Both the position numbers and the translations under genes were made by a program. From a virus: 64,000 nucleotides of DNA. Positions 1 to 64,000 of this stretch are shown here, piece by piece; the stretch's first letter is position 1, and every line of letters begins with the position of its first letter. Location of the stretch: positions 1 to 64,000 of the IMG/VR virus record IMGVR_UViG_3300023202_000205; one strand, 5' to 3'. Under the pieces are notes generated by a model. It was not told the DNA's origin and did no database searches. It was given only the letters and a program-made list of their open reading frames with translations.

Positions 1-99
1 ACGGTGCCTGCCGGCAGCGTGCTGCCTCCGAGGTTGAGCAGTTGGAGCCTCTCTGGCAGCACGGTGCCTGCCGGCAGCGTGCTGCCTCCGAGGTTGAGC
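1..99. repeat. 60-bp tandem coding repeat
   Basis: Bases 1-39 and 61-99 are identical, giving a 60-bp period. This encodes the 20-residue solenoid repeat of the partial leftward gene. The exact DNA identity suggests recent duplication of a repeat unit, so copy number may vary between related phages. The array continues beyond the left edge of the window. Confidence 0.85.
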
Positions 100-158
100 C
101 CGTGGAGTTTAGCCCATTCCTTCTCGGTGTAGGATACCCGTTTAATTATTTCTGGCAT
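1..158 (-). CDS. Leucine-rich-repeat-like solenoid protein, partial
   Basis: Read leftward from an ATG at 156-158, preceded by a clear AAGGAG ribosome site 4 bases away. It runs off the window edge, so only 52 residues are seen. After a short head (MPEIIKRVSYTEKEWAKL) comes a repeat of 20 residues containing LNLGGSTLPAGTVLP. The second copy begins before the window edge and is identical over at least 13 codons. Such short Leu/Gly/Pro repeats build LRR-like or beta-solenoid folds used for protein binding. The total repeat number and function cannot be seen. It lies downstream of a 48-bp element that also precedes the MYG1 gene. Confidence 0.7.
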   Translation of the reverse strand, partial: MPEIIKRVSYTEKEWAKLHGLNLGGSTLPAGTVLPERLQLLNLGGSTLPAGT

Positions 159-220
159 TTTCACTCCTTCCGGTTTGGTAGGTACAATCGGCGTAGGGCC
201 GGATTCACATTCCTTATCCG

Positions 221-268
221 ATCCTCCTTGGGATCACGTGGTTATCGGGAGTATACGTGTTACACCCC
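221..268 (-). promoter_or_regulatory. Leftward promoter/leader element, copy A
   Basis: Aligned without gaps to a second copy at 1747-1794, with 38 of 48 positions the same. Conserved blocks read leftward are GGGGTGT, then ACTCC, then AACCACGTGATCC, then AAGGAGGAT. It sits between the stop of the unknown gene at 269 and the solenoid gene start at 158. The last block resembles a ribosome site, but here no ATG follows at the right distance. A GTG could open a 15-codon leader peptide ending just before the solenoid gene. A promoter plus 5' leader is inferred from position and conservation; no transcription start is visible. Confidence 0.55.
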
Positions 269-793
269 CTATCTCATGCACTTAGCCTTCACTTCCTCAC
301 ACCGAGCAAGGAAGACTTCTTTGTCCCCGGTATGAAGTGCCTCGTTCAACAACTCGCGAAGCATCAACGCATTTTGATAATAGGTGAACGCTTCCCCATG
401 GGACCCCCACATATTACCTGCTCCGACGAATTTACTGAGGGTATCGATTACGACACCGGGGGTCTTCTCAGCCATATCGGCCCAGTTATTGAGGATCCAG
501 TCGATATCCTTGTACTTATTCTCGCGTTCTTCTTTCTCTTTCTTCCACTGATCTATCAGCTCCTGGCCTCCGTGCTTGACGTAGGTCATCAACGATTCCT
601 GGTACCAAGAGCATTCCGATCCCCTCCGCAATAGGAGGGTATATTTGGGTTCGTCACTTTCTACACCGAATTGATCATAGTAGCTTCCGATGACGATTGC
701 TTCTTCACCGGCGCCGTCGAAGTGTCGCATGTAAGCTGGGAACTCGTCTGCGAGCCTCACCACATCTCCTCGGTGGAACTTCTGGGAATGCAT
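269..793 (-). CDS. Phage protein of unknown function (174 aa)
   Basis: ATG start with a GGGGGT stretch upstream as a weak ribosome site, 12 bases after the MYG1 gene, so probably in the same transcript. I recognise no family. The N-terminal 75 residues (KFHRGDVVRLADEF, then YTLLLRRGSECSWY) look like a small beta barrel of the kind seen in KOW/SH3-like domains. The C-terminal 100 residues are helical and charged (DQWKKEKEERENKYKD). No signal peptide or membrane segment is seen. Its size and company suggest a small host-takeover or accessory protein, but that is only inference from position. Confidence 0.75.
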   Translation of the reverse strand: MHSQKFHRGDVVRLADEFPAYMRHFDGAGEEAIVIGSYYDQFGVESDEPKYTLLLRRGSECSWYQESLMTYVKHGGQELIDQWKKEKEERENKYKDIDWILNNWADMAEKTPGVVIDTLSKFVGAGNMWGSHGEAFTYYQNALMLRELLNEALHTGDKEVFLARCEEVKAKCMR

Positions 794-805
794 TAGATAC
801 CCCCG

Positions 806-1741
806 TTATTCTTCTAACGCCATCTGAGCGAGGGCAACAGCTCCACTGAGAGTGGTGTGTCCGGCCAGGAACCGATTGGGGTGGCAAAAGATACCACCCG
901 TAATACCAGTCACTTTGTCGAGCTCCTCCCCTTGGAGTCCCGCCCAAGGCTCCGGAAGCGATTTTCGACCGTTGAACGACCCGGGTTTGCTAGGTACCTC
1001 CTGAACTCGCCAGGTATTTGAGGCATCATCGGGAAAGATAACGTAGAGTATCTCGGGGAACTCCCTGGAAATTACGTCCATCGCTGCTGGTTCGTACTGC
1101 GAGAATTGTATGACCCCTTTGAAAAGTGGAGCCGCACCACGGACTCGGATAGCGGACAGCGACTTGCGTGAGACCCCACGGATAACATCCAAGAGGACTG
1201 TGACGGCGAGTTCGACCGCTTTGTCAAAATCCTTCCGATCCCCGACCTCGCGGTTCATTCCAAAGATGATCTGGTTAAACGAGACAGTGGGTACCCTGAC
1301 CGCTCCATGCGTTCCACGAAGAGTTTTGTGCCCTTCCACAGCGCCACAATCGGAGGCGTCGATTGCGGAGACGAATTCTTTGTCCACCGTTTCCGCGATT
1401 TCCTTACAGGCATCGTGGCTCGCTACGGTGGTCAGCTTCTGGATCACCAAATCTCCGAAGTGCCTCCACACGAGCCCAGCTGACGCGTAGGGTATACCAC
1501 CGGGCCTCGGCGCGGGGCCTCCTTCCCGCATGTGGTGGTCGAGCCGCCTCTCGTCAGGAATGTACTTACCCCCGACATCGATCACCCAGGCACCCTTGTC
1601 TTGGTGCTCGTTAATGACTTTCTCGTCTCGTGTACGAATGACCTGCAGGTCCTCCCCGTACACGATCTTGAGTATTGCCACGCCAACGACCTCGTCAGCG
1701 TGGAATATACCGTGGTGAGTTACTACGGTGTGTTCCGTCAT
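806..1741 (-). CDS. MYG1-family metal-dependent hydrolase/nuclease
   Basis: 311 residues, close to the length of bacterial and eukaryotic MYG1 (UPF0160) proteins. Family signatures are clear: THHGIFHADEVVGVAIL at the N-terminus, VIDVGGKYIPDERRLDHHM around residues 53-71, then SAGLVWRHFG, EFVSAIDASDCG, and a C-terminal half with FPDDASNTW, GSFNGRKSLPEPWAGL and HPNRFLAGHTT. MYG1 proteins are DHH-like, and the eukaryotic member has been reported as a 3'-5' RNA exonuclease. The His/Asp metal ligands (HADE, DHH) are intact. Start ATG has an AAGGAGG site 7 bases upstream and lies directly after the conserved 48-bp element. A role in RNA or nucleotide turnover during infection is inferred. Confidence 0.9.
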   Translation of the reverse strand: MTEHTVVTHHGIFHADEVVGVAILKIVYGEDLQVIRTRDEKVINEHQDKGAWVIDVGGKYIPDERRLDHHMREGGPAPRPGGIPYASAGLVWRHFGDLVIQKLTTVASHDACKEIAETVDKEFVSAIDASDCGAVEGHKTLRGTHGAVRVPTVSFNQIIFGMNREVGDRKDFDKAVELAVTVLLDVIRGVSRKSLSAIRVRGAAPLFKGVIQFSQYEPAAMDVISREFPEILYVIFPDDASNTWRVQEVPSKPGSFNGRKSLPEPWAGLQGEELDKVTGITGGIFCHPNRFLAGHTTLSGAVALAQMALEE

Positions 1742-1746
1742 GATGC

Positions 1747-1794
1747 ATCCTCCTTAGGATCACGTGGTTTTATGGAGTGTCTATATAACACCCC
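1747..1794 (-). promoter_or_regulatory. Leftward promoter/leader element, copy B
   Basis: Second copy of the element at 221-268, with the same internal spacing. Here its terminal AAGGAGGAT block serves as the ribosome site of the MYG1 gene (ATG at 1741). The AT-rich core TTATATAG lies between the GGGGTGT and ACTCC blocks. ATCCT and AGGAT flanking AAGG could form a small hairpin covering the ribosome site. No consensus sigma-70 -35/-10 pair with normal spacing is shared by both copies, so a phage-specific or modified-polymerase promoter is possible. Confidence 0.6.
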
Positions 1795-1885
1795 TCTCGT
1801 AGCTCTACCCCTGTCCATTCAGGGTGTTACCGACAGCGCATCGGTATCCGCTTCCTACCACGTGGAGGTGGCTACTTGAGGAAGC

Positions 1886-2715
1886 AAGGGCACCAACAAA
1901 GCGTTGGTGCCCTAGTGCCTAGAACGGCACCATCAAAAACGCAGGCCTGGCCTTCCCGGCTTCTTCTGAATTGTGGGAAAGCCCAGCCACACCATTTACG
2001 TTGGCTTACGGGGTTATACTCTTTTCCATGAGTCGCGGGATTATTTGTCCCACATTTCCATACACGTCCATGGTCCTAACGATAAGTCCGTAAATCGTTC
2101 AAAGCCCCCGACACACGCCGGGGTAGAAGCTCCTTCTGATAAACAGGTTGCATCGTAGCCCATTTGTCCGCTATGGCGTGCGTACCCCTCTATGAATGTC
2201 CCTACCTAGTAGGAACGCCCACAGTAGCGCAGTGGGAAGAGGGTTGAGAGAGCCGAGCAAAAATAGCTCTCAAGGACACGCAAGGCCCTACCTTTATATG
2301 GATTTAATCCAGCGGCTCCACGTAACCGCAAGAGCAGTAGGGAGACGCCACTCTCCTAACTACCCCCGAGACCCTTACGGCCTCTTCCACCGGTAAGGAC
2401 AATCTGCAAGGTTCCGAGAACCCGGTGGGACGCTTCCCTCATTTGCAAGGGACGGGGTGCGACGACCCCTCTCCATAGGTTCGGCGACTGCATGCCGTCG
2501 CCTATCTATAAAGTTGCGCTGCTGGCTTAGGATATCCATGGCTTTCACCACAGGCTCTTTTCAGCTCAGCTTACTCGGTATGGGCGGTTACTTCCGCCCC
2601 CTAGAAATCCTGCCACCTGGGCAGTGTCTATCGGATGCCACAGATCCGTTACCGAGCTGGGTTCCTAGCGCCGTCGCTAGGTACAACCCAGTACCAGCTA
2701 TATCTAATAGCTAAT
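1886..2715 (-). ncRNA. Candidate large structured non-coding RNA
   Basis: No convincing gene occupies 1742-2864; reading frames here are short and lack ribosome sites. Dense complementarity is present instead. There is a junction closed by CCCTAC (2286-2291)/GTAGGG (2337-2342) holding two hairpins, stems at 2373-2398, 2410-2422, 2454-2469 and 2483-2502, and a four-way junction closed by CTCGGTA (2574-2580)/TACCGAG (2650-2656) that holds three hairpins. A long hairpin lies at 2658-2691. More stems occur at 2127-2139 and 2201-2213. Leftward transcription is favoured because several stems extend through G-U pairs only on that strand, because loops become purine-rich, and because a GC-rich hairpin lies at the left end. 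Size and phage setting recall GOLLD and ROOL RNAs, but class membership is not shown. Ends are approximate. Confidence 0.6.
1888..1912 (-). terminator. GC-rich hairpin at left end of the structured RNA
   Basis: A perfect 10-bp stem (GGGCACCAAC/GTTGGTGCCC) with a 5-base loop. Read leftward it is followed by TTGCTTCCTC, a modest T-rich tract, so it could be the intrinsic terminator of the candidate non-coding RNA. The T tract is poor, so a purely structural 3' hairpin is an alternative. Confidence 0.45.
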
Positions 2716-2769
2716 ACTACCTCATTTATATATACGAAATATAGGCCCATTATTAAGCATATACCAGTC

Positions 2770-2810
2770 CCCCTGGAGGGGGTTAATGCCCCCTAGGGGG
2801 CATCCAGGGG
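2770..2810. repeat. Nested inverted repeat upstream of the glycosyltransferase operon
   Basis: Outer arms CCCCTGGA (2770-2777) and TCCAGGGG (2803-2810) enclose inner arms TGCCCCC (2787-2793) and GGGGGCA (2796-2802). Rightward it is followed by CCCCTTTT, so it could end rightward transcription or insulate the leftward RNA from the rightward operon. An AT-rich stretch at 2715-2765 between it and the structured RNA is the likeliest place for the RNA's promoter; no consensus boxes are certain. Confidence 0.55.
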
Positions 2811-2826
2811 CCCCTTTTAAAGGATT

Positions 2827-2842
2827 GTGTTCGCGCAAACAC
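2827..2842. repeat. Dispersed palindrome, copy 1
   Basis: GTGTTCGCGCAAACAC, one mismatch from a perfect palindrome of the GTGTTCGCGNGAACAC type that occurs six times in this window. This copy is intergenic, upstream of the first glycosyltransferase gene. It is followed by a separate ACCCCC/GGGGGT hairpin (2851-2866). Confidence 0.7.
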
Positions 2843-2909
2843 CTTCTCTGACCCCCTACCGGGGGTGATCGATCTTGACGACTGTAGCATACCCGCATAT
2901 GGTTTCGCC

Positions 2910-4160
2910 ATGGCGAAGCTGCTCTGTGTAACCCCCTGGCCCGGGTTGAAAACCCATTACGGTCGTGTACCCGCTGGGCTTATCCCCTTGTGGAAAAAGC
3001 ACTTCGAGGAAGTAGCCATTTGGAGTACCTACGGAGGGCCAGAGGATGGGGAGGACCCCACGGGTACCAGCCGTACCTGGCATGAAGACAAACCACTGCT
3101 AGAGCGGCTTACCCAGTTGGGGGACCTCATTCAAAGCGGAGAATGGAGCCACATTTGGATTCTCGGTGACTTGGGCTTCCTGTCAGATCTTGCAGGTCTC
3201 GGCCTGACTCAGTCCAACCTTCCTAATCAGCTCCTTTATGCGTATGCCATAATCGACACTCCTTTTATCGATCAAGAATACGCTAAGCTCGCAGCACATT
3301 ACGATTTCTTCGTATGTCTCTCCGGAATGGCTACGGGTGCCTACGTCGAACTCGTAGCAGGCCTTGGCCCTCAAGCACCAAAGGACCTCTTTAAGGGAGC
3401 CCTTCATTGTAAGACAATCAGGCCAGGGGTCGACAACACCGTCTTTTACCCACTCGATTCCCACAAAAGGGAGTTTGGCAAAGAAGAGCTGCGAGAGGCT
3501 ATCTTCGGAGGTCGTGTAGCCAAGGACGACCTGCTGATCATGGTCTCTGGGCATAAGTCACGAAGAAAGGGTATCCCACAAGCCTGCTCCTTGGTAAGCC
3601 AACTACAACCGCTCATAGGAGATCGGAGAGTAAAACTCTACTTCCATATGGACTGCCGCCCTACCGGGGACCGCCCACTCAATATCCCCATTCTTGCCGA
3701 GGGGTGCGATTTGAACTCCCGCAAAGACGTGCTTTATGCAGACGGTTTCTTCCGTGATGGCAAGCCCACGCTGAGTGACCAGGATCTCAACCAGCTCTAT
3801 AACTCAGTGGATTTGGTGCTCTGTCCGGACATAGCCAATGGGTGGCCTTTCACCGCTTCGGAGGCTATGGCTGCCGGGACTGTTGTAGCTGCCCCTGGCG
3901 ACCACGTCTGGCTCGACCTACTCGACCGACGTGGTATCGAACTGCCCTGCACTGAGTTCGGCTGGGCCCCTTGGTCACGCTCGGAAATGGCCCGCTTCAT
4001 AGATCCCGGCGTATCCGCACAAAAAATCGCGGAAGTAGTTAACGATATCAACCGTTACGAGGAGACTCGGGAAGCGGGAATACGCTGGGCCTTTCTCGAC
4101 CGCACTTCTTCTTGGGACTACTCCGCCGACCAATGGTTAGGGCTCTTTGGTGTTGCATGA
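2910..4160 (+). CDS. GT4-like (GT-B fold) glycosyltransferase
   Basis: About 416 residues. The C-terminal half shows a GT-B nucleotide-sugar-binding domain: IRPGVDNTVFYP, LIMVSGHKSRRKGIPQA, then LYNSVDLVLCPDIANGWPFTASEAMAAGTVVAA, where the Glu of the SEAMA motif is the usual donor-contact residue. The N-terminal half (LLCVTPWPGLKTHYG) is the acceptor domain. Enzymes of this family move a sugar from a nucleotide donor to a glycan, protein or DNA base; the acceptor is not known here. I chose ATG 2910 (MAKLLCVTPWPG); the frame is open to a GTG at 2865, but that GTG lies inside a hairpin. No strong ribosome site is seen for either start. The stop overlaps the next start (ATGA). Confidence 0.85.
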   Translation: MAKLLCVTPWPGLKTHYGRVPAGLIPLWKKHFEEVAIWSTYGGPEDGEDPTGTSRTWHEDKPLLERLTQLGDLIQSGEWSHIWILGDLGFLSDLAGLGLTQSNLPNQLLYAYAIIDTPFIDQEYAKLAAHYDFFVCLSGMATGAYVELVAGLGPQAPKDLFKGALHCKTIRPGVDNTVFYPLDSHKREFGKEELREAIFGGRVAKDDLLIMVSGHKSRRKGIPQACSLVSQLQPLIGDRRVKLYFHMDCRPTGDRPLNIPILAEGCDLNSRKDVLYADGFFRDGKPTLSDQDLNQLYNSVDLVLCPDIANGWPFTASEAMAAGTVVAAPGDHVWLDLLDRRGIELPCTEFGWAPWSRSEMARFIDPGVSAQKIAEVVNDINRYEETREAGIRWAFLDRTSSWDYSADQWLGLFGVA

Positions 4161-5755
4161 CAATACCTAACGTCTTTCACTTCCTCTTCCCTACCCAACC
4201 TGTAGGAGATAGGGCTCCCCTTCCTTTTAGCCCTCACCATTATTTCTGCCTGTATTCCTGCCTCGTCACTCAGGGAGCACAGATTATTCTTCACACAGAT
4301 GGGGAGATCTCAGGGGTGTGGTGGGATGCTATCAAAGATGATATCGAAGTACGACATCGAGAATTCAGCCAGACACTTGACTTAACAAGGCTGGAAGTCC
4401 TTATAGAAGAGGGTGGTGTCTACTCGGATATCGACACCATTTTCATCAAGTCACTTGAGCACCTTTTACAAGATGATCGGGTTAAGCTTCAAAAAGAACA
4501 GAACGGGCTGCCAAGTAATAGCTTGATAGCTAGCCCTACGGAGCACCCGTTTCTTCAAGCATGGGTTTTCAGCAACCCTTCTCGACACCTTCCACAAGAG
4601 TTGCAAAACCGATTCTCAGAACAGCTACGCCTCGAGGAGCTGGAAAAGCTAGATAACCCTTCCTGGGATCCCCTTGGGGCACAGTCTCTCTTTACTAATG
4701 ATGTGAGCCTAAACAACAGTTATCTCGTCAATCTCTGCCAACGGGTAAACTGGGAAAAACACCTCAAGCATAATATACGTGACGATATCATTTACGAGTA
4801 CAACTCTACTCTTAATAAAATATTGAGACGCTTCGTACCCAGGCCCTCTTTCGACTTTACAGCTGTCATACCTATTCGGGTAGAACATCAAGATCGGTTG
4901 GAAAACGTACTAGCTGTTACTAGCTACTTGGTCAACCAGCTCTGCGTTAACCACGTTATCGTTGTAGAAGGTGGAGAACGCCCCTCCTTGATGCATCTTT
5001 TGGATAAACGAATACGTTACATCTACGTTCAACAATCAGCAGAGGATGTCTGGAATAAGTCTAAACTGGTCAACTCGGCTATGCCTTGGATCAGCACTAC
5101 AGCGATGGCTATTTGGGACGCGGATGTACTTATCTCCATGATGCAGCTAAGAGCTGCAATGAAGATACTCGAAGACCCAGAACACTCGGCCTGCATCCCC
5201 TGTAGCTCCATGTATCACATTAAGCGCGAATTCCTGAGCGACGCTCAAGTAGGAAGGTTAAACCCTGGTGGGATCCTAGGTAACGAAGATAATATCCTTT
5301 TTACGATGGAGACCTCTACGGCAGCAGGTTTATTTATGCTACGTACAGATGTGTTCAAACACCTGAGAGGATTGAATGAGCAATACTGGGGGTGGGGTTA
5401 TGAAGACGATGACATGCTCGTACGGGTTATTCGGCTTACCAAAGGGCACTTGCTTAAAGTGACTGGGCCTATGTTTCATTTCTCACATCAGCGGACTGAG
5501 AACAGTTGGCCCGTTCAAGAACATGGGGAGCGCTCAGAAGCCCAGCGAGCTCGGGCAACCAAAGGCCCTATAGAGCAGTTAAGACAGTACCTCGGTATTA
5601 CCGAGGAGATAGGGAGCTACTCCAAAGACATCTTTCCAAAGCCCCCCAATGAGGAGGAGCGAGAGTGGATGATAGCGATATATGAAAATGCCGTATCCGG
5701 TAGTCCTACTTACTTTACCCCTCGTTCTGACTTACCCCAGCTAAGGAAGCGTTGA
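4157..5755 (+). CDS. Two-domain glycosyltransferase (GT32-like + GT-A/GT7-like)
   Basis: 532 residues from an ATG that overlaps the upstream stop as ATGA. The N-terminal domain starts TIPNVFHFLFPT and carries EEGGVYSDIDTIF with the DxD metal/nucleotide-sugar motif at residues 91-93, typical of GT32/Gly_transf_sug enzymes. From about residue 250 a second GT-A domain begins (TAVIPIRVEHQDRLENVL), with AIWDADVLI as its own DxD and WGWGYEDDDMLVRV, the hallmark of GT7/GT27-type C-terminal domains. Two catalytic modules in one chain suggest sequential addition of two sugars. It is transcribed with the GT4 gene; its tail overlaps the end of the convergent primase-like gene by 41 bases. Confidence 0.85.
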   Translation: MTIPNVFHFLFPTQPVGDRAPLPFSPHHYFCLYSCLVTQGAQIILHTDGEISGVWWDAIKDDIEVRHREFSQTLDLTRLEVLIEEGGVYSDIDTIFIKSLEHLLQDDRVKLQKEQNGLPSNSLIASPTEHPFLQAWVFSNPSRHLPQELQNRFSEQLRLEELEKLDNPSWDPLGAQSLFTNDVSLNNSYLVNLCQRVNWEKHLKHNIRDDIIYEYNSTLNKILRRFVPRPSFDFTAVIPIRVEHQDRLENVLAVTSYLVNQLCVNHVIVVEGGERPSLMHLLDKRIRYIYVQQSAEDVWNKSKLVNSAMPWISTTAMAIWDADVLISMMQLRAAMKILEDPEHSACIPCSSMYHIKREFLSDAQVGRLNPGGILGNEDNILFTMETSTAAGLFMLRTDVFKHLRGLNEQYWGWGYEDDDMLVRVIRLTKGHLLKVTGPMFHFSHQRTENSWPVQEHGERSEAQRARATKGPIEQLRQYLGITEEIGSYSKDIFPKPPNEEEREWMIAIYENAVSGSPTYFTPRSDLPQLRKR

Positions 5756-8147
5756 GGTCCCAGGCCATTCGGGCTACTGCCCAATGGCTATCTGTTTCAT
5801 TGATCAGGAAACGGGAATCTCTAAGCCGCGAGGAAAGTTCCATAAAAGAAGGCATGGCTATGATGGGGCTCGCTAAGGACTGTCGTAGCTCACTCTTTTT
5901 GACGAAAACTGCCTCATCTCCATACTCTGGAAAGACATCACCCTGCTCAATACCGTAGAAGACCAACTCTAGTATACGGGTAGCAGCTGTGCTGGATTTA
6001 TACGTGTTGTGTGTGTCCAGGTCGACGGCCGCCGAGGTAAGGCGGGGCCTAGGGCAGTGATCTGACACCTCAGGTAAGGTGACGTCCGCCAGATCCCGGT
6101 AGAAACTCTCACTACCGACATCCAAGCTCCTTGCTCTCAGTACGGCTGGCAGTAGGAGGAAGATACTTCGCAGAGCTCCGTAGTCGATAGCTTCACCAAT
6201 CGAAAGTTGAAGCCAGTCAGGCTGAAGCCGACTCAAACGAGCCGTACGCTTATCTACACTGAGAATAACGTTCTTATACCCATCTGTCTTATTGAAGACC
6301 TCCGCTAGCTGATGATTACTCCACTCGGTGAAAAGCGGCATGGGATCGTTGTAGTGATCATCCAAGTCCTCAATAGTTGGGTTCACCCAGATACGCGCAC
6401 CAAACGCTTGTGCTAGACGATTCACCATATGTGGCTCGTTGGTCAGCATAACACCTATGCCACGCCTATCATGTCTCGTTCTCACCAAATTTCCAAGCAG
6501 GGTCAACAGTACTCGGCAGAAGGAGGTGTTTCTAAAGGAACTCCATTCCATCTGATCGAGCGGCGCGGGGAGCGGTATGCCCGGTCCCTCGACTAAACTC
6601 TTCGTAGCATAGAGGTTGTTCTTATCGACGGTGAAGTTGGGCATGCGTAGCTTGCCATCGTTCCAGCCATACATTTGATCTGCCATAATGGGTGTGGGTA
6701 CATGAAATTGCTGAGCGACTTCAAAGAGCTTCTTGGCCCACACGTTTTCGACGTGGGGGTGATAGCCTGCCTCTAAGAGGACCTTCTGCTGAAGCCACGT
6801 ACCTGGGTTTTTCTTAATGTGAGAAAGCCAGTCCTTGAAAGGAAAGCTATGTCGGTCTCCCCTAGGAGAGCGATAGGTGATTGTCCCAGTGACCGTCGCA
6901 TCGCCAGATCCTTCCTGAGGCCTCACCTGTTCCAAATAAAGCTTGGCAGCACTGATGATCTTTCCTCGAACTACCCAGCCATCCTCAGTGTCGGTAATAG
7001 CCACTCCATTCCAGGAGATCGTCTCGTCCCGGATACTACTGCTGAAGATGCGCTCAAGATGCCGTGCGTCGTCCCCAGATACGTGGGACAATACTTTGGC
7101 TCGATCGTTCGGATCGATTGACCGGCGGCTCAGCTCTGGTCGGGCCTCATCGACTTTCGTGTCCAGTAAGCGATATGCCACACTCTGATGAGCAGGGAGT
7201 GCGTTGATGATCTCCCGTCGAAATTGACCCCAAGAGCCTCTCAAAGGTACTTCTCGTGTCATATCTCCCCGAAAGACCGTATGGGCTACAATACGGGCTC
7301 CCGGCGTATTGAGAGCTCTAAGGTAATGTTGAAGATTGCCTGCAGGACTCCAAAACACGGTCGACCCAGAATTACATGTCTCCAGGTTATCACGGAAACC
7401 ATGTGTGCAGAGGAATGCGGTCGGAATCCGATTACAGGTCTGCGACCAGAATACCATGCGTAGCGCTACAACCGGGTCGTCGACGACGACTGAGAACTCG
7501 GAAGTAAACGACGAGAGTAGAGCAAACCCGGTCCCGATAGCTGGCTCGTGCGATACCGGCAAGTACCGGCACCCCTTCACCGTCAGCAACCAGAAGCCAA
7601 CCAGTTCTATACCATCCCAGCAGGGGATCCCTACGGCTACGTACCTCTTCCACCAGGAAAGCGTCGATTTGGCTGTATCGGGCAGCTCGATGCCCGCTTC
7701 CTCGAAGTCATCCTTTCTCAGGACACATACGTGGGGAAGCAAGGCCCGGATATCTGGGTTGGGTACGTTGATATTTGCCCCATCGAGCACCGCTTTAACA
7801 GATCCTGCCACATTGCGACGTAGACGGTCCGCCCACTCCTCCAAGCAGTCCATAAGCTTCTGCCGTCGCTCGGAATTGGCCAAATAGGCCCTTCTGGAGG
7901 CCCCCTCGTAATCCACGAGAGACAGCTCCCGCAGGTCGTCAAGAGTCTCCTCAACAGAGCGGTCCCGATCTACTGCTAGAAGTTCGATCAGATCACCAAT
8001 AAAATGACACTCATGGCAGTGGACCTGCACGTCGCTCCGGATCTCCAGCTTGCTCCGCCCATTGCACAACGGACAATCAGTAGCCAGTGGGTAACGACGC
8101 CCCTGCTCGATACCCAACAACCTCAAGATATTATGAGGGTCCAACAT
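5715..8147 (-). CDS. Primase-like protein with N-terminal zinc ribbon
   Basis: 810 residues. The N-terminus reads like the DnaG/CHC2 zinc-binding domain: CPLC at 25-28 and CHEC at 44-47, followed by HFIGDLIELLAVDRDRSVEETLDDL, as in phage primases that read template DNA. No unambiguous TOPRIM catalytic motif (E..DxD) or Walker A follows. The central part (SFPFKDWLSHIKKNPGTWLQQKVLLEAG, then MADQMYGWNDGKLRMPNF) resembles helicase-loader or DUF927-type regions, but I cannot assign it. It could be an inactive or divergent primase-helicase, with the catalytic partner elsewhere. Its start codon overlaps that of the divergent gene at 8146, and AAGGGG lies upstream as ribosome site. Confidence 0.65.
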   Translation of the reverse strand: MLDPHNILRLLGIEQGRRYPLATDCPLCNGRSKLEIRSDVQVHCHECHFIGDLIELLAVDRDRSVEETLDDLRELSLVDYEGASRRAYLANSERRQKLMDCLEEWADRLRRNVAGSVKAVLDGANINVPNPDIRALLPHVCVLRKDDFEEAGIELPDTAKSTLSWWKRYVAVGIPCWDGIELVGFWLLTVKGCRYLPVSHEPAIGTGFALLSSFTSEFSVVVDDPVVALRMVFWSQTCNRIPTAFLCTHGFRDNLETCNSGSTVFWSPAGNLQHYLRALNTPGARIVAHTVFRGDMTREVPLRGSWGQFRREIINALPAHQSVAYRLLDTKVDEARPELSRRSIDPNDRAKVLSHVSGDDARHLERIFSSSIRDETISWNGVAITDTEDGWVVRGKIISAAKLYLEQVRPQEGSGDATVTGTITYRSPRGDRHSFPFKDWLSHIKKNPGTWLQQKVLLEAGYHPHVENVWAKKLFEVAQQFHVPTPIMADQMYGWNDGKLRMPNFTVDKNNLYATKSLVEGPGIPLPAPLDQMEWSSFRNTSFCRVLLTLLGNLVRTRHDRRGIGVMLTNEPHMVNRLAQAFGARIWVNPTIEDLDDHYNDPMPLFTEWSNHQLAEVFNKTDGYKNVILSVDKRTARLSRLQPDWLQLSIGEAIDYGALRSIFLLLPAVLRARSLDVGSESFYRDLADVTLPEVSDHCPRPRLTSAAVDLDTHNTYKSSTAATRILELVFYGIEQGDVFPEYGDEAVFVKKSELRQSLASPIIAMPSFMELSSRLRDSRFLINETDSHWAVARMAWDLNASLAGVSQNEG

Positions 8148-9096
8148 GCTTAGTATGCCCCTTAATCAGGCCTTCAAGATCCTTGGCCGGCCAGAATTGC
8201 TTACCAAGGAGGCTTCGGTTAACGAGGAAGACTATTCGTTTTCAGACCGAAATGCAACCTTCCGCTCGTTCGTCACGGCACACGTCAAGCAGGCCGATGT
8301 CGACACCATTCGTCACTGTGTAGAGCACGCCGACTTCTGGGGCATCCGTGATGAGTGTGAAAAGGCTATCCAGAAGTTGGCCGAATGGAAAGCTCCGGAA
8401 ATACCGGAGGATGCCTACGCGCTGGTACAGCAGCATGGGGAGCAGTCCGTTCGGAAGTACGCTGCTTATGATGCTGGTAGTACCTTCGACGCGGCAATCG
8501 CCTTCCATGAGAACAAGGCCAAATACCCACTTTCCTGGCGCAAAGAGGCCGCTGTGCGGCTACTTTCGAAAGCAGCCCGATACAATGTACCCCTCCCGGA
8601 ATACGTTGAAAACGGCCTGCACAAGAGCGCTGGCTTTGGCTTCCCTACCAAGGAGTCAGTGGAAGAAGCCATGGTCTGTCGCCTGAACCATACCAAAACC
8701 GCTCAAGCAGAGGTCGGTGATAGGCTCAGTACGCTTCTTGAGCACATGATCGATAACCAACAACTGCGCTACGATGAGGGGTTCGTCAAACAGGCAGTGA
8801 ACGCTCTCGAGCAGTTCGATGCAACCACTGGTCTAACAAGTCGTTACGACTCTGACGTTAGTCTCCCTGAAGAGCTGTTGGCTACTACGACCAACGAGCT
8901 GGAGAAACTGGCTGGCATCAGCAAGCGCGCTGTTGAATTGGTCAACGGCCGTACGGTCGATATAGAGGATCTGACCAAAGAAGCCCTGTCTGCAATCGAC
9001 CCTGGGCTAGCCAAGATGGCTCAGGACGAACTGATCGACGTTCTTCCCACCCTTCCTAAAGGCGACGCGGACCTCCTATTCCGCCTTACGGAGTAA
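8146..9096 (+). CDS. Unknown, helical protein (316 aa)
   Basis: First gene of a rightward cluster. The chosen ATG at 8146 has GAGGG 7 bases upstream; a second in-frame ATG at 8155 is possible. The first start shares its bases with the start codon of the leftward primase-like gene. The protein is predicted almost wholly helical, soluble and mildly acidic, with Lys-Leu-Ala-type stretches (QKLAEW, NELEKLAGISKRAVELVNG, LAKMAQDELIDVLPTL). I recognise no family. The small spacing (4 bases) to the glycine-zipper gene implies co-transcription. Confidence 0.75.
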   Translation: MLSMPLNQAFKILGRPELLTKEASVNEEDYSFSDRNATFRSFVTAHVKQADVDTIRHCVEHADFWGIRDECEKAIQKLAEWKAPEIPEDAYALVQQHGEQSVRKYAAYDAGSTFDAAIAFHENKAKYPLSWRKEAAVRLLSKAARYNVPLPEYVENGLHKSAGFGFPTKESVEEAMVCRLNHTKTAQAEVGDRLSTLLEHMIDNQQLRYDEGFVKQAVNALEQFDATTGLTSRYDSDVSLPEELLATTTNELEKLAGISKRAVELVNGRTVDIEDLTKEALSAIDPGLAKMAQDELIDVLPTLPKGDADLLFRLTE

Positions 9097-9100
9097 TGCC

Positions 9101-9469
9101 ATGTCTATGTACCAAAAGCTCGGACAAGAAGCACCTGATGACTTCGACTTCAGTGGCATTCCTGAGGCCTCTTACAACCCCATGACGAACCCCTATCTCC
9201 AAGAGGGGTATGGGGCGCCCACAGGCGTTGGAGCGGGCTTAGGGGCCGGCGCAGGTGCCCTCCTGGGCTATTTGCTGCGCGACCGTGACAGAGATGAAGG
9301 GGCCGGTGCTGCTCTTCGTGGAGGGCTCCTCGGTGCCGGGCTCGGAGGCCTTGGCGGCGCGGGGTACAACTATGCCTCTCGTGCAGGAGATGTTAGCGAT
9401 TCCCGAAATGCCATCCAGACACTCGTCAACACGCTGAACCAACGGGGCATCCCACACCCTCTCGGATAG
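9101..9469 (+). CDS. Glycine-zipper membrane-associated protein
   Basis: 122 residues. Residues 30-95 are a glycine-zipper region (GVGAGLGAGAGALLGYLL, a charged RDRDRDEGAG linker, GLLGAGLGGLGGAG), which usually forms paired membrane helices that pack tightly or oligomerise. The N-terminus MSMYQKLGQEAPDDFDF and overall layout resemble the protein at 61497-61916 (MYHRLSKLGA..., then two glycine-rich segments around an acidic EKDEDEDRG linker), so they may be distant paralogues. The stop codon TAG overlaps a dispersed palindrome (9469-9484). Membrane or virion-interior function is inferred. Confidence 0.75.
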   Translation: MSMYQKLGQEAPDDFDFSGIPEASYNPMTNPYLQEGYGAPTGVGAGLGAGAGALLGYLLRDRDRDEGAGAALRGGLLGAGLGGLGGAGYNYASRAGDVSDSRNAIQTLVNTLNQRGIPHPLG

Positions 9470-9484
9470 TGTTCGCGTGAACAC
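9469..9484. repeat. Dispersed palindrome, copy 2
   Basis: GTGTTCGCGTGAACAC; with the flanking A and T it is an 18-bp near-perfect palindrome. It begins on the last base of the TAG stop of the glycine-zipper gene and lies 26 bases before the DUF2589 start. The arrangement stop codon plus palindrome is the same as at 58781-58804. Confidence 0.85.
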
Positions 9485-9510
9485 TCTTTCCCCTCTGTAG
9501 GAGCACTCTC

Positions 9511-10113
9511 ATGCCAGAAAACATCGGTGAAGCAGTCGGAGGAGCTCTCCAATCACTGCCGATCGACAAGATGATCAGTGCCCCATTGATGGCGGCCATC
9601 CAGGCTCAAGTACAGGCTTCGCACGCCTACAAGGAGTTCGTCGAGACCGTCGGCCTTGAAAAGGGTAAGGCGGTCATGATCCCTTTCGAGTACGAGGAGG
9701 ATCTTGTCGATGAAGCGGGCAACGTCACGGACACCCGTACCCGTCACTTCAAGGTACCTCTCCTGGCTCTGGTCAGTCATCCGAATCTGAATGTCGAGAC
9801 AGTCGATATCGAGTTCGAGATGACCATCGAGACCTCAGAAGAGAGCAAGTCTTCCACCTCTGGGGAAGCAAGCCTTGAGGCTAAGATCGGCTGGGGGCCC
9901 TTTTCAGTCAAGATCCACGGCAAGGTCTCTCACCACCGGGAACAGACTCGCAAGACAGATACCCGAGCCAAGTACTCGATCAAGACCACTGCCAAGCGTA
10001 CCGGACCCCCGGAAGGGATGATGCGGGTGTTGGACGCTATGGTTGACGAGGCTACAAGACCTAAGCTGGGTATTGCGAAAAACACACCTAGCCCTAGTGA
10101 TGCCCCCGAATAG
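9511..10113 (+). CDS. DUF2589-family protein
   Basis: 200 residues that match the DUF2589 pattern: a helical start with LQSLPIDKMISAPLMAAIQAQ and a following helix (HAYKEFVETVGL), then a beta-rich core VMIPFEYEEDL, HFKVPLLALVSHPNLNVETVDIEFEMTIE, and a second strand set (KIGWGPFSVKIHGKVSHH). The biochemical role of DUF2589 is not established to my knowledge; the proteins occur in bacteria and phages, often more than one per locus. ATG is preceded by TAGGAG 8 bases upstream. It is followed by a second family-like gene (10446-11222), with a small gene between them. Confidence 0.8.
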   Translation: MPENIGEAVGGALQSLPIDKMISAPLMAAIQAQVQASHAYKEFVETVGLEKGKAVMIPFEYEEDLVDEAGNVTDTRTRHFKVPLLALVSHPNLNVETVDIEFEMTIETSEESKSSTSGEASLEAKIGWGPFSVKIHGKVSHHREQTRKTDTRAKYSIKTTAKRTGPPEGMMRVLDAMVDEATRPKLGIAKNTPSPSDAPE

Positions 10114-10435
10114 AGTGCCCAATATGCCTCCTCAAGTGAAGTCTCTGCAGTGGGAACGGATGACTCTCGTATATGAGTTTCTTCGCCCCTACCCAGAACC
10201 CTACGGATACGCTCTCATCAAACTGAACCCAGCAGCGGTCAAGTTGCTTCAAAATCTGGAAGAAAACGAGCCGAGCTATTGGCGAGACCAGTGGAGTGTC
10301 AACCTTGAAACGCTGTTGCATAGAGGTCTTCTTTTCGGGGTTCCACTAGCCGTGCTCGAAAAGGGTGGGGACACTCCCATACTGATATTCGACTCGCCAG
10401 ATGGCCAAGTACACCGCTACCAGCTGATTGTCTGA
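10100..10435 (+). CDS. Small unknown protein in the DUF2589 cluster
   Basis: About 111 residues from ATG 10100, which overlaps the end of the DUF2589 gene; ATG 10124 is an equally possible start and neither has a strong ribosome site. The body reads VYEFLRPYPEPYGYALIKLNP, then LLFGVPLAVLEKGGDTPILIFDSPDG, a compact alpha/beta protein without recognised motifs. Sandwiched between two DUF2589-like genes, it probably acts with them. No function is assigned. Confidence 0.65.
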   Translation: MPPNRVPNMPPQVKSLQWERMTLVYEFLRPYPEPYGYALIKLNPAAVKLLQNLEENEPSYWRDQWSVNLETLLHRGLLFGVPLAVLEKGGDTPILIFDSPDGQVHRYQLIV

Positions 10436-10445
10436 GCAGGCTTCT

Positions 10446-11222
10446 ATGTGGCCATTCTCGTGGTTCAAGAAACGCCGGCAGAAGAAGCGAGAGGAGCTCC
10501 AGGTGACTGAAAGGTCCAAACTCTCCGCGCTTTTGACAGGTGTCATGTCAGCTGTTCAGAAAGCAGCGTGCACGGCTGGTCAGCAGAATCTCCACGTCCT
10601 CGACCACTACTTCTCGGAAGATGAGGAAACGGGGAAGCTCACCCCGCTCTATACGCGGATCCAAATAGCCCCCGGTAGAGTCATGGATATTCCGCTTATC
10701 ACACTTCTAGAGCCTTCCGGTTATGGTCTGGAAGAGCTGGAGATGGACTTATCCGTCCGCCTAAAATTAGACGAGGTCAAGAAAGCCATACACCGTACTG
10801 CGAAGAAGAACAACGTTCAGAAAGGGAGTTACAGCGTTGAGTTGTGCCCACGCGGGCAAACCGCTACTCGCCGACCTAGTGATGTCGTTGATGTGAAAGT
10901 GCGCTTCAAGTCCAGAGATGCTTCTGAAGGCCTTTCACGCATCATAGAAGACCTGAATAACACGATTACCCCCGTACCAGAAGACGGCGCGCCTGATCGG
11001 GAGACACTTACGACTAGCACCCGTAATCCCTCCCATGAACCAGAGGTCATCGAACCTTTCCAGGATGCTGATACTGAGGCCATGCCAGTGGTACTCGATG
11101 ACGACGAAAGCAGCGACGCTTTAGAGGCTAATGACACTGCGGAGGGCCATAGGCGCTACGAGAAGCCTAAAGAGAATGATGAGGATGAAGGGTTAGAAAC
11201 CGATGCCTATCCTGAGCCGTGA
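10446..11222 (+). CDS. DUF2589-like protein with acidic tail
   Basis: 258 residues from ATG 10446 (GAGCAGG 5 bases upstream); a TTG at 10428 overlapping the previous stop is an alternative. The order of elements copies the DUF2589 protein at 9511: a helix (LSALLTGVMSAVQKAACTAGQQ), strands with IQIAPGRVMDIPLITLLEPSGYGLEELEMDLSVRL, and later VVDVKVRFKSRDASEG. The last 80 residues are acidic and disordered (VVLDDDESSDALEAND, KENDEDEGLETD). A basic, aromatic N-terminus (WPFSWFKKRRQKKREE) could bind membrane or nucleic acid. Assignment to DUF2589 is by pattern only. Confidence 0.65.
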   Translation: MWPFSWFKKRRQKKREELQVTERSKLSALLTGVMSAVQKAACTAGQQNLHVLDHYFSEDEETGKLTPLYTRIQIAPGRVMDIPLITLLEPSGYGLEELEMDLSVRLKLDEVKKAIHRTAKKNNVQKGSYSVELCPRGQTATRRPSDVVDVKVRFKSRDASEGLSRIIEDLNNTITPVPEDGAPDRETLTTSTRNPSHEPEVIEPFQDADTEAMPVVLDDDESSDALEANDTAEGHRRYEKPKENDEDEGLETDAYPEP

Positions 11223-12159
11223 ACTCAAAGCTGCTGCCCAGCCCTACTTCTCTGGCGACAAAGAGTCCTTTGCGACAACGTTGGTAGCCGGTCTTTTACG
11301 CCTCTATGGTGTTGAAGCACTGGAATGGGATCCGCTGACTATCCAGATGGAAATCAAAGAGGACCTGGGGGTGGATATGCCTCGCCGGGTCTACGATAAA
11401 ATGATGGCACTCGTGTCAGCCCTCAAAACTGACGTGGTTTATAAAGACGTAGCCATCTTCGATGAAACAGTTAACGCGATGACTGGCAAGGGAGTTGGAA
11501 TCGATCGGGATATCCCATCGGTTGATGACGTTGCCTGGGTAGTCACTGAGCTTCGGATGAACGACCCAGAACCCGTTACTCGATCACCTGAGCAGCCTTT
11601 TAGCAGAGACATCCAAAAGTACGCCCGTGTCGTCTTAGATGATGAAGGTGTCGACATTGCTCCAGAAGCTCTGGACTTTGCCGCCAACCGACCTGTTAAG
11701 CAGGAGGGTATGGACGACCCGGAGTTTTACGAGGCCGCTTGGGGAAGCGCACAGGCAAAGGCCGACGAAATCGATAAATGGGTAGAAGGTATGGCAATCC
11801 AAATGATCCACCAGCTGATGAGTCTGGGTATCGACTTCCAAGCCAAGGAGGCCCGGTGGACTTCGGAAAAGAACAAGCTTGTTCACGTCGAGAAACATGC
11901 GCCTGAGTTCGATGGACCGGAGGGCTACCTCAAGGCAGAGGAGCTTTATAGCCAGAAGCCCGAAGGAATCGTCTCGTCAGAAAAGTCCTGTAGAGTAGGG
12001 CCAGATGGAGACGTGCGCTGTGCCAAGAAAACTCTCTTCGACGATGATACCGTGCGTGTATCTACAGAAGACGATGACCGCACCATAACGCTTTATAAAC
12101 GCTCCCCAATGCACCAGCACATGATTCAACTAGCTAAAGCACGGTCCGAAAAGAGCTAA
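11203..12159 (+). CDS. Unknown protein (318 aa) ending the rightward cluster
   Basis: The start ATG overlaps the upstream gene by 20 bases. The first 100 residues hold a helical domain (GLLRLYGVEALEWDPLTIQMEIKEDLGVDMPRRVYDKMMAL), a pattern I have seen in phage proteins of unknown role; the rest is acidic and helical, with a C-terminal patch containing Cys (SSEKSCRVGPDGDVRCAKK). No membrane segment is seen. It converges on the leftward gene at 12134, overlapping by 26 bases, so this is the end of the rightward transcript. Confidence 0.7.
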   Translation: MPILSRELKAAAQPYFSGDKESFATTLVAGLLRLYGVEALEWDPLTIQMEIKEDLGVDMPRRVYDKMMALVSALKTDVVYKDVAIFDETVNAMTGKGVGIDRDIPSVDDVAWVVTELRMNDPEPVTRSPEQPFSRDIQKYARVVLDDEGVDIAPEALDFAANRPVKQEGMDDPEFYEAAWGSAQAKADEIDKWVEGMAIQMIHQLMSLGIDFQAKEARWTSEKNKLVHVEKHAPEFDGPEGYLKAEELYSQKPEGIVSSEKSCRVGPDGDVRCAKKTLFDDDTVRVSTEDDDRTITLYKRSPMHQHMIQLAKARSEKS

Positions 12160-12424
12160 CGTTTACGATTAGTTTGTCTGCTCGAAGTAGCTTTTTCAGA
12201 GACTTGAGATCAGATTCAAACCGAGGGTTGTTGACCACTGATCGTATGATCTCTGAGCTGATAGGCTTACGCGCATCTCTCTTCCGGCAGGAACGGCATC
12301 CCTTCCTCTGACCACGTTGCTGACGTAGCTCTATTCTGAGTGGTCTGAGTGACCCCATCCAGTTGTAGACGCTGTTTCCTGCAAGACGTGTAAGGAACGG
12401 CACGTCCACCGATGTCGTAGCCAT
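12134..12424 (-). CDS. Small basic protein of unknown function
   Basis: 96 residues, strongly basic in its middle (RIELRQQRGQRKGCRSCRKRDARKP) with a CxxC pair that could bind metal or nucleic acid. It is the last gene of the long leftward virion operon; its start is coupled to the upstream stop as TAATG. No family recognised. The tail overlaps the convergent gene at 12159. Confidence 0.6.
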   Translation of the reverse strand: MATTSVDVPFLTRLAGNSVYNWMGSLRPLRIELRQQRGQRKGCRSCRKRDARKPISSEIIRSVVNNPRFESDLKSLKKLLRADKLIVNVSSFRTVL

Positions 12425-12810
12425 TAGGTAGCCGTAATCGTCACCGTAGTCACACTACCTAGGTCCTGCAGGGCCTGCTCGTCATCAGCAAGCTGCTTGA
12501 TACGGGCCTCTATGTCGGTCACTGCTTCATCCGCCAACTCAGCGGTCTCGAATGCTAGATCGAGAGAACTTTTACGAACGAATTGTTCGTCACCGGCTAC
12601 ATCAAAGTTGAAATCTCTCAGGTCGTTAGGCGTGGAGACATGGCTGTATTCAGCCACACCAGTGACCTGGTTGATCTCAAAGGTGAAGATACCGAAATCA
12701 GTGAAATCAGTGACCGCCGTTACCGTCATCGTCAAACGAACCGGCGTGGTAACGAAGTTCGGATCATTCGTCGTAGAAAGCTGCTTATCGAGAGTTACGG
12801 AAAATGTCAT
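12424..12810 (-). CDS. Small structural protein of the tail-fibre cluster
   Basis: 128 residues: a beta-rich N-terminal half (MTFSVTLDKQLSTTNDPNF, VRLTMTVTAVTDFTDFGIFTFEINQ) and a C-terminal coiled segment (ADEAVTDIEARIKQLADDEQAL). Starts within the upstream stop (ATGA), so translation is coupled to the fibre-like protein. Size, Thr/Val-rich composition and position suggest a virion appendage component; no family recognised. Confidence 0.65.
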   Translation of the reverse strand: MTFSVTLDKQLSTTNDPNFVTTPVRLTMTVTAVTDFTDFGIFTFEINQVTGVAEYSHVSTPNDLRDFNFDVAGDEQFVRKSSLDLAFETAELADEAVTDIEARIKQLADDEQALQDLGSVTTVTITAT

Positions 12811-14567
12811 ACTTCAGTCAACCCGTAGTACATGCTCAGAAGCCGGAACGAATCAGACGTCAGCGGACTCCCACTGGAGTTCTTGATTCGTACCAGTATC
12901 TGCTCGTTTTGCTGGAGAATCACATCCGCAAAGGGTCCGACGGTAACCAACTGAAGGTTGCCTGGCACACCCTCCGTAAAGGTAGCCTGGGTAATCCTCT
13001 GAAGCTGGGTATCCCCCATCGGTTGGTTAGGGATGAACCGGTAGAACTCGAGATCGACGTCCCCAGTAGTTGGTGCCGCGATGGGCGTATCTACCGAAGC
13101 GTGTAGCTTAACCGTCAGCTGATAGTCAGTTGCGGCTGTAAGGTCTGCCCCACCCAACACCAGAAAGTCGATAAAGTCGCTAGCATTTGGCCCAAGGCGG
13201 TGTCCGTAAGCCCCAATAGTCGTACCGGAAGTCAGGCCATTGGTTGTCAGAAGCTGCATCTTCTCTGTCGGATCAGGGTCACCCGGGTCCAGAAAGGTGA
13301 ACAGATGCTCCGCCTGTAACTCGACATCCAGGTTGATATCGACAAGGTCTTTAAACCCGGTAACGCTATTCCCCGCTGGCCCCGTAGCAGCAATGCCACG
13401 GTTCGCCCTCAGAGAAGTCACACCCAGGTTGGTAAGCACCAGATCGCCACGCCACCCATTAACTGCGTCCCCAGCTGTACCGACTACCTGCAAGTCGTCG
13501 CTATCACCGGATAGAGCACTGGTAACGGCGAAGGCGTCAGCTCCCCCAGAAACGAAGGAGTTCGTGACCTCTGTGATAACCAAGTCGAGCAACGTTGAAG
13601 ACGCGATGATACGCGTCGTCCAAAGAGTAACGTCGTCTGCACTGGACGTCGCGTTATAGTCGACTGGCCAAGGAGCGTTGCCGTAACTATCGTCCATCCA
13701 CCAAATACCGTACTGGTTGATGACGACGAGATCACCACCAAGGATAGTCCCGTTTTGTGCGAACTGAGCGTTACCCTCCGGGATAGCTGGGAACACCTCA
13801 TCCAGCTCAGTTTCACTAGCATGGCTGATATTGTAGCCAAACACAGCGCCAGAAGGGATCTGTACTCCTACCACAAACCCGGGGAAATACACCGCTGTAG
13901 CGGGGAGCCAACCCTGCTGGCCCGCGTCAGGCGTTGTAATGACGTGAGTTCCACCAAACGCCGGGTCAGTCAACGTGCCCGCCGGCTTGCCCAGCAAGGC
14001 CCTCTCGAAGTGTGCGTGTTCGAGAAAGGACCCAGGGTTGCCTAGGCGAACGAGGAGCTCCCCGTTACCAGACCCATCATCGATCATATGGCCGAGATAG
14101 ATTCCTGTGGTACCCATCTCAGTAGTCAGTTTGCCAGCGCTCGTACCAGAGAGGAAGATGTCACCATCAGCAAAGACACCGTCTTCGAACGCCGTAGCCC
14201 AAGTAGCTTGTGTAAGCGTCATCGACCCGCCTACGACGATATCACCCACGTTGCCACTCGCATTGAGTGCGACGCCTTGCCAGAACGCAGTCGGAGCAGC
14301 TCTACTCAGATCCGTCGAGTCGATATCCGCCAGGGCCCCTTTGAAGGTATCTGAGACATCGTCGAAGTAGACAGCTTCTCCCGGCACAACGGCCCCGTCC
14401 AACGCACGGTCCCGCAAAAGTAGCTGAGTACCGGCCTCCGCTGCCTCGATCTGATCCTTTAACCAGTCAGTACGGTTAGCGAGATCAGACAGAGGTACGT
14501 TGGTAACCGCTGCGTCAACGTCCGTGCCATTCGTAATGAACCGTACGGAAGGGGGAAAGGTCGCCAT
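12807..14567 (-). CDS. Putative tail fibre/baseplate appendage protein
   Basis: 586 residues, rich in Gly, Ala, Thr and Asp, with long beta-rich stretches (GNVGDIVVGGSMTLTQATW, TSAGKLTTEMGTTGIYLGHM). The N-terminus FPPSVRFITNGTDVDAAVTN followed by a helix (LANRTDWLKDQIEAAEAG) looks like the baseplate-attachment region of phage fibres. LLRDRALDGAVVPGEAVYFDD and repeats of a similar layout follow. Likely a trimeric appendage used in host attachment; that is inference from composition and from its place downstream of the baseplate genes. Start is coupled to the upstream stop (TAATG). Confidence 0.65.
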   Translation of the reverse strand: MATFPPSVRFITNGTDVDAAVTNVPLSDLANRTDWLKDQIEAAEAGTQLLLRDRALDGAVVPGEAVYFDDVSDTFKGALADIDSTDLSRAAPTAFWQGVALNASGNVGDIVVGGSMTLTQATWATAFEDGVFADGDIFLSGTSAGKLTTEMGTTGIYLGHMIDDGSGNGELLVRLGNPGSFLEHAHFERALLGKPAGTLTDPAFGGTHVITTPDAGQQGWLPATAVYFPGFVVGVQIPSGAVFGYNISHASETELDEVFPAIPEGNAQFAQNGTILGGDLVVINQYGIWWMDDSYGNAPWPVDYNATSSADDVTLWTTRIIASSTLLDLVITEVTNSFVSGGADAFAVTSALSGDSDDLQVVGTAGDAVNGWRGDLVLTNLGVTSLRANRGIAATGPAGNSVTGFKDLVDINLDVELQAEHLFTFLDPGDPDPTEKMQLLTTNGLTSGTTIGAYGHRLGPNASDFIDFLVLGGADLTAATDYQLTVKLHASVDTPIAAPTTGDVDLEFYRFIPNQPMGDTQLQRITQATFTEGVPGNLQLVTVGPFADVILQQNEQILVRIKNSSGSPLTSDSFRLLSMYYGLTEV

Positions 14568-15112
14568 TAGTCAGCCTCCGTCGCCCACGTAGCCGAGATC
14601 TGCCCGCTACCAGCTGCTGGGATTTCCGGAGAGAGGTTCACGCGTGCGTACAGAACGTCCCCTGCCACAGCCCCCGTGGGTGCTGCTACAAGCCCAACAG
14701 TGCCTACCTTGGAGTTGCTGCCAGGCCCGAAGGAAACTCCCCCCTCTCCCGTAGCTGCTGAAGCAACTGCGCTGAAGGTAGCTCGATTGGAATTATGATT
14801 ACCATCTGCCGCGTCCAACTGAACAGGCTGGAGGATGGTGGCTCGGATGTAGTCTTGCGGAGAGCTCAGACCAGAGAAGAAAGTGACCGTGTCTCCTCGA
14901 TTAGGGGCAGCAAAAGTAGGCGACCCAGCCGTATTCTCAAACCCGAAGTACATGTGGCTAATGCGGTACTCAGGGTGCCCCGCCAGCAACTGGGCGATGA
15001 TATCACCACCTGTGTAAACAACGAGGTTCCGCATCTCTACGGAATCCCCTACCTCATTCCAGACGCGAACGTGACCGGTCAGCATCTTCTTGAGGGTCAG
15101 GATATCGCTCAT
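14567..15112 (-). CDS. Small tail-appendage protein
   Basis: 181 residues. MSDILTLKKMLTGHVRVWNEVGDSVEMRNLVVYTGGDIIAQLLAG, then ISHMYFGFENTAGSPTF, is the arrangement of short phage tail-fibre collar or adaptor proteins in which a strand pair precedes a conserved glycine-rich turn. The C-terminal half is Gly/Ala-rich beta (VGLVAAPTGAVAGDVLYARVNLS). It is coupled by ATGA to the upstream baseplate gene and by TAATG to the downstream fibre gene. It may join fibre to baseplate; this is inferred. Confidence 0.65.
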   Translation of the reverse strand: MSDILTLKKMLTGHVRVWNEVGDSVEMRNLVVYTGGDIIAQLLAGHPEYRISHMYFGFENTAGSPTFAAPNRGDTVTFFSGLSSPQDYIRATILQPVQLDAADGNHNSNRATFSAVASAATGEGGVSFGPGSNSKVGTVGLVAAPTGAVAGDVLYARVNLSPEIPAAGSGQISATWATEAD

Positions 15113-16626
15113 GAGATCACCACCAGTGGGGTATAATCGAAGTATGTGAGATCCGTACCACTACCCGGCACGGAGATCACCTCCGTCGTTATGGTTGTAT
15201 TGTAGCCGTACTCGACGCTATCGGAAGTCTCGGTGCCTAGGTCATAGACATCTGCCTGGTCGTCAACTAGTTGCTGTAAAACGAATAACGTATCCTGAGG
15301 GAGCAGAAGTCTTGCCCGGTCATGGAAAGAGCCGGGATCGAGCGGCATATCCGACAATTGGACCGATGCGACGAACAGGCTATTGTGAAGTAGGTCGGTA
15401 ATGATTCGGTCCATGGGGTTGACAGCGTCCCCCGTCGGACCCGGCGTCCCCGGTATCGAAAGCCCGTAAAGCGTCTGAAAGTCGATACTGTTCGCCGTCG
15501 CAAAAGTGTCCACGTCTACCCAGAACTGCTCAACCAGGTCGTCGTTACCACCTACAGGGAACCGGAATGGGGACGGTCTACTAGCGTCGTAAGTCCACTG
15601 AGTATCTATGTTGGCGAAGGTCAGCTCTGCAACCACCCCAGTCGAAAGAGGTACCCTCAGAAGAAGCCCCGGCAGTACCGAGAAGCTGGCTGTTGTCGTG
15701 TCAGGGTATTCCAGAAACGTGACACCGTCTGTGAGCGGCTGCCCCTCCCGGACCTCATCACCCGGGGAGACCACCGCGCTCACGTCAGCGTCAACCGCCT
15801 TATAGACCGTCGCGTCCGTAGAGATGAGTAGCTGATAGCCATCAGTATCGACTCGCTGGATCTGATCGTCCTGCTCTGCAAAAGGGAACCCCATCGCAGT
15901 CATCAAGCCCTGCTTGTACCTACCAATACTTGGCCCCAGTAACACCAACTCCCAGATGTATTTCAGGGTTTCCGCATACTTATCGAGGGTCTCGCGGTCG
16001 TACTTGACCACCCAGCCAGTCCAGTCAAAAGGTACGTTCAGGTCCAGTAGTGGGTTGCGCATCCAGAGAACGATATAGAGCCGCCCGCTGGTCTGGTCCG
16101 TCTTGGCCGGAATAAGCGTGAAGGGATCGACTGAAAAGACCACTTCCCCCGACTGCTGATCATAGCTGAACTGAGACTGGTCGATCACTACCAGAGGCTC
16201 TGTAACCGCGTCCGTAAAATTGGTTATTTCCCGAAAAGGTCTCGACGGGAGCAGCCGGTAGCTAGGTGTACCGCTCTCTTCTCCATATTGAATCAGAGGT
16301 GGACCCCCATACACGAACCCATCACCATATTGATGGATCGACTGATCCACGAGCCTGTCCTGGAAGAGCACCAAAGGAACCCAGGGTATGTTCAGCGCAG
16401 CTTCTTGCGTGTGGCCTGTCTCATTTTCAGGTACGGTCTGGGCATTCAGGAAGTGCTGAGCCTTGGCATGAATGCTTAACTCGCAGAGCAGGCTTGCCCA
16501 CATCTGGTAGTGCACCAGGTCCTCGGTAGTCTGACTGACCTCTTCCCGCCAAAAGGAGTCTAGCAACGCCCAGGTCTGGTTGGGGTCGATTAGCGCTGCC
16601 CTAATCATGGTGTCGTGGTCAAACAA
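15109..16626 (-). CDS. Baseplate-associated structural protein
   Basis: 505 residues from a TTG at 16626 (ATG 16608 is possible but lacks a ribosome site). Sequence is beta-rich with aromatic patches (FDWTGWVVKYDRETLDKYAETLKYIWELVLLGPSIGRYKQGLM) and an SH3-like insertion (VVSPGDEVREGQPLTDGVTFLEYPD). It lies immediately after the baseplate J-type gene with an 8-base overlap and before the small appendage gene, the usual position of wedge or fibre-connector proteins. No named family can be assigned with confidence. Confidence 0.65.
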   Translation of the reverse strand: MFDHDTMIRAALIDPNQTWALLDSFWREEVSQTTEDLVHYQMWASLLCELSIHAKAQHFLNAQTVPENETGHTQEAALNIPWVPLVLFQDRLVDQSIHQYGDGFVYGGPPLIQYGEESGTPSYRLLPSRPFREITNFTDAVTEPLVVIDQSQFSYDQQSGEVVFSVDPFTLIPAKTDQTSGRLYIVLWMRNPLLDLNVPFDWTGWVVKYDRETLDKYAETLKYIWELVLLGPSIGRYKQGLMTAMGFPFAEQDDQIQRVDTDGYQLLISTDATVYKAVDADVSAVVSPGDEVREGQPLTDGVTFLEYPDTTTASFSVLPGLLLRVPLSTGVVAELTFANIDTQWTYDASRPSPFRFPVGGNDDLVEQFWVDVDTFATANSIDFQTLYGLSIPGTPGPTGDAVNPMDRIITDLLHNSLFVASVQLSDMPLDPGSFHDRARLLLPQDTLFVLQQLVDDQADVYDLGTETSDSVEYGYNTTITTEVISVPGSGTDLTYFDYTPLVVIS

Positions 16627-18289
16627 GGGTCACCGTCACACGCTCGGAATCGGTGGTGAAGTAGGTATTCCCAGGAGAAACCTTTGAGGTGGTGTTGGTA
16701 GGAATAGACAGCCTCCCACCTACGGGGGAGATCGAGATGTTCGTCCCATCTTGCCCGTAGATCGTCGCGTTCAACGATACGGACTGAACAGTCAAAGTAG
16801 ACTCGATATTACGCAGAAGAGCTGCGATAGTCAGGGAGTCGACAAAAACCGTCCTCACGGGAAGCTGGTTGATTTCCGAAACCAGAGAAGCGGCTAGCGA
16901 ATCACCATCGGGCCCGTTGTAGTCAATCGGCTTCTGTGCTACCACACCAACGGTGGTGATGGCGGGTACTGCCGCTTTCACGAGAACATCGGTACCAGGT
17001 GGCCGGAAAGCGTCCGACGTCATAGCGGTGTCCTGCTCCAGGGTACTTGGCTGATATTCCGTAGTTACCTGATAGGTGTCTTCCACTTCCTGACCAGGAG
17101 CCGTCAGGGTGACAATGAAGCCGCTACCATCCTGGCGATCATCGGTAAAGTCGATCTGAATTTGCTGACGAGCGGAAAAGGCCCTATCAACTTCTTCAGG
17201 CAGCTCCGGGTTGAACCCGTCTGGGTCAGTCCAGGTCACGTGCGTAATCGAGTCTACGGTAATCGTGCCAGAAACGATTGTAGGTGGGGTGGAAAGAAAT
17301 AGTGGGATGAGACCAGTACGGTAGACACCCGCGCTTTGCTCACGGGTCAACGTGATCCTCAGCGTACGAGCGACGTCATCCTGTACGATAGCCGTTACGT
17401 CACTATAACTCGTTTGAGCAATGGCCCCTGACTTAACGTATACGTCAATTTTACCCCCAGTTGGGAGGTTGAAGACGTTATCACGATCCCGGGTCATCAA
17501 GGCGTGCCCAGTTCCAATCGTATTAGCATCAGATCGCTGAACAGTATGCTCAGCGACTGCTTGGATGTTATCCTGTCCACTTACGGTGAGCGCCGTAATA
17601 CCTTCAAGGGCTCTACTGACGAATTCAGCATTCGTTTCAGCTGCGAACCCACCGGAGAAATTAGTAACCGCCTCAACGAAGCCAAGACCGTCAAACCCCT
17701 GGTCAACGGTGAGACGATCACCCGCTACTAGAACAGCATCTGGGGTAGCCTCGATGGACTCGATGGGAATCTCAAAGCGGTACTCAAACCCTGTTTCAGA
17801 ATCGAACACCTGCTGGATCTCGACGTTGGTCTCAATAGAAAAGTCAATACCCGTTGTACCAACCGGATAAACGCTGAACGTACTTCCTAGCTGATAACTC
17901 TGATTAGCGGTCCTCAACCTATAGCCTGATTGAAAACTGTAGTTGATGTTGTCCCGTACAACGAAGACCACTGTACCAGTCGCTGGGGTGTCATCCCGTC
18001 GGGTAAGGAAGTAATTCGCCATCAAACGGTCGACATCCGCGTCCTCTACGGTCACTTCCCCGTTGGAGATAGCCTGTAGCTGCTGAAACAGAAACGCCTG
18101 GTCCACGTCAGCATCGTTACGTGCCGAGATGACGGCATTTCCGTCTACCAGAAGACTGTCAATAGGTCCACCGACCGACAAATCGAATGTTGGAAAACGC
18201 TCCTGAAGAATGGCTCGATTGGCTTCTGTAGCAGCATCCAAGTCGGCCTGGGTCAGGTTTTCATCAATGGCTTCTGGCTCGGTAGTCAC
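16619..18289 (-). CDS. Baseplate wedge protein, J-like
   Basis: 556 residues with the hallmarks of the baseplate J family (P2 gpJ / T4 gp6-like): an N-terminal helical segment ending in DLSVGGPIDSLLVDGNAVISAR, a middle with GFVEAVTNFSGGFAAETNAEFVSRAL (the ETNAEFVSR type motif is typical), AVAEHTVQRSDA, and a C-terminal ferredoxin-like part (DSLTIAALLRNIESTLTVQSVSLNATIYG). These proteins form the wedge of the baseplate and contact the tube and fibres. Start ATGA overlaps with neither gap nor spacer to the upstream small gene. Confidence 0.8.
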   Translation of the reverse strand: MTTEPEAIDENLTQADLDAATEANRAILQERFPTFDLSVGGPIDSLLVDGNAVISARNDADVDQAFLFQQLQAISNGEVTVEDADVDRLMANYFLTRRDDTPATGTVVFVVRDNINYSFQSGYRLRTANQSYQLGSTFSVYPVGTTGIDFSIETNVEIQQVFDSETGFEYRFEIPIESIEATPDAVLVAGDRLTVDQGFDGLGFVEAVTNFSGGFAAETNAEFVSRALEGITALTVSGQDNIQAVAEHTVQRSDANTIGTGHALMTRDRDNVFNLPTGGKIDVYVKSGAIAQTSYSDVTAIVQDDVARTLRITLTREQSAGVYRTGLIPLFLSTPPTIVSGTITVDSITHVTWTDPDGFNPELPEEVDRAFSARQQIQIDFTDDRQDGSGFIVTLTAPGQEVEDTYQVTTEYQPSTLEQDTAMTSDAFRPPGTDVLVKAAVPAITTVGVVAQKPIDYNGPDGDSLAASLVSEINQLPVRTVFVDSLTIAALLRNIESTLTVQSVSLNATIYGQDGTNISISPVGGRLSIPTNTTSKVSPGNTYFTTDSERVTVTLV

Positions 18290-18663
18290 GTCGTCACCTC
18301 GATGTTGTCTTCAATGCTCCCCTCCGAGCTATAAAGCGTAATACTCAGGCTCACCGTACGGGCGTCAGGGAAGCTGAAGTCAGTCAGTTCAGCTCGCGAG
18401 GGAACGATGTCCTGCTGAAGTCCACGCATGGTCAGAATGATCTCGGAAGCCGTAATGGCAAAGATAGAGACCATATCGGAGTTGGTTCGAATACGGCCCT
18501 TTTGAAGCTCTGAGTAGAAGATACTACCCCTACCGCTTGAACGACGACGAGACAGAAACTGAACACGGAAACGATTCCTCATACGCTGGAGGTCGCCCGT
18601 TATGGGGTCCGCCAAGGCATAGATCGAGTTGCTTACAGTAAGGTCTAGATCCTGCTGGGCCAC
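18286..18663 (-). CDS. Small baseplate protein, possibly gp25/W-like
   Basis: 125 residues from a GTG (18663). YALADPITGDLQRMRNRFRVQFLSRRRSSGRGSIFYSEL, then DFSFPDARTVSLSITLYSSEG, fits a small alpha/beta wedge subunit. Position directly upstream of the J-like gene is where gp25/W-type sheath-initiating proteins usually lie, but the GP25 signature motif is not obvious, so the name is only positional. Coupled to the J gene through ATGA. Confidence 0.6.
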   Translation of the reverse strand: MAQQDLDLTVSNSIYALADPITGDLQRMRNRFRVQFLSRRRSSGRGSIFYSELQKGRIRTNSDMVSIFAITASEIILTMRGLQQDIVPSRAELTDFSFPDARTVSLSITLYSSEGSIEDNIEVTT

Positions 18664-18694
18664 GCCGCTATTCTCGCTTCCTGTCTATTCTTTG

Positions 18695-19351
18695 CTAGTC
18701 CGTAACCGTACGGCCAATGGGCTCATTCAGCATGAGCTGCTCCATCTCGGCCTGGCTCTGTGGCTCGTTTTTAAGGCACTCGCACCAGGAAGCCATATAG
18801 TGGCAGAGACGCTGCTTCTTGTGTAGCAGCATTTTCCGGTAGGACTCCATAACGTTAGCCTGCCGCATCAGCTGGATCTGGGCGAAGGCATTGTTGTCCT
18901 CATCATCGGCGTTGACCGTCGCTTCCCGGATACGCTCATAAAGCCCGTCTGAGTTGGGCCACCCATTCTCGTCACGGAAACACTCGATTGGCTCAACTGA
19001 GTCCAAGCGGCGTAGTGGGTCACAGGCTGCATCAGGTTTATTGCAAGGAGTCCCCTCCCTGGGTGGTACCTTGCACTCCTCTACAGCAGCCGCCGCAGGT
19101 CCCGGCGCCTCCTTATCCGGGTCTGGTGGGCCAAAGAAGAAGTCGATAACCTGGTCGATCAGGCCCTGTTCCTCCTCAGCTGCCGCTTCTGCGGCGGCCT
19201 CGGGGTTATCTTCTGGGCAGTCATCTACCTGCTGGTCCTCGTCCTCCTGCTTCTCGTCGTCGGTACGCTCGCCACGGAGCGCCGCCGCCAACTCGTTCCG
19301 GAAGGCGTTTCTCTTGGCCAGGAAAGCGATGGTGTCTTCATGAAGCGGCAT
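18695..19351 (-). CDS. Acidic Cys-containing protein of unknown function
   Basis: 218 residues. The first 100 are acidic and Ala/Glu-rich (DDEKQEDEDQQVDDCPEDN, AAEAAAEEEQGLIDQVIDFFF). The rest carries six or more cysteines (EECKVPP, TPCNKPDAACDP, CHYMASWCECLK) spaced like a metal site, and helical segments. It overlaps the stop of the sigma factor gene by 14 bases. It could be a partner or anti-sigma-like regulator, or a virion protein; nothing in the sequence decides this. Confidence 0.6.
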   Translation of the reverse strand: MPLHEDTIAFLAKRNAFRNELAAALRGERTDDEKQEDEDQQVDDCPEDNPEAAAEAAAEEEQGLIDQVIDFFFGPPDPDKEAPGPAAAAVEECKVPPREGTPCNKPDAACDPLRRLDSVEPIECFRDENGWPNSDGLYERIREATVNADDEDNNAFAQIQLMRQANVMESYRKMLLHKKQRLCHYMASWCECLKNEPQSQAEMEQLMLNEPIGRTVTD

Positions 19352-20117
19352 GGAATTCGTCCAATCGTTTCTGGATACGCGACACCCGTTGGCTCACAGC
19401 TGCGGGGCTGACATCCAACTTCTGCGCGATCTCTTGGTTGGAGAGCACGTCTGCATTACGATAACCGGTACGGTGCATCATGATCAAGCGGTCTATTTCT
19501 CCGAGATCGTCGTAAACGGCGTCCACCCAATCATCGTACTCGGTACGCTCACTACCGACGATATCCGCTGCCTCGTCATCCTCGTCGAAAGACTCCTCAT
19601 AAGCTGAAATCGGGATACGCGCCCGCATGCGATTGCGGACTTTAGTAATCCTCTTAGGAGGGATTCCTGTGACTTCAGCGATCTCCTCGTCCGTCGGCTC
19701 CCGCCCCATCTCATCAAAAAACGACTCGTTGGCTTGGGTAATCTCCTGCTGCTGCCTACGAAAACGCTCAGGAGGGGCAAGCGGGTCTGTTACCTGTGGA
19801 GCCATACGCTGAAGCGCCCGGAGCTGGTTGTAGACGTGCGTATTTAGCCCAGCTCCTCTCTCCGGATCGTACGTACGGACGGCATCCGCAGCTAGGAGTT
19901 TGGCCCGTTGGTGAATCGTAGGAGAGGCTTTAGGACCGGCGTAGCTGCTCACCGCAGAGCCTATAACGGGATCCAGCTTCCTGATCACCTCACGCAGCTG
20001 TTCGGGTGTCTGCTGGGCATTCCACTGCTCATAGAGACGGTCCCAATCCTCCCGCTTCTTGGATTTCTTGCCCCAAGTCTCGTCGAATGCTTGCTGAAGA
20101 GGTATTTGTTCTGCCAT
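19338..20117 (-). CDS. RNA polymerase sigma factor (sigma-70 like)
   Basis: 259 residues from ATG 20117 (MAEQIPLQQAFDETWG), which follows the upstream TAA by one base; the frame stays open upstream to 20189 but that part overlaps the preceding gene. Region 2-like: AKLLAADAVRTYDPERGAGLNTHVYNQL (the DPERGAGL pattern of sigma-70). Region 3: GREPTDEEIAEVTGIPPKRITKVRN. Region 4 helix-turn-helix: LSNQEIAQKLDVSPAAVSQRVSRIQKRL near the C-terminus. It would direct RNA polymerase to phage promoters, likely the late genes. It sits among tail genes, so it may be made late or packaged. Region 1.1 is missing, as in alternative sigmas. Confidence 0.85.
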   Translation of the reverse strand: MAEQIPLQQAFDETWGKKSKKREDWDRLYEQWNAQQTPEQLREVIRKLDPVIGSAVSSYAGPKASPTIHQRAKLLAADAVRTYDPERGAGLNTHVYNQLRALQRMAPQVTDPLAPPERFRRQQQEITQANESFFDEMGREPTDEEIAEVTGIPPKRITKVRNRMRARIPISAYEESFDEDDEAADIVGSERTEYDDWVDAVYDDLGEIDRLIMMHRTGYRNADVLSNQEIAQKLDVSPAAVSQRVSRIQKRLDEFHAAS

Positions 20118-20118
20118 C

Positions 20119-21693
20119 TTAGAACCCAACCGTAATTTCCGGGATGAAAGGATCCTGATCCAATCGACCTCCGGTATAATTCGAGGCAAAGAAAGGATGT
20201 GGAGGGGTCAAGGCGTCTATGATCTGAGACTGCTGATTTAACGACCGTACATGACTGATGTCAAACGTCGTTGACGCGTGTCCACGAGCAGCATCAATAG
20301 CCAGGGTTACTGCTTGGATTGTGCCATATACCCCGAACTGACTGGTATCGGAACCAGACGTTATTTCCGGGATATCTGGAAACCGCACTACGGTAGCGCG
20401 GAGCAATCCAAGGTCTGTCCTCAACGCCGGGCTGGTTACGCGACACCGCCTCTTCTGGAAGTTGAGGTCCAGTGCCTGGAGTAGCGCATAGGTATCCCCA
20501 AAGGCAGCCCTCGCTACTGCTGGTCCACCCGTCGCCCGGGCCTCATCAGAAAGCCCCTCCTCCATAGCAGCCGTGGCGGAAGCCATAAACCCTGGCGCTG
20601 GCCCCACGTGGACCCGCCCCAGCTCAAACCCAGGAACTTTCCCCAGACCAATGACAAGGTCCTCGCCGCTTCCCGGGATAGCCGGTTCCTGCCCGTTACT
20701 CAGTACAAGCACAGAGCCTGCGTAGCTGTTATAGCCCTCTAATACCCACTGGAAGCTGTCCCAACTGTTCGGCCGCAGCTCAGCGATACGACCTTGGCTG
20801 ATGTTACGAGCCCAGAACGGGTGGTGAGGTACTACAGCGATCCCTTCGCCGTGTTCAATAATGGAGAACTTCAACTGCTCACCCAACTGGAGAATCGCTT
20901 GTAGAAACGAGCCGTAAAACCAGTTGGACCTAAGCTGCTCGTTTAAGTGATAGATGATGCCGGGGACCGACGGAATTACCGGGCCTCGCCAGGGCATCTG
21001 ACCTTGGATGTCAGGGAAGGTCTGTAGCGCTGCCCCATTGACGTCTATGCCGAAGTTATCCCATACCTCCGCTGTAATGCTACTACTAGAGATATCTGCT
21101 TGAGTGGGGGCTGTGGCGGCCACTCGCTGAAGCGCACCCTGCAGGGAGGGCCAAAAGCCGTTACTTCCAAGGGCTTCACGTATATTGATGAACCCAGGGT
21201 CTTCCCGCCCCTGCCCAAAAGGATAGGAGACGAGGGTATCCATGTAAGAGTTGGGAATGATGCTGCTCGTCTGGATAGTCCCCGACGCGAGAGCGGCAAG
21301 ACGACCAAAACAGCGCACTTGGACAGCGAAGGCGCCTGATCGTATCGTCGTAGGACCCCAATCATCTACGAAACCTTGGAACAGCTTGAAGGGTTTGTTG
21401 TCTCGTATGAGAACACCAAAGTTTTCTTCCCCAGCTATAGGGATACCGGCGTTACCCGTCGTACTCGACACCTCTTCCCCAAAGGTAGACTGAAAAACGA
21501 TCTCCATTTCAGCACCCTGGTCGATATCCAGATTCACCAGATCGTTCGTCTCGCTACGGCCTACTGCGAGCGTACAGAGCGCCACATTGACACCATTGGC
21601 TTGGTACGTGATCTGAAGCCCCTGAAGCTCGTAAAGGCCTCCTCCAGCAACACGCAGCGTGATATGGGCGGGTACGACGACGGAGTCAGTCAT
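20119..21693 (-). CDS. Baseplate hub/tail protein, D- or gp27-like
   Basis: 524 residues. The N-terminus (ITLRVAGGGLYELQGLQITYQANGVNVALCTLAVGRSE, then GAEMEIVFQS, FKLFQGFVDDWGPTTIRSGAFAVQVRCFGRLAAL) has the barrel layout of gpD/gp27-type hub proteins that cap the tail tube and hold the spike: strands in which a ligand sequence is followed by GFVDDW. Assignment is by this layout, not by an exact motif. Start ATG has GGGAGGCGGG upstream. It is followed at once by the sigma factor. Confidence 0.6.
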   Translation of the reverse strand: MTDSVVVPAHITLRVAGGGLYELQGLQITYQANGVNVALCTLAVGRSETNDLVNLDIDQGAEMEIVFQSTFGEEVSSTTGNAGIPIAGEENFGVLIRDNKPFKLFQGFVDDWGPTTIRSGAFAVQVRCFGRLAALASGTIQTSSIIPNSYMDTLVSYPFGQGREDPGFINIREALGSNGFWPSLQGALQRVAATAPTQADISSSSITAEVWDNFGIDVNGAALQTFPDIQGQMPWRGPVIPSVPGIIYHLNEQLRSNWFYGSFLQAILQLGEQLKFSIIEHGEGIAVVPHHPFWARNISQGRIAELRPNSWDSFQWVLEGYNSYAGSVLVLSNGQEPAIPGSGEDLVIGLGKVPGFELGRVHVGPAPGFMASATAAMEEGLSDEARATGGPAVARAAFGDTYALLQALDLNFQKRRCRVTSPALRTDLGLLRATVVRFPDIPEITSGSDTSQFGVYGTIQAVTLAIDAARGHASTTFDISHVRSLNQQSQIIDALTPPHPFFASNYTGGRLDQDPFIPEITVGF

Positions 21694-22144
21694 CCCGCCT
21701 CCCGTAAAAGACGATGATTGCCGCTAACTGATCGAGTGGAGACAGGGAGCTCCGATATACCTCCAAGAGCTCCCCATCGAGGAAGTTGAGAGCCTCTATG
21801 TGATCCAGGTGGCTGAGGACCGTACTCACGTGTTGCTCAAAACCGGTCTGAGCCTCAAATTGCCCAACCAGCTGTTCGCGAGTGTATGTGACTCTCGTAT
21901 CGTCCACAGTAATTGTGTTCGCGAGAACACTTTCTTCGACCACCCAGAGAAGTTGGATAGCGTAGAGGAATCTGAGTAGCGTATCAACTTCTCCGCCGAA
22001 AAGGACCTCCTCCCCCACTGCGGCGTCTCCCGTGTAAGTCTTTACGTATACAGGGTCTGGCCAAAACACGTCACCTACGGCCGACGAAGGGTTCGTTGGC
22101 TGTGTACCACTATTTTGAAGCGTTACGAGGAAGGAGTTGATCAT
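21686..22144 (-). CDS. Small baseplate/tail protein
   Basis: About 152 residues from an ATG coupled to the upstream stop as TGATG (a GTG at 22156 would add four residues). MINSFLVTLQNSGTQPTNPSSAVGDVFWPDPVYVKTYTGD, then a helical part (QFEAQTGFEQHVSTVLSHLDHIEALNFLDGELLEVYRSSL). No family recognised. A dispersed palindrome (21915-21930) lies inside the gene. Its place between hub and tube-side genes suggests a baseplate role. Confidence 0.65.
   Translation of the reverse strand: MINSFLVTLQNSGTQPTNPSSAVGDVFWPDPVYVKTYTGDAAVGEEVLFGGEVDTLLRFLYAIQLLWVVEESVLANTITVDDTRVTYTREQLVGQFEAQTGFEQHVSTVLSHLDHIEALNFLDGELLEVYRSSLSPLDQLAAIIVFYGRRDD
21915..21930. repeat. Dispersed palindrome, copy 3 (intragenic)
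   Basis: GTGTTCGCGAGAACAC inside the coding region at 21686-22144, where it encodes part of SVLANT. Twelve or more of 16 bases match the other copies, even though the protein contexts are unrelated. Confidence 0.75.
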
Positions 22145-22620
22145 CAGGAAGGCCACGCAGTGAAGACCAGCGTCCCCTGAATGACGGGAATGTCTGAGGT
22201 GTTACCACTGATCAGAAGATTGGTGAGAAAGGCCCTAAAGGAGCCTGGGCCTATGCTAACGACTGCTGGGAACTTGTTGACCCCCGGTTGTAGCCGCCTG
22301 TCGAAGTAGTGCTGGATAACGTCAAAGCCTGACTGCTGAGTCCCCCGGCACCGGCGGTTAGCGACGAAAGTGATTCTGATCTGCCCAGGAGCATCGCCAA
22401 AAGGAGTTACAAAGATGGCGTCACTGAGCGCGTTCTGGAACTGCGCCTGAACTCGCTGATCTGCCTGTACCCCAATAGCTACCCCGAGCTTGACTAGATC
22501 GACCGGCTCAAGCTCATTGTCCCGATTGTTGTACCCCAGTGAAAGCGACAGCGCTGCCGCCTGCTGAACGTTTCCAATACGGATCAGCCGACCTCCTCCC
22601 CCAGCACATACCGTTGCCAT
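22144..22620 (-). CDS. Small baseplate/tail protein
   Basis: 158 residues. Starts MATVCAGGGGRLIRIGNVQQAAALSLSLGYNN; middle RVQAQFQNALSDAIFVTPFGDAPGQIRITFVANRRC; C-terminus SIGPGSFRAFLTNLLISGNTSDIPVIQGTLVF. The beta-rich middle and hydrophobic end are like small hub-connecting proteins. The ATG lies on the upstream stop (TGATG). No family recognised. Confidence 0.65.
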   Translation of the reverse strand: MATVCAGGGGRLIRIGNVQQAAALSLSLGYNNRDNELEPVDLVKLGVAIGVQADQRVQAQFQNALSDAIFVTPFGDAPGQIRITFVANRRCRGTQQSGFDVIQHYFDRRLQPGVNKFPAVVSIGPGSFRAFLTNLLISGNTSDIPVIQGTLVFTAWPS

Positions 22621-23141
22621 CAGCCGACTCCTGATCCCTGGCGCAGAAAGTCCCGGGCAGTGCTAATACCCCCGAACTCACTGCGCAGCTCATTTTGAAC
22701 TAGCTGGTCAACGATTTGCGCACGATCCTCTTCATCACGTCGCTTGTCGGGCCGGTCCATCTGCTCCTCTATCTTCCGCTGTAGCGACTCTGTAAACAAG
22801 GGATCTCCCTCCAGGGCTTCTCGAAGCGACTCGGTCCCAATAGGCTGCGCACCTGTGCCTATTTGCCGGCCTTCCGCTCCCTGAGTGCTGCGGAGAGAAG
22901 CCCCCTCTATAAGGGGCTCTTCTTCTCGCTCCATAAGACGCGCAAGAAAAGGGCTCCGTGTATCAGCATCGTCGACAACCTGTTCCCGCCTCTCTGAAGC
23001 ACGCTCCTGGGCGTCTAAGGCCATTCGCTGTACAGCACCACTCAGGTCCTCGTCGTCACCTGCTGAGGTGGGGGAAGACAGTGCCTCCAGAGGATCTTCG
23101 TCCCCCTCGTCATCGCTTAGAAATGGGTTCAATCTGGCCAA
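22620..23141 (-). CDS. Acidic, disordered tail-cluster protein
   Basis: 173 residues from TTG 23141 with GGGAG upstream. Acidic and charged (SDDEGDEDPLEALSSP, AGDDEDLSGAVQR, then RKIEEQMDRPDKRRDEEDRAQ); predicted disordered or coiled. It starts inside the upstream gene (32-base overlap). A chaperone or assembly factor of the tail is possible, in analogy with the small acidic proteins made between tube and tape-measure genes, but no frameshift signal is seen. Confidence 0.6.
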   Translation of the reverse strand: MARLNPFLSDDEGDEDPLEALSSPTSAGDDEDLSGAVQRMALDAQERASERREQVVDDADTRSPFLARLMEREEEPLIEGASLRSTQGAEGRQIGTGAQPIGTESLREALEGDPLFTESLQRKIEEQMDRPDKRRDEEDRAQIVDQLVQNELRSEFGGISTARDFLRQGSGVG

Positions 23142-23508
23142 AATCGACTCCCAGCTGTTTTAGCCGCTCCGGTTGGTACATGATATACCAGCTCGCTACA
23201 AGGTCGAGGTCATCACCCTGCCGCTCCTTCAAGACGTCTCGCAGCCAAGGTTTCACGGTGGCCTCAAATCGTCGCTGTGCTTGTTGAGCCTTCACCCGAG
23301 ACTCTTCCTGATCAATGCCCGGAAGAGTCATCTCGCTAAAGATCCGAAGAGCCTCCATTTGGCGCGTGTGCGCGTCCATAGCTCGTTTAGCCGCTAGTAG
23401 CCGCATACGAGCCCCTGACCACCATCGGTGGCTTCCATCACATCCCTCAAAAGAGAGAAACCCCCGTGTCTCCGCGTATAAGGCTACGGCGACGACGGGG
23501 TCGGCCAA
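23110..23508 (-). CDS. Small unknown protein in tail cluster
   Basis: 132 residues, TTG start at 23508 inside the previous gene. Helical and basic (RMRLLAAKRAMDAHTRQMEALRIFSEMTLPGIDQEESRVKAQQAQRRFEATVKPWLRDVLKER). Short overlaps on both sides (25 and 32 bases) point to translational coupling. Composition suits a tail assembly chaperone, but no motif is diagnostic. Confidence 0.6.
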   Translation of the reverse strand: MADPVVAVALYAETRGFLSFEGCDGSHRWWSGARMRLLAAKRAMDAHTRQMEALRIFSEMTLPGIDQEESRVKAQQAQRRFEATVKPWLRDVLKERQGDDLDLVASWYIMYQPERLKQLGVDFGQIEPISKR

Positions 23509-24149
23509 AAATCCGGGTCGTCAGCCTTCCTTAGTAAGGTATCCACAATGGTTTGGAACCTGACGTAGAAGTCATCCAAGATACGGTATTGTGTGCCTGA
23601 AAGGCTTTTGAACCAGGCCCCGTAATCACGAAGGAACTGGTCGCTTGTACACTCTAGACGATGAGCAACTGACTCTCCATCAATTCGTAACTCGTCCAGA
23701 GAGGCTGCCAGGGCATAGCGGTGATAATAGACCTTCCTCCGTTTACGTGGGATTTGGCCTTCAGCCTCTTGGCCTGTAATCAGCTCCCCAAGAGCCGCCT
23801 CTTCTGTGGGAGAGAGCGTCCGGAAAACCATGGATATACGGCCCCTGAACGCCTCGTAAGCTTCCCGGTACTCGGTACCCCCTAAAACATGTGCAACAAA
23901 GTCCAGCTTTTGCTGGGTGGTCAGGTCCTCTATTGGGTCAGAAACCTCTCTATGAGCCTCCTCAGGCTGATTGCTCAGCGAGGCCTGTAGTCCGCCGCCT
24001 TTAGAGGCCTCGTCTAAGAGGACCTGAGCCCTCTCAAGCACCTCAGGCTCGGGGTCCGGCATGGAACTAGCGTCTCTCTCAGGCGCTGCTGTCACTGGCT
24101 GGGAAAGAGCCTCAAGCTCCTCCTCGGTAGGCATTGCTGGGTCTGCCAT
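23484..24149 (-). CDS. Helical tail-cluster protein, possible assembly chaperone
   Basis: 221 residues with AAGGGA eight bases before the ATG. The first 70 residues are acidic and disordered (PTEEELEALSQPVTAAPERDAS); the remainder is helical (LTTQQKLDFVAHVLGGTEYREAYEAFRGRISMVFRTL, then RKRRKVYYHRYALAASLDELRIDGESVAHRLEC). Two successive genes (this and 23110) may form the pair of tail assembly chaperones seen upstream or downstream of tube genes, though here no tape-measure gene follows. Function inferred from place only. Confidence 0.6.
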   Translation of the reverse strand: MADPAMPTEEELEALSQPVTAAPERDASSMPDPEPEVLERAQVLLDEASKGGGLQASLSNQPEEAHREVSDPIEDLTTQQKLDFVAHVLGGTEYREAYEAFRGRISMVFRTLSPTEEAALGELITGQEAEGQIPRKRRKVYYHRYALAASLDELRIDGESVAHRLECTSDQFLRDYGAWFKSLSGTQYRILDDFYVRFQTIVDTLLRKADDPDFWPTPSSP

Positions 24150-24150
24150 G

Positions 24151-26637
24151 TCAGATTCCCTTCAGTAGGCCGCCGTCTGCAGGGGCGTTACCAACGCTCA
24201 GGTCGACATCGGCTTCCTCACCAAACTCAGTTGCCGTATAGCCGCCTGTAGCCATCGCACTACCCGACCAGACTTCTCTGCCTGGGAAGGGGGCCGTACC
24301 GTCCACAGTAGTATCTTGCATACTCGCCTGCAAGACACTACTTTTCGGATCAAGGGCCGCCTTCGCCCGTATCTGCCACTCTGGTTCTGGAATCTGGAAG
24401 AAGTTTGAACTCTCGATGGTGTATTGTTCAGAGCGCAGCCACCTCGCCGCAAAGCCGTCCCCAAGCGCCAGAGGGTTCGTAGCAAAGTCATTCATCGCTT
24501 GGTTGAACGCTATGCCGACCTCCTGCGGTTGCGTCATACGATACGTAGCAGCGCCTGCTCCTCCAGGCACACTTTGAAAGTGCCGCTTATTGTAGAACAG
24601 GCTTTCCCTCACCCATAGGTTACCGCCAATCACTGATGTCTCACCACCTAGCGACATTTCCCCCTTTTGAAAGCTGCCCTCAAAGGTAGCACCGAGGGAG
24701 TAGTAGGCGTCCCCAAAGCTAGCACGGGCTTCGATGCTCTGGTTGGCGTCGAGGTAGATATGACCGGCCCCACCGGAGCGCCCTGTCCACCCAGAAACTC
24801 CTGGTGTAGCTTGGAGCATGAGGTTCGAGGATTTCAAACCAACCATGTGCTTGGCCTTGATGATCACGGAGCCAGCGGAAGCTGGGTTTTCCCCAGTTGC
24901 TACGGAGCCCATGTACTGGCCCTTGGACTCGATCAGAACCCCGTGATGACCGTCGATACCACCCACAATGGTCGCCTGCCCAGCAGCCATCGCTGTCAGA
25001 CGCCCTTCGTTGGCATACAGGTCCAGATGGCGCCCAGCGCGTACGCCGGTATCCCGGCCGGCTACGTCCAACAAGTTACGGCCCGCCACTCGAACTATGT
25101 CATGGTTAGCTGAGAGATAAATGTTGCCACCAGCCATCATGAATTGACTGCCCTGAGCGTCCTGCATCACGATCGACCCATCCTCGGTAATCGTGATCAA
25201 TGCCCTCCCCCAGTAGAACCGCTTGGCCTCTCCTGTCGGATTCAGCCCCAACTTGAACGTCTGAGGCATGTTCTTCCACATAGTCGGGTCGCCGTTAAAG
25301 AGCAACGACTCCGGGCTCTCTTCCTGGGCGCCACTCCCAAAGATGGTCTCCGGCTTCTCAGCCAACGCCCACCGGCGCAGATTGGTCATTCCCTTGGTAA
25401 CGTTGGAGATAATGCGGTCAGCCAACCCACGGGCGTTCATCGCATAGGCAAGTGGGTTGGCATTCTCGTAACTGTCAAAGAGTGGCCCATCAACCTCGTT
25501 CTCACACCGCTCTTCTTCACAGAGGCCTTCGGCTGGTTTTGGGTCGGGAGTTAGTTCACAAGAACCACAGCACTCCTCATCCTCATCCTCATCCTCATCC
25601 TCATCCTCATCCTCATCCTCATCTGCAGTTTTGACCGCATTTGCCGCTTCGAGAACATCCACGGGAATGGGTATCTCGAACGTCTTCTGAAGCGTCAGGC
25701 TACTCGCTGCGGAAAGCACGTAGTTGCCATCCGCTCCCTTATGTTCATGAACTAAGGCTACGCGGCTCTGTCCTTGAGCATCCAGTTCAGGGTCGTTACA
25801 GGGGTCGTCGTCAACCGCTTCATCTGGTATATCGTCCGGATCAGGACGTGAATCAGCCCCGTTGAGCCCATCCGGGTACGTGAGGAACTCGCCATCCCCG
25901 TTATAGGCAACCCCGATTACATCGATGTTCTGTGCTTGCCACCCGTTTACCTGATCGCTTGGGTAGAAATAAACCTTAGTGACTTCACCAGTTGTACCGT
26001 CCAGTAACTCGGAAGAGGAAGCTTTGCCCAGCGTCAACACGTCTAACTTGGCCGCAACGATCTTCATATGCTGGTCTTCGGTGTAGGCGTACACACCGCA
26101 CATAGGCCCGGCCTGCATGAAGACACGGAACATCTCCACGCCCAGCGCACCGCCGAACATATTGTGCATGACCCATTCGCCATCCACCGTATCGAGTAGC
26201 CCACTATTAAAATTACGTAGGCGACCGAAATTACTGTAAGCCTGCCCAGAGAATCTCTCGCCAGGTTTGAAGCCCGCTACTTGCGGATGTACCAACAGGG
26301 GACAGGGGCGTGTGTAATCACCTGCCCTGGCATAGTCAGCATGACCAACGATTACCGCATTCTGCGCAGGAGCGGAAGGGGCCACTGCAACGAAAACCTG
26401 CTCACCAGGTAGGTACCCAGAAGCTTCGCTAGCTCCTAAGAGCCCTCTGCCAAATCCACCACCGTAAGCCTGAAACCGACCAAAGTCGGTCGCTACATCA
26501 TAGTATTGAATACCCTGGTACGACCCGAGGATCGTACCACGGACAATATACATCGCCTGTGGGTAGTTGCCGAGACTGGTATACTGGTTCGGCGCTAACC
26601 CAGATTCCTGTGGAATGCCTACGTAGGGTACCGGCAT
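24151..26637 (-). CDS. Tail spike / VgrG-like baseplate hub protein
   Basis: 828 residues. N-terminal region (LGNYPQAMYIVRGTILGSYQGIQYYDVATDFGRFQAYGGG, then VFVAVAPSAPAQNAVIVGHADYARAG) forms an OB-fold-like gp5 domain. The middle is acidic with an eight-times repeated DE block and a CCGSCEL cysteine cluster. The C-terminal 250 residues read like the gp5/VgrG beta-helix: ALITITEDGSIVMQDAQGSQFMMAGGNIYLSANHDIVRVAGRNLLDVAGRDTGVRAGRH. Such proteins puncture the outer membrane at the tip of the contractile tail. It lies two genes from the sheath, as expected. No lysozyme insert is visible. Confidence 0.75.
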   Translation of the reverse strand: MPVPYVGIPQESGLAPNQYTSLGNYPQAMYIVRGTILGSYQGIQYYDVATDFGRFQAYGGGFGRGLLGASEASGYLPGEQVFVAVAPSAPAQNAVIVGHADYARAGDYTRPCPLLVHPQVAGFKPGERFSGQAYSNFGRLRNFNSGLLDTVDGEWVMHNMFGGALGVEMFRVFMQAGPMCGVYAYTEDQHMKIVAAKLDVLTLGKASSSELLDGTTGEVTKVYFYPSDQVNGWQAQNIDVIGVAYNGDGEFLTYPDGLNGADSRPDPDDIPDEAVDDDPCNDPELDAQGQSRVALVHEHKGADGNYVLSAASSLTLQKTFEIPIPVDVLEAANAVKTADEDEDEDEDEDEDEDEECCGSCELTPDPKPAEGLCEEERCENEVDGPLFDSYENANPLAYAMNARGLADRIISNVTKGMTNLRRWALAEKPETIFGSGAQEESPESLLFNGDPTMWKNMPQTFKLGLNPTGEAKRFYWGRALITITEDGSIVMQDAQGSQFMMAGGNIYLSANHDIVRVAGRNLLDVAGRDTGVRAGRHLDLYANEGRLTAMAAGQATIVGGIDGHHGVLIESKGQYMGSVATGENPASAGSVIIKAKHMVGLKSSNLMLQATPGVSGWTGRSGGAGHIYLDANQSIEARASFGDAYYSLGATFEGSFQKGEMSLGGETSVIGGNLWVRESLFYNKRHFQSVPGGAGAATYRMTQPQEVGIAFNQAMNDFATNPLALGDGFAARWLRSEQYTIESSNFFQIPEPEWQIRAKAALDPKSSVLQASMQDTTVDGTAPFPGREVWSGSAMATGGYTATEFGEEADVDLSVGNAPADGGLLKGI
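25575..25622. repeat. Hexanucleotide repeat CCTCAT x8
   Basis: Eight exact copies of CCTCAT, encoding alternating Asp-Glu (16 residues) inside the spike-like gene on the opposite strand. Simple repeats of this kind change length by slippage, and because the unit is six bases the reading frame is kept. The encoded acidic stretch sits just before a CxxxC-like cysteine cluster. Confidence 0.9.
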
Positions 26638-26643
26638 AGTGGA

Positions 26644-27072
26644 TCATTCGATGTCGTTGAAGAGATAGCTGATTCCGAAGATGATGAGGAAGTTGTTAGC
26701 ATTCCCCTGCCCATTCAGGCCAAACGGTAGCGCATTCTTGAGTGTGTACGTGGCGTCAAAGTCGGTATCCGGGAAACAAAGCGTCTGACCAGCATCCAAG
26801 ATAATGTCTGTCGGCTCACAATCACACGTCAGCTTAGGGGCCCCCTTAGGGCCAACCACTTTAGTGAATGAGACCTGCCCCTCTGAAGGACCTTCGATGT
26901 AGTAGAACGCAGGGCTCGCCAAGTCGTAGACGCGGCTCAACCGGCGTTGGAACTGAAGTTGGAACTGCTGAACCAGTCCTTGGGCGCCGTCTCCAATGCC
27001 TTGGATACGGAAGTTGGTTCCCCGCATGACTCCTTCGACAGTCCGCTCAGTACACGTTACGTTGGCTGCCAT
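26644..27072 (-). CDS. Tail tube protein-like
   Basis: 142 residues, the size of a T4 gp19-type tube subunit. Contents: a start rich in beta strands (VEGVMRGTNFRIQGIGDG), QFQLQFQRRLSRVYDLASPAFYYIEGPSEGQVSFTKVVGP, a Cys-Asp-Cys motif in the centre and NNFLIIFGISYLFNDIE at the end. It directly follows the sheath gene, the position where contractile phages keep the tube gene. A distant family match by position and layout, not by a strict motif. Confidence 0.7.
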   Translation of the reverse strand: MAANVTCTERTVEGVMRGTNFRIQGIGDGAQGLVQQFQLQFQRRLSRVYDLASPAFYYIEGPSEGQVSFTKVVGPKGAPKLTCDCEPTDIILDAGQTLCFPDTDFDATYTLKNALPFGLNGQGNANNFLIIFGISYLFNDIE

Positions 27073-27081
27073 ACCCTACTC

Positions 27082-29052
27082 CTACACGACTTCCAAGGTC
27101 ACTGTAATGTCTATCTCGAGGAACTCCAGTCCTGCTGACAAAACAACCGTGATAGGTATATTTACCGTGTCGGCATTATTGGGGTCCTGCACAGGTGGGC
27201 TCAACGCGATACTGACAAGTACCGCCCCGAAATCCTCGATAAACGTCTCGGACTTGAGGAACTCACCGCCGGAGCTGGAGTTTACACGAATGGCGCTCAG
27301 CGTGTCGACCGTGACCTTCTTGCGCCCTTCAAAGCAGCTCAGGCGATCATTGAAGAAACGAGTGATAGCGTCCGCATTGGCAACGAGACCCTCAGTTCGA
27401 TCCTCTGTGGTACTCTGATCCGTAGTGTTGGCACGGAAAACTACGGCACTTCCGTCACAGTCCTCGATGACGAAGACACCGTATGCTGCAACCGACTCTA
27501 GCTCTCCCAGGAATTCAAAGGTCGACTGAGGTACCGCCCAGCCACTATCCAGCTGTACTCCTCGTAAGCTTTGATGAGGCATCGTGTACCCCCTCAAGCC
27601 AGCAACGGCTGCTGCGTAGAGAAAGCCCTCAACCGTCTCCCCGTTCCACGTCGGGTCCGGCGGGAAGATAACCGACGTATCACGGTCACCGAAGACTTGC
27701 GCTCGGGTCCCGTAATCGTCCGCCTGCTCCGCCACTGTCAGCGGATGATCTACCGAAGTAACCGTTGTAGCACCAGTAGCGGCTGTCGTCAGTACCACCT
27801 CCTGGTTACTAGTAACGCTGTCGATTGTTCGCTCACCAATATCCAGGGTTACGACATCACCTGCAATGGCGCCGTCAAATATGGGGTTGGTAGCCGTAAC
27901 AGTCAGGTCACCCCCACTCAGGGTAATAGCCTCGCTACCTGTGAAGAGGTTGGACTCTTCAGTCAGTATAAGGCTGATTACCGCCCGACTCGGGAGACCC
28001 AGGATCGCTCGAGCATCTACCGAAGAGAGGACTATCGCCTGAAGCGACGTATCAAGCGTCAAAGGGGCAATAGTGTACCAGTCGATCCGCCGTTGGATCC
28101 GACTCATCAGATCCGACCAGCCTGTACTGTCATTCGTAGCTACGGGAGATGCTAGAACAGCCGGAAGATCGGCTACCGGCGGGTCAGGCTGGGGAGCTAG
28201 AGCGCGGGCTACCGCGAATCCTAGACCGCTCTCTGGCTCCTCCCACCCGTCGAAGTAGGTATCCATTTGATCGAGATTGGTAATAGACAGAATGGTACCG
28301 ACGTTGTCCTGGCGAAGAGCCCTGTAATCAACAAACAACTCTGAATACGGATCTTCACCGCTCACGACGGGAACAGCGGTACCTGTGCGAGTCGTGGTTG
28401 TCGTAATACCAGAGTTCACCGAGATAGTCGACGTGCCGCTGGTGAAGTCAGAAGAGGGTAGCTCCAGTTCGGGGGTAATGATCTCATCAATGTTGACATT
28501 AAAGAAAGCACCGCCTGTCAGCGCAGCGGGTAAGCTGTCCGCGAGCACCAAGATGGTTGGGTTGCCGCCGCTGAACTTGATGTCTGTGATAGTCGACTCA
28601 AAAGCATCTGCTCCAGCACCGTCAGTGTCGAAGTAAACGTGGTCCCCCACCAGAACGTCGGTGATAACCGAGACACTCCGATTGGTGCCCGCCCAGATGG
28701 TATTACCAGAATCGTGGATTACTTCGTTGGGGGCAGTACCGTTCTGAACGCCGTTTGCCGCAGTAGGGCCTGCTAACGCCTCAGAGAAATATCGGGCAAG
28801 TGCAGAGGCGACGAATACGCGCGTTACAGACCCATCCACAACCTCGCCAGACAGGATTCCTGGCCACGCCGCTGTAACCCCACTTACTTCATCATAATCG
28901 CCAACGAAGTTGGTGTCGTCACTGAGGTCGTGTTTACGAGCTGCGTAATCTGGGCCAACAATCATCGTTCGAAGATTGTCGACCAGCTCGGACGGCATCT
29001 CATTGAAGTTCGCCAGTAGGCTGGCTCGACTAACCGGTTCACAGCGTGCCAT
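27082..29052 (-). CDS. Contractile tail sheath protein
   Basis: 656 residues, near T4 gp18 length. Sheath-family landmarks are DPYSELFVDYRALRQDNVGTILSI, TYFDGWEEPESGLGFAVARALA, DWYTIAPLTLDTSLQAIVLSS (the VDYRALR and Y.IAPLT segments occur in many myovirus sheaths) and a C-terminal domain GVFVIEDCDGSAVVFRANTT, FNDRLSCFEGRKKVTVDTLSAIRV. The protein wraps around the tube and contracts during injection. Its presence establishes a contractile-tailed phage. Ten bases separate it from the tube gene. Confidence 0.85.
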   Translation of the reverse strand: MARCEPVSRASLLANFNEMPSELVDNLRTMIVGPDYAARKHDLSDDTNFVGDYDEVSGVTAAWPGILSGEVVDGSVTRVFVASALARYFSEALAGPTAANGVQNGTAPNEVIHDSGNTIWAGTNRSVSVITDVLVGDHVYFDTDGAGADAFESTITDIKFSGGNPTILVLADSLPAALTGGAFFNVNIDEIITPELELPSSDFTSGTSTISVNSGITTTTTRTGTAVPVVSGEDPYSELFVDYRALRQDNVGTILSITNLDQMDTYFDGWEEPESGLGFAVARALAPQPDPPVADLPAVLASPVATNDSTGWSDLMSRIQRRIDWYTIAPLTLDTSLQAIVLSSVDARAILGLPSRAVISLILTEESNLFTGSEAITLSGGDLTVTATNPIFDGAIAGDVVTLDIGERTIDSVTSNQEVVLTTAATGATTVTSVDHPLTVAEQADDYGTRAQVFGDRDTSVIFPPDPTWNGETVEGFLYAAAVAGLRGYTMPHQSLRGVQLDSGWAVPQSTFEFLGELESVAAYGVFVIEDCDGSAVVFRANTTDQSTTEDRTEGLVANADAITRFFNDRLSCFEGRKKVTVDTLSAIRVNSSSGGEFLKSETFIEDFGAVLVSIALSPPVQDPNNADTVNIPITVVLSAGLEFLEIDITVTLEVV

Positions 29053-29055
29053 TCG

Positions 29056-29898
29056 TTACTCCAGACTGACTTGTTCCAGCTCAACGGTAGTGTCGGCCAG
29101 AACCCTCTTCAATGTTGGGGCGACTTCCTGGAGAGTCCAGCCGTACTCATAGCTGTAAACACTTTCAATAGCTACAGCTAGGTTATTGGCCAGGTCGTCG
29201 AGCAATCCAAGCTCGGACATCCCGCTCACCTGAAAGTCATGGAAAGGAAGCGCTCGCCGTACATTGGGACTGAGACAGTTGAGTATTGTAAAGACCTCGA
29301 AAGCCAGTGCTTCAGTAGACCCATCTGTCGAGCCAATACAGAGAACACGGTGAGAGCCCTGGATGAAACGGATGTAGTGAGGGAGCCCAACTAGGACGTC
29401 TCCCGTCTCCCCCAAGTCATCGATCACGACTCGCTGCATCTTCTGACGCCCCCGCTTGACCACCAGCGCGGGGGTTTGAACGCTCGCCCGATCGAAAGTC
29501 GTATTCATCACAATACGGATATTCGTCTCATCTGGATTGTCGTTATAGACGAAATCCTTGAGATTCGGATCGATGATCTTGTCAGGGTCACTGAAGTGGT
29601 TCTTCAGGATACGGATAAAGACCCTATCGACATTGAGTGGGCTCAGTCCCTGTGGGCAGATATCTGAGATATCCTGCCAGTCGAACTTCAGACCACCATC
29701 TGGGGTGCCCCCCTCTGTAACGATCGGATCGCCACACTCGTCGACCGTGCGAGGTAGGTCCGTTTGATCCCCATGCCCGTCTTCACAAGGGTCACTGCCC
29801 TCCGGGGAATCGCCTGTGAAGGGGTTGTCGCCATCGAGCGACTTACCGCCAGGGCGTACTCGAAGATCTTCCTCATTACCGTCATTGCGCTTGGGCAT
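29056..29898 (-). CDS. Putative neck/tail-completion protein
   Basis: 280 residues. The first 60 are polar and disordered. A well-conserved looking core runs through IVMNTTFDRASVQTPALVVKRGRQKMQRVVIDDLGE, GLPHYIRFIQGSHRVLCIGSTDGSTEALAFEVFTILNC, LPFHDFQVSGMSELGLLDDLANNLAVAIESVYSYEYGW. This is the layout of tail terminator or head-tail connector proteins that lie just upstream of the sheath gene. No exact family match is claimed. Confidence 0.6.
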   Translation of the reverse strand: MPKRNDGNEEDLRVRPGGKSLDGDNPFTGDSPEGSDPCEDGHGDQTDLPRTVDECGDPIVTEGGTPDGGLKFDWQDISDICPQGLSPLNVDRVFIRILKNHFSDPDKIIDPNLKDFVYNDNPDETNIRIVMNTTFDRASVQTPALVVKRGRQKMQRVVIDDLGETGDVLVGLPHYIRFIQGSHRVLCIGSTDGSTEALAFEVFTILNCLSPNVRRALPFHDFQVSGMSELGLLDDLANNLAVAIESVYSYEYGWTLQEVAPTLKRVLADTTVELEQVSLE

Positions 29899-30113
29899 TA
29901 GAACCTCACACGACCTATGAGCCGAATACGCGAAGTAATCAGCTTCCTGGTATGGTCCCTGTTATTTTGCCCAGATTCCACCCGGTACAAAGGAGCCTTC
30001 TGCGGGACAGTCTCTTCCCGGGGCACCGGCTCCTTGGGGCCGTCCTGAGGCCCTTTAGAGCGTTTCTGTGGCCTTTTAAGCTGCTTTCGGAAGACAGGGC
30101 CCTCATCAGCCAT
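29898..30113 (-). CDS. Small basic protein of unknown function
   Basis: 71 residues from ATG 30113 (MADEGPVFRK), with GAGG seven bases upstream; a longer frame exists to 30170 but it overlaps the upstream gene. Lys/Arg/Pro/Gln-rich (KQLKRPQKRSKGPQDGPKEPVPREETVPQKAP), so probably disordered and nucleic-acid-like binding in charge. It overlaps the previous gene by 8 bases. A small head-tail joining or DNA-contacting protein is possible. Confidence 0.6.
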   Translation of the reverse strand: MADEGPVFRKQLKRPQKRSKGPQDGPKEPVPREETVPQKAPLYRVESGQNNRDHTRKLITSRIRLIGRVRF

Positions 30114-30951
30114 TTCCAGCCTCACAAGGCAGAGGAACCTGGTAAATGGGCTCGCTACGGCTCCGCTCATCCAGCCGAAGCTGCAAGATCAGGTCGATCC
30201 CACGGTGCCGAGCGAGTGCCGTGATCTCAGAACTCACGATAAAGCGCTGATTGGTGTCTGCGTGCGCCCAGAAGTCCTTTTGCTGAGGGACCGGGTAGGC
30301 CAGTGCACGTACCGTTTCGAGATTCCTCGTGATAAGCCCCTGGGTGGCGTCCAACTTCTTGAGCTGCTGGGTAGGGTTCATAGTCACCCAATACTCGAAG
30401 GGTTCGTAGTAACCCCCTACGAACCCTGTCCCAAAACACTCCTCACAGTTGGGATCCATTACTTGTCGCGTCTCTGGGTCCGTACACGCACACCTGTCGC
30501 CAAAGGTACGACGCTTGAACAAGTACCCCTTGGTGCCTGTACGCTTGCGTTGAAGCATGGTCTCCTTACGGATGATATCCCGAGCCAGGGTCCAATCATA
30601 GCGACCCCAGTAACTGGTGCCGGCTGCCGCCTGGGACTCATAGGTACGCCCAAGCCCGTCCTCCAGGATTACCTTGTAGAAGATGTTCATTCCCTTGTCA
30701 GGGAGCCTGGGGTTCCTGTCAAATGCCCAGGGTTGGTCGATCACCTCGGCAACTGCTGTCCAATCGTCAGTACCGAGTTCAACCGTCTCGCCTCGATAGA
30801 GGGTGAACTTGTAAGGGCCTGGTTCAATAAACGACGACTCCAGCGCCCACTCGACCAATATCTGGTTGGTGACAATAGGGCTAAAGTGGAGGTCTACGGA
30901 GAGCCGCCGAAACACACGACGCACACCTGAGCGAGGATCAGCATCAGTCAA
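30106..30951 (-). CDS. Putative neck/connector protein with Cys cluster
   Basis: About 281 residues from TTG 30951. The frame also opens at GTG 30972, but the TTG has a strong GGAGAGGAGG ribosome site 5 bases upstream and overlaps the peptidase stop as TTGA. A CxC-x(11)-CxxC cluster (CACTDPETRQVMDPNCEECF) resembles a zinc ribbon. The rest is beta-rich (TYESQAAAGTSYWGRYDW, PFEYWVTMNPTQQLKK). Location between peptidase and sheath suggests a neck protein. No family recognised. Confidence 0.6.
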   Translation of the reverse strand: MTDADPRSGVRRVFRRLSVDLHFSPIVTNQILVEWALESSFIEPGPYKFTLYRGETVELGTDDWTAVAEVIDQPWAFDRNPRLPDKGMNIFYKVILEDGLGRTYESQAAAGTSYWGRYDWTLARDIIRKETMLQRKRTGTKGYLFKRRTFGDRCACTDPETRQVMDPNCEECFGTGFVGGYYEPFEYWVTMNPTQQLKKLDATQGLITRNLETVRALAYPVPQQKDFWAHADTNQRFIVSSEITALARHRGIDLILQLRLDERSRSEPIYQVPLPCEAGNG

Positions 30952-31654
30952 AATGTCCTCCTCTCCAGGCACCTACGGCGCCTGATGTAATGCCTGGCAC
31001 CAGCGACGTCCCAAGGTACGTCAGATAAGCTGCCCCTAAACGACGTCTACCAGGCCACTTCGTCTTTTCGTCTTCAGATAGCGCCTTATCGGCTCTTCGA
31101 CTGGCTTCGTATTCTTGATGCAGCATCGGATACCCAGCAGCCAGCCCGGCTAACGTGCCGAGACCCGCACCAGCGTAAGGGCCGAACTTGCGACCACCGT
31201 AGTAACCAGCTAGTCCGCTGGCAACAGGCCCGAGAAACCTGCTAACCGCGTAAGGCCAAGACCAGCGCTTATTCTCTTGAATGTCTGATGCGTGTCCCGC
31301 CTCATGAGCAAAGACAGCAGGGTTAGATTGTTGACCAGTGACGATCAACCCATGCTTACGCGCCTTGCTGGCTTCTCGGGGTTTAAGCCCCTCGAGCATT
31401 TTACCCTCAATGGCGCTGTCTATCTCTTGTGGTGAGATGAACGCGCTATTCTCCCCCGAACCGCCAGTCACGAAGATCGGAGTATCCTTGTGTGCGCGTA
31501 TCTTCTTGAGCATCTGACGCCGCTTCCGAGCGGTAAGCGGTTTCTGCCCAGAAATATCTGACACCGCGTAATTGCCTAGCTGCCGGTTGACGAGCAACTC
31601 GTAGAGCAGCTCGGTACCCCAGATAGCGCCGATAGCGGGAAGGTCCAGCGCCAC
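30944..31654 (-). CDS. Membrane zinc metallopeptidase-like protein
   Basis: 236 residues from GTG 31654. An intact HExxH motif sits at 117-121 (AVFAHEAGHASD) and QEYEASRRADKAL around 180-192 supplies a third ligand, the pattern seen in YugP/Zn_peptidase_2-like membrane proteases (E..ASRRA). Two glycine-rich hydrophobic segments (SRFLGPVASGLAGYYGG, AGAGLGTLAGLAAGYPML) lie between them and look like membrane helices. A peptidase in the neck/tail cluster could act on the cell envelope or on a virion protein. The assignment is by motif and has not been confirmed by a profile search. Confidence 0.65.
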   Translation of the reverse strand: MALDLPAIGAIWGTELLYELLVNRQLGNYAVSDISGQKPLTARKRRQMLKKIRAHKDTPIFVTGGSGENSAFISPQEIDSAIEGKMLEGLKPREASKARKHGLIVTGQQSNPAVFAHEAGHASDIQENKRWSWPYAVSRFLGPVASGLAGYYGGRKFGPYAGAGLGTLAGLAAGYPMLHQEYEASRRADKALSEDEKTKWPGRRRLGAAYLTYLGTSLVPGITSGAVGAWRGGHFD

Positions 31655-31657
31655 GGG

Positions 31658-32569
31658 TTAAATCCCCGTAGCCCAGGTACTATTCATATTGATACGGTAC
31701 TTCTCGGTCCTCATCCATTCCATGAAGCGATCGATTTTTTCACGCCCCGCTCTATGGTACTCGTCAGCTTTGGACTGGTCGTCGATCGCGACGCCGCCTG
31801 CTTGATAAGCCAAGCGGTTCTTCCGGTATCGTTGAGCCGACATAAGCAAAAGATGGCCAACGGTCGCTTCCAACCACCAATATCGATAGGGAAACGTAGC
31901 CGGAGTGAACTGGCTCAGGGGAGGTGGGGTCTCGTTCCACAACTGAACCACCCGTCGCTGCGCAAACACCAGGTCGATATCCTGAAACTCGGTATCATCG
32001 AGTAGGTTACTAAAGGGCGCTCCATCATTTTGGTTGTCGACGTCAAGCATCGCCAACCGGATCTCTGGAATCAACAAGGGCCCACGGGTATTGGTATTCA
32101 GTAAGCCTAAGGAAGTAGGTTCGACAGCCAACAGAACAGGCCACGTATCAATACGCCACCCGTCATTCTGAGAAGGCTGTTCCCCGTTCGGGATATACCG
32201 CTCGACGTAAACCTCGTAGATGCCTGCCATAGGGACATCTTCCGTTCGCAGCTGAAACTCGGCAAAGCCACGATGCTCGATTTGATCGAGAATTTTGCCG
32301 TCCACGTTCAGGTTAACGGGTCCTCCAAAGTCGGAGGCCGTCTGCTGGGTTCGCAAGCGCACCTGTACGTTAGATCCCTCAGCCTGCCGTTGAGGACTCC
32401 AATCGGGGATCTCTGCGGGCGGGTTGGGTACCTCGTTCAACAAGTCGACGGGGGTACCACGATCGTCCGTCAATTTGAAGACAACAAGCTTGCGCGCCCC
32501 CTGCGTTATGCGGACCAGTTTGATCATGCCGGGGTCGAATGCTGGGGATACCTCGATGGGGGAGATCAT
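31658..32569 (-). CDS. Putative head-tail connector/neck protein
   Basis: 303 residues. N-terminal beta sandwich-like part (MIKLVRITQGARKLVVFKLTDDRGTPVDLLNEV, then VQVRLRTQQTASDFGG and GIYEVYVERYIPNGE) and a C-terminal helical part (YRYWWLEATVGHLLLMSAQRYRKNRLAYQAGGVAIDDQSKADEYHRAGREKIDRFMEWM) that resembles the helical half of gp6/gp13-type adaptors. Start overlaps upstream stop as ATGA. The name is positional. Confidence 0.6.
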   Translation of the reverse strand: MISPIEVSPAFDPGMIKLVRITQGARKLVVFKLTDDRGTPVDLLNEVPNPPAEIPDWSPQRQAEGSNVQVRLRTQQTASDFGGPVNLNVDGKILDQIEHRGFAEFQLRTEDVPMAGIYEVYVERYIPNGEQPSQNDGWRIDTWPVLLAVEPTSLGLLNTNTRGPLLIPEIRLAMLDVDNQNDGAPFSNLLDDTEFQDIDLVFAQRRVVQLWNETPPPLSQFTPATFPYRYWWLEATVGHLLLMSAQRYRKNRLAYQAGGVAIDDQSKADEYHRAGREKIDRFMEWMRTEKYRINMNSTWATGI

Positions 32570-34425
32570 ATCTGGCCCCCTCCGATTGCCCGAGAACCAA
32601 GCGTACGCGCCCGGGGGCGGTACTGTTGGGAACCCTGCAACTGACGCGTGTTACGGCGTCCCATCGCCCGCCCCTGTGCCTTACGGATAAGGCCTTGTAG
32701 ATCTTTTGGGCTAATCGGGCGAGAGTGCTGCCCACTACTATAGTCGCGCCCAGGTTGGAACACCGCTGGCGTACCCAGATAAGGTTTCCTACGTAAGTGA
32801 GGGGGGAGCGCTCCATACCTGTTTTGTGGGAAGCGACTGGTCACTTGGCGGAGGTGTTTATCGCGAAGACCACCGCGATGCCCAGTCACGTTGAAGAACT
32901 GAGCTCCTAACTTGTTTTGAGGCTGAGTAACTGTTGTCTTCGTTTTCGGCTGCTTCGGAGGCACCTTCGCAGCTGGCGAAGTACCTGGCGCGGTTGTGGG
33001 AGCCGATTGCGACTGAGGAGGCCTCACCGCTTCTTCAGTCGTCGGTGGCACATCACGAACCTGCTCAGGGGCTATCGGAGATGGGGGCGTCTTCGCAGCT
33101 GGCTGTTGTGCGCCCCCTATCTGTTGACGTGCCTGATTGTAAAGGTCCGTATAGTTGATTCCCTTTTGGAATCCACGGTCCTGCAACATCTGGCCAGCGA
33201 CCACATGTGCGTCCATCTTCTCACGGAAGTTGGGGTCCTGCTGCTCCATCTGAGCTACCCGGTTCTGAAACCATTCTGGGGGCTCCTCCCCCGTAGTTTG
33301 ATAGGAGCGGCGTAGTGAGGCCAGGTAACGGGGATCGTTGAGCCTCCGCTCTCTGCGAGCATCTCGTGCGTCGTAAGCAGCGGCCCGCTCTGGGTTGGCT
33401 TGTCGCCACAGGTCGATGCTCGACATTCGCTGCAACCCCTGCTCAGAGAGCGCGTGAGGCCGGCCTTGTCGGTCAAAGTACACCGGCCCCCCAGCTGCTG
33501 CCATAGCATCGTCAAGCCGAGTTAAGCCCAGACGCTGAGCGGCCTCCGAAGGACCTCCTAACTCCGCAGCCAACTGCTGTCGCCGGTTCTGCGCCCACTG
33601 AGCACGCCCCTCAGGATCCCTCGGAACTCCCGTTCCCGCACTCATCTCACGAATTAGTTGGCGCTCAATGTCCTGTTGCGCCTCAGCAGAGGCCTCCAAG
33701 TGAGGGACTCGAGTCAGACGCTTACCAGGCTCTCCAGTTTGAGACCATTTGAAGGTACGCCCCTCGGGGTCGATGTAGTAGTAGTTCCCAAAACGGTCGC
33801 GAGCGTTCAGGTTTTGATTGGGAATTGCGTCATACCCCGTGAACTGCGGCAACTCCTGCAGTGGAGCTGTTTCCAGGACCTCTCGGGCCATGTCCCGTGT
33901 TGCTTCCCTTTCTGGCCCCAGCACATCGTCGTCGACTGGAGGGGGTCTACGTACAGTGCGTTCCTGAACCCTCTTCATAGAGTCTTCAGCCGTAGAGGCA
34001 CTCGCCTCCTCGGGGGGAGGTTGTCCCACACTAGCTGCAGCCGCCTCCTCGGTAGCCGAAGGAGGAGTGGCCCCAGGGGACTCACTTTGCTCGGGGTCCT
34101 CAGCAGCCTCTTGTGTCACAGCTCCCATGGCTCCAGGGAGTGCCTGCGTAAGCTCGTCTGCTACTGGTAACTGCTGAATGCGCTCAGACATCCGAGACCG
34201 GATAGCGGGGTCCATAGCCGTAAAGCGACGCTTGGCCAACTCATCTATCCGAGGAGCCAGCTCAGGGTCCATCTGCCCAATCATATTGGGCAGACTACCT
34301 GCGAACTGCTGAAACTGCTTAGCAAGATCCTCATCTGGAGTGAGCGGAGCACCCTGGGCGTCAAAACCAATCAGATTGTTGACGAGCCAGGGTACTTCCG
34401 CAGCCAGCTTACCGAGTCGTCCCAT
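32566..34425 (-). CDS. Large disordered protein with MxRLGKLAA head
   Basis: 619 residues, mostly Pro/Gln/Ala/Glu-rich and predicted disordered (TPPSATEEAAAASVGQPPPEEA; KTPPSPIAPEQVRDVPPTTEEA). The N-terminus MGRLGKLAAEVP is almost the same as MSRLGKLAATRL of the unrelated protein at 53237, suggesting a shared targeting tag. A Tyr/Phe-containing patch (RDRFGNYYYIDPEGRTFKW) may be a small folded unit. Likely an internal virion or scaffolding-type protein; the function is unknown. Confidence 0.65.
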   Translation of the reverse strand: MGRLGKLAAEVPWLVNNLIGFDAQGAPLTPDEDLAKQFQQFAGSLPNMIGQMDPELAPRIDELAKRRFTAMDPAIRSRMSERIQQLPVADELTQALPGAMGAVTQEAAEDPEQSESPGATPPSATEEAAAASVGQPPPEEASASTAEDSMKRVQERTVRRPPPVDDDVLGPEREATRDMAREVLETAPLQELPQFTGYDAIPNQNLNARDRFGNYYYIDPEGRTFKWSQTGEPGKRLTRVPHLEASAEAQQDIERQLIREMSAGTGVPRDPEGRAQWAQNRRQQLAAELGGPSEAAQRLGLTRLDDAMAAAGGPVYFDRQGRPHALSEQGLQRMSSIDLWRQANPERAAAYDARDARRERRLNDPRYLASLRRSYQTTGEEPPEWFQNRVAQMEQQDPNFREKMDAHVVAGQMLQDRGFQKGINYTDLYNQARQQIGGAQQPAAKTPPSPIAPEQVRDVPPTTEEAVRPPQSQSAPTTAPGTSPAAKVPPKQPKTKTTVTQPQNKLGAQFFNVTGHRGGLRDKHLRQVTSRFPQNRYGALPPHLRRKPYLGTPAVFQPGRDYSSGQHSRPISPKDLQGLIRKAQGRAMGRRNTRQLQGSQQYRPRARTLGSRAIGGGQI

Positions 34426-34426
34426 A

Positions 34427-35467
34427 TTACACCGAGGTGATTGTGTCGTCAGCGAAGGTGATCGACTGTTCGGTAGCGCGGGCGGCTCCTAGGGCGTTTC
34501 CTATAGTAGTTGTGATGACGTCTTGCCAGTCAGCACCGGCGTCAGTGGCGAACTTGGTATCGACGGTACTCGTAAAGGTTACACAGATCGTCGCCCCATC
34601 GACAATGGTCTCAGTAGCCCCTGTAATGGTCAATCCGTCTGGGTTGCCAACCGTTACCCCGTAGGTGCCCCCAGTAAAGACCGTTAGAGGACCATACTTC
34701 TTGGCCAACTCCTGGTCGACTGGGTTGAGGGATACCTCCAAGCACGCCTCCACAGCATTCCCACAGACCACCAACTCCTTTTCAGTTACAAAACTGAGGG
34801 GGAAGGAGCTGGTGGGGAGGCCATCAGTCGAGTTGTTATCGATATCGTTGAGCGTGAAGTCGCCAACAAGGCCACTTGGCCAGCTGTGTAGGTTGCCCGT
34901 CGCTGAGTCGTAGATGACATCCACCGTGTCGCTGAAAAGCGCATTGGTGCCCGTATCAAGCGTCAGCTCGGTCTGATCATCGTTAAGCGAGGCAGTAGCA
35001 GACGATAGGTCGATAGCTACGTCATTGATCTCAACGGTGAACCCCGCCACCAGGTCCCCGTCGGTCGAACCAACCGGCTCTCCGAAGAAGATCGTAACGG
35101 TATCGTTGTTACCGTCGTTAGCCCACTCTGCACGCCGGACCAGAGATACCGAGAAATACTCGACGGCTACCTCTCCAGTAAAGCTGTTCGCCGCATCTCC
35201 AGACCCGGCTTCCTGGACCTGACTGGGATCTGCACCCGGATCAGTGTAATCGACCGTCAGAGTCTCTGCAGCCCCAACGGGGGAAACCAGCGTACCTATG
35301 ACAGCATTATCGTCGATTGAGCTGAACGAGGGCGTGATAACCGAGGGACCAGGAGTGATGGTGAAGGTGAACGCGTCCAAATCCGCTACATTCTGGACCG
35401 CCCTATCAAAAATGATGTAGAGCGTCGTACCATCATGCTGGACCGACTGAATGGTGGGCGCAGTCAT
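34427..35467 (-). CDS. Ig-like/SwmB-type structural protein
   Basis: 346 residues built of repeated beta-sandwich units of the SwmB type: APTIQSVQHDGTTLYIIFDRAVQNV, then VEYFSVSLVRRAEWANDGNNDTVTIFFGEPVG. These domains are used in adhesion and as capsid or tail decorations. TAGGAG upstream supports ATG 35467. It is between the disordered protein and a small basic gene. It probably is a decoration or tail-surface protein, and Thr/Ser-rich strands could be glycosylation targets of the GT41 enzymes nearby, which is a guess. Confidence 0.7.
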   Translation of the reverse strand: MTAPTIQSVQHDGTTLYIIFDRAVQNVADLDAFTFTITPGPSVITPSFSSIDDNAVIGTLVSPVGAAETLTVDYTDPGADPSQVQEAGSGDAANSFTGEVAVEYFSVSLVRRAEWANDGNNDTVTIFFGEPVGSTDGDLVAGFTVEINDVAIDLSSATASLNDDQTELTLDTGTNALFSDTVDVIYDSATGNLHSWPSGLVGDFTLNDIDNNSTDGLPTSSFPLSFVTEKELVVCGNAVEACLEVSLNPVDQELAKKYGPLTVFTGGTYGVTVGNPDGLTITGATETIVDGATICVTFTSTVDTKFATDAGADWQDVITTTIGNALGAARATEQSITFADDTITSV

Positions 35468-35476
35468 TGACGGCTC

Positions 35477-35647
35477 CTACTTGTTGCTCTTGCGAGAGTG
35501 CTTTTGGAACAGCTTGCACAGCTTGATCAGGTCGGAATCTTCCAACCAACGGCGGACGGCAACCTTACGAAAGGCGGCGGTCTTTGAGAGCTGATGATCA
35601 GCGTGCTTGGCTAATCCGCGAGCGATTGCCGCATGGGTGACTTTCAT
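35477..35647 (-). CDS. Small basic helical protein (56 aa)
   Basis: A short gene in the gap between 35467 and 35684. Sequence MKVTHAAIARGLAKHADH, then QLSKTAAFRKVAVRRWL and DLIKLCKLFQKHSRKSNK: very basic and helical. GGTGG lies upstream of the ATG. Not recognised; a DNA- or capsid-binding peptide is possible. It would be missed by tools with a 60-residue cut-off. Confidence 0.55.
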   Translation of the reverse strand: MKVTHAAIARGLAKHADHQLSKTAAFRKVAVRRWLEDSDLIKLCKLFQKHSRKSNK

Positions 35648-35683
35648 AGCCACCAGCTTACTGGGGGCGCCCTCTACCGCAAT

Positions 35684-36508
35684 CTACTTGAGGTCAGCCC
35701 GGACCCTTACTCGCTTACGCCGACGAGGTTTCTCGTCCGATACCTCTTCCTTTTCCTCTTTCGGCTCGGTAGACGACGGCTCAAGAGCGCCCAAATCACC
35801 GAGGTCAGCCTCGATCGTCTCCTCCAGCTCATCCCCGTCACCTAAGTTACCAAGATCGACTACCTGCTCCCCCTCGTCTTCATCTACCAGGCTGCCAAGA
35901 TTGGCGGAAATATCCTCTGTCTCCGGCTCTTCGATAGAGTTCCTCTCCAGAGCAGAGAGTCGAGTCTCGACTGTCGCAGGGGTCATCTCGGCAGCCAACT
36001 GCTCATCTAGCGTGAGCTCCTTCTCAGCAGCTGGAGCCTTTCCCTGCTCCATAGAGGCGTATTCTGACGACTCCACGGTGATGTCTGGGTAGATAGCCTC
36101 CGGCTCTTCGATCGTTGCCTTCTCAGGCTCCTTCGGCTTCGGAGCCTCCTTCTTGGTCGTGACCTCTTCCTTCTTGGTACGCCCGAGCTGGCTCTCCACA
36201 CCAGGGAGCGTTTTCTCAGGGGTAGTCTGGGCATCAGGGACTGATGGCGTGGGAGCAATAGTCGCCTGCTCTGTTTGTGTCCGCGCAGACACTTTTTGAC
36301 GGCTCTTAGATCCCTTTACGAACTCGACGTCAAAAACCCCTGCCTGCATGAGGCGGCGTACGCGGATACTTCCTAGTTTGCTCCGTATATCACCCTGGAT
36401 CGCGTAAGTACCCTTGGGGAGCACTGCCCGACGGAGTGGCATGATCTTAACGGGCTGGTTGACCGTGATTACAGAGTGATCAAAGCGTTTATCGACTTTA
36501 CCGAACAT
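35684..36508 (-). CDS. Acidic, disordered structural protein with basic tail
   Basis: 274 residues. A small N-terminal domain (VNQPVKIMPLRRAVLPKGTYAIQGDIRSKLGSIRVRRLMQAGVF DVEFVKGS region, residues 17-67) looks like a DNA- or capsid-binding fold. The rest is acidic/Pro/Glu-rich, then a basic C-terminus (EKPRRRKRVRVRADLK). TAGGGAG lies 6 bases before the ATG. Probably a virion or capsid-associated protein. A dispersed palindrome (36277-36292) is inside the coding region. Confidence 0.65.
   Translation of the reverse strand: MFGKVDKRFDHSVITVNQPVKIMPLRRAVLPKGTYAIQGDIRSKLGSIRVRRLMQAGVFDVEFVKGSKSRQKVSARTQTEQATIAPTPSVPDAQTTPEKTLPGVESQLGRTKKEEVTTKKEAPKPKEPEKATIEEPEAIYPDITVESSEYASMEQGKAPAAEKELTLDEQLAAEMTPATVETRLSALERNSIEEPETEDISANLGSLVDEDEGEQVVDLGNLGDGDELEETIEADLGDLGALEPSSTEPKEEKEEVSDEKPRRRKRVRVRADLK
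36277..36292. repeat. Dispersed palindrome, copy 4 (intragenic, diverged)
   Basis: GTGTCCGCGCAGACAC, imperfect but following the same GTGTYCGCG..R-ACAC pattern. It encodes SARTQ in the acidic structural protein. Less certain than the other copies. Confidence 0.5.
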
Positions 36509-36554
36509 ACGTGCTCCCTACTGTCACAGATACCAAGCCTCTGAGCGGGCATAT

Positions 36555-36585
36555 AAGAACGCCAGCTACGGTAGCTGGCGTTCTT
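36555..36585 (-). terminator. Intrinsic terminator-like hairpin
   Basis: A 14-bp stem AAGAACGCCAGCTA/TAGCTGGCGTTCTT with a 3-base loop, 76 bases after the stop of the Ig-like virion protein gene at 36661-37569, which it probably ends. Leftward it ends in TTCTTATATG, so the T tail is partly inside the stem. Confidence 0.65.
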
Positions 36586-36660
36586 GCAGATTCAAGCAAT
36601 ATGCATAGTGGAGGCGTCGAAAACTACCTGTCTGAGCTGCCGTAAGACGGCCGAGGTGTA

Positions 36661-37569
36661 TCAGGCAACTACCACGTCTGTTACGGCTGTAGGAGCACCA
36701 GCCTGGACGTTTGCGCCGTCGTTGGCGACGAAGTAGACGTCGAAAGTACCGGCCCCACCAGGGTCGATGCCACTCACGCCAGCAGCAACACCGGAATCCA
36801 CCACTTCGGTAGCGGAGGCTACGCTACCCGTCGAGGAGCCAGCCTCCACCTCGTCGACCGTCGGAACCGGGTTACCGTCAGCCACCACCAGGATGAAGAC
36901 AGTAGCGTTGTCATCGACCGTGTAGGTCGTATCGATGAGCGAGCCGCCGCCGTCAGTTGCAGTCGGGCCAGCACTAAAGCTGGGGGCTACCGCGTCAGCG
37001 GTGACGGTTACCTCACCCGTCGACGCATCGATCCGCGACGAACGGCTGAGCTGGTCAGTTACACTGACCCGTGGCTGGAACGTCCCTGCTGTGAAGTAAC
37101 GAACGTCTGTAGTACCTCCAAAGGAGGCTGCTTGCGGACCAGAACCATCGCCGGGTTCGACAACCACATCGACAGTTGGGTTGATGGCGGCGCCGTTGTT
37201 CACCCTGGGGTAGGCACCGGGACTGATATTCTGGGCGGGAAAGCCACTCACCTGCTCAGTGTTCACTGCGGCCGTATGGGAAACAGCGATTCCGCCTTCC
37301 GGGCGACGACGACTCATGCCGGCTGCGGCGCCAGGAGTAGTGTCAGCGGGGAAACTTCCCCGACCACTCAGAGCGACGTCCCCATCCGCTGCGGGAAGAG
37401 TATAGGTGACATCTACCCCGCTATCGCCAGAAGTCGGAGCGAACGTCGTCTCGGCCCCAGCAGCGCCAGCCCCACGAGTCACCTCTGCAAGGCGGTAATT
37501 GAGGAAGGCGCCATAGCCGTACCGCATAACCGGGTTGCGGCGAAAGTGTCCAATGGGTGTACGAGGCAT
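36661..37569 (-). CDS. Virion structural protein with Ig-like C-terminal domain
   Basis: 302 residues from ATG 37569 (MPRTPIGHFRRNPVMRYGYGAF), seven bases after AAGGAG; the frame continues upstream to 37671 without a ribosome site. Residues 30-130 are rich in Gly/Ala/Thr/Asp (FAPTSGDSGVDVTYTLPAADGDVALSGRGSF). From about 190 the sequence forms an Ig-like bundle (VTVTADAVAPSFSAGPTATDGG, VDDNATVFILVVADGNPVPTVDEVE, FDVYFVANDGANVQA). It has its own terminator, so it is likely expressed in quantity. A capsid decoration or tail-surface protein is likely. Confidence 0.7.
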   Translation of the reverse strand: MPRTPIGHFRRNPVMRYGYGAFLNYRLAEVTRGAGAAGAETTFAPTSGDSGVDVTYTLPAADGDVALSGRGSFPADTTPGAAAGMSRRRPEGGIAVSHTAAVNTEQVSGFPAQNISPGAYPRVNNGAAINPTVDVVVEPGDGSGPQAASFGGTTDVRYFTAGTFQPRVSVTDQLSRSSRIDASTGEVTVTADAVAPSFSAGPTATDGGGSLIDTTYTVDDNATVFILVVADGNPVPTVDEVEAGSSTGSVASATEVVDSGVAAGVSGIDPGGAGTFDVYFVANDGANVQAGAPTAVTDVVVA

Positions 37570-37627
37570 ACGAGTCTCCTTACCAGACAAGCCTAGTTTA
37601 GCGAGACAGCTCCCGTTTCTCAAGCCA

Positions 37628-39562
37628 TTAGACGTAGAGCGCCAGCCGCTCAAGAGGTTTACGGCTCTCACACCAATCTACCCAAATAGCCTCAAACCCC
37701 CTCACAAGCCCTTCTGCGATAGCTTCAGGGTTGCGAACCAGCGCCATATCCATCTGTTCACGAAGTGTATTGCGAATCTCCCTAAGACGCTTACGGTTTG
37801 TAGCCAATGCTTTCGTTCGCTCCACAAACTGCTCTGGGTCTTCCGCACCCAACTCCTCATGCCAGCCTAGCTGGCTGATCAGTGTCCACGTCTGCCTGTG
37901 TAAAAAGGTACCTCCCACCAAGGTCATGACAGGTACCCCCATCCACATCGCCTCTGCCGAAGTCAGACAACCTGCACAGGGAAACGTGTCCAGAACTATA
38001 TCGATGTTGTTGGTGTAAAACCGCATCACGTCTTCATTACTTGGAAGCTGGTAGATAAAGTCTACGCGATCCTTGGCAATACCGAGGCTCATCATATCCC
38101 TCAGAATAGTGCGCTCGTGGTCGATGCCGTAAACTTTAATCGAGATCTTAGACCTCGGTACTGCCTTCATCGTGGCTGCCCACAGCTCCAATACTGGCCG
38201 GCTTATCTTACAAGGGTTGTTCAAAGAGCCGAAGGTAATGTGGCCCTTCTTGTCAGCAGGGAGCGGTTTAATGTCAGGTGGGGTAGTCATCGGGAAGTAA
38301 GAGTACGCTGCCGGTAATTCGATCAGCTTTTCCATACAAACATCATCGGCTACCGGAGGCTTCATCCACTGATCGGTAAAGAAGTAATTGATCGTCTCAA
38401 TAGCAGGAGGAGTCATCATCCCCGAGATCCACCCAGCTTGAACCGGGGCGGGCTTATAACCGAACACAGGAAGCCTGTTGTAGGCGGTATGCCCGGCCAA
38501 ATCGACTAGGATATCTATCTGTTCTTCATTGATCAGCTCGGCCACTTCCTGATCTGAGAGACCGTGTACATTGTGCCAGAAGTCTACCGACTCCTTGTAT
38601 TTCTCAGACCAGGAGTCCTCCCGCTCCTTCTCTCGAGAGCTATAACAGGTAAAAATATGCTGAGGGCCTAAAGCCTTGAGACGGCGAATAGGCTCTAGCA
38701 TCAGATTGGACAGGCTGTGCGCTACAAAATCACCAGATACGAATCCAATCCTCAGTCCTGACTGAGCTTTGTTCGCATCAAGCCGTTTAAGTGGGTGTTG
38801 GAAACGTCTCTTGGCTCTCAAGAACCTGGCTGAATATTCCCGACACTGGTCATAGAACTCTTTGAGCGTCACCCCGTGCATATACTGCATGTGCATGATC
38901 AGGTTAGACCCCGTAGACGAGGAGGGTGTCTTCTCGTACGCAGTCCTGAAATGGGTATAGCCCGCTGCCTGCATGCCGAGATCTTTATAAATCCCAGCCA
39001 GAGCACTGTGAATAGCGGCCACCTGCTTCTCATCCTCGATCAGCTCCATAGACTTGAGGTAGTAAGTCAGCGCCTCCTTGTAAGCCTTCAACTCAGAGCA
39101 GACGCGTGCTAGCGTGTAGCTGGTGTTGAAGTCATCACTATTGATCTCAAAAAGAATACGGAACGCTTTGCGCGCTACGAGCCAGCTCTCCTTGTCGTTG
39201 GCCCAGTCCGCGATGCGACGGTAAGATGACTCGTAGCCTGGGCTGACTGGATGCGCTAAGAGTTTTGTGAGAGCCTCCCACTCCTTCTCTTCCTCACCAG
39301 CATGTTGAAAAGCGCTGGCTGCGTTCACATAAAACTCAGGTCTATCACTTCCCGGGCACTGTGCCTGTGACATAAAGAATTCACCTGCTTTGAGGGGCTC
39401 ACCACCCTTTAGATAGGTGAGCCCCTTACAAAGCGTTGCGTTCCCGTCTTCTGGCTTGTCCTCAAGCAGCTCATTGCAGAGCTTCTCCGCCTCCGCCGGG
39501 TAGGCGTCCAGCAGACCATGGATCTGCTTCAGCTTATGCTGGTAGTCCGCTTCGTTTATCAC
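37628..39562 (-). CDS. TPR + GT41 (O-GlcNAc-transferase-like) glycosyltransferase 1
   Basis: 644 residues from GTG 39562, with GGAGGG seven bases upstream. The N-terminal 220 residues are TPR-like helical repeats (ADYQHKLKQIHGLLDAYP; GLTYLKGGEPLKAGEFFM). A two-lobed GT41 catalytic domain follows: LRIGFVSGDFVAHSLSNLML, DILVDLAGHTAYNRLPVFGYKPAPVQAGWI, ITFGSLNNPCKISRPVLELW, and LDTFPCAGCLTSAEAMWMGVPVMTLVGGTFLHRQT. GT41 enzymes add GlcNAc or another sugar to Ser/Thr of proteins; TPRs choose the target. It is transcribed just behind its paralogue, with a 29-base overlap. Confidence 0.9.
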   Translation of the reverse strand: MINEADYQHKLKQIHGLLDAYPAEAEKLCNELLEDKPEDGNATLCKGLTYLKGGEPLKAGEFFMSQAQCPGSDRPEFYVNAASAFQHAGEEEKEWEALTKLLAHPVSPGYESSYRRIADWANDKESWLVARKAFRILFEINSDDFNTSYTLARVCSELKAYKEALTYYLKSMELIEDEKQVAAIHSALAGIYKDLGMQAAGYTHFRTAYEKTPSSSTGSNLIMHMQYMHGVTLKEFYDQCREYSARFLRAKRRFQHPLKRLDANKAQSGLRIGFVSGDFVAHSLSNLMLEPIRRLKALGPQHIFTCYSSREKEREDSWSEKYKESVDFWHNVHGLSDQEVAELINEEQIDILVDLAGHTAYNRLPVFGYKPAPVQAGWISGMMTPPAIETINYFFTDQWMKPPVADDVCMEKLIELPAAYSYFPMTTPPDIKPLPADKKGHITFGSLNNPCKISRPVLELWAATMKAVPRSKISIKVYGIDHERTILRDMMSLGIAKDRVDFIYQLPSNEDVMRFYTNNIDIVLDTFPCAGCLTSAEAMWMGVPVMTLVGGTFLHRQTWTLISQLGWHEELGAEDPEQFVERTKALATNRKRLREIRNTLREQMDMALVRNPEAIAEGLVRGFEAIWVDWCESRKPLERLALYV

Positions 39563-41318
39563 ACCAGGCCCTCCAGGCTGTTCGGATCATGTCACCTAAG
39601 TATTGCCCGCAGGACTCCACATCGCATGCGGGTGATTTAAGGAAGTCCTCTCGAAGAGTACTCCGTAGATGTACTCGCCGCGCCTCATTACGTGCCAGTG
39701 AGACGGCTATCTCGCAGTAGTTTGTCTCATCCCGAGCAATGCCGTCCACCATGCCTAACGCGTTAAGGAAGCTCGCTGAATGGCGGCTAGCCTCAGTCTG
39801 TTTAGGCCAAGTCACTATAGGCAGCCCCATCCAAAGCGCCTCACAGGCTGTGGTACACCCACTGAAAGGCCAGGGATCGAGTACGACATCAATCTTGTTG
39901 TACGTGCTCAAAGACTCTGGAGGTGGGGTAAACCCCTCAAACATCAGCCGATCAGGGTCTATACCGAAGTCTCCCATTCGAGTAGTAATTCGATTACGCG
40001 TAAACTCCGACGCAAATGCAGCACTCTTCATCAATAGCCTGGATTCAGGTACATCTCTCAGAATAGCGGCCCATACCAACAGTACCCCGTCATTGAGTTT
40101 CGCACTATTTGAGAAGGTACCAAAGGTTACGTACCCATTCTCCTTGCTAGGGGCAGGCCCTACGGGTACATCGCCGAAGCCTGGCTGGAAACACTGGTGA
40201 GCGAAAGGCTCGGGAAATCGCAAGACCTGTTCGGAATACCACTGCTCGGTACCTTCTGGGATACTCATTGAACTACCGATTTTATAGTCGATTGCCTCAA
40301 GACCCGTGGTGCCCACGTACCCCAGCCACGTCATCTGAATAGGGGCTGGTTTCTGGGCAAACACCAGTAGGCGGTTACCCGACGTATGTCCGCTCAGATC
40401 AAAGAGCACATCGATTTTGTCCATGCGAACACAATCAAAGAGATCCTCCCCATGCAGCGAGCGAGCATCACGAAATTCTTCGGACACAGCCTCAAAGCGT
40501 TCGGTAACCTCGTCTTGCGCCCAATTGAGAGAATAGCAGTAGATAGCTAAGTCCTCCGGGAAGTGCTCAAGTACCCCCACGAGGAAATGCCCTACTGTGT
40601 GGTGCCGAAAGTCCTCAGAGACAAACCCCACTCGTAGCATCTTATCTGGGGCAGGGTCGTTGTCGTGAGCTGGCCAGCTACTCTTACGAGGCGCCCCGAA
40701 TCGTCGATCCCAGTCAATATGGAGGTCGTAGAGCCGAGACAGCGTGATACCGGGTACGAACTGATGGATGTAGCAGAGATTAGAGACGACCCCCTCGAGA
40801 TTTGGCTGAAGCTTGAGGGTCCGCTGATACATCTCGATGGCTGGCCCGATCAGGCCAGCCTCTTTGAGTGAGTTAGCAAAGCTATTACAGCCTGCTACGT
40901 TGGTTGGGTCGATCGTCAAGGCTCTTCGAAAAGCGGCGATAGCGTGTTCAAAGTAACCTGCCCTACTCAGGTAAAGGCCCGCGTTGATTAGCGCCTCTAC
41001 GTGGTCGGGGTTACATTTGATAGCTTCCTGGTGTGCTCGAAGCGCCTCCGTTAGCTGTCCAGCAGCCCCATAGAACATCCCCAGAGAGTACCACCCTCGG
41101 TCATCTTCCGGGTACAAACTGGTATAGCGTTCCGCTAGTTTGGTTGCCTCGGTGTTACGCCCCCATTTATGCTGGCTCAGTGCTAGTAGGTAAAGTGCCT
41201 TCTGGTGGTTGTGGTCTTTCCTCAGAACTTCCTGGAGCGTCTCGACACACTGTGCGAACTGACCCGCCTGGTACTGCTTGGCTGCAGCAGCGAGTTGGTT
41301 TTCCACGATTGTCGGCAT
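39534..41318 (-). CDS. TPR + GT41 (O-GlcNAc-transferase-like) glycosyltransferase 2
   Basis: 594 residues. TPR repeats with good signatures (KALYLLALSQHKWGRNTEA, GWYSLGMFYGAAGQLTEAL, EALINAGLYLSRAGYFEHAIAAFRRALTID) precede a GT41 domain: LRVGFVSEDFRHHTVGHFLVG, DVLFDLSGHTSGNRLLVFAQKPAPIQMTWLGY, TFGTFSNSAKLNDGVLLVW, LDPWPFSGCTTACEALWMGLPIVT. The catalytic His (FRHHTVG) and nucleotide-binding pieces are in place. It is clearly a paralogue of the next gene but the two have drifted far apart, so the duplication is old or they were acquired separately. Likely targets are virion or host proteins; this is inference. Confidence 0.9.
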   Translation of the reverse strand: MPTIVENQLAAAAKQYQAGQFAQCVETLQEVLRKDHNHQKALYLLALSQHKWGRNTEATKLAERYTSLYPEDDRGWYSLGMFYGAAGQLTEALRAHQEAIKCNPDHVEALINAGLYLSRAGYFEHAIAAFRRALTIDPTNVAGCNSFANSLKEAGLIGPAIEMYQRTLKLQPNLEGVVSNLCYIHQFVPGITLSRLYDLHIDWDRRFGAPRKSSWPAHDNDPAPDKMLRVGFVSEDFRHHTVGHFLVGVLEHFPEDLAIYCYSLNWAQDEVTERFEAVSEEFRDARSLHGEDLFDCVRMDKIDVLFDLSGHTSGNRLLVFAQKPAPIQMTWLGYVGTTGLEAIDYKIGSSMSIPEGTEQWYSEQVLRFPEPFAHQCFQPGFGDVPVGPAPSKENGYVTFGTFSNSAKLNDGVLLVWAAILRDVPESRLLMKSAAFASEFTRNRITTRMGDFGIDPDRLMFEGFTPPPESLSTYNKIDVVLDPWPFSGCTTACEALWMGLPIVTWPKQTEASRHSASFLNALGMVDGIARDETNYCEIAVSLARNEARRVHLRSTLREDFLKSPACDVESCGQYLGDMIRTAWRAWCDKRSGLPA

Positions 41319-41374
41319 TCCCGGGTCTCCGCGAAAAACGTATACCCGAGCTTGCTCATTGTCAATAGTGGTGC

Positions 41375-42103
41375 CTAATCACGTAAGCCAGCTTGTGTAG
41401 CCGCCTGCGCCACTTCTGGCCAGATACGCTCGCACAACTCCCACATGATTGGATGCTCGTTAATCAGGCTTCGATAGAAGTCGTCTTCCAAACACCTGTG
41501 AAAGCGTTCATGAGCAACCGCTCTCAAGTCTTTACCTGGCTTATCCAGACCATCCCAGGTAGACCCGCCGCCATCCCTAGGAACTCCTTCCAGGCCGTCC
41601 TTACTGTACTCTAGCCCCAGCTTCTCCGCGATAGCCCGCCTATACTCCTCCGAGGCGCACCAGCTATTGTAATCGACACAGATCTTACGAGGGAGAAAGC
41701 TGGTAAGGTCAAGATACTCCATGGCATGGCTGATCCAGCAAAGCTGGAACGCTGTTCGATCCCGCTGAAGCTTTGGCCTCTGGTCCTTTGTCATGGAAGC
41801 TTTACTGGCGAACAAGTTGATTGGGTCGCGCAAGAGTAGGATATGTTTGGCTGCAGGGTTTGGGCACTTATGCCTGGACTCATGGGCCGGGATATCCTGC
41901 CTGCCATAAATCAACGGCGCCTCGATATGATCGGGGGCGTCCCTGGAATGGGTGAATACCCCTTCTGGAGAGATGTAGCCATTCGCCGAAGCTGAGTTCT
42001 CATTCGCGTAGAACGCTCCCTCGGGAAGCATAGCACCTATCCACTGCGCCATGACGTGAGAGCCACTGCGGCGAACGGTATGTATTGCGTAAGTCTCTGA
42101 CAT
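41375..42103 (-). CDS. Sulfotransferase-like protein
   Basis: 242 residues. A P-loop-like 5'-phosphosulfate motif lies at residues 9-22 (TVRRSGSHVMAQWI, the RSGS...W pattern of sulfotransferases) and a 3'-phosphate-binding segment at 90-100 (LLRDPINLFAS). No signal peptide. Such enzymes use PAPS to sulfate sugars or small molecules. It is upstream of, and probably co-transcribed with, the two GT41 genes. Its acceptor might be the glycan they add. Weak AATAAG only as ribosome site. PAPS from the host would be needed, as no PAPS synthase is seen. Confidence 0.75.
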   Translation of the reverse strand: MSETYAIHTVRRSGSHVMAQWIGAMLPEGAFYANENSASANGYISPEGVFTHSRDAPDHIEAPLIYGRQDIPAHESRHKCPNPAAKHILLLRDPINLFASKASMTKDQRPKLQRDRTAFQLCWISHAMEYLDLTSFLPRKICVDYNSWCASEEYRRAIAEKLGLEYSKDGLEGVPRDGGGSTWDGLDKPGKDLRAVAHERFHRCLEDDFYRSLINEHPIMWELCERIWPEVAQAATQAGLRD

Positions 42104-42149
42104 AGCTTATTCCTATCGTGGTTCGTAAATCTCTGGGTGGCTTACGCCG

Positions 42150-42929
42150 CTAACGCTGGTGGCACAGATATTCTCTTGCTCGGCTAAACAGTTCAGCATC
42201 GTCCGAGAAATAGGAAAGTCCCATATTGCAAGTATGGCACAAAAGCCCTCGCACACGCTGTGAGTGGTGATCGTGGTCAACACAGAGTTGTTGCTTGCCG
42301 TGGTTCCGCGCATGCTGAGCCGCTGCTCCACAGATAGCACAAACCCTGCCCTGTTTTTCCATGAGAGCCTCAAAGTCATCTATCGTAATCCCATAAATAC
42401 GTCTCAGTTTCGTATCAGCACGCTCACGCTCCGGCTTTGGTTGAGGCCCCAATCCCCGCAAGGTAACCCCGTTACTAAGCAACCTGGTACGCACGGTACT
42501 TGAGGACACGCGAAAATGAGCGGCAAGAGCCTCCAGGGTCTCCCCAGCCTCGTAGCGTGACGTCAATTCCGGGAGGTCTATAGAATACACTGCTTTAGAA
42601 CGAGCGTTGCGATTCCACTTCGTTCGAAGCTCTACTCCATTACTACGGAGAACACCTTTGATGGTTGCTACGTCATGGCCGTAGTCTCGTTTAAGAGACA
42701 CCAAGGATTCCCCTGCTTGATAACGGGATACCATATCCTCGAGTTGATCTTTGGAGAAATGAACCCGACGGGGCAGAGGTGTCGTTGGCAAACCTCTCTT
42801 ACGAAGAAACCGACGTAAAGTCGTGTGAGTGACGTCTAGTTCCTGGGCGATTTTCTTGAAGGGCCATCCCTGTTCTCTCAAATCTCGTATAATCTCTAAG
42901 TGATCGTCATTCAACTTTTCTTTGGCCAT
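42150..42929 (-). CDS. Putative homing endonuclease, endonuclease VII/HNH type with HTH repeats
   Basis: 259 residues. N-terminal 170 residues hold three helix-turn-helix-like repeats (IIRDLREQGWPFKKIAQELDV; MVSRYQAGESLVSLKRDYGHDV; LTSRYEAGETLEALAAHFRV), a DNA-reading scaffold. The C-terminal domain is recombination endonuclease VII-like: YGITIDDFEALMEKQGRVCAICG, then LCVDHDHHSQRVRGLLCHTCNMGL, with two CxxC zinc pairs and the catalytic DHDH. Known members cut specific DNA and spread by homing. It sits between the sulfotransferase-like gene and other mobile genes. The promoter region contains AAAACCACGT, also found in the 48-bp element. Confidence 0.85.
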   Translation of the reverse strand: MAKEKLNDDHLEIIRDLREQGWPFKKIAQELDVTHTTLRRFLRKRGLPTTPLPRRVHFSKDQLEDMVSRYQAGESLVSLKRDYGHDVATIKGVLRSNGVELRTKWNRNARSKAVYSIDLPELTSRYEAGETLEALAAHFRVSSSTVRTRLLSNGVTLRGLGPQPKPERERADTKLRRIYGITIDDFEALMEKQGRVCAICGAAAQHARNHGKQQLCVDHDHHSQRVRGLLCHTCNMGLSYFSDDAELFSRAREYLCHQR

Positions 42930-42966
42930 GTACGTGGTTTTACAGCTACCTGGAGTAAGGCAACAA

Positions 42967-42993
42967 AAACCCCTGGCTTACAGCCAGGGGTTT
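42967..42993 (-). terminator. Intrinsic terminator of the Hef-like gene
   Basis: A 12-bp stem AAACCCCTGGCT/AGCCAGGGGTTT with a 3-base loop. Leftward it is followed by TTTTTGTTG. It lies 55 bases after the Hef-like stop and 38 bases upstream of the endonuclease VII-like start, so it closes one mobile gene and separates it from the other. Confidence 0.85.
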
Positions 42994-43047
42994 CGCCGAG
43001 AGACAACCCTTACCATTCAGGGTCGGCTACGTTCAGCATAGAAGATG

Positions 43048-44064
43048 CTACGTTAAAAGCCAGGTGATCTTGCCCAGATCGTAACAGCGTTTGTACCCCA
43101 GGATTCTCGCCAACTCAAATTCCGTATGCTCATCGTTAAAAGCGATTCCTGCCTCTTCCGCCTCCCTATGTAGGTACTTCTTTTGCTTGGAATTCTTGGC
43201 GTACCAACGGCCATCCCGCCAGTAACGGTAATCAGGCCTGTTGAGACCCTGCTGGGTGAAGCCCAGGATTTCATAGAGGTTGCCGGAGGGCGCGTAACGC
43301 TCGTCAGAGTAACTCACTACGGGGCCTGGGTTCACTGAACGGAAGGCTGCCAGGAGTTTGGAAGCGCCACCAGGTATGACGTATTTCGTAGCGTATCGCT
43401 GGAGAAGACGATCACCGCTATCACCCCGACAAGCGCTGCCTTTGTTGAAGCTCATACAGGCAACTAGTTCCCGCTCATACACCAGCGCGAGATGGTCGGT
43501 GCCCGTGCAAGTCCCCTGCAGATGATACCTCTTGTAGAAGTCGTTAGCTTGCTCTCTGTCGATGACTTCAATAGAGCACTTACGTGCGTGTATCTTGTCT
43601 TCTCGAGCAGAGATGCGGTGATCGACCATGTTCTTAAGAGCCGGGCTATCCAGTTCGTCCTTCCACAGCAGAAGATGGTCATAGCCCAGCAAGTTGATGT
43701 GCCTACGGAACTGGACCAGCCAATTCACAGCTTGGGCGTGTGATTGGTTATAACGAGACATGATAGCCTCAACATGCCACTTCTCCGGATCTACCGCGAT
43801 GACTACCAAGCGGTCTTTTACGCCGAGTACCTCCGGCATATAAGGAAGCGGGATATCCCGAGGTGTCTTTGTAAGGCCAAGCCTTCTTGGAATGTTCTTC
43901 GGTCTCGCAGTCCGTACACGGTTACGCTTGAGCAGTTTGTAGATACCCATATTCGTCATACCGGCTTCTTCGGCCAAGACGCGTACGGGGGTTCCGTTTT
44001 CGTAGCGCGCGCAAACGCGCATTTCTTCTTTCGAGGCAAGCTTACGGGGTCTTGTTTGAAGCAT
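43048..44064 (-). CDS. Hef-like homing endonuclease-family protein with HTH head
   Basis: 338 residues from ATG 44064 (MLQTRPRKLASKEE), preceded by AGGAAAG; the frame stays open to a GTG at 44259, but that part lies over the TnpB-like gene. An HTH segment (CARYENGTPVRVLAEEAGMTNMGIYKLL) opens the protein. The C-terminal half carries the domain found in phage Hef-like homing proteins: IEVIDREQANDFYKRYHLQGTCTG, LALVYERELVACMSFNKG, then YVIPGGASKLLAAF, VVSYSDERYAPSGNLYEILGF, DYRYWRDGRWY. No Vsr-like nuclease head is present, so activity is uncertain. A terminator follows at 42967. Confidence 0.75.
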   Translation of the reverse strand: MLQTRPRKLASKEEMRVCARYENGTPVRVLAEEAGMTNMGIYKLLKRNRVRTARPKNIPRRLGLTKTPRDIPLPYMPEVLGVKDRLVVIAVDPEKWHVEAIMSRYNQSHAQAVNWLVQFRRHINLLGYDHLLLWKDELDSPALKNMVDHRISAREDKIHARKCSIEVIDREQANDFYKRYHLQGTCTGTDHLALVYERELVACMSFNKGSACRGDSGDRLLQRYATKYVIPGGASKLLAAFRSVNPGPVVSYSDERYAPSGNLYEILGFTQQGLNRPDYRYWRDGRWYAKNSKQKKYLHREAEEAGIAFNDEHTEFELARILGYKRCYDLGKITWLLT

Positions 44065-44077
44065 GGGCTCTGCTTTC

Positions 44078-44458
44078 CTAAATGTGGCAACTCGTAGACG
44101 TTGCCAGTGATTGGGTTCCTGTTTCACCCAGGCCGGTATCGTCTTGGCATAAGCCAGGACCAGAGCCCGCCTGTCCACAGGCGTCGATTCCCCTGAAGCC
44201 CAAGGTACGAAGGTTTTGAGCGGCGTTGACATCGCGATCTTCGGTATGTCCGCAGTCACACTTGAAGGCTCGATCTGACCTGGAAAGTTTACCTCTTGGT
44301 ATTCTGTAGGTTTCTAAGAGTTTACTCTTCTTCAAATGATAAACTATAGCGCCCTCTGTTACCTGGTGTTTTTCAGCCAACTCCGCCCTGCTAACTCCCT
44401 CCTTATACAGCTTGCAGCTGTCTGCTATCTGATTTTTAGAAAGTTTATGTGACGTCAT
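44078..44458 (-). pseudogene. TnpB (IS605-type OrfB) C-terminal remnant with HTH head
   Basis: 126 residues from ATG 44458 (MTSHKLSKNQIADSC); a TTG at 44491 is less likely. The C-terminal part FKCDCGHTEDRDVNAAQNLRTLG is the end of TnpB/IS605 OrfB: the zinc-ribbon half and the RDxNAAxN block that supplies the last RuvC Asp. The rest of the nuclease (first RuvC motifs, most of the ribbon) is missing. In its place stands a helix-turn-helix (SKNQIADSCKLYKEGVSRAELAEKHQVT) similar to those of the two neighbouring mobile proteins. It thus looks like a chimaera or decayed element rather than a working nuclease. Confidence 0.75.
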
Positions 44459-44495
44459 ACCACAACTATACAAAACAAAGCAGATGCACAATTAA

Positions 44496-44529
44496 AAGAT
44501 CCCCCAACCCTTTCAGGATGGGGGATCTT
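44496..44529 (-). terminator. Intrinsic terminator of the major capsid gene
   Basis: An 11-bp perfect stem AAGATCCCCCA/TGGGGGATCTT, loop of 12 bases, followed leftward by TTAATTG, which with the stem's TT makes a short T run. It begins 25 bases after the major capsid protein stop. Strong expression of the capsid gene makes a terminator here sensible. Confidence 0.8.
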
Positions 44530-44553
44530 CGTAAACCGCTTATCTAGCTAGGT

Positions 44554-45492
44554 TTAGCTGGTACTGATACGAGCCTTCGCGATCGAAGCGGGGTTGCCGA
44601 TGGTGGCACCACGCTCAGTGTAAGCGAAGAACTCCAGGTTGTACGCTCTCTTATCCATGAAGAGGGTCACATCTTCCAGGATGAACGACTTGCCGATGAA
44701 CTCGGGCGAGGAGAACAACCAGAAGGTGTCATTCTCGACAAGCTCGGTCTTGCTGGTCACGACCCAATTCATTCCCAACAGCCGTTTCTGCTGGAAACCC
44801 TCGACGAACATGCTCTCGGAGAGGTCGCCACCAACCTCGTCGCGGCCGAACTTGGCCACGTCGTGGATGGTGATGTTGTTGACCAGGATGGTCACGCTCT
44901 CCAGATGAGCAAAGGTCTCGGGCAGGATCTTACGCATCTCGAAGAGCGAGTTGCGAGTGATACCGAGCGAGTCGATGATGTTCCGGTTCTGGATGACACC
45001 AGTCTCGGCCACGGTCGAACCTTCCGCACCAACGATCGTCTGCGCTGCAGCGATCATCTTGCGGTCGAACTCGAAGTCCATGTCGAGAATAGCGTTATCC
45101 GAGATCACCTGGCGGATGTCCATCCCGTAGGTTCGGAGCTCAGACACATCCTTGGTGAACTTCGGAGTGACGATCCGGTCGAAGAAGACCGGATAGCGAT
45201 CACCACGGAAGTAGTACTGGATGGGCTGAGTACCGAGCGGAATAGTGATAGCCGCCGGGCTAGCCGCTTCACGCTCGACGAGCTTGACGTTCTTGTCGGT
45301 GCCGAGCTGAGGTGTCAGCTCGTCATCGGCGAGCTTCACGCCAGGCAGCACCTTCTCGAACACCGAAGACTCGCGAATGCGAATTCGGGTGAAGTCGGTC
45401 ACCATGTCCTGGGCTTCCTTGACCTGCCCGGCATCGAGCAAGCCAAAGAAGGCCTTATTGGACTGGGCCGCACTGAGCTTCTGTTGAGTCAT
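44554..45492 (-). CDS. Major capsid protein (HK97 fold)
   Basis: 312 residues from ATG 45492, 9 bases after GAGAGGAA. The order of segments is that of HK97-type capsids: N-terminal helix (AQSNKAFFGLLDAGQVKEAQD), an E-loop region (ESSVFEKVLPGVKLADDEL), a P-domain spine helix (LEMRKILPETFAHLESVTILVNNITIHDV region) and the A-domain strand VVTSKTELVENDTFWLFSSPEFIGKSFILED. The protein forms the shell lattice. Downstream terminator and the upstream decoration-like, scaffold-like and protease-like genes agree. No fold search was run; identification rests on layout and context. Confidence 0.8.
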   Translation of the reverse strand: MTQQKLSAAQSNKAFFGLLDAGQVKEAQDMVTDFTRIRIRESSVFEKVLPGVKLADDELTPQLGTDKNVKLVEREAASPAAITIPLGTQPIQYYFRGDRYPVFFDRIVTPKFTKDVSELRTYGMDIRQVISDNAILDMDFEFDRKMIAAAQTIVGAEGSTVAETGVIQNRNIIDSLGITRNSLFEMRKILPETFAHLESVTILVNNITIHDVAKFGRDEVGGDLSESMFVEGFQQKRLLGMNWVVTSKTELVENDTFWLFSSPEFIGKSFILEDVTLFMDKRAYNLEFFAYTERGATIGNPASIAKARISTS

Positions 45493-45519
45493 TTTATTGG
45501 TTCCTCTCAAATCTCAGAA

Positions 45520-46299
45520 TCAGGACAGCGGCGCGACGTCACGAGCGTCGCTCACCAGAGCGCCGCCATCGAGACGAACAGCGGTAGTGCCGGCCGTGAA
45601 GGTCGGGGTGAAAGCCAGGGTCAGGAATCCCTCAGGACCCATGAAGACCGCAGCCGGAGAGACGATGCCAACCACCGTATCGGTAGCGGCCTGCTGGGGC
45701 ACCAGAAGGCCAACAGCCGCCGGAGTATCGGTGGAAGTAGCACCCGAACCCGTAGCGACCGCAGTCAGCAAAGTGCCTGGGGTGTAGTCACCAATGGCGA
45801 CACCAGTGGTTCCCACGCCCGCGTTGAAGCTGTTCTGAGTGTTGTCCATCGCGAAAGCGGTGGTGCTCAGCTCAGCAGCGGCGATGTGTTGGATGGTCGC
45901 GAAACCACCAGCAACGTTGTCACCGATACCACGGTTGGCGATGCCCGGCCAGCCCGGCGAACCAGGACCACCGATACCCTCGATGGAGTCACCGTCGACG
46001 GTCTCGTCGGCAGGCTTATCGAGGAAACCTGGCATGCCGCGATCACGCTGCACGTCAGGAGCGTTGTTCACGTCGAGGCCGGACCACCCGTAGTAGGGGA
46101 CCTGACCTTGGTTGGTGATACCAACCGTCAGAGAGCCGTTGGTGGCAATGGTGTAAACCTTACCAGCGGTGGCTTCATCGGCGACATTGACTCGGCCGAT
46201 GAGACCGCTGTCAAGAGCGCCATTGTAGTAGGGGAGGGTGTTCCGGTCGCCATAGCGGACGTCCAGCTTGAACTGCCCCATTGAGGACTGCAGGACCAT
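45520..46299 (-). CDS. Capsid decoration/cement-like protein
   Basis: 259 residues with a beta-rich composition (FKLDVRYGDRNTLPYYNGAL, GKVYTIATNGSLTVGITNQ, GVAIGDYTPGTLLTAVATGSG, GFLTLAFTPTFTAGTTAVRLDGG). It lies just upstream of the major capsid gene, with a gap of 27 bases, the place of head decoration proteins in many phages. GAAAGGAAG lies before the ATG. Glycine/threonine-rich loops. No family recognised, so the name is from context. Confidence 0.65.
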   Translation of the reverse strand: MVLQSSMGQFKLDVRYGDRNTLPYYNGALDSGLIGRVNVADEATAGKVYTIATNGSLTVGITNQGQVPYYGWSGLDVNNAPDVQRDRGMPGFLDKPADETVDGDSIEGIGGPGSPGWPGIANRGIGDNVAGGFATIQHIAAAELSTTAFAMDNTQNSFNAGVGTTGVAIGDYTPGTLLTAVATGSGATSTDTPAAVGLLVPQQAATDTVVGIVSPAAVFMGPEGFLTLAFTPTFTAGTTAVRLDGGALVSDARDVAPLS

Positions 46300-46351
46300 A
46301 ATTTACTTCCTTTCGTAATTCGGGTCTGCGAACGAAGAGGCTGAACGTCGA

Positions 46352-46792
46352 TCAGCCAAGGTGGAGACGCTGGAGAGCCGCACGAGCGTGCTTCTCCCAG
46401 GCGCCATCCGAGGTTTCCTGTTCAGGAGTTTGGCTGTCGTGAACGACCTGAGCCCGCTTCGGAGCCCCAGAATGCTTAGCAAGCTGGGCCATCTTGGCGA
46501 GAGCCACTTTGTGATCTCCCAGGATCTGAGAGGCGAAGACGTCCGCCTGCTCCTGAGTACTGAGAAGGTTGGATTCCAGGAGCGCGGCAGCTGCGGTTTT
46601 CGCCATAGGCGCCAACTCAGCCTTCACAGACTCCTGAGCCGCAGCGGTCTTGGTATGCTCTGCAGCAGCCTTCTGAGCCTGGGCCAGCTTCTTCTGGGTG
46701 TCTTCCAGGACGCCCGCTGCTGACTCCAGGGCATCAGCCTGTTTGTCCAGGTTGTCTGCCGCCTGCTTGAGCTGCTTGTAGGTAGTGGTCAT
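46352..46792 (-). CDS. Helical capsid-cluster protein
   Basis: 146 residues, predicted almost fully helical with an Ala/Gln/Lys-rich coiled coil (TYKQLKQAADNLDKQADALESAAGVLEDTQKKLAQAQKAAAEH) and a C-terminal basic end. GAGGAAG lies upstream of the ATG. It looks like a small scaffold or internal head protein. Between scaffold-like and decoration-like genes. Confidence 0.65.
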   Translation of the reverse strand: MTTTYKQLKQAADNLDKQADALESAAGVLEDTQKKLAQAQKAAAEHTKTAAAQESVKAELAPMAKTAAAALLESNLLSTQEQADVFASQILGDHKVALAKMAQLAKHSGAPKRAQVVHDSQTPEQETSDGAWEKHARAALQRLHLG

Positions 46793-46822
46793 GTTGACTT
46801 CCTCTATTGCAACAAGTTACGG

Positions 46823-48253
46823 TCACCGCCGAAGGGCTGCAACCTTCTCTAGGATGAGGGTACGATAGCGACGCTCAGGGGCCACACCGGCCGTCTTCAG
46901 CGCTTTGGCGACCTTGCCGATTTCGGCACCAGCCTCCGGGGGAAGTGGGGCAGACATCAGCTGGGCCAGGGCCGCTTCATCGAGCCCAAGCTCACCACCG
47001 ACGGCGCCAAGGGCAGCCTCCTCTTCCGGGCTAGCGGGGGTCAGTTCGTCTTCGAGCGAGCCCTCGGCCTGGGCCTCTTCAGAGACTTCTCCGCCGTTCT
47101 CGTCGTCGTAGGAGCCTTCCCCCATCACGCCTTCGTCCTCTTCGTAGGACATATCGCCTTTTTCGTCACCCTCACCGCTGGCTTCTGCGGGCGGCATTCC
47201 GCCCTCTTCACCATTTTCGTAGGACATTTCCTTATGTTTGGCTTCTTCCTCATAGGACTCTTCACCCTCGGGCATGGCCTTCTTGGTGTTGGAGTCGTTG
47301 AGCTTGCCATCATCCTTCAGATCTTCTTTGTTCTGCTCGAACTTGCTGGACTGGCCTTTATCGTCCTTGCCTTCACCCTCGTCACCCTTGTCCTCGTCCT
47401 TGTCGGACATCTCCTCAGCGAGCTTCATAGCGAACTGGTAGCCCGCCTGGATCTCCGCCGGATAAAAGGACGCGAGCTTCTTGAGGTACTCAGGATGATC
47501 CGGGTCGATATCGGCAGCAGCCAGCTTGGCTTCCATCATATCGTTCTGAGGGACCGCATTGACCGCTTCAGCAGCAGCATCGATCTCCCCAGGCTGGACG
47601 GCGCCGGCCGAAGAAGCCTCTTGCAGAATAGCGTTGGCCTCCTCATCACCGATCGCGCCGCTCTCGATCTGCTCCATCAGGGAGCTAGCAGCGGCGTCCG
47701 CCAGGTCCGCGTCATCCATCGCCTGGGCGTGCTTGCGTAGCTCTTCGTTGTCGGTCGCACGAGCACACTTGGCCAAGAAACGGTCCAGGGGGCTCAGGGA
47801 CGCCTCCGCCAGTTTGCGGAGCTCAGCGGCCTGCTTGCGAAGCTCGGCGGCAGCGCCCTTGAAGGCACCGCTATCCCAGCCGTCATTCTTGGGCATCTGG
47901 CTGGTCTCTTCGCCGTTGTCGGCCTTGCCAACCCCACCCGAGGCCATCTCAGAGCCCTTGGTACCCTCCTGGCCATCAGCATCGACCGCTGTCGCCTCGT
48001 CGCTCGACATATCCACCGATTCCCCAGTGGGGTTTTCGGAAGCATTCGTGTCGACCGAGGGATCGGCGTACTGCTCCTTCTGGGCCTTGATCTGAGCGGC
48101 GGCCTGCTCACCAGTGGTGGCTGGCGACTCACCGTCATCAGCATTGTCGAGCTTCGAACTGACATCGCCCGCCTCCTTCACGGCAGCCGTCTTGCTGGCG
48201 GAAGCCTTTTTGATGAGGGCATCGAGGTCATCGAGAATGCGCTTGGTTGTCAT
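46823..48253 (-). CDS. Scaffold-like acidic head protein
   Basis: 476 residues, very acidic, Ala/Glu/Gly-rich and helical (KRILDDLDALIKKASASKTAAVKEAGDVSS; MLEQIESGAIGDEE-type stretches; AKHKEMSYENGEEGGMPP with repeats of MSYE). The middle holds tandem short repeats of the Glu-Tyr type. Composition, size and position directly after the protease candidate and before the capsid genes fit a scaffold that is digested during head maturation. AAGGA upstream of the ATG. Not confirmed by any motif. Confidence 0.65.
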   Translation of the reverse strand: MTTKRILDDLDALIKKASASKTAAVKEAGDVSSKLDNADDGESPATTGEQAAAQIKAQKEQYADPSVDTNASENPTGESVDMSSDEATAVDADGQEGTKGSEMASGGVGKADNGEETSQMPKNDGWDSGAFKGAAAELRKQAAELRKLAEASLSPLDRFLAKCARATDNEELRKHAQAMDDADLADAAASSLMEQIESGAIGDEEANAILQEASSAGAVQPGEIDAAAEAVNAVPQNDMMEAKLAAADIDPDHPEYLKKLASFYPAEIQAGYQFAMKLAEEMSDKDEDKGDEGEGKDDKGQSSKFEQNKEDLKDDGKLNDSNTKKAMPEGEESYEEEAKHKEMSYENGEEGGMPPAEASGEGDEKGDMSYEEDEGVMGEGSYDDENGGEVSEEAQAEGSLEDELTPASPEEEAALGAVGGELGLDEAALAQLMSAPLPPEAGAEIGKVAKALKTAGVAPERRYRTLILEKVAALRR

Positions 48254-48301
48254 AACTGTGTCCTTGACTCAAAAAGTTACGCAACAGCGAGCAACCAGCA
48301 A

Positions 48302-49600
48302 CTAGAACGTTGCTGCAACCGTCTTCAGGACGGCATGTTCCGTCTGGTGCTGTGCTGCGAAAGCCAGCTTGTAGTGGCCATAGAGAGCCGCAAAGCCACG
48401 CGCTTCGTGCTCGTCCAGGGCCTGCTTGGCAAGTTTAGGCGTTTTCATGATGGTCATCCGGATAACGCGAGCGTTAGCGGAATCGGGCTTCATAGACGTA
48501 CGAGTATCCAAATCAGCTCTTGCAGACTCGGACAAAGGGATGTAGTCACTGACTGCTGGGACCTCAAGAGCCTTGACCTCGCTGTGGTCGTCCACCAAGT
48601 CGTCAAGCGCTCCGTGCTCCTCCACCGCCTGTCCACAGCCTCCTGGCGACGGGTGTCCGATCACGCTCCCAAAGTCCTCTGGGCTGAGGAGCCAGTCATT
48701 GGCGTGAAGGAACGCCAGGAGGTGATCCATCCCGTGGATTTTGGCCTGCTTCTGCAGTTCAGTGGTGGTCTCCTCAGAGAGCTCCTCTGGGCCAGTTGCC
48801 TTGCGGAGTGTAGCAGGGACCTCTTTGTACATGGCCGCCAATGCTCTGAGGGTGGCGTACTTCGGGTCCCCAACTGCCCGGAGACCATAGATCTCAGCCA
48901 GTTCGTGACCTCCAATGACCCCGCCCCCGGCCGCAGCCACCTTCTTCAGGGTATAAGCGATGCGGTCAGCTGGTTTGAATACCAAACTGATGTCGAAGTA
49001 CTTGGGGTTCGGGTTCTGCATGTAGACCTTGCGGCCGTCAGACAGAAGCTGTCCCAGCATATTCTTGATGTGATGACAATGATCTGCTGCCGTGGGTGCT
49101 TTGTGCTGGCACACAGAGCAGACGTCGAAGTCCTGCATCGACCCCATCGAAACCGGCACGTCTTCACCCTTATCCAGGGCATCAACCTCTCGCCGGCACT
49201 TATCGTTATCCAGACCAAGGAGGAGCTGGACACGGGACATGTTTTGGTGGTGAGCCGTAGCGATCACATCACCAGCCGCCTTGAGCGGATCGTTGTTCTG
49301 GTGGTTCTTGAAGACGTTACCAAGCTCTTTGAAGGTCTTATGTGCAGTAACGTTATCCTTGCGGCTAAAACCGTCTCCATTGCGGTTTGGGCCGTAAATC
49401 TCCTCATCACCCAACGCGATTACGTGAATGACCGTCTTACCAGGGATCGGCTTGAGATCCTGAAGTACGTCATGAAACACGCCTTGGTAACTCGCGTGCT
49501 TACACAACCAGTCACCGTCCACTCCACGGCTGTAGAGAGGGACCAGCTGAGCAGCGGTTTCGCCAAAGTCGAAAGAGTTCGTGACAACCTTGGTAATCAT
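48302..49600 (-). CDS. Candidate prohead maturation protease
   Basis: 432 residues. Pattern of phage head proteases (U35/S78-S80 type): ALGDEEIYGPNRNGDGFSRK, then VIATAHHQNMSRVQL (candidate catalytic His), DVPVSMGSMQDFDVCSVC (candidate catalytic Ser in VSMG), HHIKNMLG, and NPKYFDISLVFKPADRIAYTLKKVA, which matches the typical FDIS.V..PAD.IA end. A zinc-like Cys cluster sits near VCSVCQHKA. It would cut the scaffold and capsid during maturation. It is directly upstream of the scaffold-like gene, as usual. Catalytic residues are my reading only. Confidence 0.7.
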   Translation of the reverse strand: MITKVVTNSFDFGETAAQLVPLYSRGVDGDWLCKHASYQGVFHDVLQDLKPIPGKTVIHVIALGDEEIYGPNRNGDGFSRKDNVTAHKTFKELGNVFKNHQNNDPLKAAGDVIATAHHQNMSRVQLLLGLDNDKCRREVDALDKGEDVPVSMGSMQDFDVCSVCQHKAPTAADHCHHIKNMLGQLLSDGRKVYMQNPNPKYFDISLVFKPADRIAYTLKKVAAAGGGVIGGHELAEIYGLRAVGDPKYATLRALAAMYKEVPATLRKATGPEELSEETTTELQKQAKIHGMDHLLAFLHANDWLLSPEDFGSVIGHPSPGGCGQAVEEHGALDDLVDDHSEVKALEVPAVSDYIPLSESARADLDTRTSMKPDSANARVIRMTIMKTPKLAKQALDEHEARGFAALYGHYKLAFAAQHQTEHAVLKTVAATF

Positions 49601-50793
49601 TCGTTGCCTTCCGCTTCCTGCGCTGCCTGCATGAGGGCGACATCCTGAGGATCCGTCGACATGGTATCAACCCCACCATAGGGCCACGCTTCCGCAGCTG
49701 CCGACGCCCCCCACACCCCTAAAGGTGCGGCAAGGCTGCGCCGGAAAAGACGACCTATGTCGGTACTCCCGCCACCACGGAGCGGATTACGCGTACCGTA
49801 CTGCTTAAGAGCACCCGCGAGTTGATGGGGGTCAGCTCCTGTAGCTCGCTCAAGACTGGTGAGCAGCCTCCCAGCGTCAGGACGCTGCCGCATCCTGCCC
49901 GTAGTACGTAGTTTCTGAGCAGCCTCCAACTGCTGTGCCAGTCTTTTTGGAGTAAGCGTCCGTTCAGAGAACGGTCTCATCTGAGTATCTCCAGAACGGG
50001 AACGGCCCCAGTCCTCCCCAGCAACACGGCTGACCAACCTATGCAAATCACTACCGGTAAGCTTAGCCCCGCGAGAAGCGGTTGACTCCAAGGCATCAGC
50101 AAGATTGGCTGCTCGCTGTGCAGTCACAGCAGGGTCTGGGTCCGCGAGAGCGTTCATCAACGCCCCCAAACGACGATCTGCGCGACCCCCCGTACCTGGT
50201 GCTGGTGCCTTTACGGTAGTGCCAAGCCCGCTTCTGGCATCAGTCACTTCTCCTAGCGAGCGAGCCCGTGCTGTCTCGGGCGACCGCTGCATAACCCGCA
50301 GGTCATCGATGACGCCACGCAGATTAGGGTTCTCAGCAGCATAGGGCAGCCACTTATTAAGTGCCTCAGCCGCACGTGGAGAAATTCGATGGAGCGCCTG
50401 CTGCCCAGCCCGACTACCGAGGAAGGTGTGCGCTGCTCCCGCAGCAACACCCGCTCCACCTTCTGCGCTCGCGACATCTTCTGCAAAATCGGCAAGAGGA
50501 GTGGTGCTCAGCTCATCCGACTCTACCGGCCGCTTACCGCCGACATCCATACCGGCGGCACGGGCCTTCCCCATCGCCCAATCCCGGATCTGGGGATAGA
50601 AGTAAGCACCCGTACCAAGCGCGCCAAGGCCGCCTAAGGTACCCAGTACCGCCCACATACGACGCCGCTTTCGACGCTCCTCATCCTCCTTCTGCTCGGG
50701 AGTGAGGTACTGTTCGTCCTCGACATCCTCAGCGAACTTCCGCATCTCATACGAATCTGTGAGGAGCTTGGCTGCGTCATCGGCAAACGTCAC
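49597..50793 (-). CDS. Membrane-anchored protein of unknown function
   Basis: 398 residues from GTG 50793 with AAGGAAGAG upstream. A basic stretch and a membrane segment lie at about 30-70 (EERRKRRRMWAVLGTLGGLGALGTGAYFYPQIR). The rest is polar and helical, with Arg-rich patches (AERARSLGEVTDARSGL-like; GRADRRLGALMNALADPDPAVTAQRAANLADAL). It overlaps the protease start by 4 bases. A head-interior or host-membrane role is possible; no family is known to me. Confidence 0.65.
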   Translation of the reverse strand: MTFADDAAKLLTDSYEMRKFAEDVEDEQYLTPEQKEDEERRKRRRMWAVLGTLGGLGALGTGAYFYPQIRDWAMGKARAAGMDVGGKRPVESDELSTTPLADFAEDVASAEGGAGVAAGAAHTFLGSRAGQQALHRISPRAAEALNKWLPYAAENPNLRGVIDDLRVMQRSPETARARSLGEVTDARSGLGTTVKAPAPGTGGRADRRLGALMNALADPDPAVTAQRAANLADALESTASRGAKLTGSDLHRLVSRVAGEDWGRSRSGDTQMRPFSERTLTPKRLAQQLEAAQKLRTTGRMRQRPDAGRLLTSLERATGADPHQLAGALKQYGTRNPLRGGGSTDIGRLFRRSLAAPLGVWGASAAAEAWPYGGVDTMSTDPQDVALMQAAQEAEGNE

Positions 50794-50795
50794 GG

Positions 50796-52181
50796 TTACT
50801 CTTCCTTCGCCTCACGCCCCTTGGAGCGGGCCCGAATTTGGAGGTCCAGAGGAACACTACCCTCCGTCGCGAGATGCTGGCGCACGTAACTGATCATTTC
50901 AGCGCGACCAAAATCCGGATTTACCGACATGGCCGCGTTGTAGGCATCGATGACCTCTGGGGTGCTGTGCCCACTGATGTAGTCGTCCTGCATCAGGTTC
51001 TCGATCGAGCTACGGGCGTCGATGTTCCTCATCTCTTGGCGAAAATCATAGCCTGGTGCCTGAGGGCCACCCTCGCCTTCAGGGGCACCGCCACCAATGG
51101 CGTGCTGGAGCACATCTGGGGTAAGGCCGGTAAACTCCTCAGGAGCCTTTTCGATAGGCTCAGCGAACTCTCCCAGGCTCGCAGACACGTTGGTCTGGAC
51201 GCCAAGAGGACTATTAGAGTAAGGAGAACCGGCTGCTTCTTTTGGGAACAAGGCATTCTCCGCCGCTGACTGCTGCTCTTGCAAAATGCCCCGAGCAGTG
51301 TGAACGTCGGCCGCCTCCTTCCAAAGAGTGTCCGCGCGAACACAATGTTCTGCTAGCTCATACACCTTGGGCAGGGCGTAAATCCTAGACGCTGTCTTCA
51401 CGCTCAAGTCTGCCCGCTGCTCACCGAACTTCTCGATATCGCAGGTAGCGAAGATCATATCAAGCGTCGCCTTCTCAGCACCCATCGCCGCAGCAGTTTT
51501 CTCTACCTCAGCCCACTTGGGGGCATCGAGCCGCCGCATCCCATTAGCTACCTTCTGCATCTCACCCATGCAGTCATCGACTCGCTTGAGGTACCTGAGG
51601 TTCGCTTCTTCAATACCAATGCGGTAATGACTCAGCTTGGCGAACGGGGTTGGATTGACGTATTCAGCTACCTTCTGCTGAGGCTCCGAAAGCCCCCAGC
51701 CCTCGCGCAACTGACCAGCATAATCTGGCTGCTCTTCGCGTAGCCGATAATCTCCCTGCTCTAAGTAGCTATTTGAAGCCGACTTACGAAGATCCTCCTG
51801 GATCTCGTCGGCATCTGGTGCGTCCATCTTCGCCTCGGTATCCTCACCAGGCGTCTCTTGGACCCCATAGCGATACCCGGTGTTCTGGTCTGCATTAGTT
51901 GCAGGCTGCGTATCCCCATGTGGCCGCACCTTCTCCGGGTCGATCAGAGGAAACTCCTTCTCCCGGTCATCTTCAGGGCTGTTTTGAATGTGAGCAAGCT
52001 GCCGCCCGTTATTCACCGCGTGGGCCACGACTTCGACCTCGTGGTCGTTCATGTCGTTGTCCTTGGCGATCTTGGAAAGCGCCGCATTAGGCTCGACTCC
52101 GACATTCATGAGACCAACGGTCTCCTCAGCCGCTTTCATCAGCTGATCCTGCCGAGCACTGCTCATGAGCTGTTCAGTCAT
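50796..52181 (-). CDS. Large unknown protein of the head cluster
   Basis: 461 residues, acidic to neutral and helical. Stretches: TEQLMSSARQDQLMKAAEETVGLMNVGVEPNAALSKIAKDN at the N-terminus, a middle AKLSHYRIGIEEANLRYLKRVDDCMGEMQKVANGMRRLD, and SIENLMQDDYISGHSTPEVIDAYNAAMSVNPDFG, suggestive of packed helices. No metal or nucleotide motif. A dispersed palindrome (51328-51343) lies inside. Its gene order before the protease could fit a portal-associated or internal head protein, but I could not identify a portal signature. Confidence 0.65.
   Translation of the reverse strand: MTEQLMSSARQDQLMKAAEETVGLMNVGVEPNAALSKIAKDNDMNDHEVEVVAHAVNNGRQLAHIQNSPEDDREKEFPLIDPEKVRPHGDTQPATNADQNTGYRYGVQETPGEDTEAKMDAPDADEIQEDLRKSASNSYLEQGDYRLREEQPDYAGQLREGWGLSEPQQKVAEYVNPTPFAKLSHYRIGIEEANLRYLKRVDDCMGEMQKVANGMRRLDAPKWAEVEKTAAAMGAEKATLDMIFATCDIEKFGEQRADLSVKTASRIYALPKVYELAEHCVRADTLWKEAADVHTARGILQEQQSAAENALFPKEAAGSPYSNSPLGVQTNVSASLGEFAEPIEKAPEEFTGLTPDVLQHAIGGGAPEGEGGPQAPGYDFRQEMRNIDARSSIENLMQDDYISGHSTPEVIDAYNAAMSVNPDFGRAEMISYVRQHLATEGSVPLDLQIRARSKGREAKEE
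51328..51343. repeat. Dispersed palindrome, copy 5 (intragenic)
   Basis: GTGTCCGCGCGAACAC, encoding CVRADT in the 461-residue protein. One mismatch from the copy type GTGTTCGCGCGAACAC. Confidence 0.65.
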
Positions 52182-52962
52182 GGGTAATCACCTCGTAACT
52201 GCCTGCTCGCTCTTCGCGGGCCGGTAGGTTCAAGTTACGCTCATCCGTAGGATCAGCAACGGAGATAGAGAGGTCTTCAAAGAAGACATCGATGGCTCGG
52301 TCCATATCGTTGTTACCACTGCTCGCGCCCGAGTCTTTCTGGTCCATCAGGCGGCCCACCCACTCAGGCAGCTCCCGATGGGTGCCGGCCGAGAAGGACA
52401 TCATAGCTACCTGGGTCATCAGAACCTCGTGAACCATGGACTTCATCTGCTGCACCGTCGTTTCCGAGGACAAACCGGCACCCAACATCTCTCGAAAAGC
52501 AACCGGCCCGAGTTTGTAAGCCATCCTCAAAGCCGTCCCACGGGTATCCCCTAGGTGCGTGTTGGTATGTGGGAGGCCCCCGAAAACGGCTGAATTCAAC
52601 CAGATAGGCCTATCAAGCCCAGACCGCACCCAGAAGAAGAGATCATGGTAGAGTTCTACCACTTCTGGGGTGCTATAGATGTCGTACGCGATTGGATCGT
52701 CCTTCTCCCCAGCGATCAGAAACCCCTCCAACTGAAGTCTCATCTCAGGGCGGTTCATAAACAGCTCGTAAGCTGCTTCATGCTTTTTGAACTCACCGGG
52801 CATCAACCCACGGTCAAGCGCCCTTCGAAACTCGAAAGCACGCCTCGTTACCTCATCCTCCTGCTGGAGGCGAGCCAGCGCCGCAGTCGTTGAATACTGA
52901 GACAGCTCGGCCACTCGCGCCCAGCGCCAGTCAGGCCGATCAGGAGCTAGCAGCCGATCCAC
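52174..52962 (-). CDS. Unknown head-cluster protein
   Basis: 262 residues from GTG 52962 (GAGGCCCTGA upstream). The start MDRLLAPDRPDWRWARVAELSQYSTTAALARL is Trp/Arg-rich, followed by helical segments (ELYHDLFFWVRSGLDRPIWLNSAVFGGLPHTN; AYKLGPVAFREMLGAGLSSETTVQQM). No family recognised. It overlaps the next start by 8 bases. Confidence 0.6.
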   Translation of the reverse strand: MDRLLAPDRPDWRWARVAELSQYSTTAALARLQQEDEVTRRAFEFRRALDRGLMPGEFKKHEAAYELFMNRPEMRLQLEGFLIAGEKDDPIAYDIYSTPEVVELYHDLFFWVRSGLDRPIWLNSAVFGGLPHTNTHLGDTRGTALRMAYKLGPVAFREMLGAGLSSETTVQQMKSMVHEVLMTQVAMMSFSAGTHRELPEWVGRLMDQKDSGASSGNNDMDRAIDVFFEDLSISVADPTDERNLNLPAREERAGSYEVITHD

Positions 52963-52970
52963 TCAGGGCC

Positions 52971-53165
52971 TCAGCTCTTGGGCTGAGCGACGGACAGCTT
53001 CTCGCAGCCGACCTCGTAGAACTGGTTGAACTCATCCTCGCTCAAGCCCAGGTCACGGGCACACTTGGCGAAGCCGAGCTCAAAGGCCTGCTCCCGGTCG
53101 AACCGATCCACTGCGGCCAGCTTACGCTGCTGGTCTTCGCTCAGCTTGATCTGCTTCTTAGACAT
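52971..53165 (-). CDS. Small unknown protein (64 aa)
   Basis: 64 residues from ATG 53165 (MSKKQIKLSEDQQRKL), with GAGGG nine bases upstream; a longer frame to 53180 has no site. Charged and helical (AAVDRFDREQAFELGFAKCARDLGLSEDEFNQFYEVG), with a hint of an EF-hand-free helix pair. It is 8 bases before the 262-residue gene, so co-transcribed. No function known. Confidence 0.6.
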   Translation of the reverse strand: MSKKQIKLSEDQQRKLAAVDRFDREQAFELGFAKCARDLGLSEDEFNQFYEVGCEKLSVAQPKS

Positions 53166-53236
53166 GCGACTAACCCTCACAAGGTTTCATGTGTAACTGA
53201 ATACGCAGGTTACGTGAAGAACACCCTCAGAGCAAC

Positions 53237-54355
53237 CTACTTGCGCTCCTCGGGGCGTAGATTCTTCAACGCCTTTTGGAGCATGGACTTAGGAGTCGTT
53301 TTCCGCTTCTGAAAGAGCACCTCACCCAGAGCTTGGGCCGTTTTCTCAACACCATGGGCGACGCCGCTAGACGACAGAGGTGGAGTACTATTGGTGCTCG
53401 CCCGGGTGAGTCCTTTACCAACCGCGTTTACCGCCGCTGATTGGTTCTCCGGCTTTTCCTGCTGAACCGGGTAACCCGTGCCGGGGGTGTGCTCTCCTAC
53501 ATTCCGCGTAATCCCCTGCGAGGTATAACCGTCGGAAGAACTGCTGTTCGCGTCCGCCGCCCGTTTCAAAACAGCTACTGTGGTCTTCATAGCTATTCCT
53601 TGTTTGATGTTGCCGGCTGAAGGCAGGTTCGCGCCTACAGCCTGCCCCTGATACCCACCTGCAGCGTGGCCACCACTAGGCTGAAAAGCCATCTGCGGTT
53701 GAGCTGGTTGGGGCTGCTGAGCTGATTGATTTTGACTGAAGGCATCCCTAACAGGCGTAACGACATTCTGGTCAAACCAGCCCGCCGCCTGATTGAGGAA
53801 TCCAGGACCTGTGTCCTTGGTCTGCTGTTCTTGCTGGGCTTGTGTCGGAACAGAGTTCGAAGCTGTATCCTGGGTAGCCCCCTGCTGGGCCTGAGTAGGC
53901 TGCTGAGTTTGAGCATACCAGCCAGGAAAGTTCTGCTTGTAATAGTTGATACGCTCTTGTCTTTTCGCCTCAGCTTGTTGCTGACGCTCCGCACGAGCAG
54001 ACCGCATATTGGCGCTCTGGGAACGAGCTTTGGCCTCGTACTGTGCGAGTTGCTCGGGTGTGGTCGACTCCGTCACCGGCATACCACCGGATGCTTGCCC
54101 CACCACGTAGCGCTTCTCACCTGTCTCCGGGTCAGTAAAGACACCTCTCGGCTCCCGAGCACCGGGTAGCTCTCTCCCCATAAGCCGCTCATCCAGCGAT
54201 TGCTCAGGCTGAGCTTGTTCAAGGTCAGCCTGTGTGAGCCCATACCACTGTCCGGTCTCCGGGTCGGCGTAGCTCATACCACTCGGAGAAGGCTCCACTG
54301 GCTGGCCTCGCTCAGAGCGCAGTCGCGTAGCAGCAAGCTTTCCTAGTCGGGACAT
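53237..54355 (-). CDS. Gln/Pro-rich protein with MSRLGKLAA head
   Basis: 372 residues from ATG 54355, on the stop of the upstream gene. The N-terminus MSRLGKLAATRLRS is shared with the disordered protein at 32566 (MGRLGKLAA). The centre is Gln-rich and disordered (YAQTQQPTQAQQGATQDTASN; FQPSGGHAAGGYQGQAVG), and the end basic (KRKTTPKSMLQKALKNLRPEERK). Such composition is common in internal virion proteins of large phages. Function unknown; the shared head may be a packaging or processing signal. Confidence 0.65.
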   Translation of the reverse strand: MSRLGKLAATRLRSERGQPVEPSPSGMSYADPETGQWYGLTQADLEQAQPEQSLDERLMGRELPGAREPRGVFTDPETGEKRYVVGQASGGMPVTESTTPEQLAQYEAKARSQSANMRSARAERQQQAEAKRQERINYYKQNFPGWYAQTQQPTQAQQGATQDTASNSVPTQAQQEQQTKDTGPGFLNQAAGWFDQNVVTPVRDAFSQNQSAQQPQPAQPQMAFQPSGGHAAGGYQGQAVGANLPSAGNIKQGIAMKTTVAVLKRAADANSSSSDGYTSQGITRNVGEHTPGTGYPVQQEKPENQSAAVNAVGKGLTRASTNSTPPLSSSGVAHGVEKTAQALGEVLFQKRKTTPKSMLQKALKNLRPEERK

Positions 54356-56619
54356 CAACCAGCCTCATCCATGATGGGGGCAGCCCCCATACCGAAGTGT
54401 TCCGGGTCCCCGGCAAGGCTTCGCTTCTTGGAAAAGACAATGATGTCGCCGAGCTGCTCGAACACCGCCTTGAGGTTATCGACGAACTCAGCGAGATCGT
54501 TCTCCCCATAGCGCTCCTCGAAATCCTCGTAATGCCAATAGATCAGAAATAGCATCCGACCAATGCGGTCCATACCAGAAGTGATCGTAGGCAGGAACTT
54601 GTCGACCAGGTCCGTGGGAGTGTGATTCTTGATCAAGCTACCCAGCGCCGATGCGTCGAACACATCCTTCTGCCCCGTCTCGCCTGCTGTCTCGATAGCA
54701 GAGAACGTATTTGGCTCGCCCTCTGCGTCTCCACCACCGGCCCCAAACGGGGAGTAATATTGATAGAACTCCCTATTCTGAGGGGAACGAGCCTGGTTCA
54801 CCGTCTGAAACGGCACTGCTTGTTGGTGGAAGCTGGTTAAGAAGCCCCCCAAGTCGGTATCCTCGACTTCCGGGAAAGTCAACATCTCAGCAGCTTCTTT
54901 GGTAGTCGGACGATACTTGTACAACGAGATCGTCGGGGACGCTTCCTTGATGACTGTACGCGCGTCTTCCTCACTCAATCCCAGGTCCCGCATCATAAAC
55001 CGAATACCGTCAGCCTCTTTGCGGAAGTTGGCAGAAGTACCAGCAGTCTTGACCGTCACTTCCGTACCAGACCGCCACGCCCGCAGGTCCTCGGCAACCT
55101 TATCGAGTGCTTGGCGGATCGTGTTGTAGTTGCCGAAGTCCGCGCAATCCAAGATAGCGTCGTAGCGAGGCTCCTGATATCGCTCCACCTCATAAGGGCT
55201 TAGATCCCCCGTCTCGTCTACCTCTCGCATACGGAACTGATTGATCTTCAGCGCCCAGAAACGCTTACTGTTCACAATCAGGTAGTCCTTGGTATAGCTC
55301 GGAGCAGCGTCACCGGTCTCAGCCACGATCACCGAGTCGACCCGACAATTCGGGTCTCGCGGACGGCTACCAAAGTTGGGGACACCTGAGGCAGCCCCGC
55401 CGTTACCACCAACCCAGAGGTCCTTAAAGAGGTTATGAGGCGGGTTTCCATTGTTCCCCCGGGCTAGCCCCTCAACAGGGGCGCCTGCAGTCATGCAGTG
55501 TCGGTCATGGATGCGCAGAGTGGTAATGCCATCAACGCCCTTGTTGTTCTCTTTGATGCAGAAGCCAGCAGTAGACTCGCCGCTCTCAGAGATGAAGACC
55601 ACTACATCTTGGGGGCGAACATCGGCCGGATTACCTGCGTTCTCACTGAGCCAGTCGACCAACTCCTGGCGGCTATACTTACGCAGACACCACACCTCCG
55701 TACGGTCGATCTCACAGTATTTGCTGTTCTCTGGGTCGTAAACGAAGACGCAGTTGGTCAGCGTGTTTGATGGCGTAACTACCGCCAAACGAACAGAGCC
55801 GTCCTTCCAGAGGACATCGTACAACCCGCCTTCGGTGGGGTTCTCCAGACATTCTTCGGTCTCAGTGCGGTAGAGACGTGACTTGGAGACTTCCGGTCGG
55901 TTGTCGATGACCACCGTCCCACCTTCCAGGACGTCCTGCTTTTGCTCGTCAGTTAGTTCCTTGGCGCCCTCGTCAGTGACCGAATTGATGATCACCACCG
56001 CCTCTTCCTGGGCTTGCTTCTGTTGAGGAGCCGCGTCGGCCAGGTCGAGGTAATTGTAGCCAAACCTCTCGAAGTGATCGCGCAAACGAGGGTTAGCATC
56101 CAAAGCTTGCTTGAAGTAACCAGCCGCACCAATCTTACTCAGCTCCTCGGTCAGGCTGATGGATTCGACCTCGTCTTCACGATCACCCATCATGGCCTCG
56201 GCCAGCTTGAGATTGACCGAACCGCCACCGCCGGGAATGACCTTCATGCGGGTATAGTTTGGCACGTGGATACCACGCTCGTTACGAGAACGGGTATCAG
56301 GATCCCCAAGTCGGACCTGCCGACGGTCAATGATCGAACTCACCCACCCGTCCGTGAGTGGGACGAACAGATCAGACTTGACCGAGTACAGGCTATCTAG
56401 ACCTCTGATCTCTCCGTTCATGAAGAAAACAGGGGCGTAGTAGTAATCCTCGTCGATCTCGAAACCGAAGATACCAACTGCCCGCTGCCCGTCGTCCTCC
56501 TGCTTGAGCATCTGAAACCCGACCAGATAGTCGAGCAGGCTCTGACTCTTGTCACGCAGGTGAGAGTAGGCCAGATCGGAAAAAGTCTTCTCCAGCGCGG
56601 TTTCATTGGTCTGTGGCAT
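54355..56619 (-). CDS. Large unknown protein, probably virion-associated
   Basis: 754 residues, no recognised domain. It starts MPQTNETALEKTFSDLAYSHLRDKSQSLLDYLVGFQML, contains GIFGFEIDEDYYYAPVFFMNGEIRGLDSLYSVKSDLFVPLT and a C-terminal helical region (DRIGRMLFLIYWHYEDFEERYGENDLAEFVDNLKAVFEQL). A possible SH3-like part is around 300-400 (VLWKDGSVRLAVVTPSNTL). Considered as portal, but the portal fold cannot be seen. It lies just downstream of the RNAP C-terminal half, so it may be linked to it or to the head. Confidence 0.65.
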   Translation of the reverse strand: MPQTNETALEKTFSDLAYSHLRDKSQSLLDYLVGFQMLKQEDDGQRAVGIFGFEIDEDYYYAPVFFMNGEIRGLDSLYSVKSDLFVPLTDGWVSSIIDRRQVRLGDPDTRSRNERGIHVPNYTRMKVIPGGGGSVNLKLAEAMMGDREDEVESISLTEELSKIGAAGYFKQALDANPRLRDHFERFGYNYLDLADAAPQQKQAQEEAVVIINSVTDEGAKELTDEQKQDVLEGGTVVIDNRPEVSKSRLYRTETEECLENPTEGGLYDVLWKDGSVRLAVVTPSNTLTNCVFVYDPENSKYCEIDRTEVWCLRKYSRQELVDWLSENAGNPADVRPQDVVVFISESGESTAGFCIKENNKGVDGITTLRIHDRHCMTAGAPVEGLARGNNGNPPHNLFKDLWVGGNGGAASGVPNFGSRPRDPNCRVDSVIVAETGDAAPSYTKDYLIVNSKRFWALKINQFRMREVDETGDLSPYEVERYQEPRYDAILDCADFGNYNTIRQALDKVAEDLRAWRSGTEVTVKTAGTSANFRKEADGIRFMMRDLGLSEEDARTVIKEASPTISLYKYRPTTKEAAEMLTFPEVEDTDLGGFLTSFHQQAVPFQTVNQARSPQNREFYQYYSPFGAGGGDAEGEPNTFSAIETAGETGQKDVFDASALGSLIKNHTPTDLVDKFLPTITSGMDRIGRMLFLIYWHYEDFEERYGENDLAEFVDNLKAVFEQLGDIIVFSKKRSLAGDPEHFGMGAAPIMDEAG

Positions 56620-56680
56620 AGTTTCGTTCCATTACCTGAGTTGGAAAAGTCTACCTGGCCTGGGCTCGCGAGACAAGCGA

Positions 56681-58579
56681 TCAGCCTTCTTCGCCGTATT
56701 TACCGAGTTCCCCCAGCTGGGCTCCCAACCGCTCTGGTTGGCTAAAGGCTGGTACGAAGCTCGTGCTCTTGGTGTCTGACTCCGCCCCGCGATGGAGCGA
56801 CTTCTGAAACGCCCTGGCAGTGTAGAAGCCGGCCTGCCGTGTCTTCCAGTCAGGGTCGTTATAAACGCTGAGGACCCCCCGAACCATGTGTGGCTCGAAG
56901 TCAGGTTCATCATCGTGTGCGTACACACTGCGGATGTTGTACTTTTTCAGCTTATCGATGACCTTCGAGTTCACTCGAGTACCAGGTGTGTAGTGGAGTA
57001 CCGGCTCTTCCAGGTACTTGTCTTTAAGCTTGTTAACAGGTAGTTCCTGAGCGTTTCTACGCGGTTTGTACTTCGCCATGAGGCGTCCGTAGGGTACCAC
57101 ATCTCCGTAGATGTTGTCTTCGATACCATCGGGAGACGTTATCTGAGCCCAGTTCAGCAGCCCTGCAACCACCGACTCCACATTCCGACGGTGTGCTTTC
57201 ACACCCGAATTCTCCAGCGCCTCACGAAGATGTTGGGTGTAAATCCGCCTGGCCTCGCCCATACCCCGCAGCCTCACAAGATCGCCAGGGTGGGGTACGC
57301 CATCTGTCAGATCGTCTCCCTGCTCTACCTGGTCCCCTACTTTAACTGATACCTTCAAATCTGGGCCAGCGTAGTACTCCCTGTCCCCAACGGTGACGTA
57401 GTGACCACCTTGGGAAGCTTCCTTGATATCGTTGACCGCCCCCTCCTCTTCAACAAGAGGTCCGGATTCCGGAAAGTTCTGAGGTGCTTGGATCAATCGG
57501 TTGATGTACTCGAAACCACCACGAGTAGCTCTACCGCCTACCCCAGCAGTATGTTTGCTGGAAAGGGCCCCCTGGCTCAGCCGCTCTCCAATCGCCTGAG
57601 CTGCTGGAATACCGATGTTATCTCCCACCAAATGAAGCCCTCGACGAATACGTCGACCAGCGGCCTTGGCGCTAATACCCCCATCCTCGCTGATCTCCGT
57701 CAACGGACTATAGATGAGAATCTCATCACTCCCATCCTGTAGATCCTCAAGAATTTCGTCAGTCAAGATAGTACCGGCCGTATACTCCCCCGTGTCGTAA
57801 GCCAAGACGGCTCCGATGTTATCTTTATCTGACGGGTCCACCGGGAGCCCCGTTGGAAGACGGGACTGAACAGGTTCATCATGGGTGACCACCTGGCGAT
57901 GTGCTGCATTCACCAGTTGCTTGCTGAGATAACCGCTATCCGCCGTAGCGAGCTTGACGTCCAATTGGCCTTTTCGCTGTCCGTAAGAGGCTGCAAAGTA
58001 CTCAGCTGGGGTGAACCCTTCTGCGTAGCTATGGAGCAACGGCAGAGGAATGAAATCATCCTCCTGATCAGTCGCTAACAGATCAGCGCCTCGCAGACTG
58101 GCAAAAGACCCGGGATTCCCACGAGCTCCCGACTCAATTTGAACCGCAAACGGGGACCCCTCTTCCCGCGCCTCAGCCATGAGCGCCTCCTGCATGGGGC
58201 CACTGATTGGAAGCAGGGTCTCAACGATGGCGTTTTTACGCTCCTCATCAGTCAAGCTGTCGTCATCAATGATCGCTCGTACCTTTTTCCGAGCGGGCTC
58301 CAGGATCTCTTCCCGAGCCTTGGAACGGCGTAGCCCAGCGAGGTTCACCGAAAGACCTTCCGTCCAAACAGTCGTCTTACCGACCTCAGACAACTCCTGG
58401 AGGACCTCTTTGTACTGTTCCGGGTACTTATCGGCCAGCTCCATGAACAGCTTGTGAGTGCCCTTCTTATCGAGACGATGCTGCCCCTTACGCAACTCCT
58501 CGGGGAGCGCGTCATTGATCATGATCGTACCGATCGTGGTAATGCCTTTGCCGTCAGCCACTTGTCGACTGCTCCACAT
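56681..58579 (-). CDS. RNA polymerase beta-prime subunit, C-terminal half
   Basis: 632 residues, the second half of a split beta-prime subunit. GKGITTIGTIMINDALP (15-27) begins where the first half ends. The catalytic-core features are in order: SGARGNPGSFASLRGADLL at 150-168, EGFTPAEYFAASYGQRKGQLD at 187-207 and TADSGYLSKQLVNAAHR at 212-228 (bridge helix/trigger loop), and IGIPAAQAIGERLSQGALSSKHTAG at 322-346. The subunit supplies the trigger loop of the phage multisubunit RNA polymerase. The first half lies at 61913-64000, four genes upstream. ATG is preceded by GGTAAAG. Confidence 0.9.
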   Translation of the reverse strand: MWSSRQVADGKGITTIGTIMINDALPEELRKGQHRLDKKGTHKLFMELADKYPEQYKEVLQELSEVGKTTVWTEGLSVNLAGLRRSKAREEILEPARKKVRAIIDDDSLTDEERKNAIVETLLPISGPMQEALMAEAREEGSPFAVQIESGARGNPGSFASLRGADLLATDQEDDFIPLPLLHSYAEGFTPAEYFAASYGQRKGQLDVKLATADSGYLSKQLVNAAHRQVVTHDEPVQSRLPTGLPVDPSDKDNIGAVLAYDTGEYTAGTILTDEILEDLQDGSDEILIYSPLTEISEDGGISAKAAGRRIRRGLHLVGDNIGIPAAQAIGERLSQGALSSKHTAGVGGRATRGGFEYINRLIQAPQNFPESGPLVEEEGAVNDIKEASQGGHYVTVGDREYYAGPDLKVSVKVGDQVEQGDDLTDGVPHPGDLVRLRGMGEARRIYTQHLREALENSGVKAHRRNVESVVAGLLNWAQITSPDGIEDNIYGDVVPYGRLMAKYKPRRNAQELPVNKLKDKYLEEPVLHYTPGTRVNSKVIDKLKKYNIRSVYAHDDEPDFEPHMVRGVLSVYNDPDWKTRQAGFYTARAFQKSLHRGAESDTKSTSFVPAFSQPERLGAQLGELGKYGEEG

Positions 58580-58769
58580 TGATTCGCTTTACCTTTAGCT
58601 GCTCACAGCTACTGACAAAGTCTCGGTGCTCTAGATCAGAGTGGATGAGAATCCCTGCGTGTTCGTAAGTCAGCGCCACAGGCTCCCCAGTATCCGCAAA
58701 TACGGTCACCTGCGATACCGGCATTCGGTACCGCTTACCGTTCTCGTGGACTACTTCGACGTAGAACAT
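58554..58769 (-). CDS. Small unknown protein (71 aa)
   Basis: 71 residues. ATG with TTGGAGCTGATGC upstream. A beta-rich start (MFYVEVVHENGKRYRMPVSQVTVFADTGEPVALTYEHAG) ends in DLEHRDFVSSCEQLKVKRINVEQ. It overlaps the start of the RNAP C-terminal half by 26 bases, so translation of the two is coupled. It might be a small RNAP-associated factor; there is no direct evidence. Confidence 0.6.
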   Translation of the reverse strand: MFYVEVVHENGKRYRMPVSQVTVFADTGEPVALTYEHAGILIHSDLEHRDFVSSCEQLKVKRINVEQSTSG

Positions 58770-58780
58770 GCATCAGCTCC

Positions 58781-58804
58781 AATAGTGTTCACGTGAACAC
58801 TATT
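58781..58804. repeat. Dispersed palindrome, copy 6 (24-bp perfect)
   Basis: The core GTGTTCACGTGAACAC (58785-58800) is extended on each side by AATA/TATT to a perfect 24-bp palindrome. The leftward gene at 58800-60557 ends with its TAG in the palindrome (58800-58802), the same arrangement as at 9469. It could fold into a stem in RNA or bind a dimeric protein in DNA. Confidence 0.9.

Positions 58805-64000: not shown

Follow-up and report, generated by a model that had tools for sequence, protein, structure and literature searches.

To our knowledge, only a few kinds of giant phage RNA have been recognized. GOLLD (RF02032) and ROOL are large, ornate RNAs of phages and prophages that lie near tRNA islands and whose function is unknown; GOLLD is longer than 800 nt, elaborately folded and protein-free (PMC12286853). 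A second group relevant here is that of the HDV-like theta ribozymes at the ends of phage tRNAs, which are active in vitro and are abolished by a C-to-U change in the joining strand J4/2; the 526 non-tRNA hits of that study were given no function, and tmRNA is unmentioned (PMC10879173). The phage locus described here carries a gene-free, exceptionally structured region of some 830 nt, followed immediately by an HDV-like ribozyme core. We lean towards the reading that this region is a free-standing phage RNA, freed from the message of the neighbouring MYG1 gene by the ribozyme. What appears to be new is the position of an HDV-like ribozyme at the predicted 3' end of a giant phage RNA that is itself an orphan; the theta ribozymes of tRNA ends are already known (PMC10879173).

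The window analysed is the first 64 kb (64,000 nucleotides) of a 179,364-bp IMG/VR virus record. This record encodes a multi-subunit RNA polymerase of phage type, a fragment of which is about 30% identical to those of Salmonella phage Arash and Vibrio phage D69. In the closest relative found, the sister phage G001 (191,518 bp), the RNA polymerase identity is 73%. The structured region occupies most of a gap of about 1,124 bases (1742-2864) between the divergent genes for a MYG1-family exonuclease and a glycosyltransferase (table 1). Genes of the MYG1 family were also found in 52 viral contigs (L113-L164), many of them large. The part of the gap next to the glycosyltransferase gene (2769-2863) contains palindromic C-rich repeats of the CCCCCTAGGGGG type, which have look-alikes in other parts of the phage.

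Table 1. Features of the locus, with window positions and the basis of each assignment.
Feature	Position	Strand	Basis or remark
MYG1-family exonuclease gene	806-1741	minus	PF03690, E 1.1e-64; co-directional with and downstream of the ribozyme
MYG1 leader hairpin ahead of the Shine-Dalgarno sequence	1776-1796	minus	leaders of the same kind at genome positions 240 and 179022
HDV-like ribozyme core	1799-1885	minus	RF02682 match, descriptor, phage relatives; upstream of MYG1
Large structured non-coding RNA, ~830 nt (predicted)	1886-2715	minus	folding and absence of a coding frame
3'-terminal hairpin, perfect 11 bp	1887-1913	minus	one nucleotide ahead of the ribozyme
Central multiloop closed by 2520-2515/1943-1938	1938-2520	minus	p 0.91
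Domain enclosed by two long-range stems, 2433-2427/2187-2180 and 2401-2385/2215-2197	2180-2433	minus	pair probabilities
Four-way junction, tRNA-like outline	2574-2656	minus	pair probabilities 0.73-1.0
AT-rich promoter-like block	2721-2757	minus	partly shared by G001, the sister phage, at the matching position
Glycosyltransferase gene	2865-4160	plus	divergent neighbour; synteny anchor

The six frames of 1886-2715, scored against the genes of the same phage, contain no coding signal, and the region tops the 33 stretches sampled across the window for excess structure. Both results bear out the preliminary description, which had proposed a gene-free, many-stemmed RNA of this size. The 841-nt stretch folds 46.6 kcal/mol (minus strand) and 43.7 kcal/mol (plus strand) below its shuffled copies, compared with a mean of -8.1 (sd 10.5, most extreme -28.5) for the 32 remaining stretches, likewise 841 nt long and folded on both strands; z against 20 shuffles is -6.0 (minus) and -7.4 (plus). 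Elsewhere in the window, a gene-free gap of 604 bases (44259-44863) beside an HNH/homing endonuclease gene shows excess structure in a minus-strand stretch at 44401 (z -4.4).

The two strands differ in the quality of their folds. The minus strand has the lower minimum free energy (-355 versus -309 kcal/mol), more G-U pairs (32 versus 21) and a smaller ensemble diversity (98 versus 190). Its fold has 24 hairpin loops and is closed by stems that span long distances, and the probability of most of these elements exceeds 0.8. The leftward strand is likely to be the RNA strand because of its lower energy and better-defined fold and because the sister phage carries tRNAs on the same strand at this locus (see below); by modelling, a large structured RNA on this strand is well supported. 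The leftward G-U bias noted in the preliminary description holds overall, but the hairpin 2373-2398 cited as an example is absent from the best minus-strand fold, in which 2392-2401 pairs over a long range with 2197-2206 (p 0.94). The four-way junction with its three hairpins, also proposed there, is present, with a 7-bp closing stem (CUCGGUA/UACCGAG) and three arms. The loop 2496-2489 bears the palindrome GCAUGC. The whole fold is a thermodynamic one for a single sequence.

That the plus strand too folds better than shuffles might suggest structure-rich DNA, or a plus-strand RNA forming an extended glycosyltransferase leader, with no minus-strand RNA product. Excess structure on the plus strand is, however, expected for a complement, and the plus-strand fold is poorly defined (centroid -261 versus a minimum of -313; diversity as above). 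The ribozyme core is found on the minus strand only, where the G001 tRNAs of this locus also lie, and we consider a purely plus-strand or DNA explanation very improbable.

Rfam models gave no match at gathering score anywhere in the window. The preliminary description had seen in the region an undescribed or divergent member of the class of GOLLD and ROOL, to be checked with covariance models of these and other large RNAs; neither GOLLD, through the conserved 3' region of its model, nor ROOL was matched, at gathering score or at E up to 10 in a permissive search of 1700-2900. The same library detects a true GOLLD in phage contig L184 with 326.8 bits. Weak permissive matches to RsmW and H19_3 (E 0.67 and 4.7) are attributed to chance, and identification as a tmRNA was rejected since no model matches. 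The large, leftward structured RNA stands and membership in GOLLD or ROOL does not. Size and phage origin would suit a divergent GOLLD or ROOL RNA, as would the tRNA locus at the same place in G001, and a Met-tRNA is likewise found upstream of GOLLD env-38 (PMC12286853); in view of the failed model matches we give this origin very little credence indeed. The likeness to GOLLD extends to length, elaborate fold, lack of protein and phage origin; as to the tRNA-island setting, the window itself has no tRNA and the sister locus does. GOLLD is further marked by its assembly into a homo-oligomeric nanocage. With ROOL the RNA shares large size, ornate structure and occurrence in a phage; tRNAs, beside which ROOL lies, are again seen at the locus in G001. 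Both classes differ from it in sequence model and in that its predicted 3' end abuts an HDV-like ribozyme. Likening the RNA to them by kind is fair, and in its working it would resemble them at most by analogy.

The ribozyme core behind the region was overlooked in the preliminary description. P1 (1885-1879/1856-1850, GCUUCCU/AGGAAGC, 7 bp) directly abuts P3', and P2 (1875-1871/1803-1799, GUAGC/GCUAC, 5 bp) lies one nucleotide ahead of P3 (1869-1867/1859-1857, ACC/GGU, 3 bp). P3 is closed by a 7-nt L3, UCCACGU (1866-1860), of the UYYNCGY type. P1.1 consists of two pairs, CC/GG, with the GG at 1849-1848, and a P4-like stem is formed by 1844-1841/1833-1830. P1, P1.1, P2, P3 and L3 are all intact. 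HDV-like ribozymes cleave immediately before their own first nucleotide, and the cut predicted from the sequence falls between 1886 and 1885. The same edge had been set for the RNA from its stems alone.

RF02682 (HDV-F-prausnitzii) aligns in full length at 1885-1818 of the minus strand, with P1.1 changed from CU/AG to CC/GG. The score of 23.6 bits is below the family cut-off of 44; E is 0.0026 over the whole 179-kb genome for that family only, and 0.074 against all families in the permissive Rfam search of 1.2 kb. Matches of the same model in MYG1-bearing phages are weak (11.6-17.6 bits). With a strict descriptor (7-bp P1, P3, L3 of UYYNCGY type, P1.1), the window is the sole match in 1.2 Mb of fetched loci, and five shuffled sets yielded 0. 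CCTCYACGTGG occurs at one more site of this phage (L004:147-157), which was rejected as a ribozyme. By its fold, the core belongs with the HDV-like ribozymes, and the case for the core and its position is strong.

Querying IMG/VR for P3-L3 returned 49 stretches, and about 20 phage ribozymes have a P3-L3 sequence identical to that of the window. A perfect, correctly placed 7-bp P1 was present at 21 of 43 testable distinct sites (window included); among shifted controls the figure was 8 of 246. Almost all perfect-P1 sites have P2 and a J4/2 of the form C-N-R-A, whose first position is that of the catalytic C; the scan selects on P3-L3, so that independent evidence is limited to P1, P2 and J4/2. 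The cleavage site coincides with the 3' end of a tRNA in six contigs (L181, L186, L198, L205, L217 and L218) and with that of a tmRNA in two, L184 and L192 (64.7 and 72.4 bits), which represent two tmRNA lineages. In five others (L170, L187, L188, L211 and L216) the ribozyme lies directly behind a strong hairpin and ahead of a start codon, and L173 has two copies, each preceded by a structured stretch. The window has this hairpin-ribozyme-gene arrangement, with a much larger RNA of 830 nt in front. It resembles the tmRNA cases in that the 3' end of a large structured RNA would coincide with the cleavage site, and differs in that the RNA is no tmRNA.

The tmRNA genes ending at an HDV-like cleavage site are L192:249-689 and L184:1899-2296; no description of a phage tmRNA paired with an HDV-like ribozyme was found in the literature searched. 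Contig L187 contains two HDV-like ribozymes together with two type-P5 twister ribozymes.

The window copy shares with the phage ribozymes already described (PMC10879173) the nested double-pseudoknot core, the P3-L3 sequence identical in many phage copies and a position in which the predicted cut would form the 3' end of a structured RNA. It differs in that the RNA ahead of it is an 830-nt orphan instead of a tRNA, and in having a P4; a theta ribozyme by the published definition is ruled out on these two grounds. It differs further in J4/2, which is interrupted by an 18-nt hairpin (stem 1824-1820/1813-1809, CCCUG/CAGGG). The order is UAAC, the hairpin, UAGA and then P2'. P2' lies farther off than in the confirmed phage copies, and the catalytic C does not stand next to it, unlike in other phage ribozymes, where this C precedes P2' by a few bases. 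C1826 is a possible catalytic cytosine only if the hairpin is an insert. As a hypothesis, since L211 has GGAUAUGUAACUAAGA ahead of P2', the window may be read as the L211 strand with a hairpin inserted just behind C1826. By analogy with the C-to-U change (see above), a displaced catalytic C could likewise abolish cleavage. The activity of the window copy is uncertain because J4/2, the expected carrier of the catalytic C, is interrupted.

If the interrupted core were a dead HDV-like remnant, the 830-nt RNA could stay attached to the MYG1 message, forming a giant, structured 5' leader that acts in cis, for example on MYG1 expression or message stability. MYG1 is directly downstream in the same direction, and many phage ribozyme copies precede a start codon. 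Intact and complementary P1, P1.1, P2 and P3 are nevertheless unlikely after long decay, and an 830-nt multi-domain structure is far larger than ordinary leaders. Moreover, MYG1 has a short leader of its own, of a type seen at two other places in the genome. This leader element, a hairpin followed by CCACGTGATCCYAAGGAGGAT, occurs in three copies ahead of genes (window 240 and 1766; 179022 of the phage genome, G000). On balance we find an attached leader unlikely, though worth retaining as an alternative.

Two of the three leader copies are close to the two ends of the contig. At the start of the window (1-120), the contig end interrupts a tandem repeat array with a 60-base unit that encodes a leucine-rich-like repeat.

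Homologues of the RNA body, whose collection from related phages for a covariation test had been proposed, were not found in the phages searched. None was recovered by blastn in phages, by MYG1 8-mers in viral contigs, by DNA search in 20 relatives or through a MYG1 protein search in 33 relatives. Blastn against about 1.2 Mb of loci, against the 49 loci of the ribozyme scan and against 31 that two 16-mer scans had returned gave seed-sized or ribozyme-core matches only, and a one-sequence covariance model of 2691-2521 found no homologue in 41 phage records. As no homologue was found, no covariation test could be made, which is the main weakness of the structural model.

In the sister phage, the same glycosyltransferase gene is preceded by a minus-strand tRNA and an interrupted tRNA, located behind an AT-rich block partly similar to that of the window. 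These tRNAs at the matching place point to a leftward-transcribed stable-RNA locus in both phages, whose transcription we infer and whose content differs between them. They also invite the view that the window RNA is the relic of a tRNA island, with tRNA-like and interrupted tRNAs drifted past recognition, particularly as such ribozymes normally follow tRNAs (PMC10879173) and the junction 2574-2656 has a tRNA outline. Yet the junction has no T-loop or D-arm consensus and was not recognized as a tRNA, the tRNA search of the window was empty, which disposes of an intact tRNA, and decay would ruin a structure that is in fact exceptionally stable and well defined; we therefore hold a relic to be very unlikely. 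Two ORF-poor gaps of G001 were rejected as counterparts of the region, as they show no excess structure (z -0.6 to -1.4).

Under the reading that we prefer, release by the ribozyme, leftward transcription from the AT-rich block around 2720-2757 would yield an RNA of about 830 nt, with a 5' end probably near 2715-2720, and would continue toward MYG1. The ribozyme (1885-1799) would fold behind the RNA and cut at 1886/1885. The 3' end is placed at 1886 because the predicted cleavage site is there, and the released RNA would end in the protective 11-bp hairpin. The MYG1 message would retain the ribozyme as its leader. The free RNA may then work as a stable structural RNA, like GOLLD and ROOL in kind and unrelated to them in sequence. 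A 3'-end ribozyme of the type that frees phage tRNAs and tmRNAs suggests that the window RNA may likewise be cut from a longer transcript.

Several points count against release: the failure to find a homologue of the RNA body in the relatives searched, the RF02682 score under the cut-off, the catalytic C located away from P2' with J4/2 split by the hairpin, the excess structure of the plus strand as well, the lack of a recognizable promoter or terminator, and a leader or promoter that MYG1 may have for itself. No terminator-like site was found at either side of the RNA, and the low-edge hairpin, which the preliminary description had taken as terminator-like, is followed by no T run on either strand. 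As for the promoter-like stretch proposed at the other flank, no sigma-70 match was found in 2721-2757; what persists of that proposal is the similar block at the same place in G001.

If the release reading is true, the locus adds one more kind of giant phage RNA with a clear biogenesis step, in which the end of the RNA is set by a ribozyme and neither by a terminator nor by a host RNase. The tRNA-distant HDV-like ribozymes of phages would then have a proposed role, that of marking the 3' ends of stable RNAs, two tmRNA lineages included, and could be used as signposts to unknown structured RNAs upstream. A bolder generalization, which we advance only tentatively and judge somewhat doubtful, is that the RNA represents a new giant class, self-released at its 3' end by a ribozyme in which the hairpin inserted into J4/2 either gives a variant active site or works as a switch, and that HDV-like ribozymes generally form the 3' ends of stable RNAs in phages, be they tRNAs, tmRNAs or giant RNAs.

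Several other elements were observed in these phages. An ORF of 908 aa at L005:14441-17167 consists mostly of a ATREAVHDATLRAV-type repeat. In G001, L095:13240-13440, upstream of the glycosyltransferase gene, contains a tRNA-Met beside a tRNA whose anticodon region is interrupted by about 110 extra nt. Also in G001, L095:10030-10870 (minus strand) is an array of tRNA halves in which the 3' half is ahead of the 5' half, with a complementary acceptor strand; the units are joined by a repeated element UAUUCUC...GCAGCGG...GUUACUUCU. They can be read as circularly permuted tRNAs or as units resembling Y RNA that include a tRNA module, and the array is directly upstream of a Ro60/TROVE gene (PF05731). 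Similar permuted tRNAs occur at L189:840-1500, in a phage contig that encodes a TROVE protein too. A tRNA with a CUA anticodon, a possible amber suppressor, is found at L095:2699-2771 of G001.
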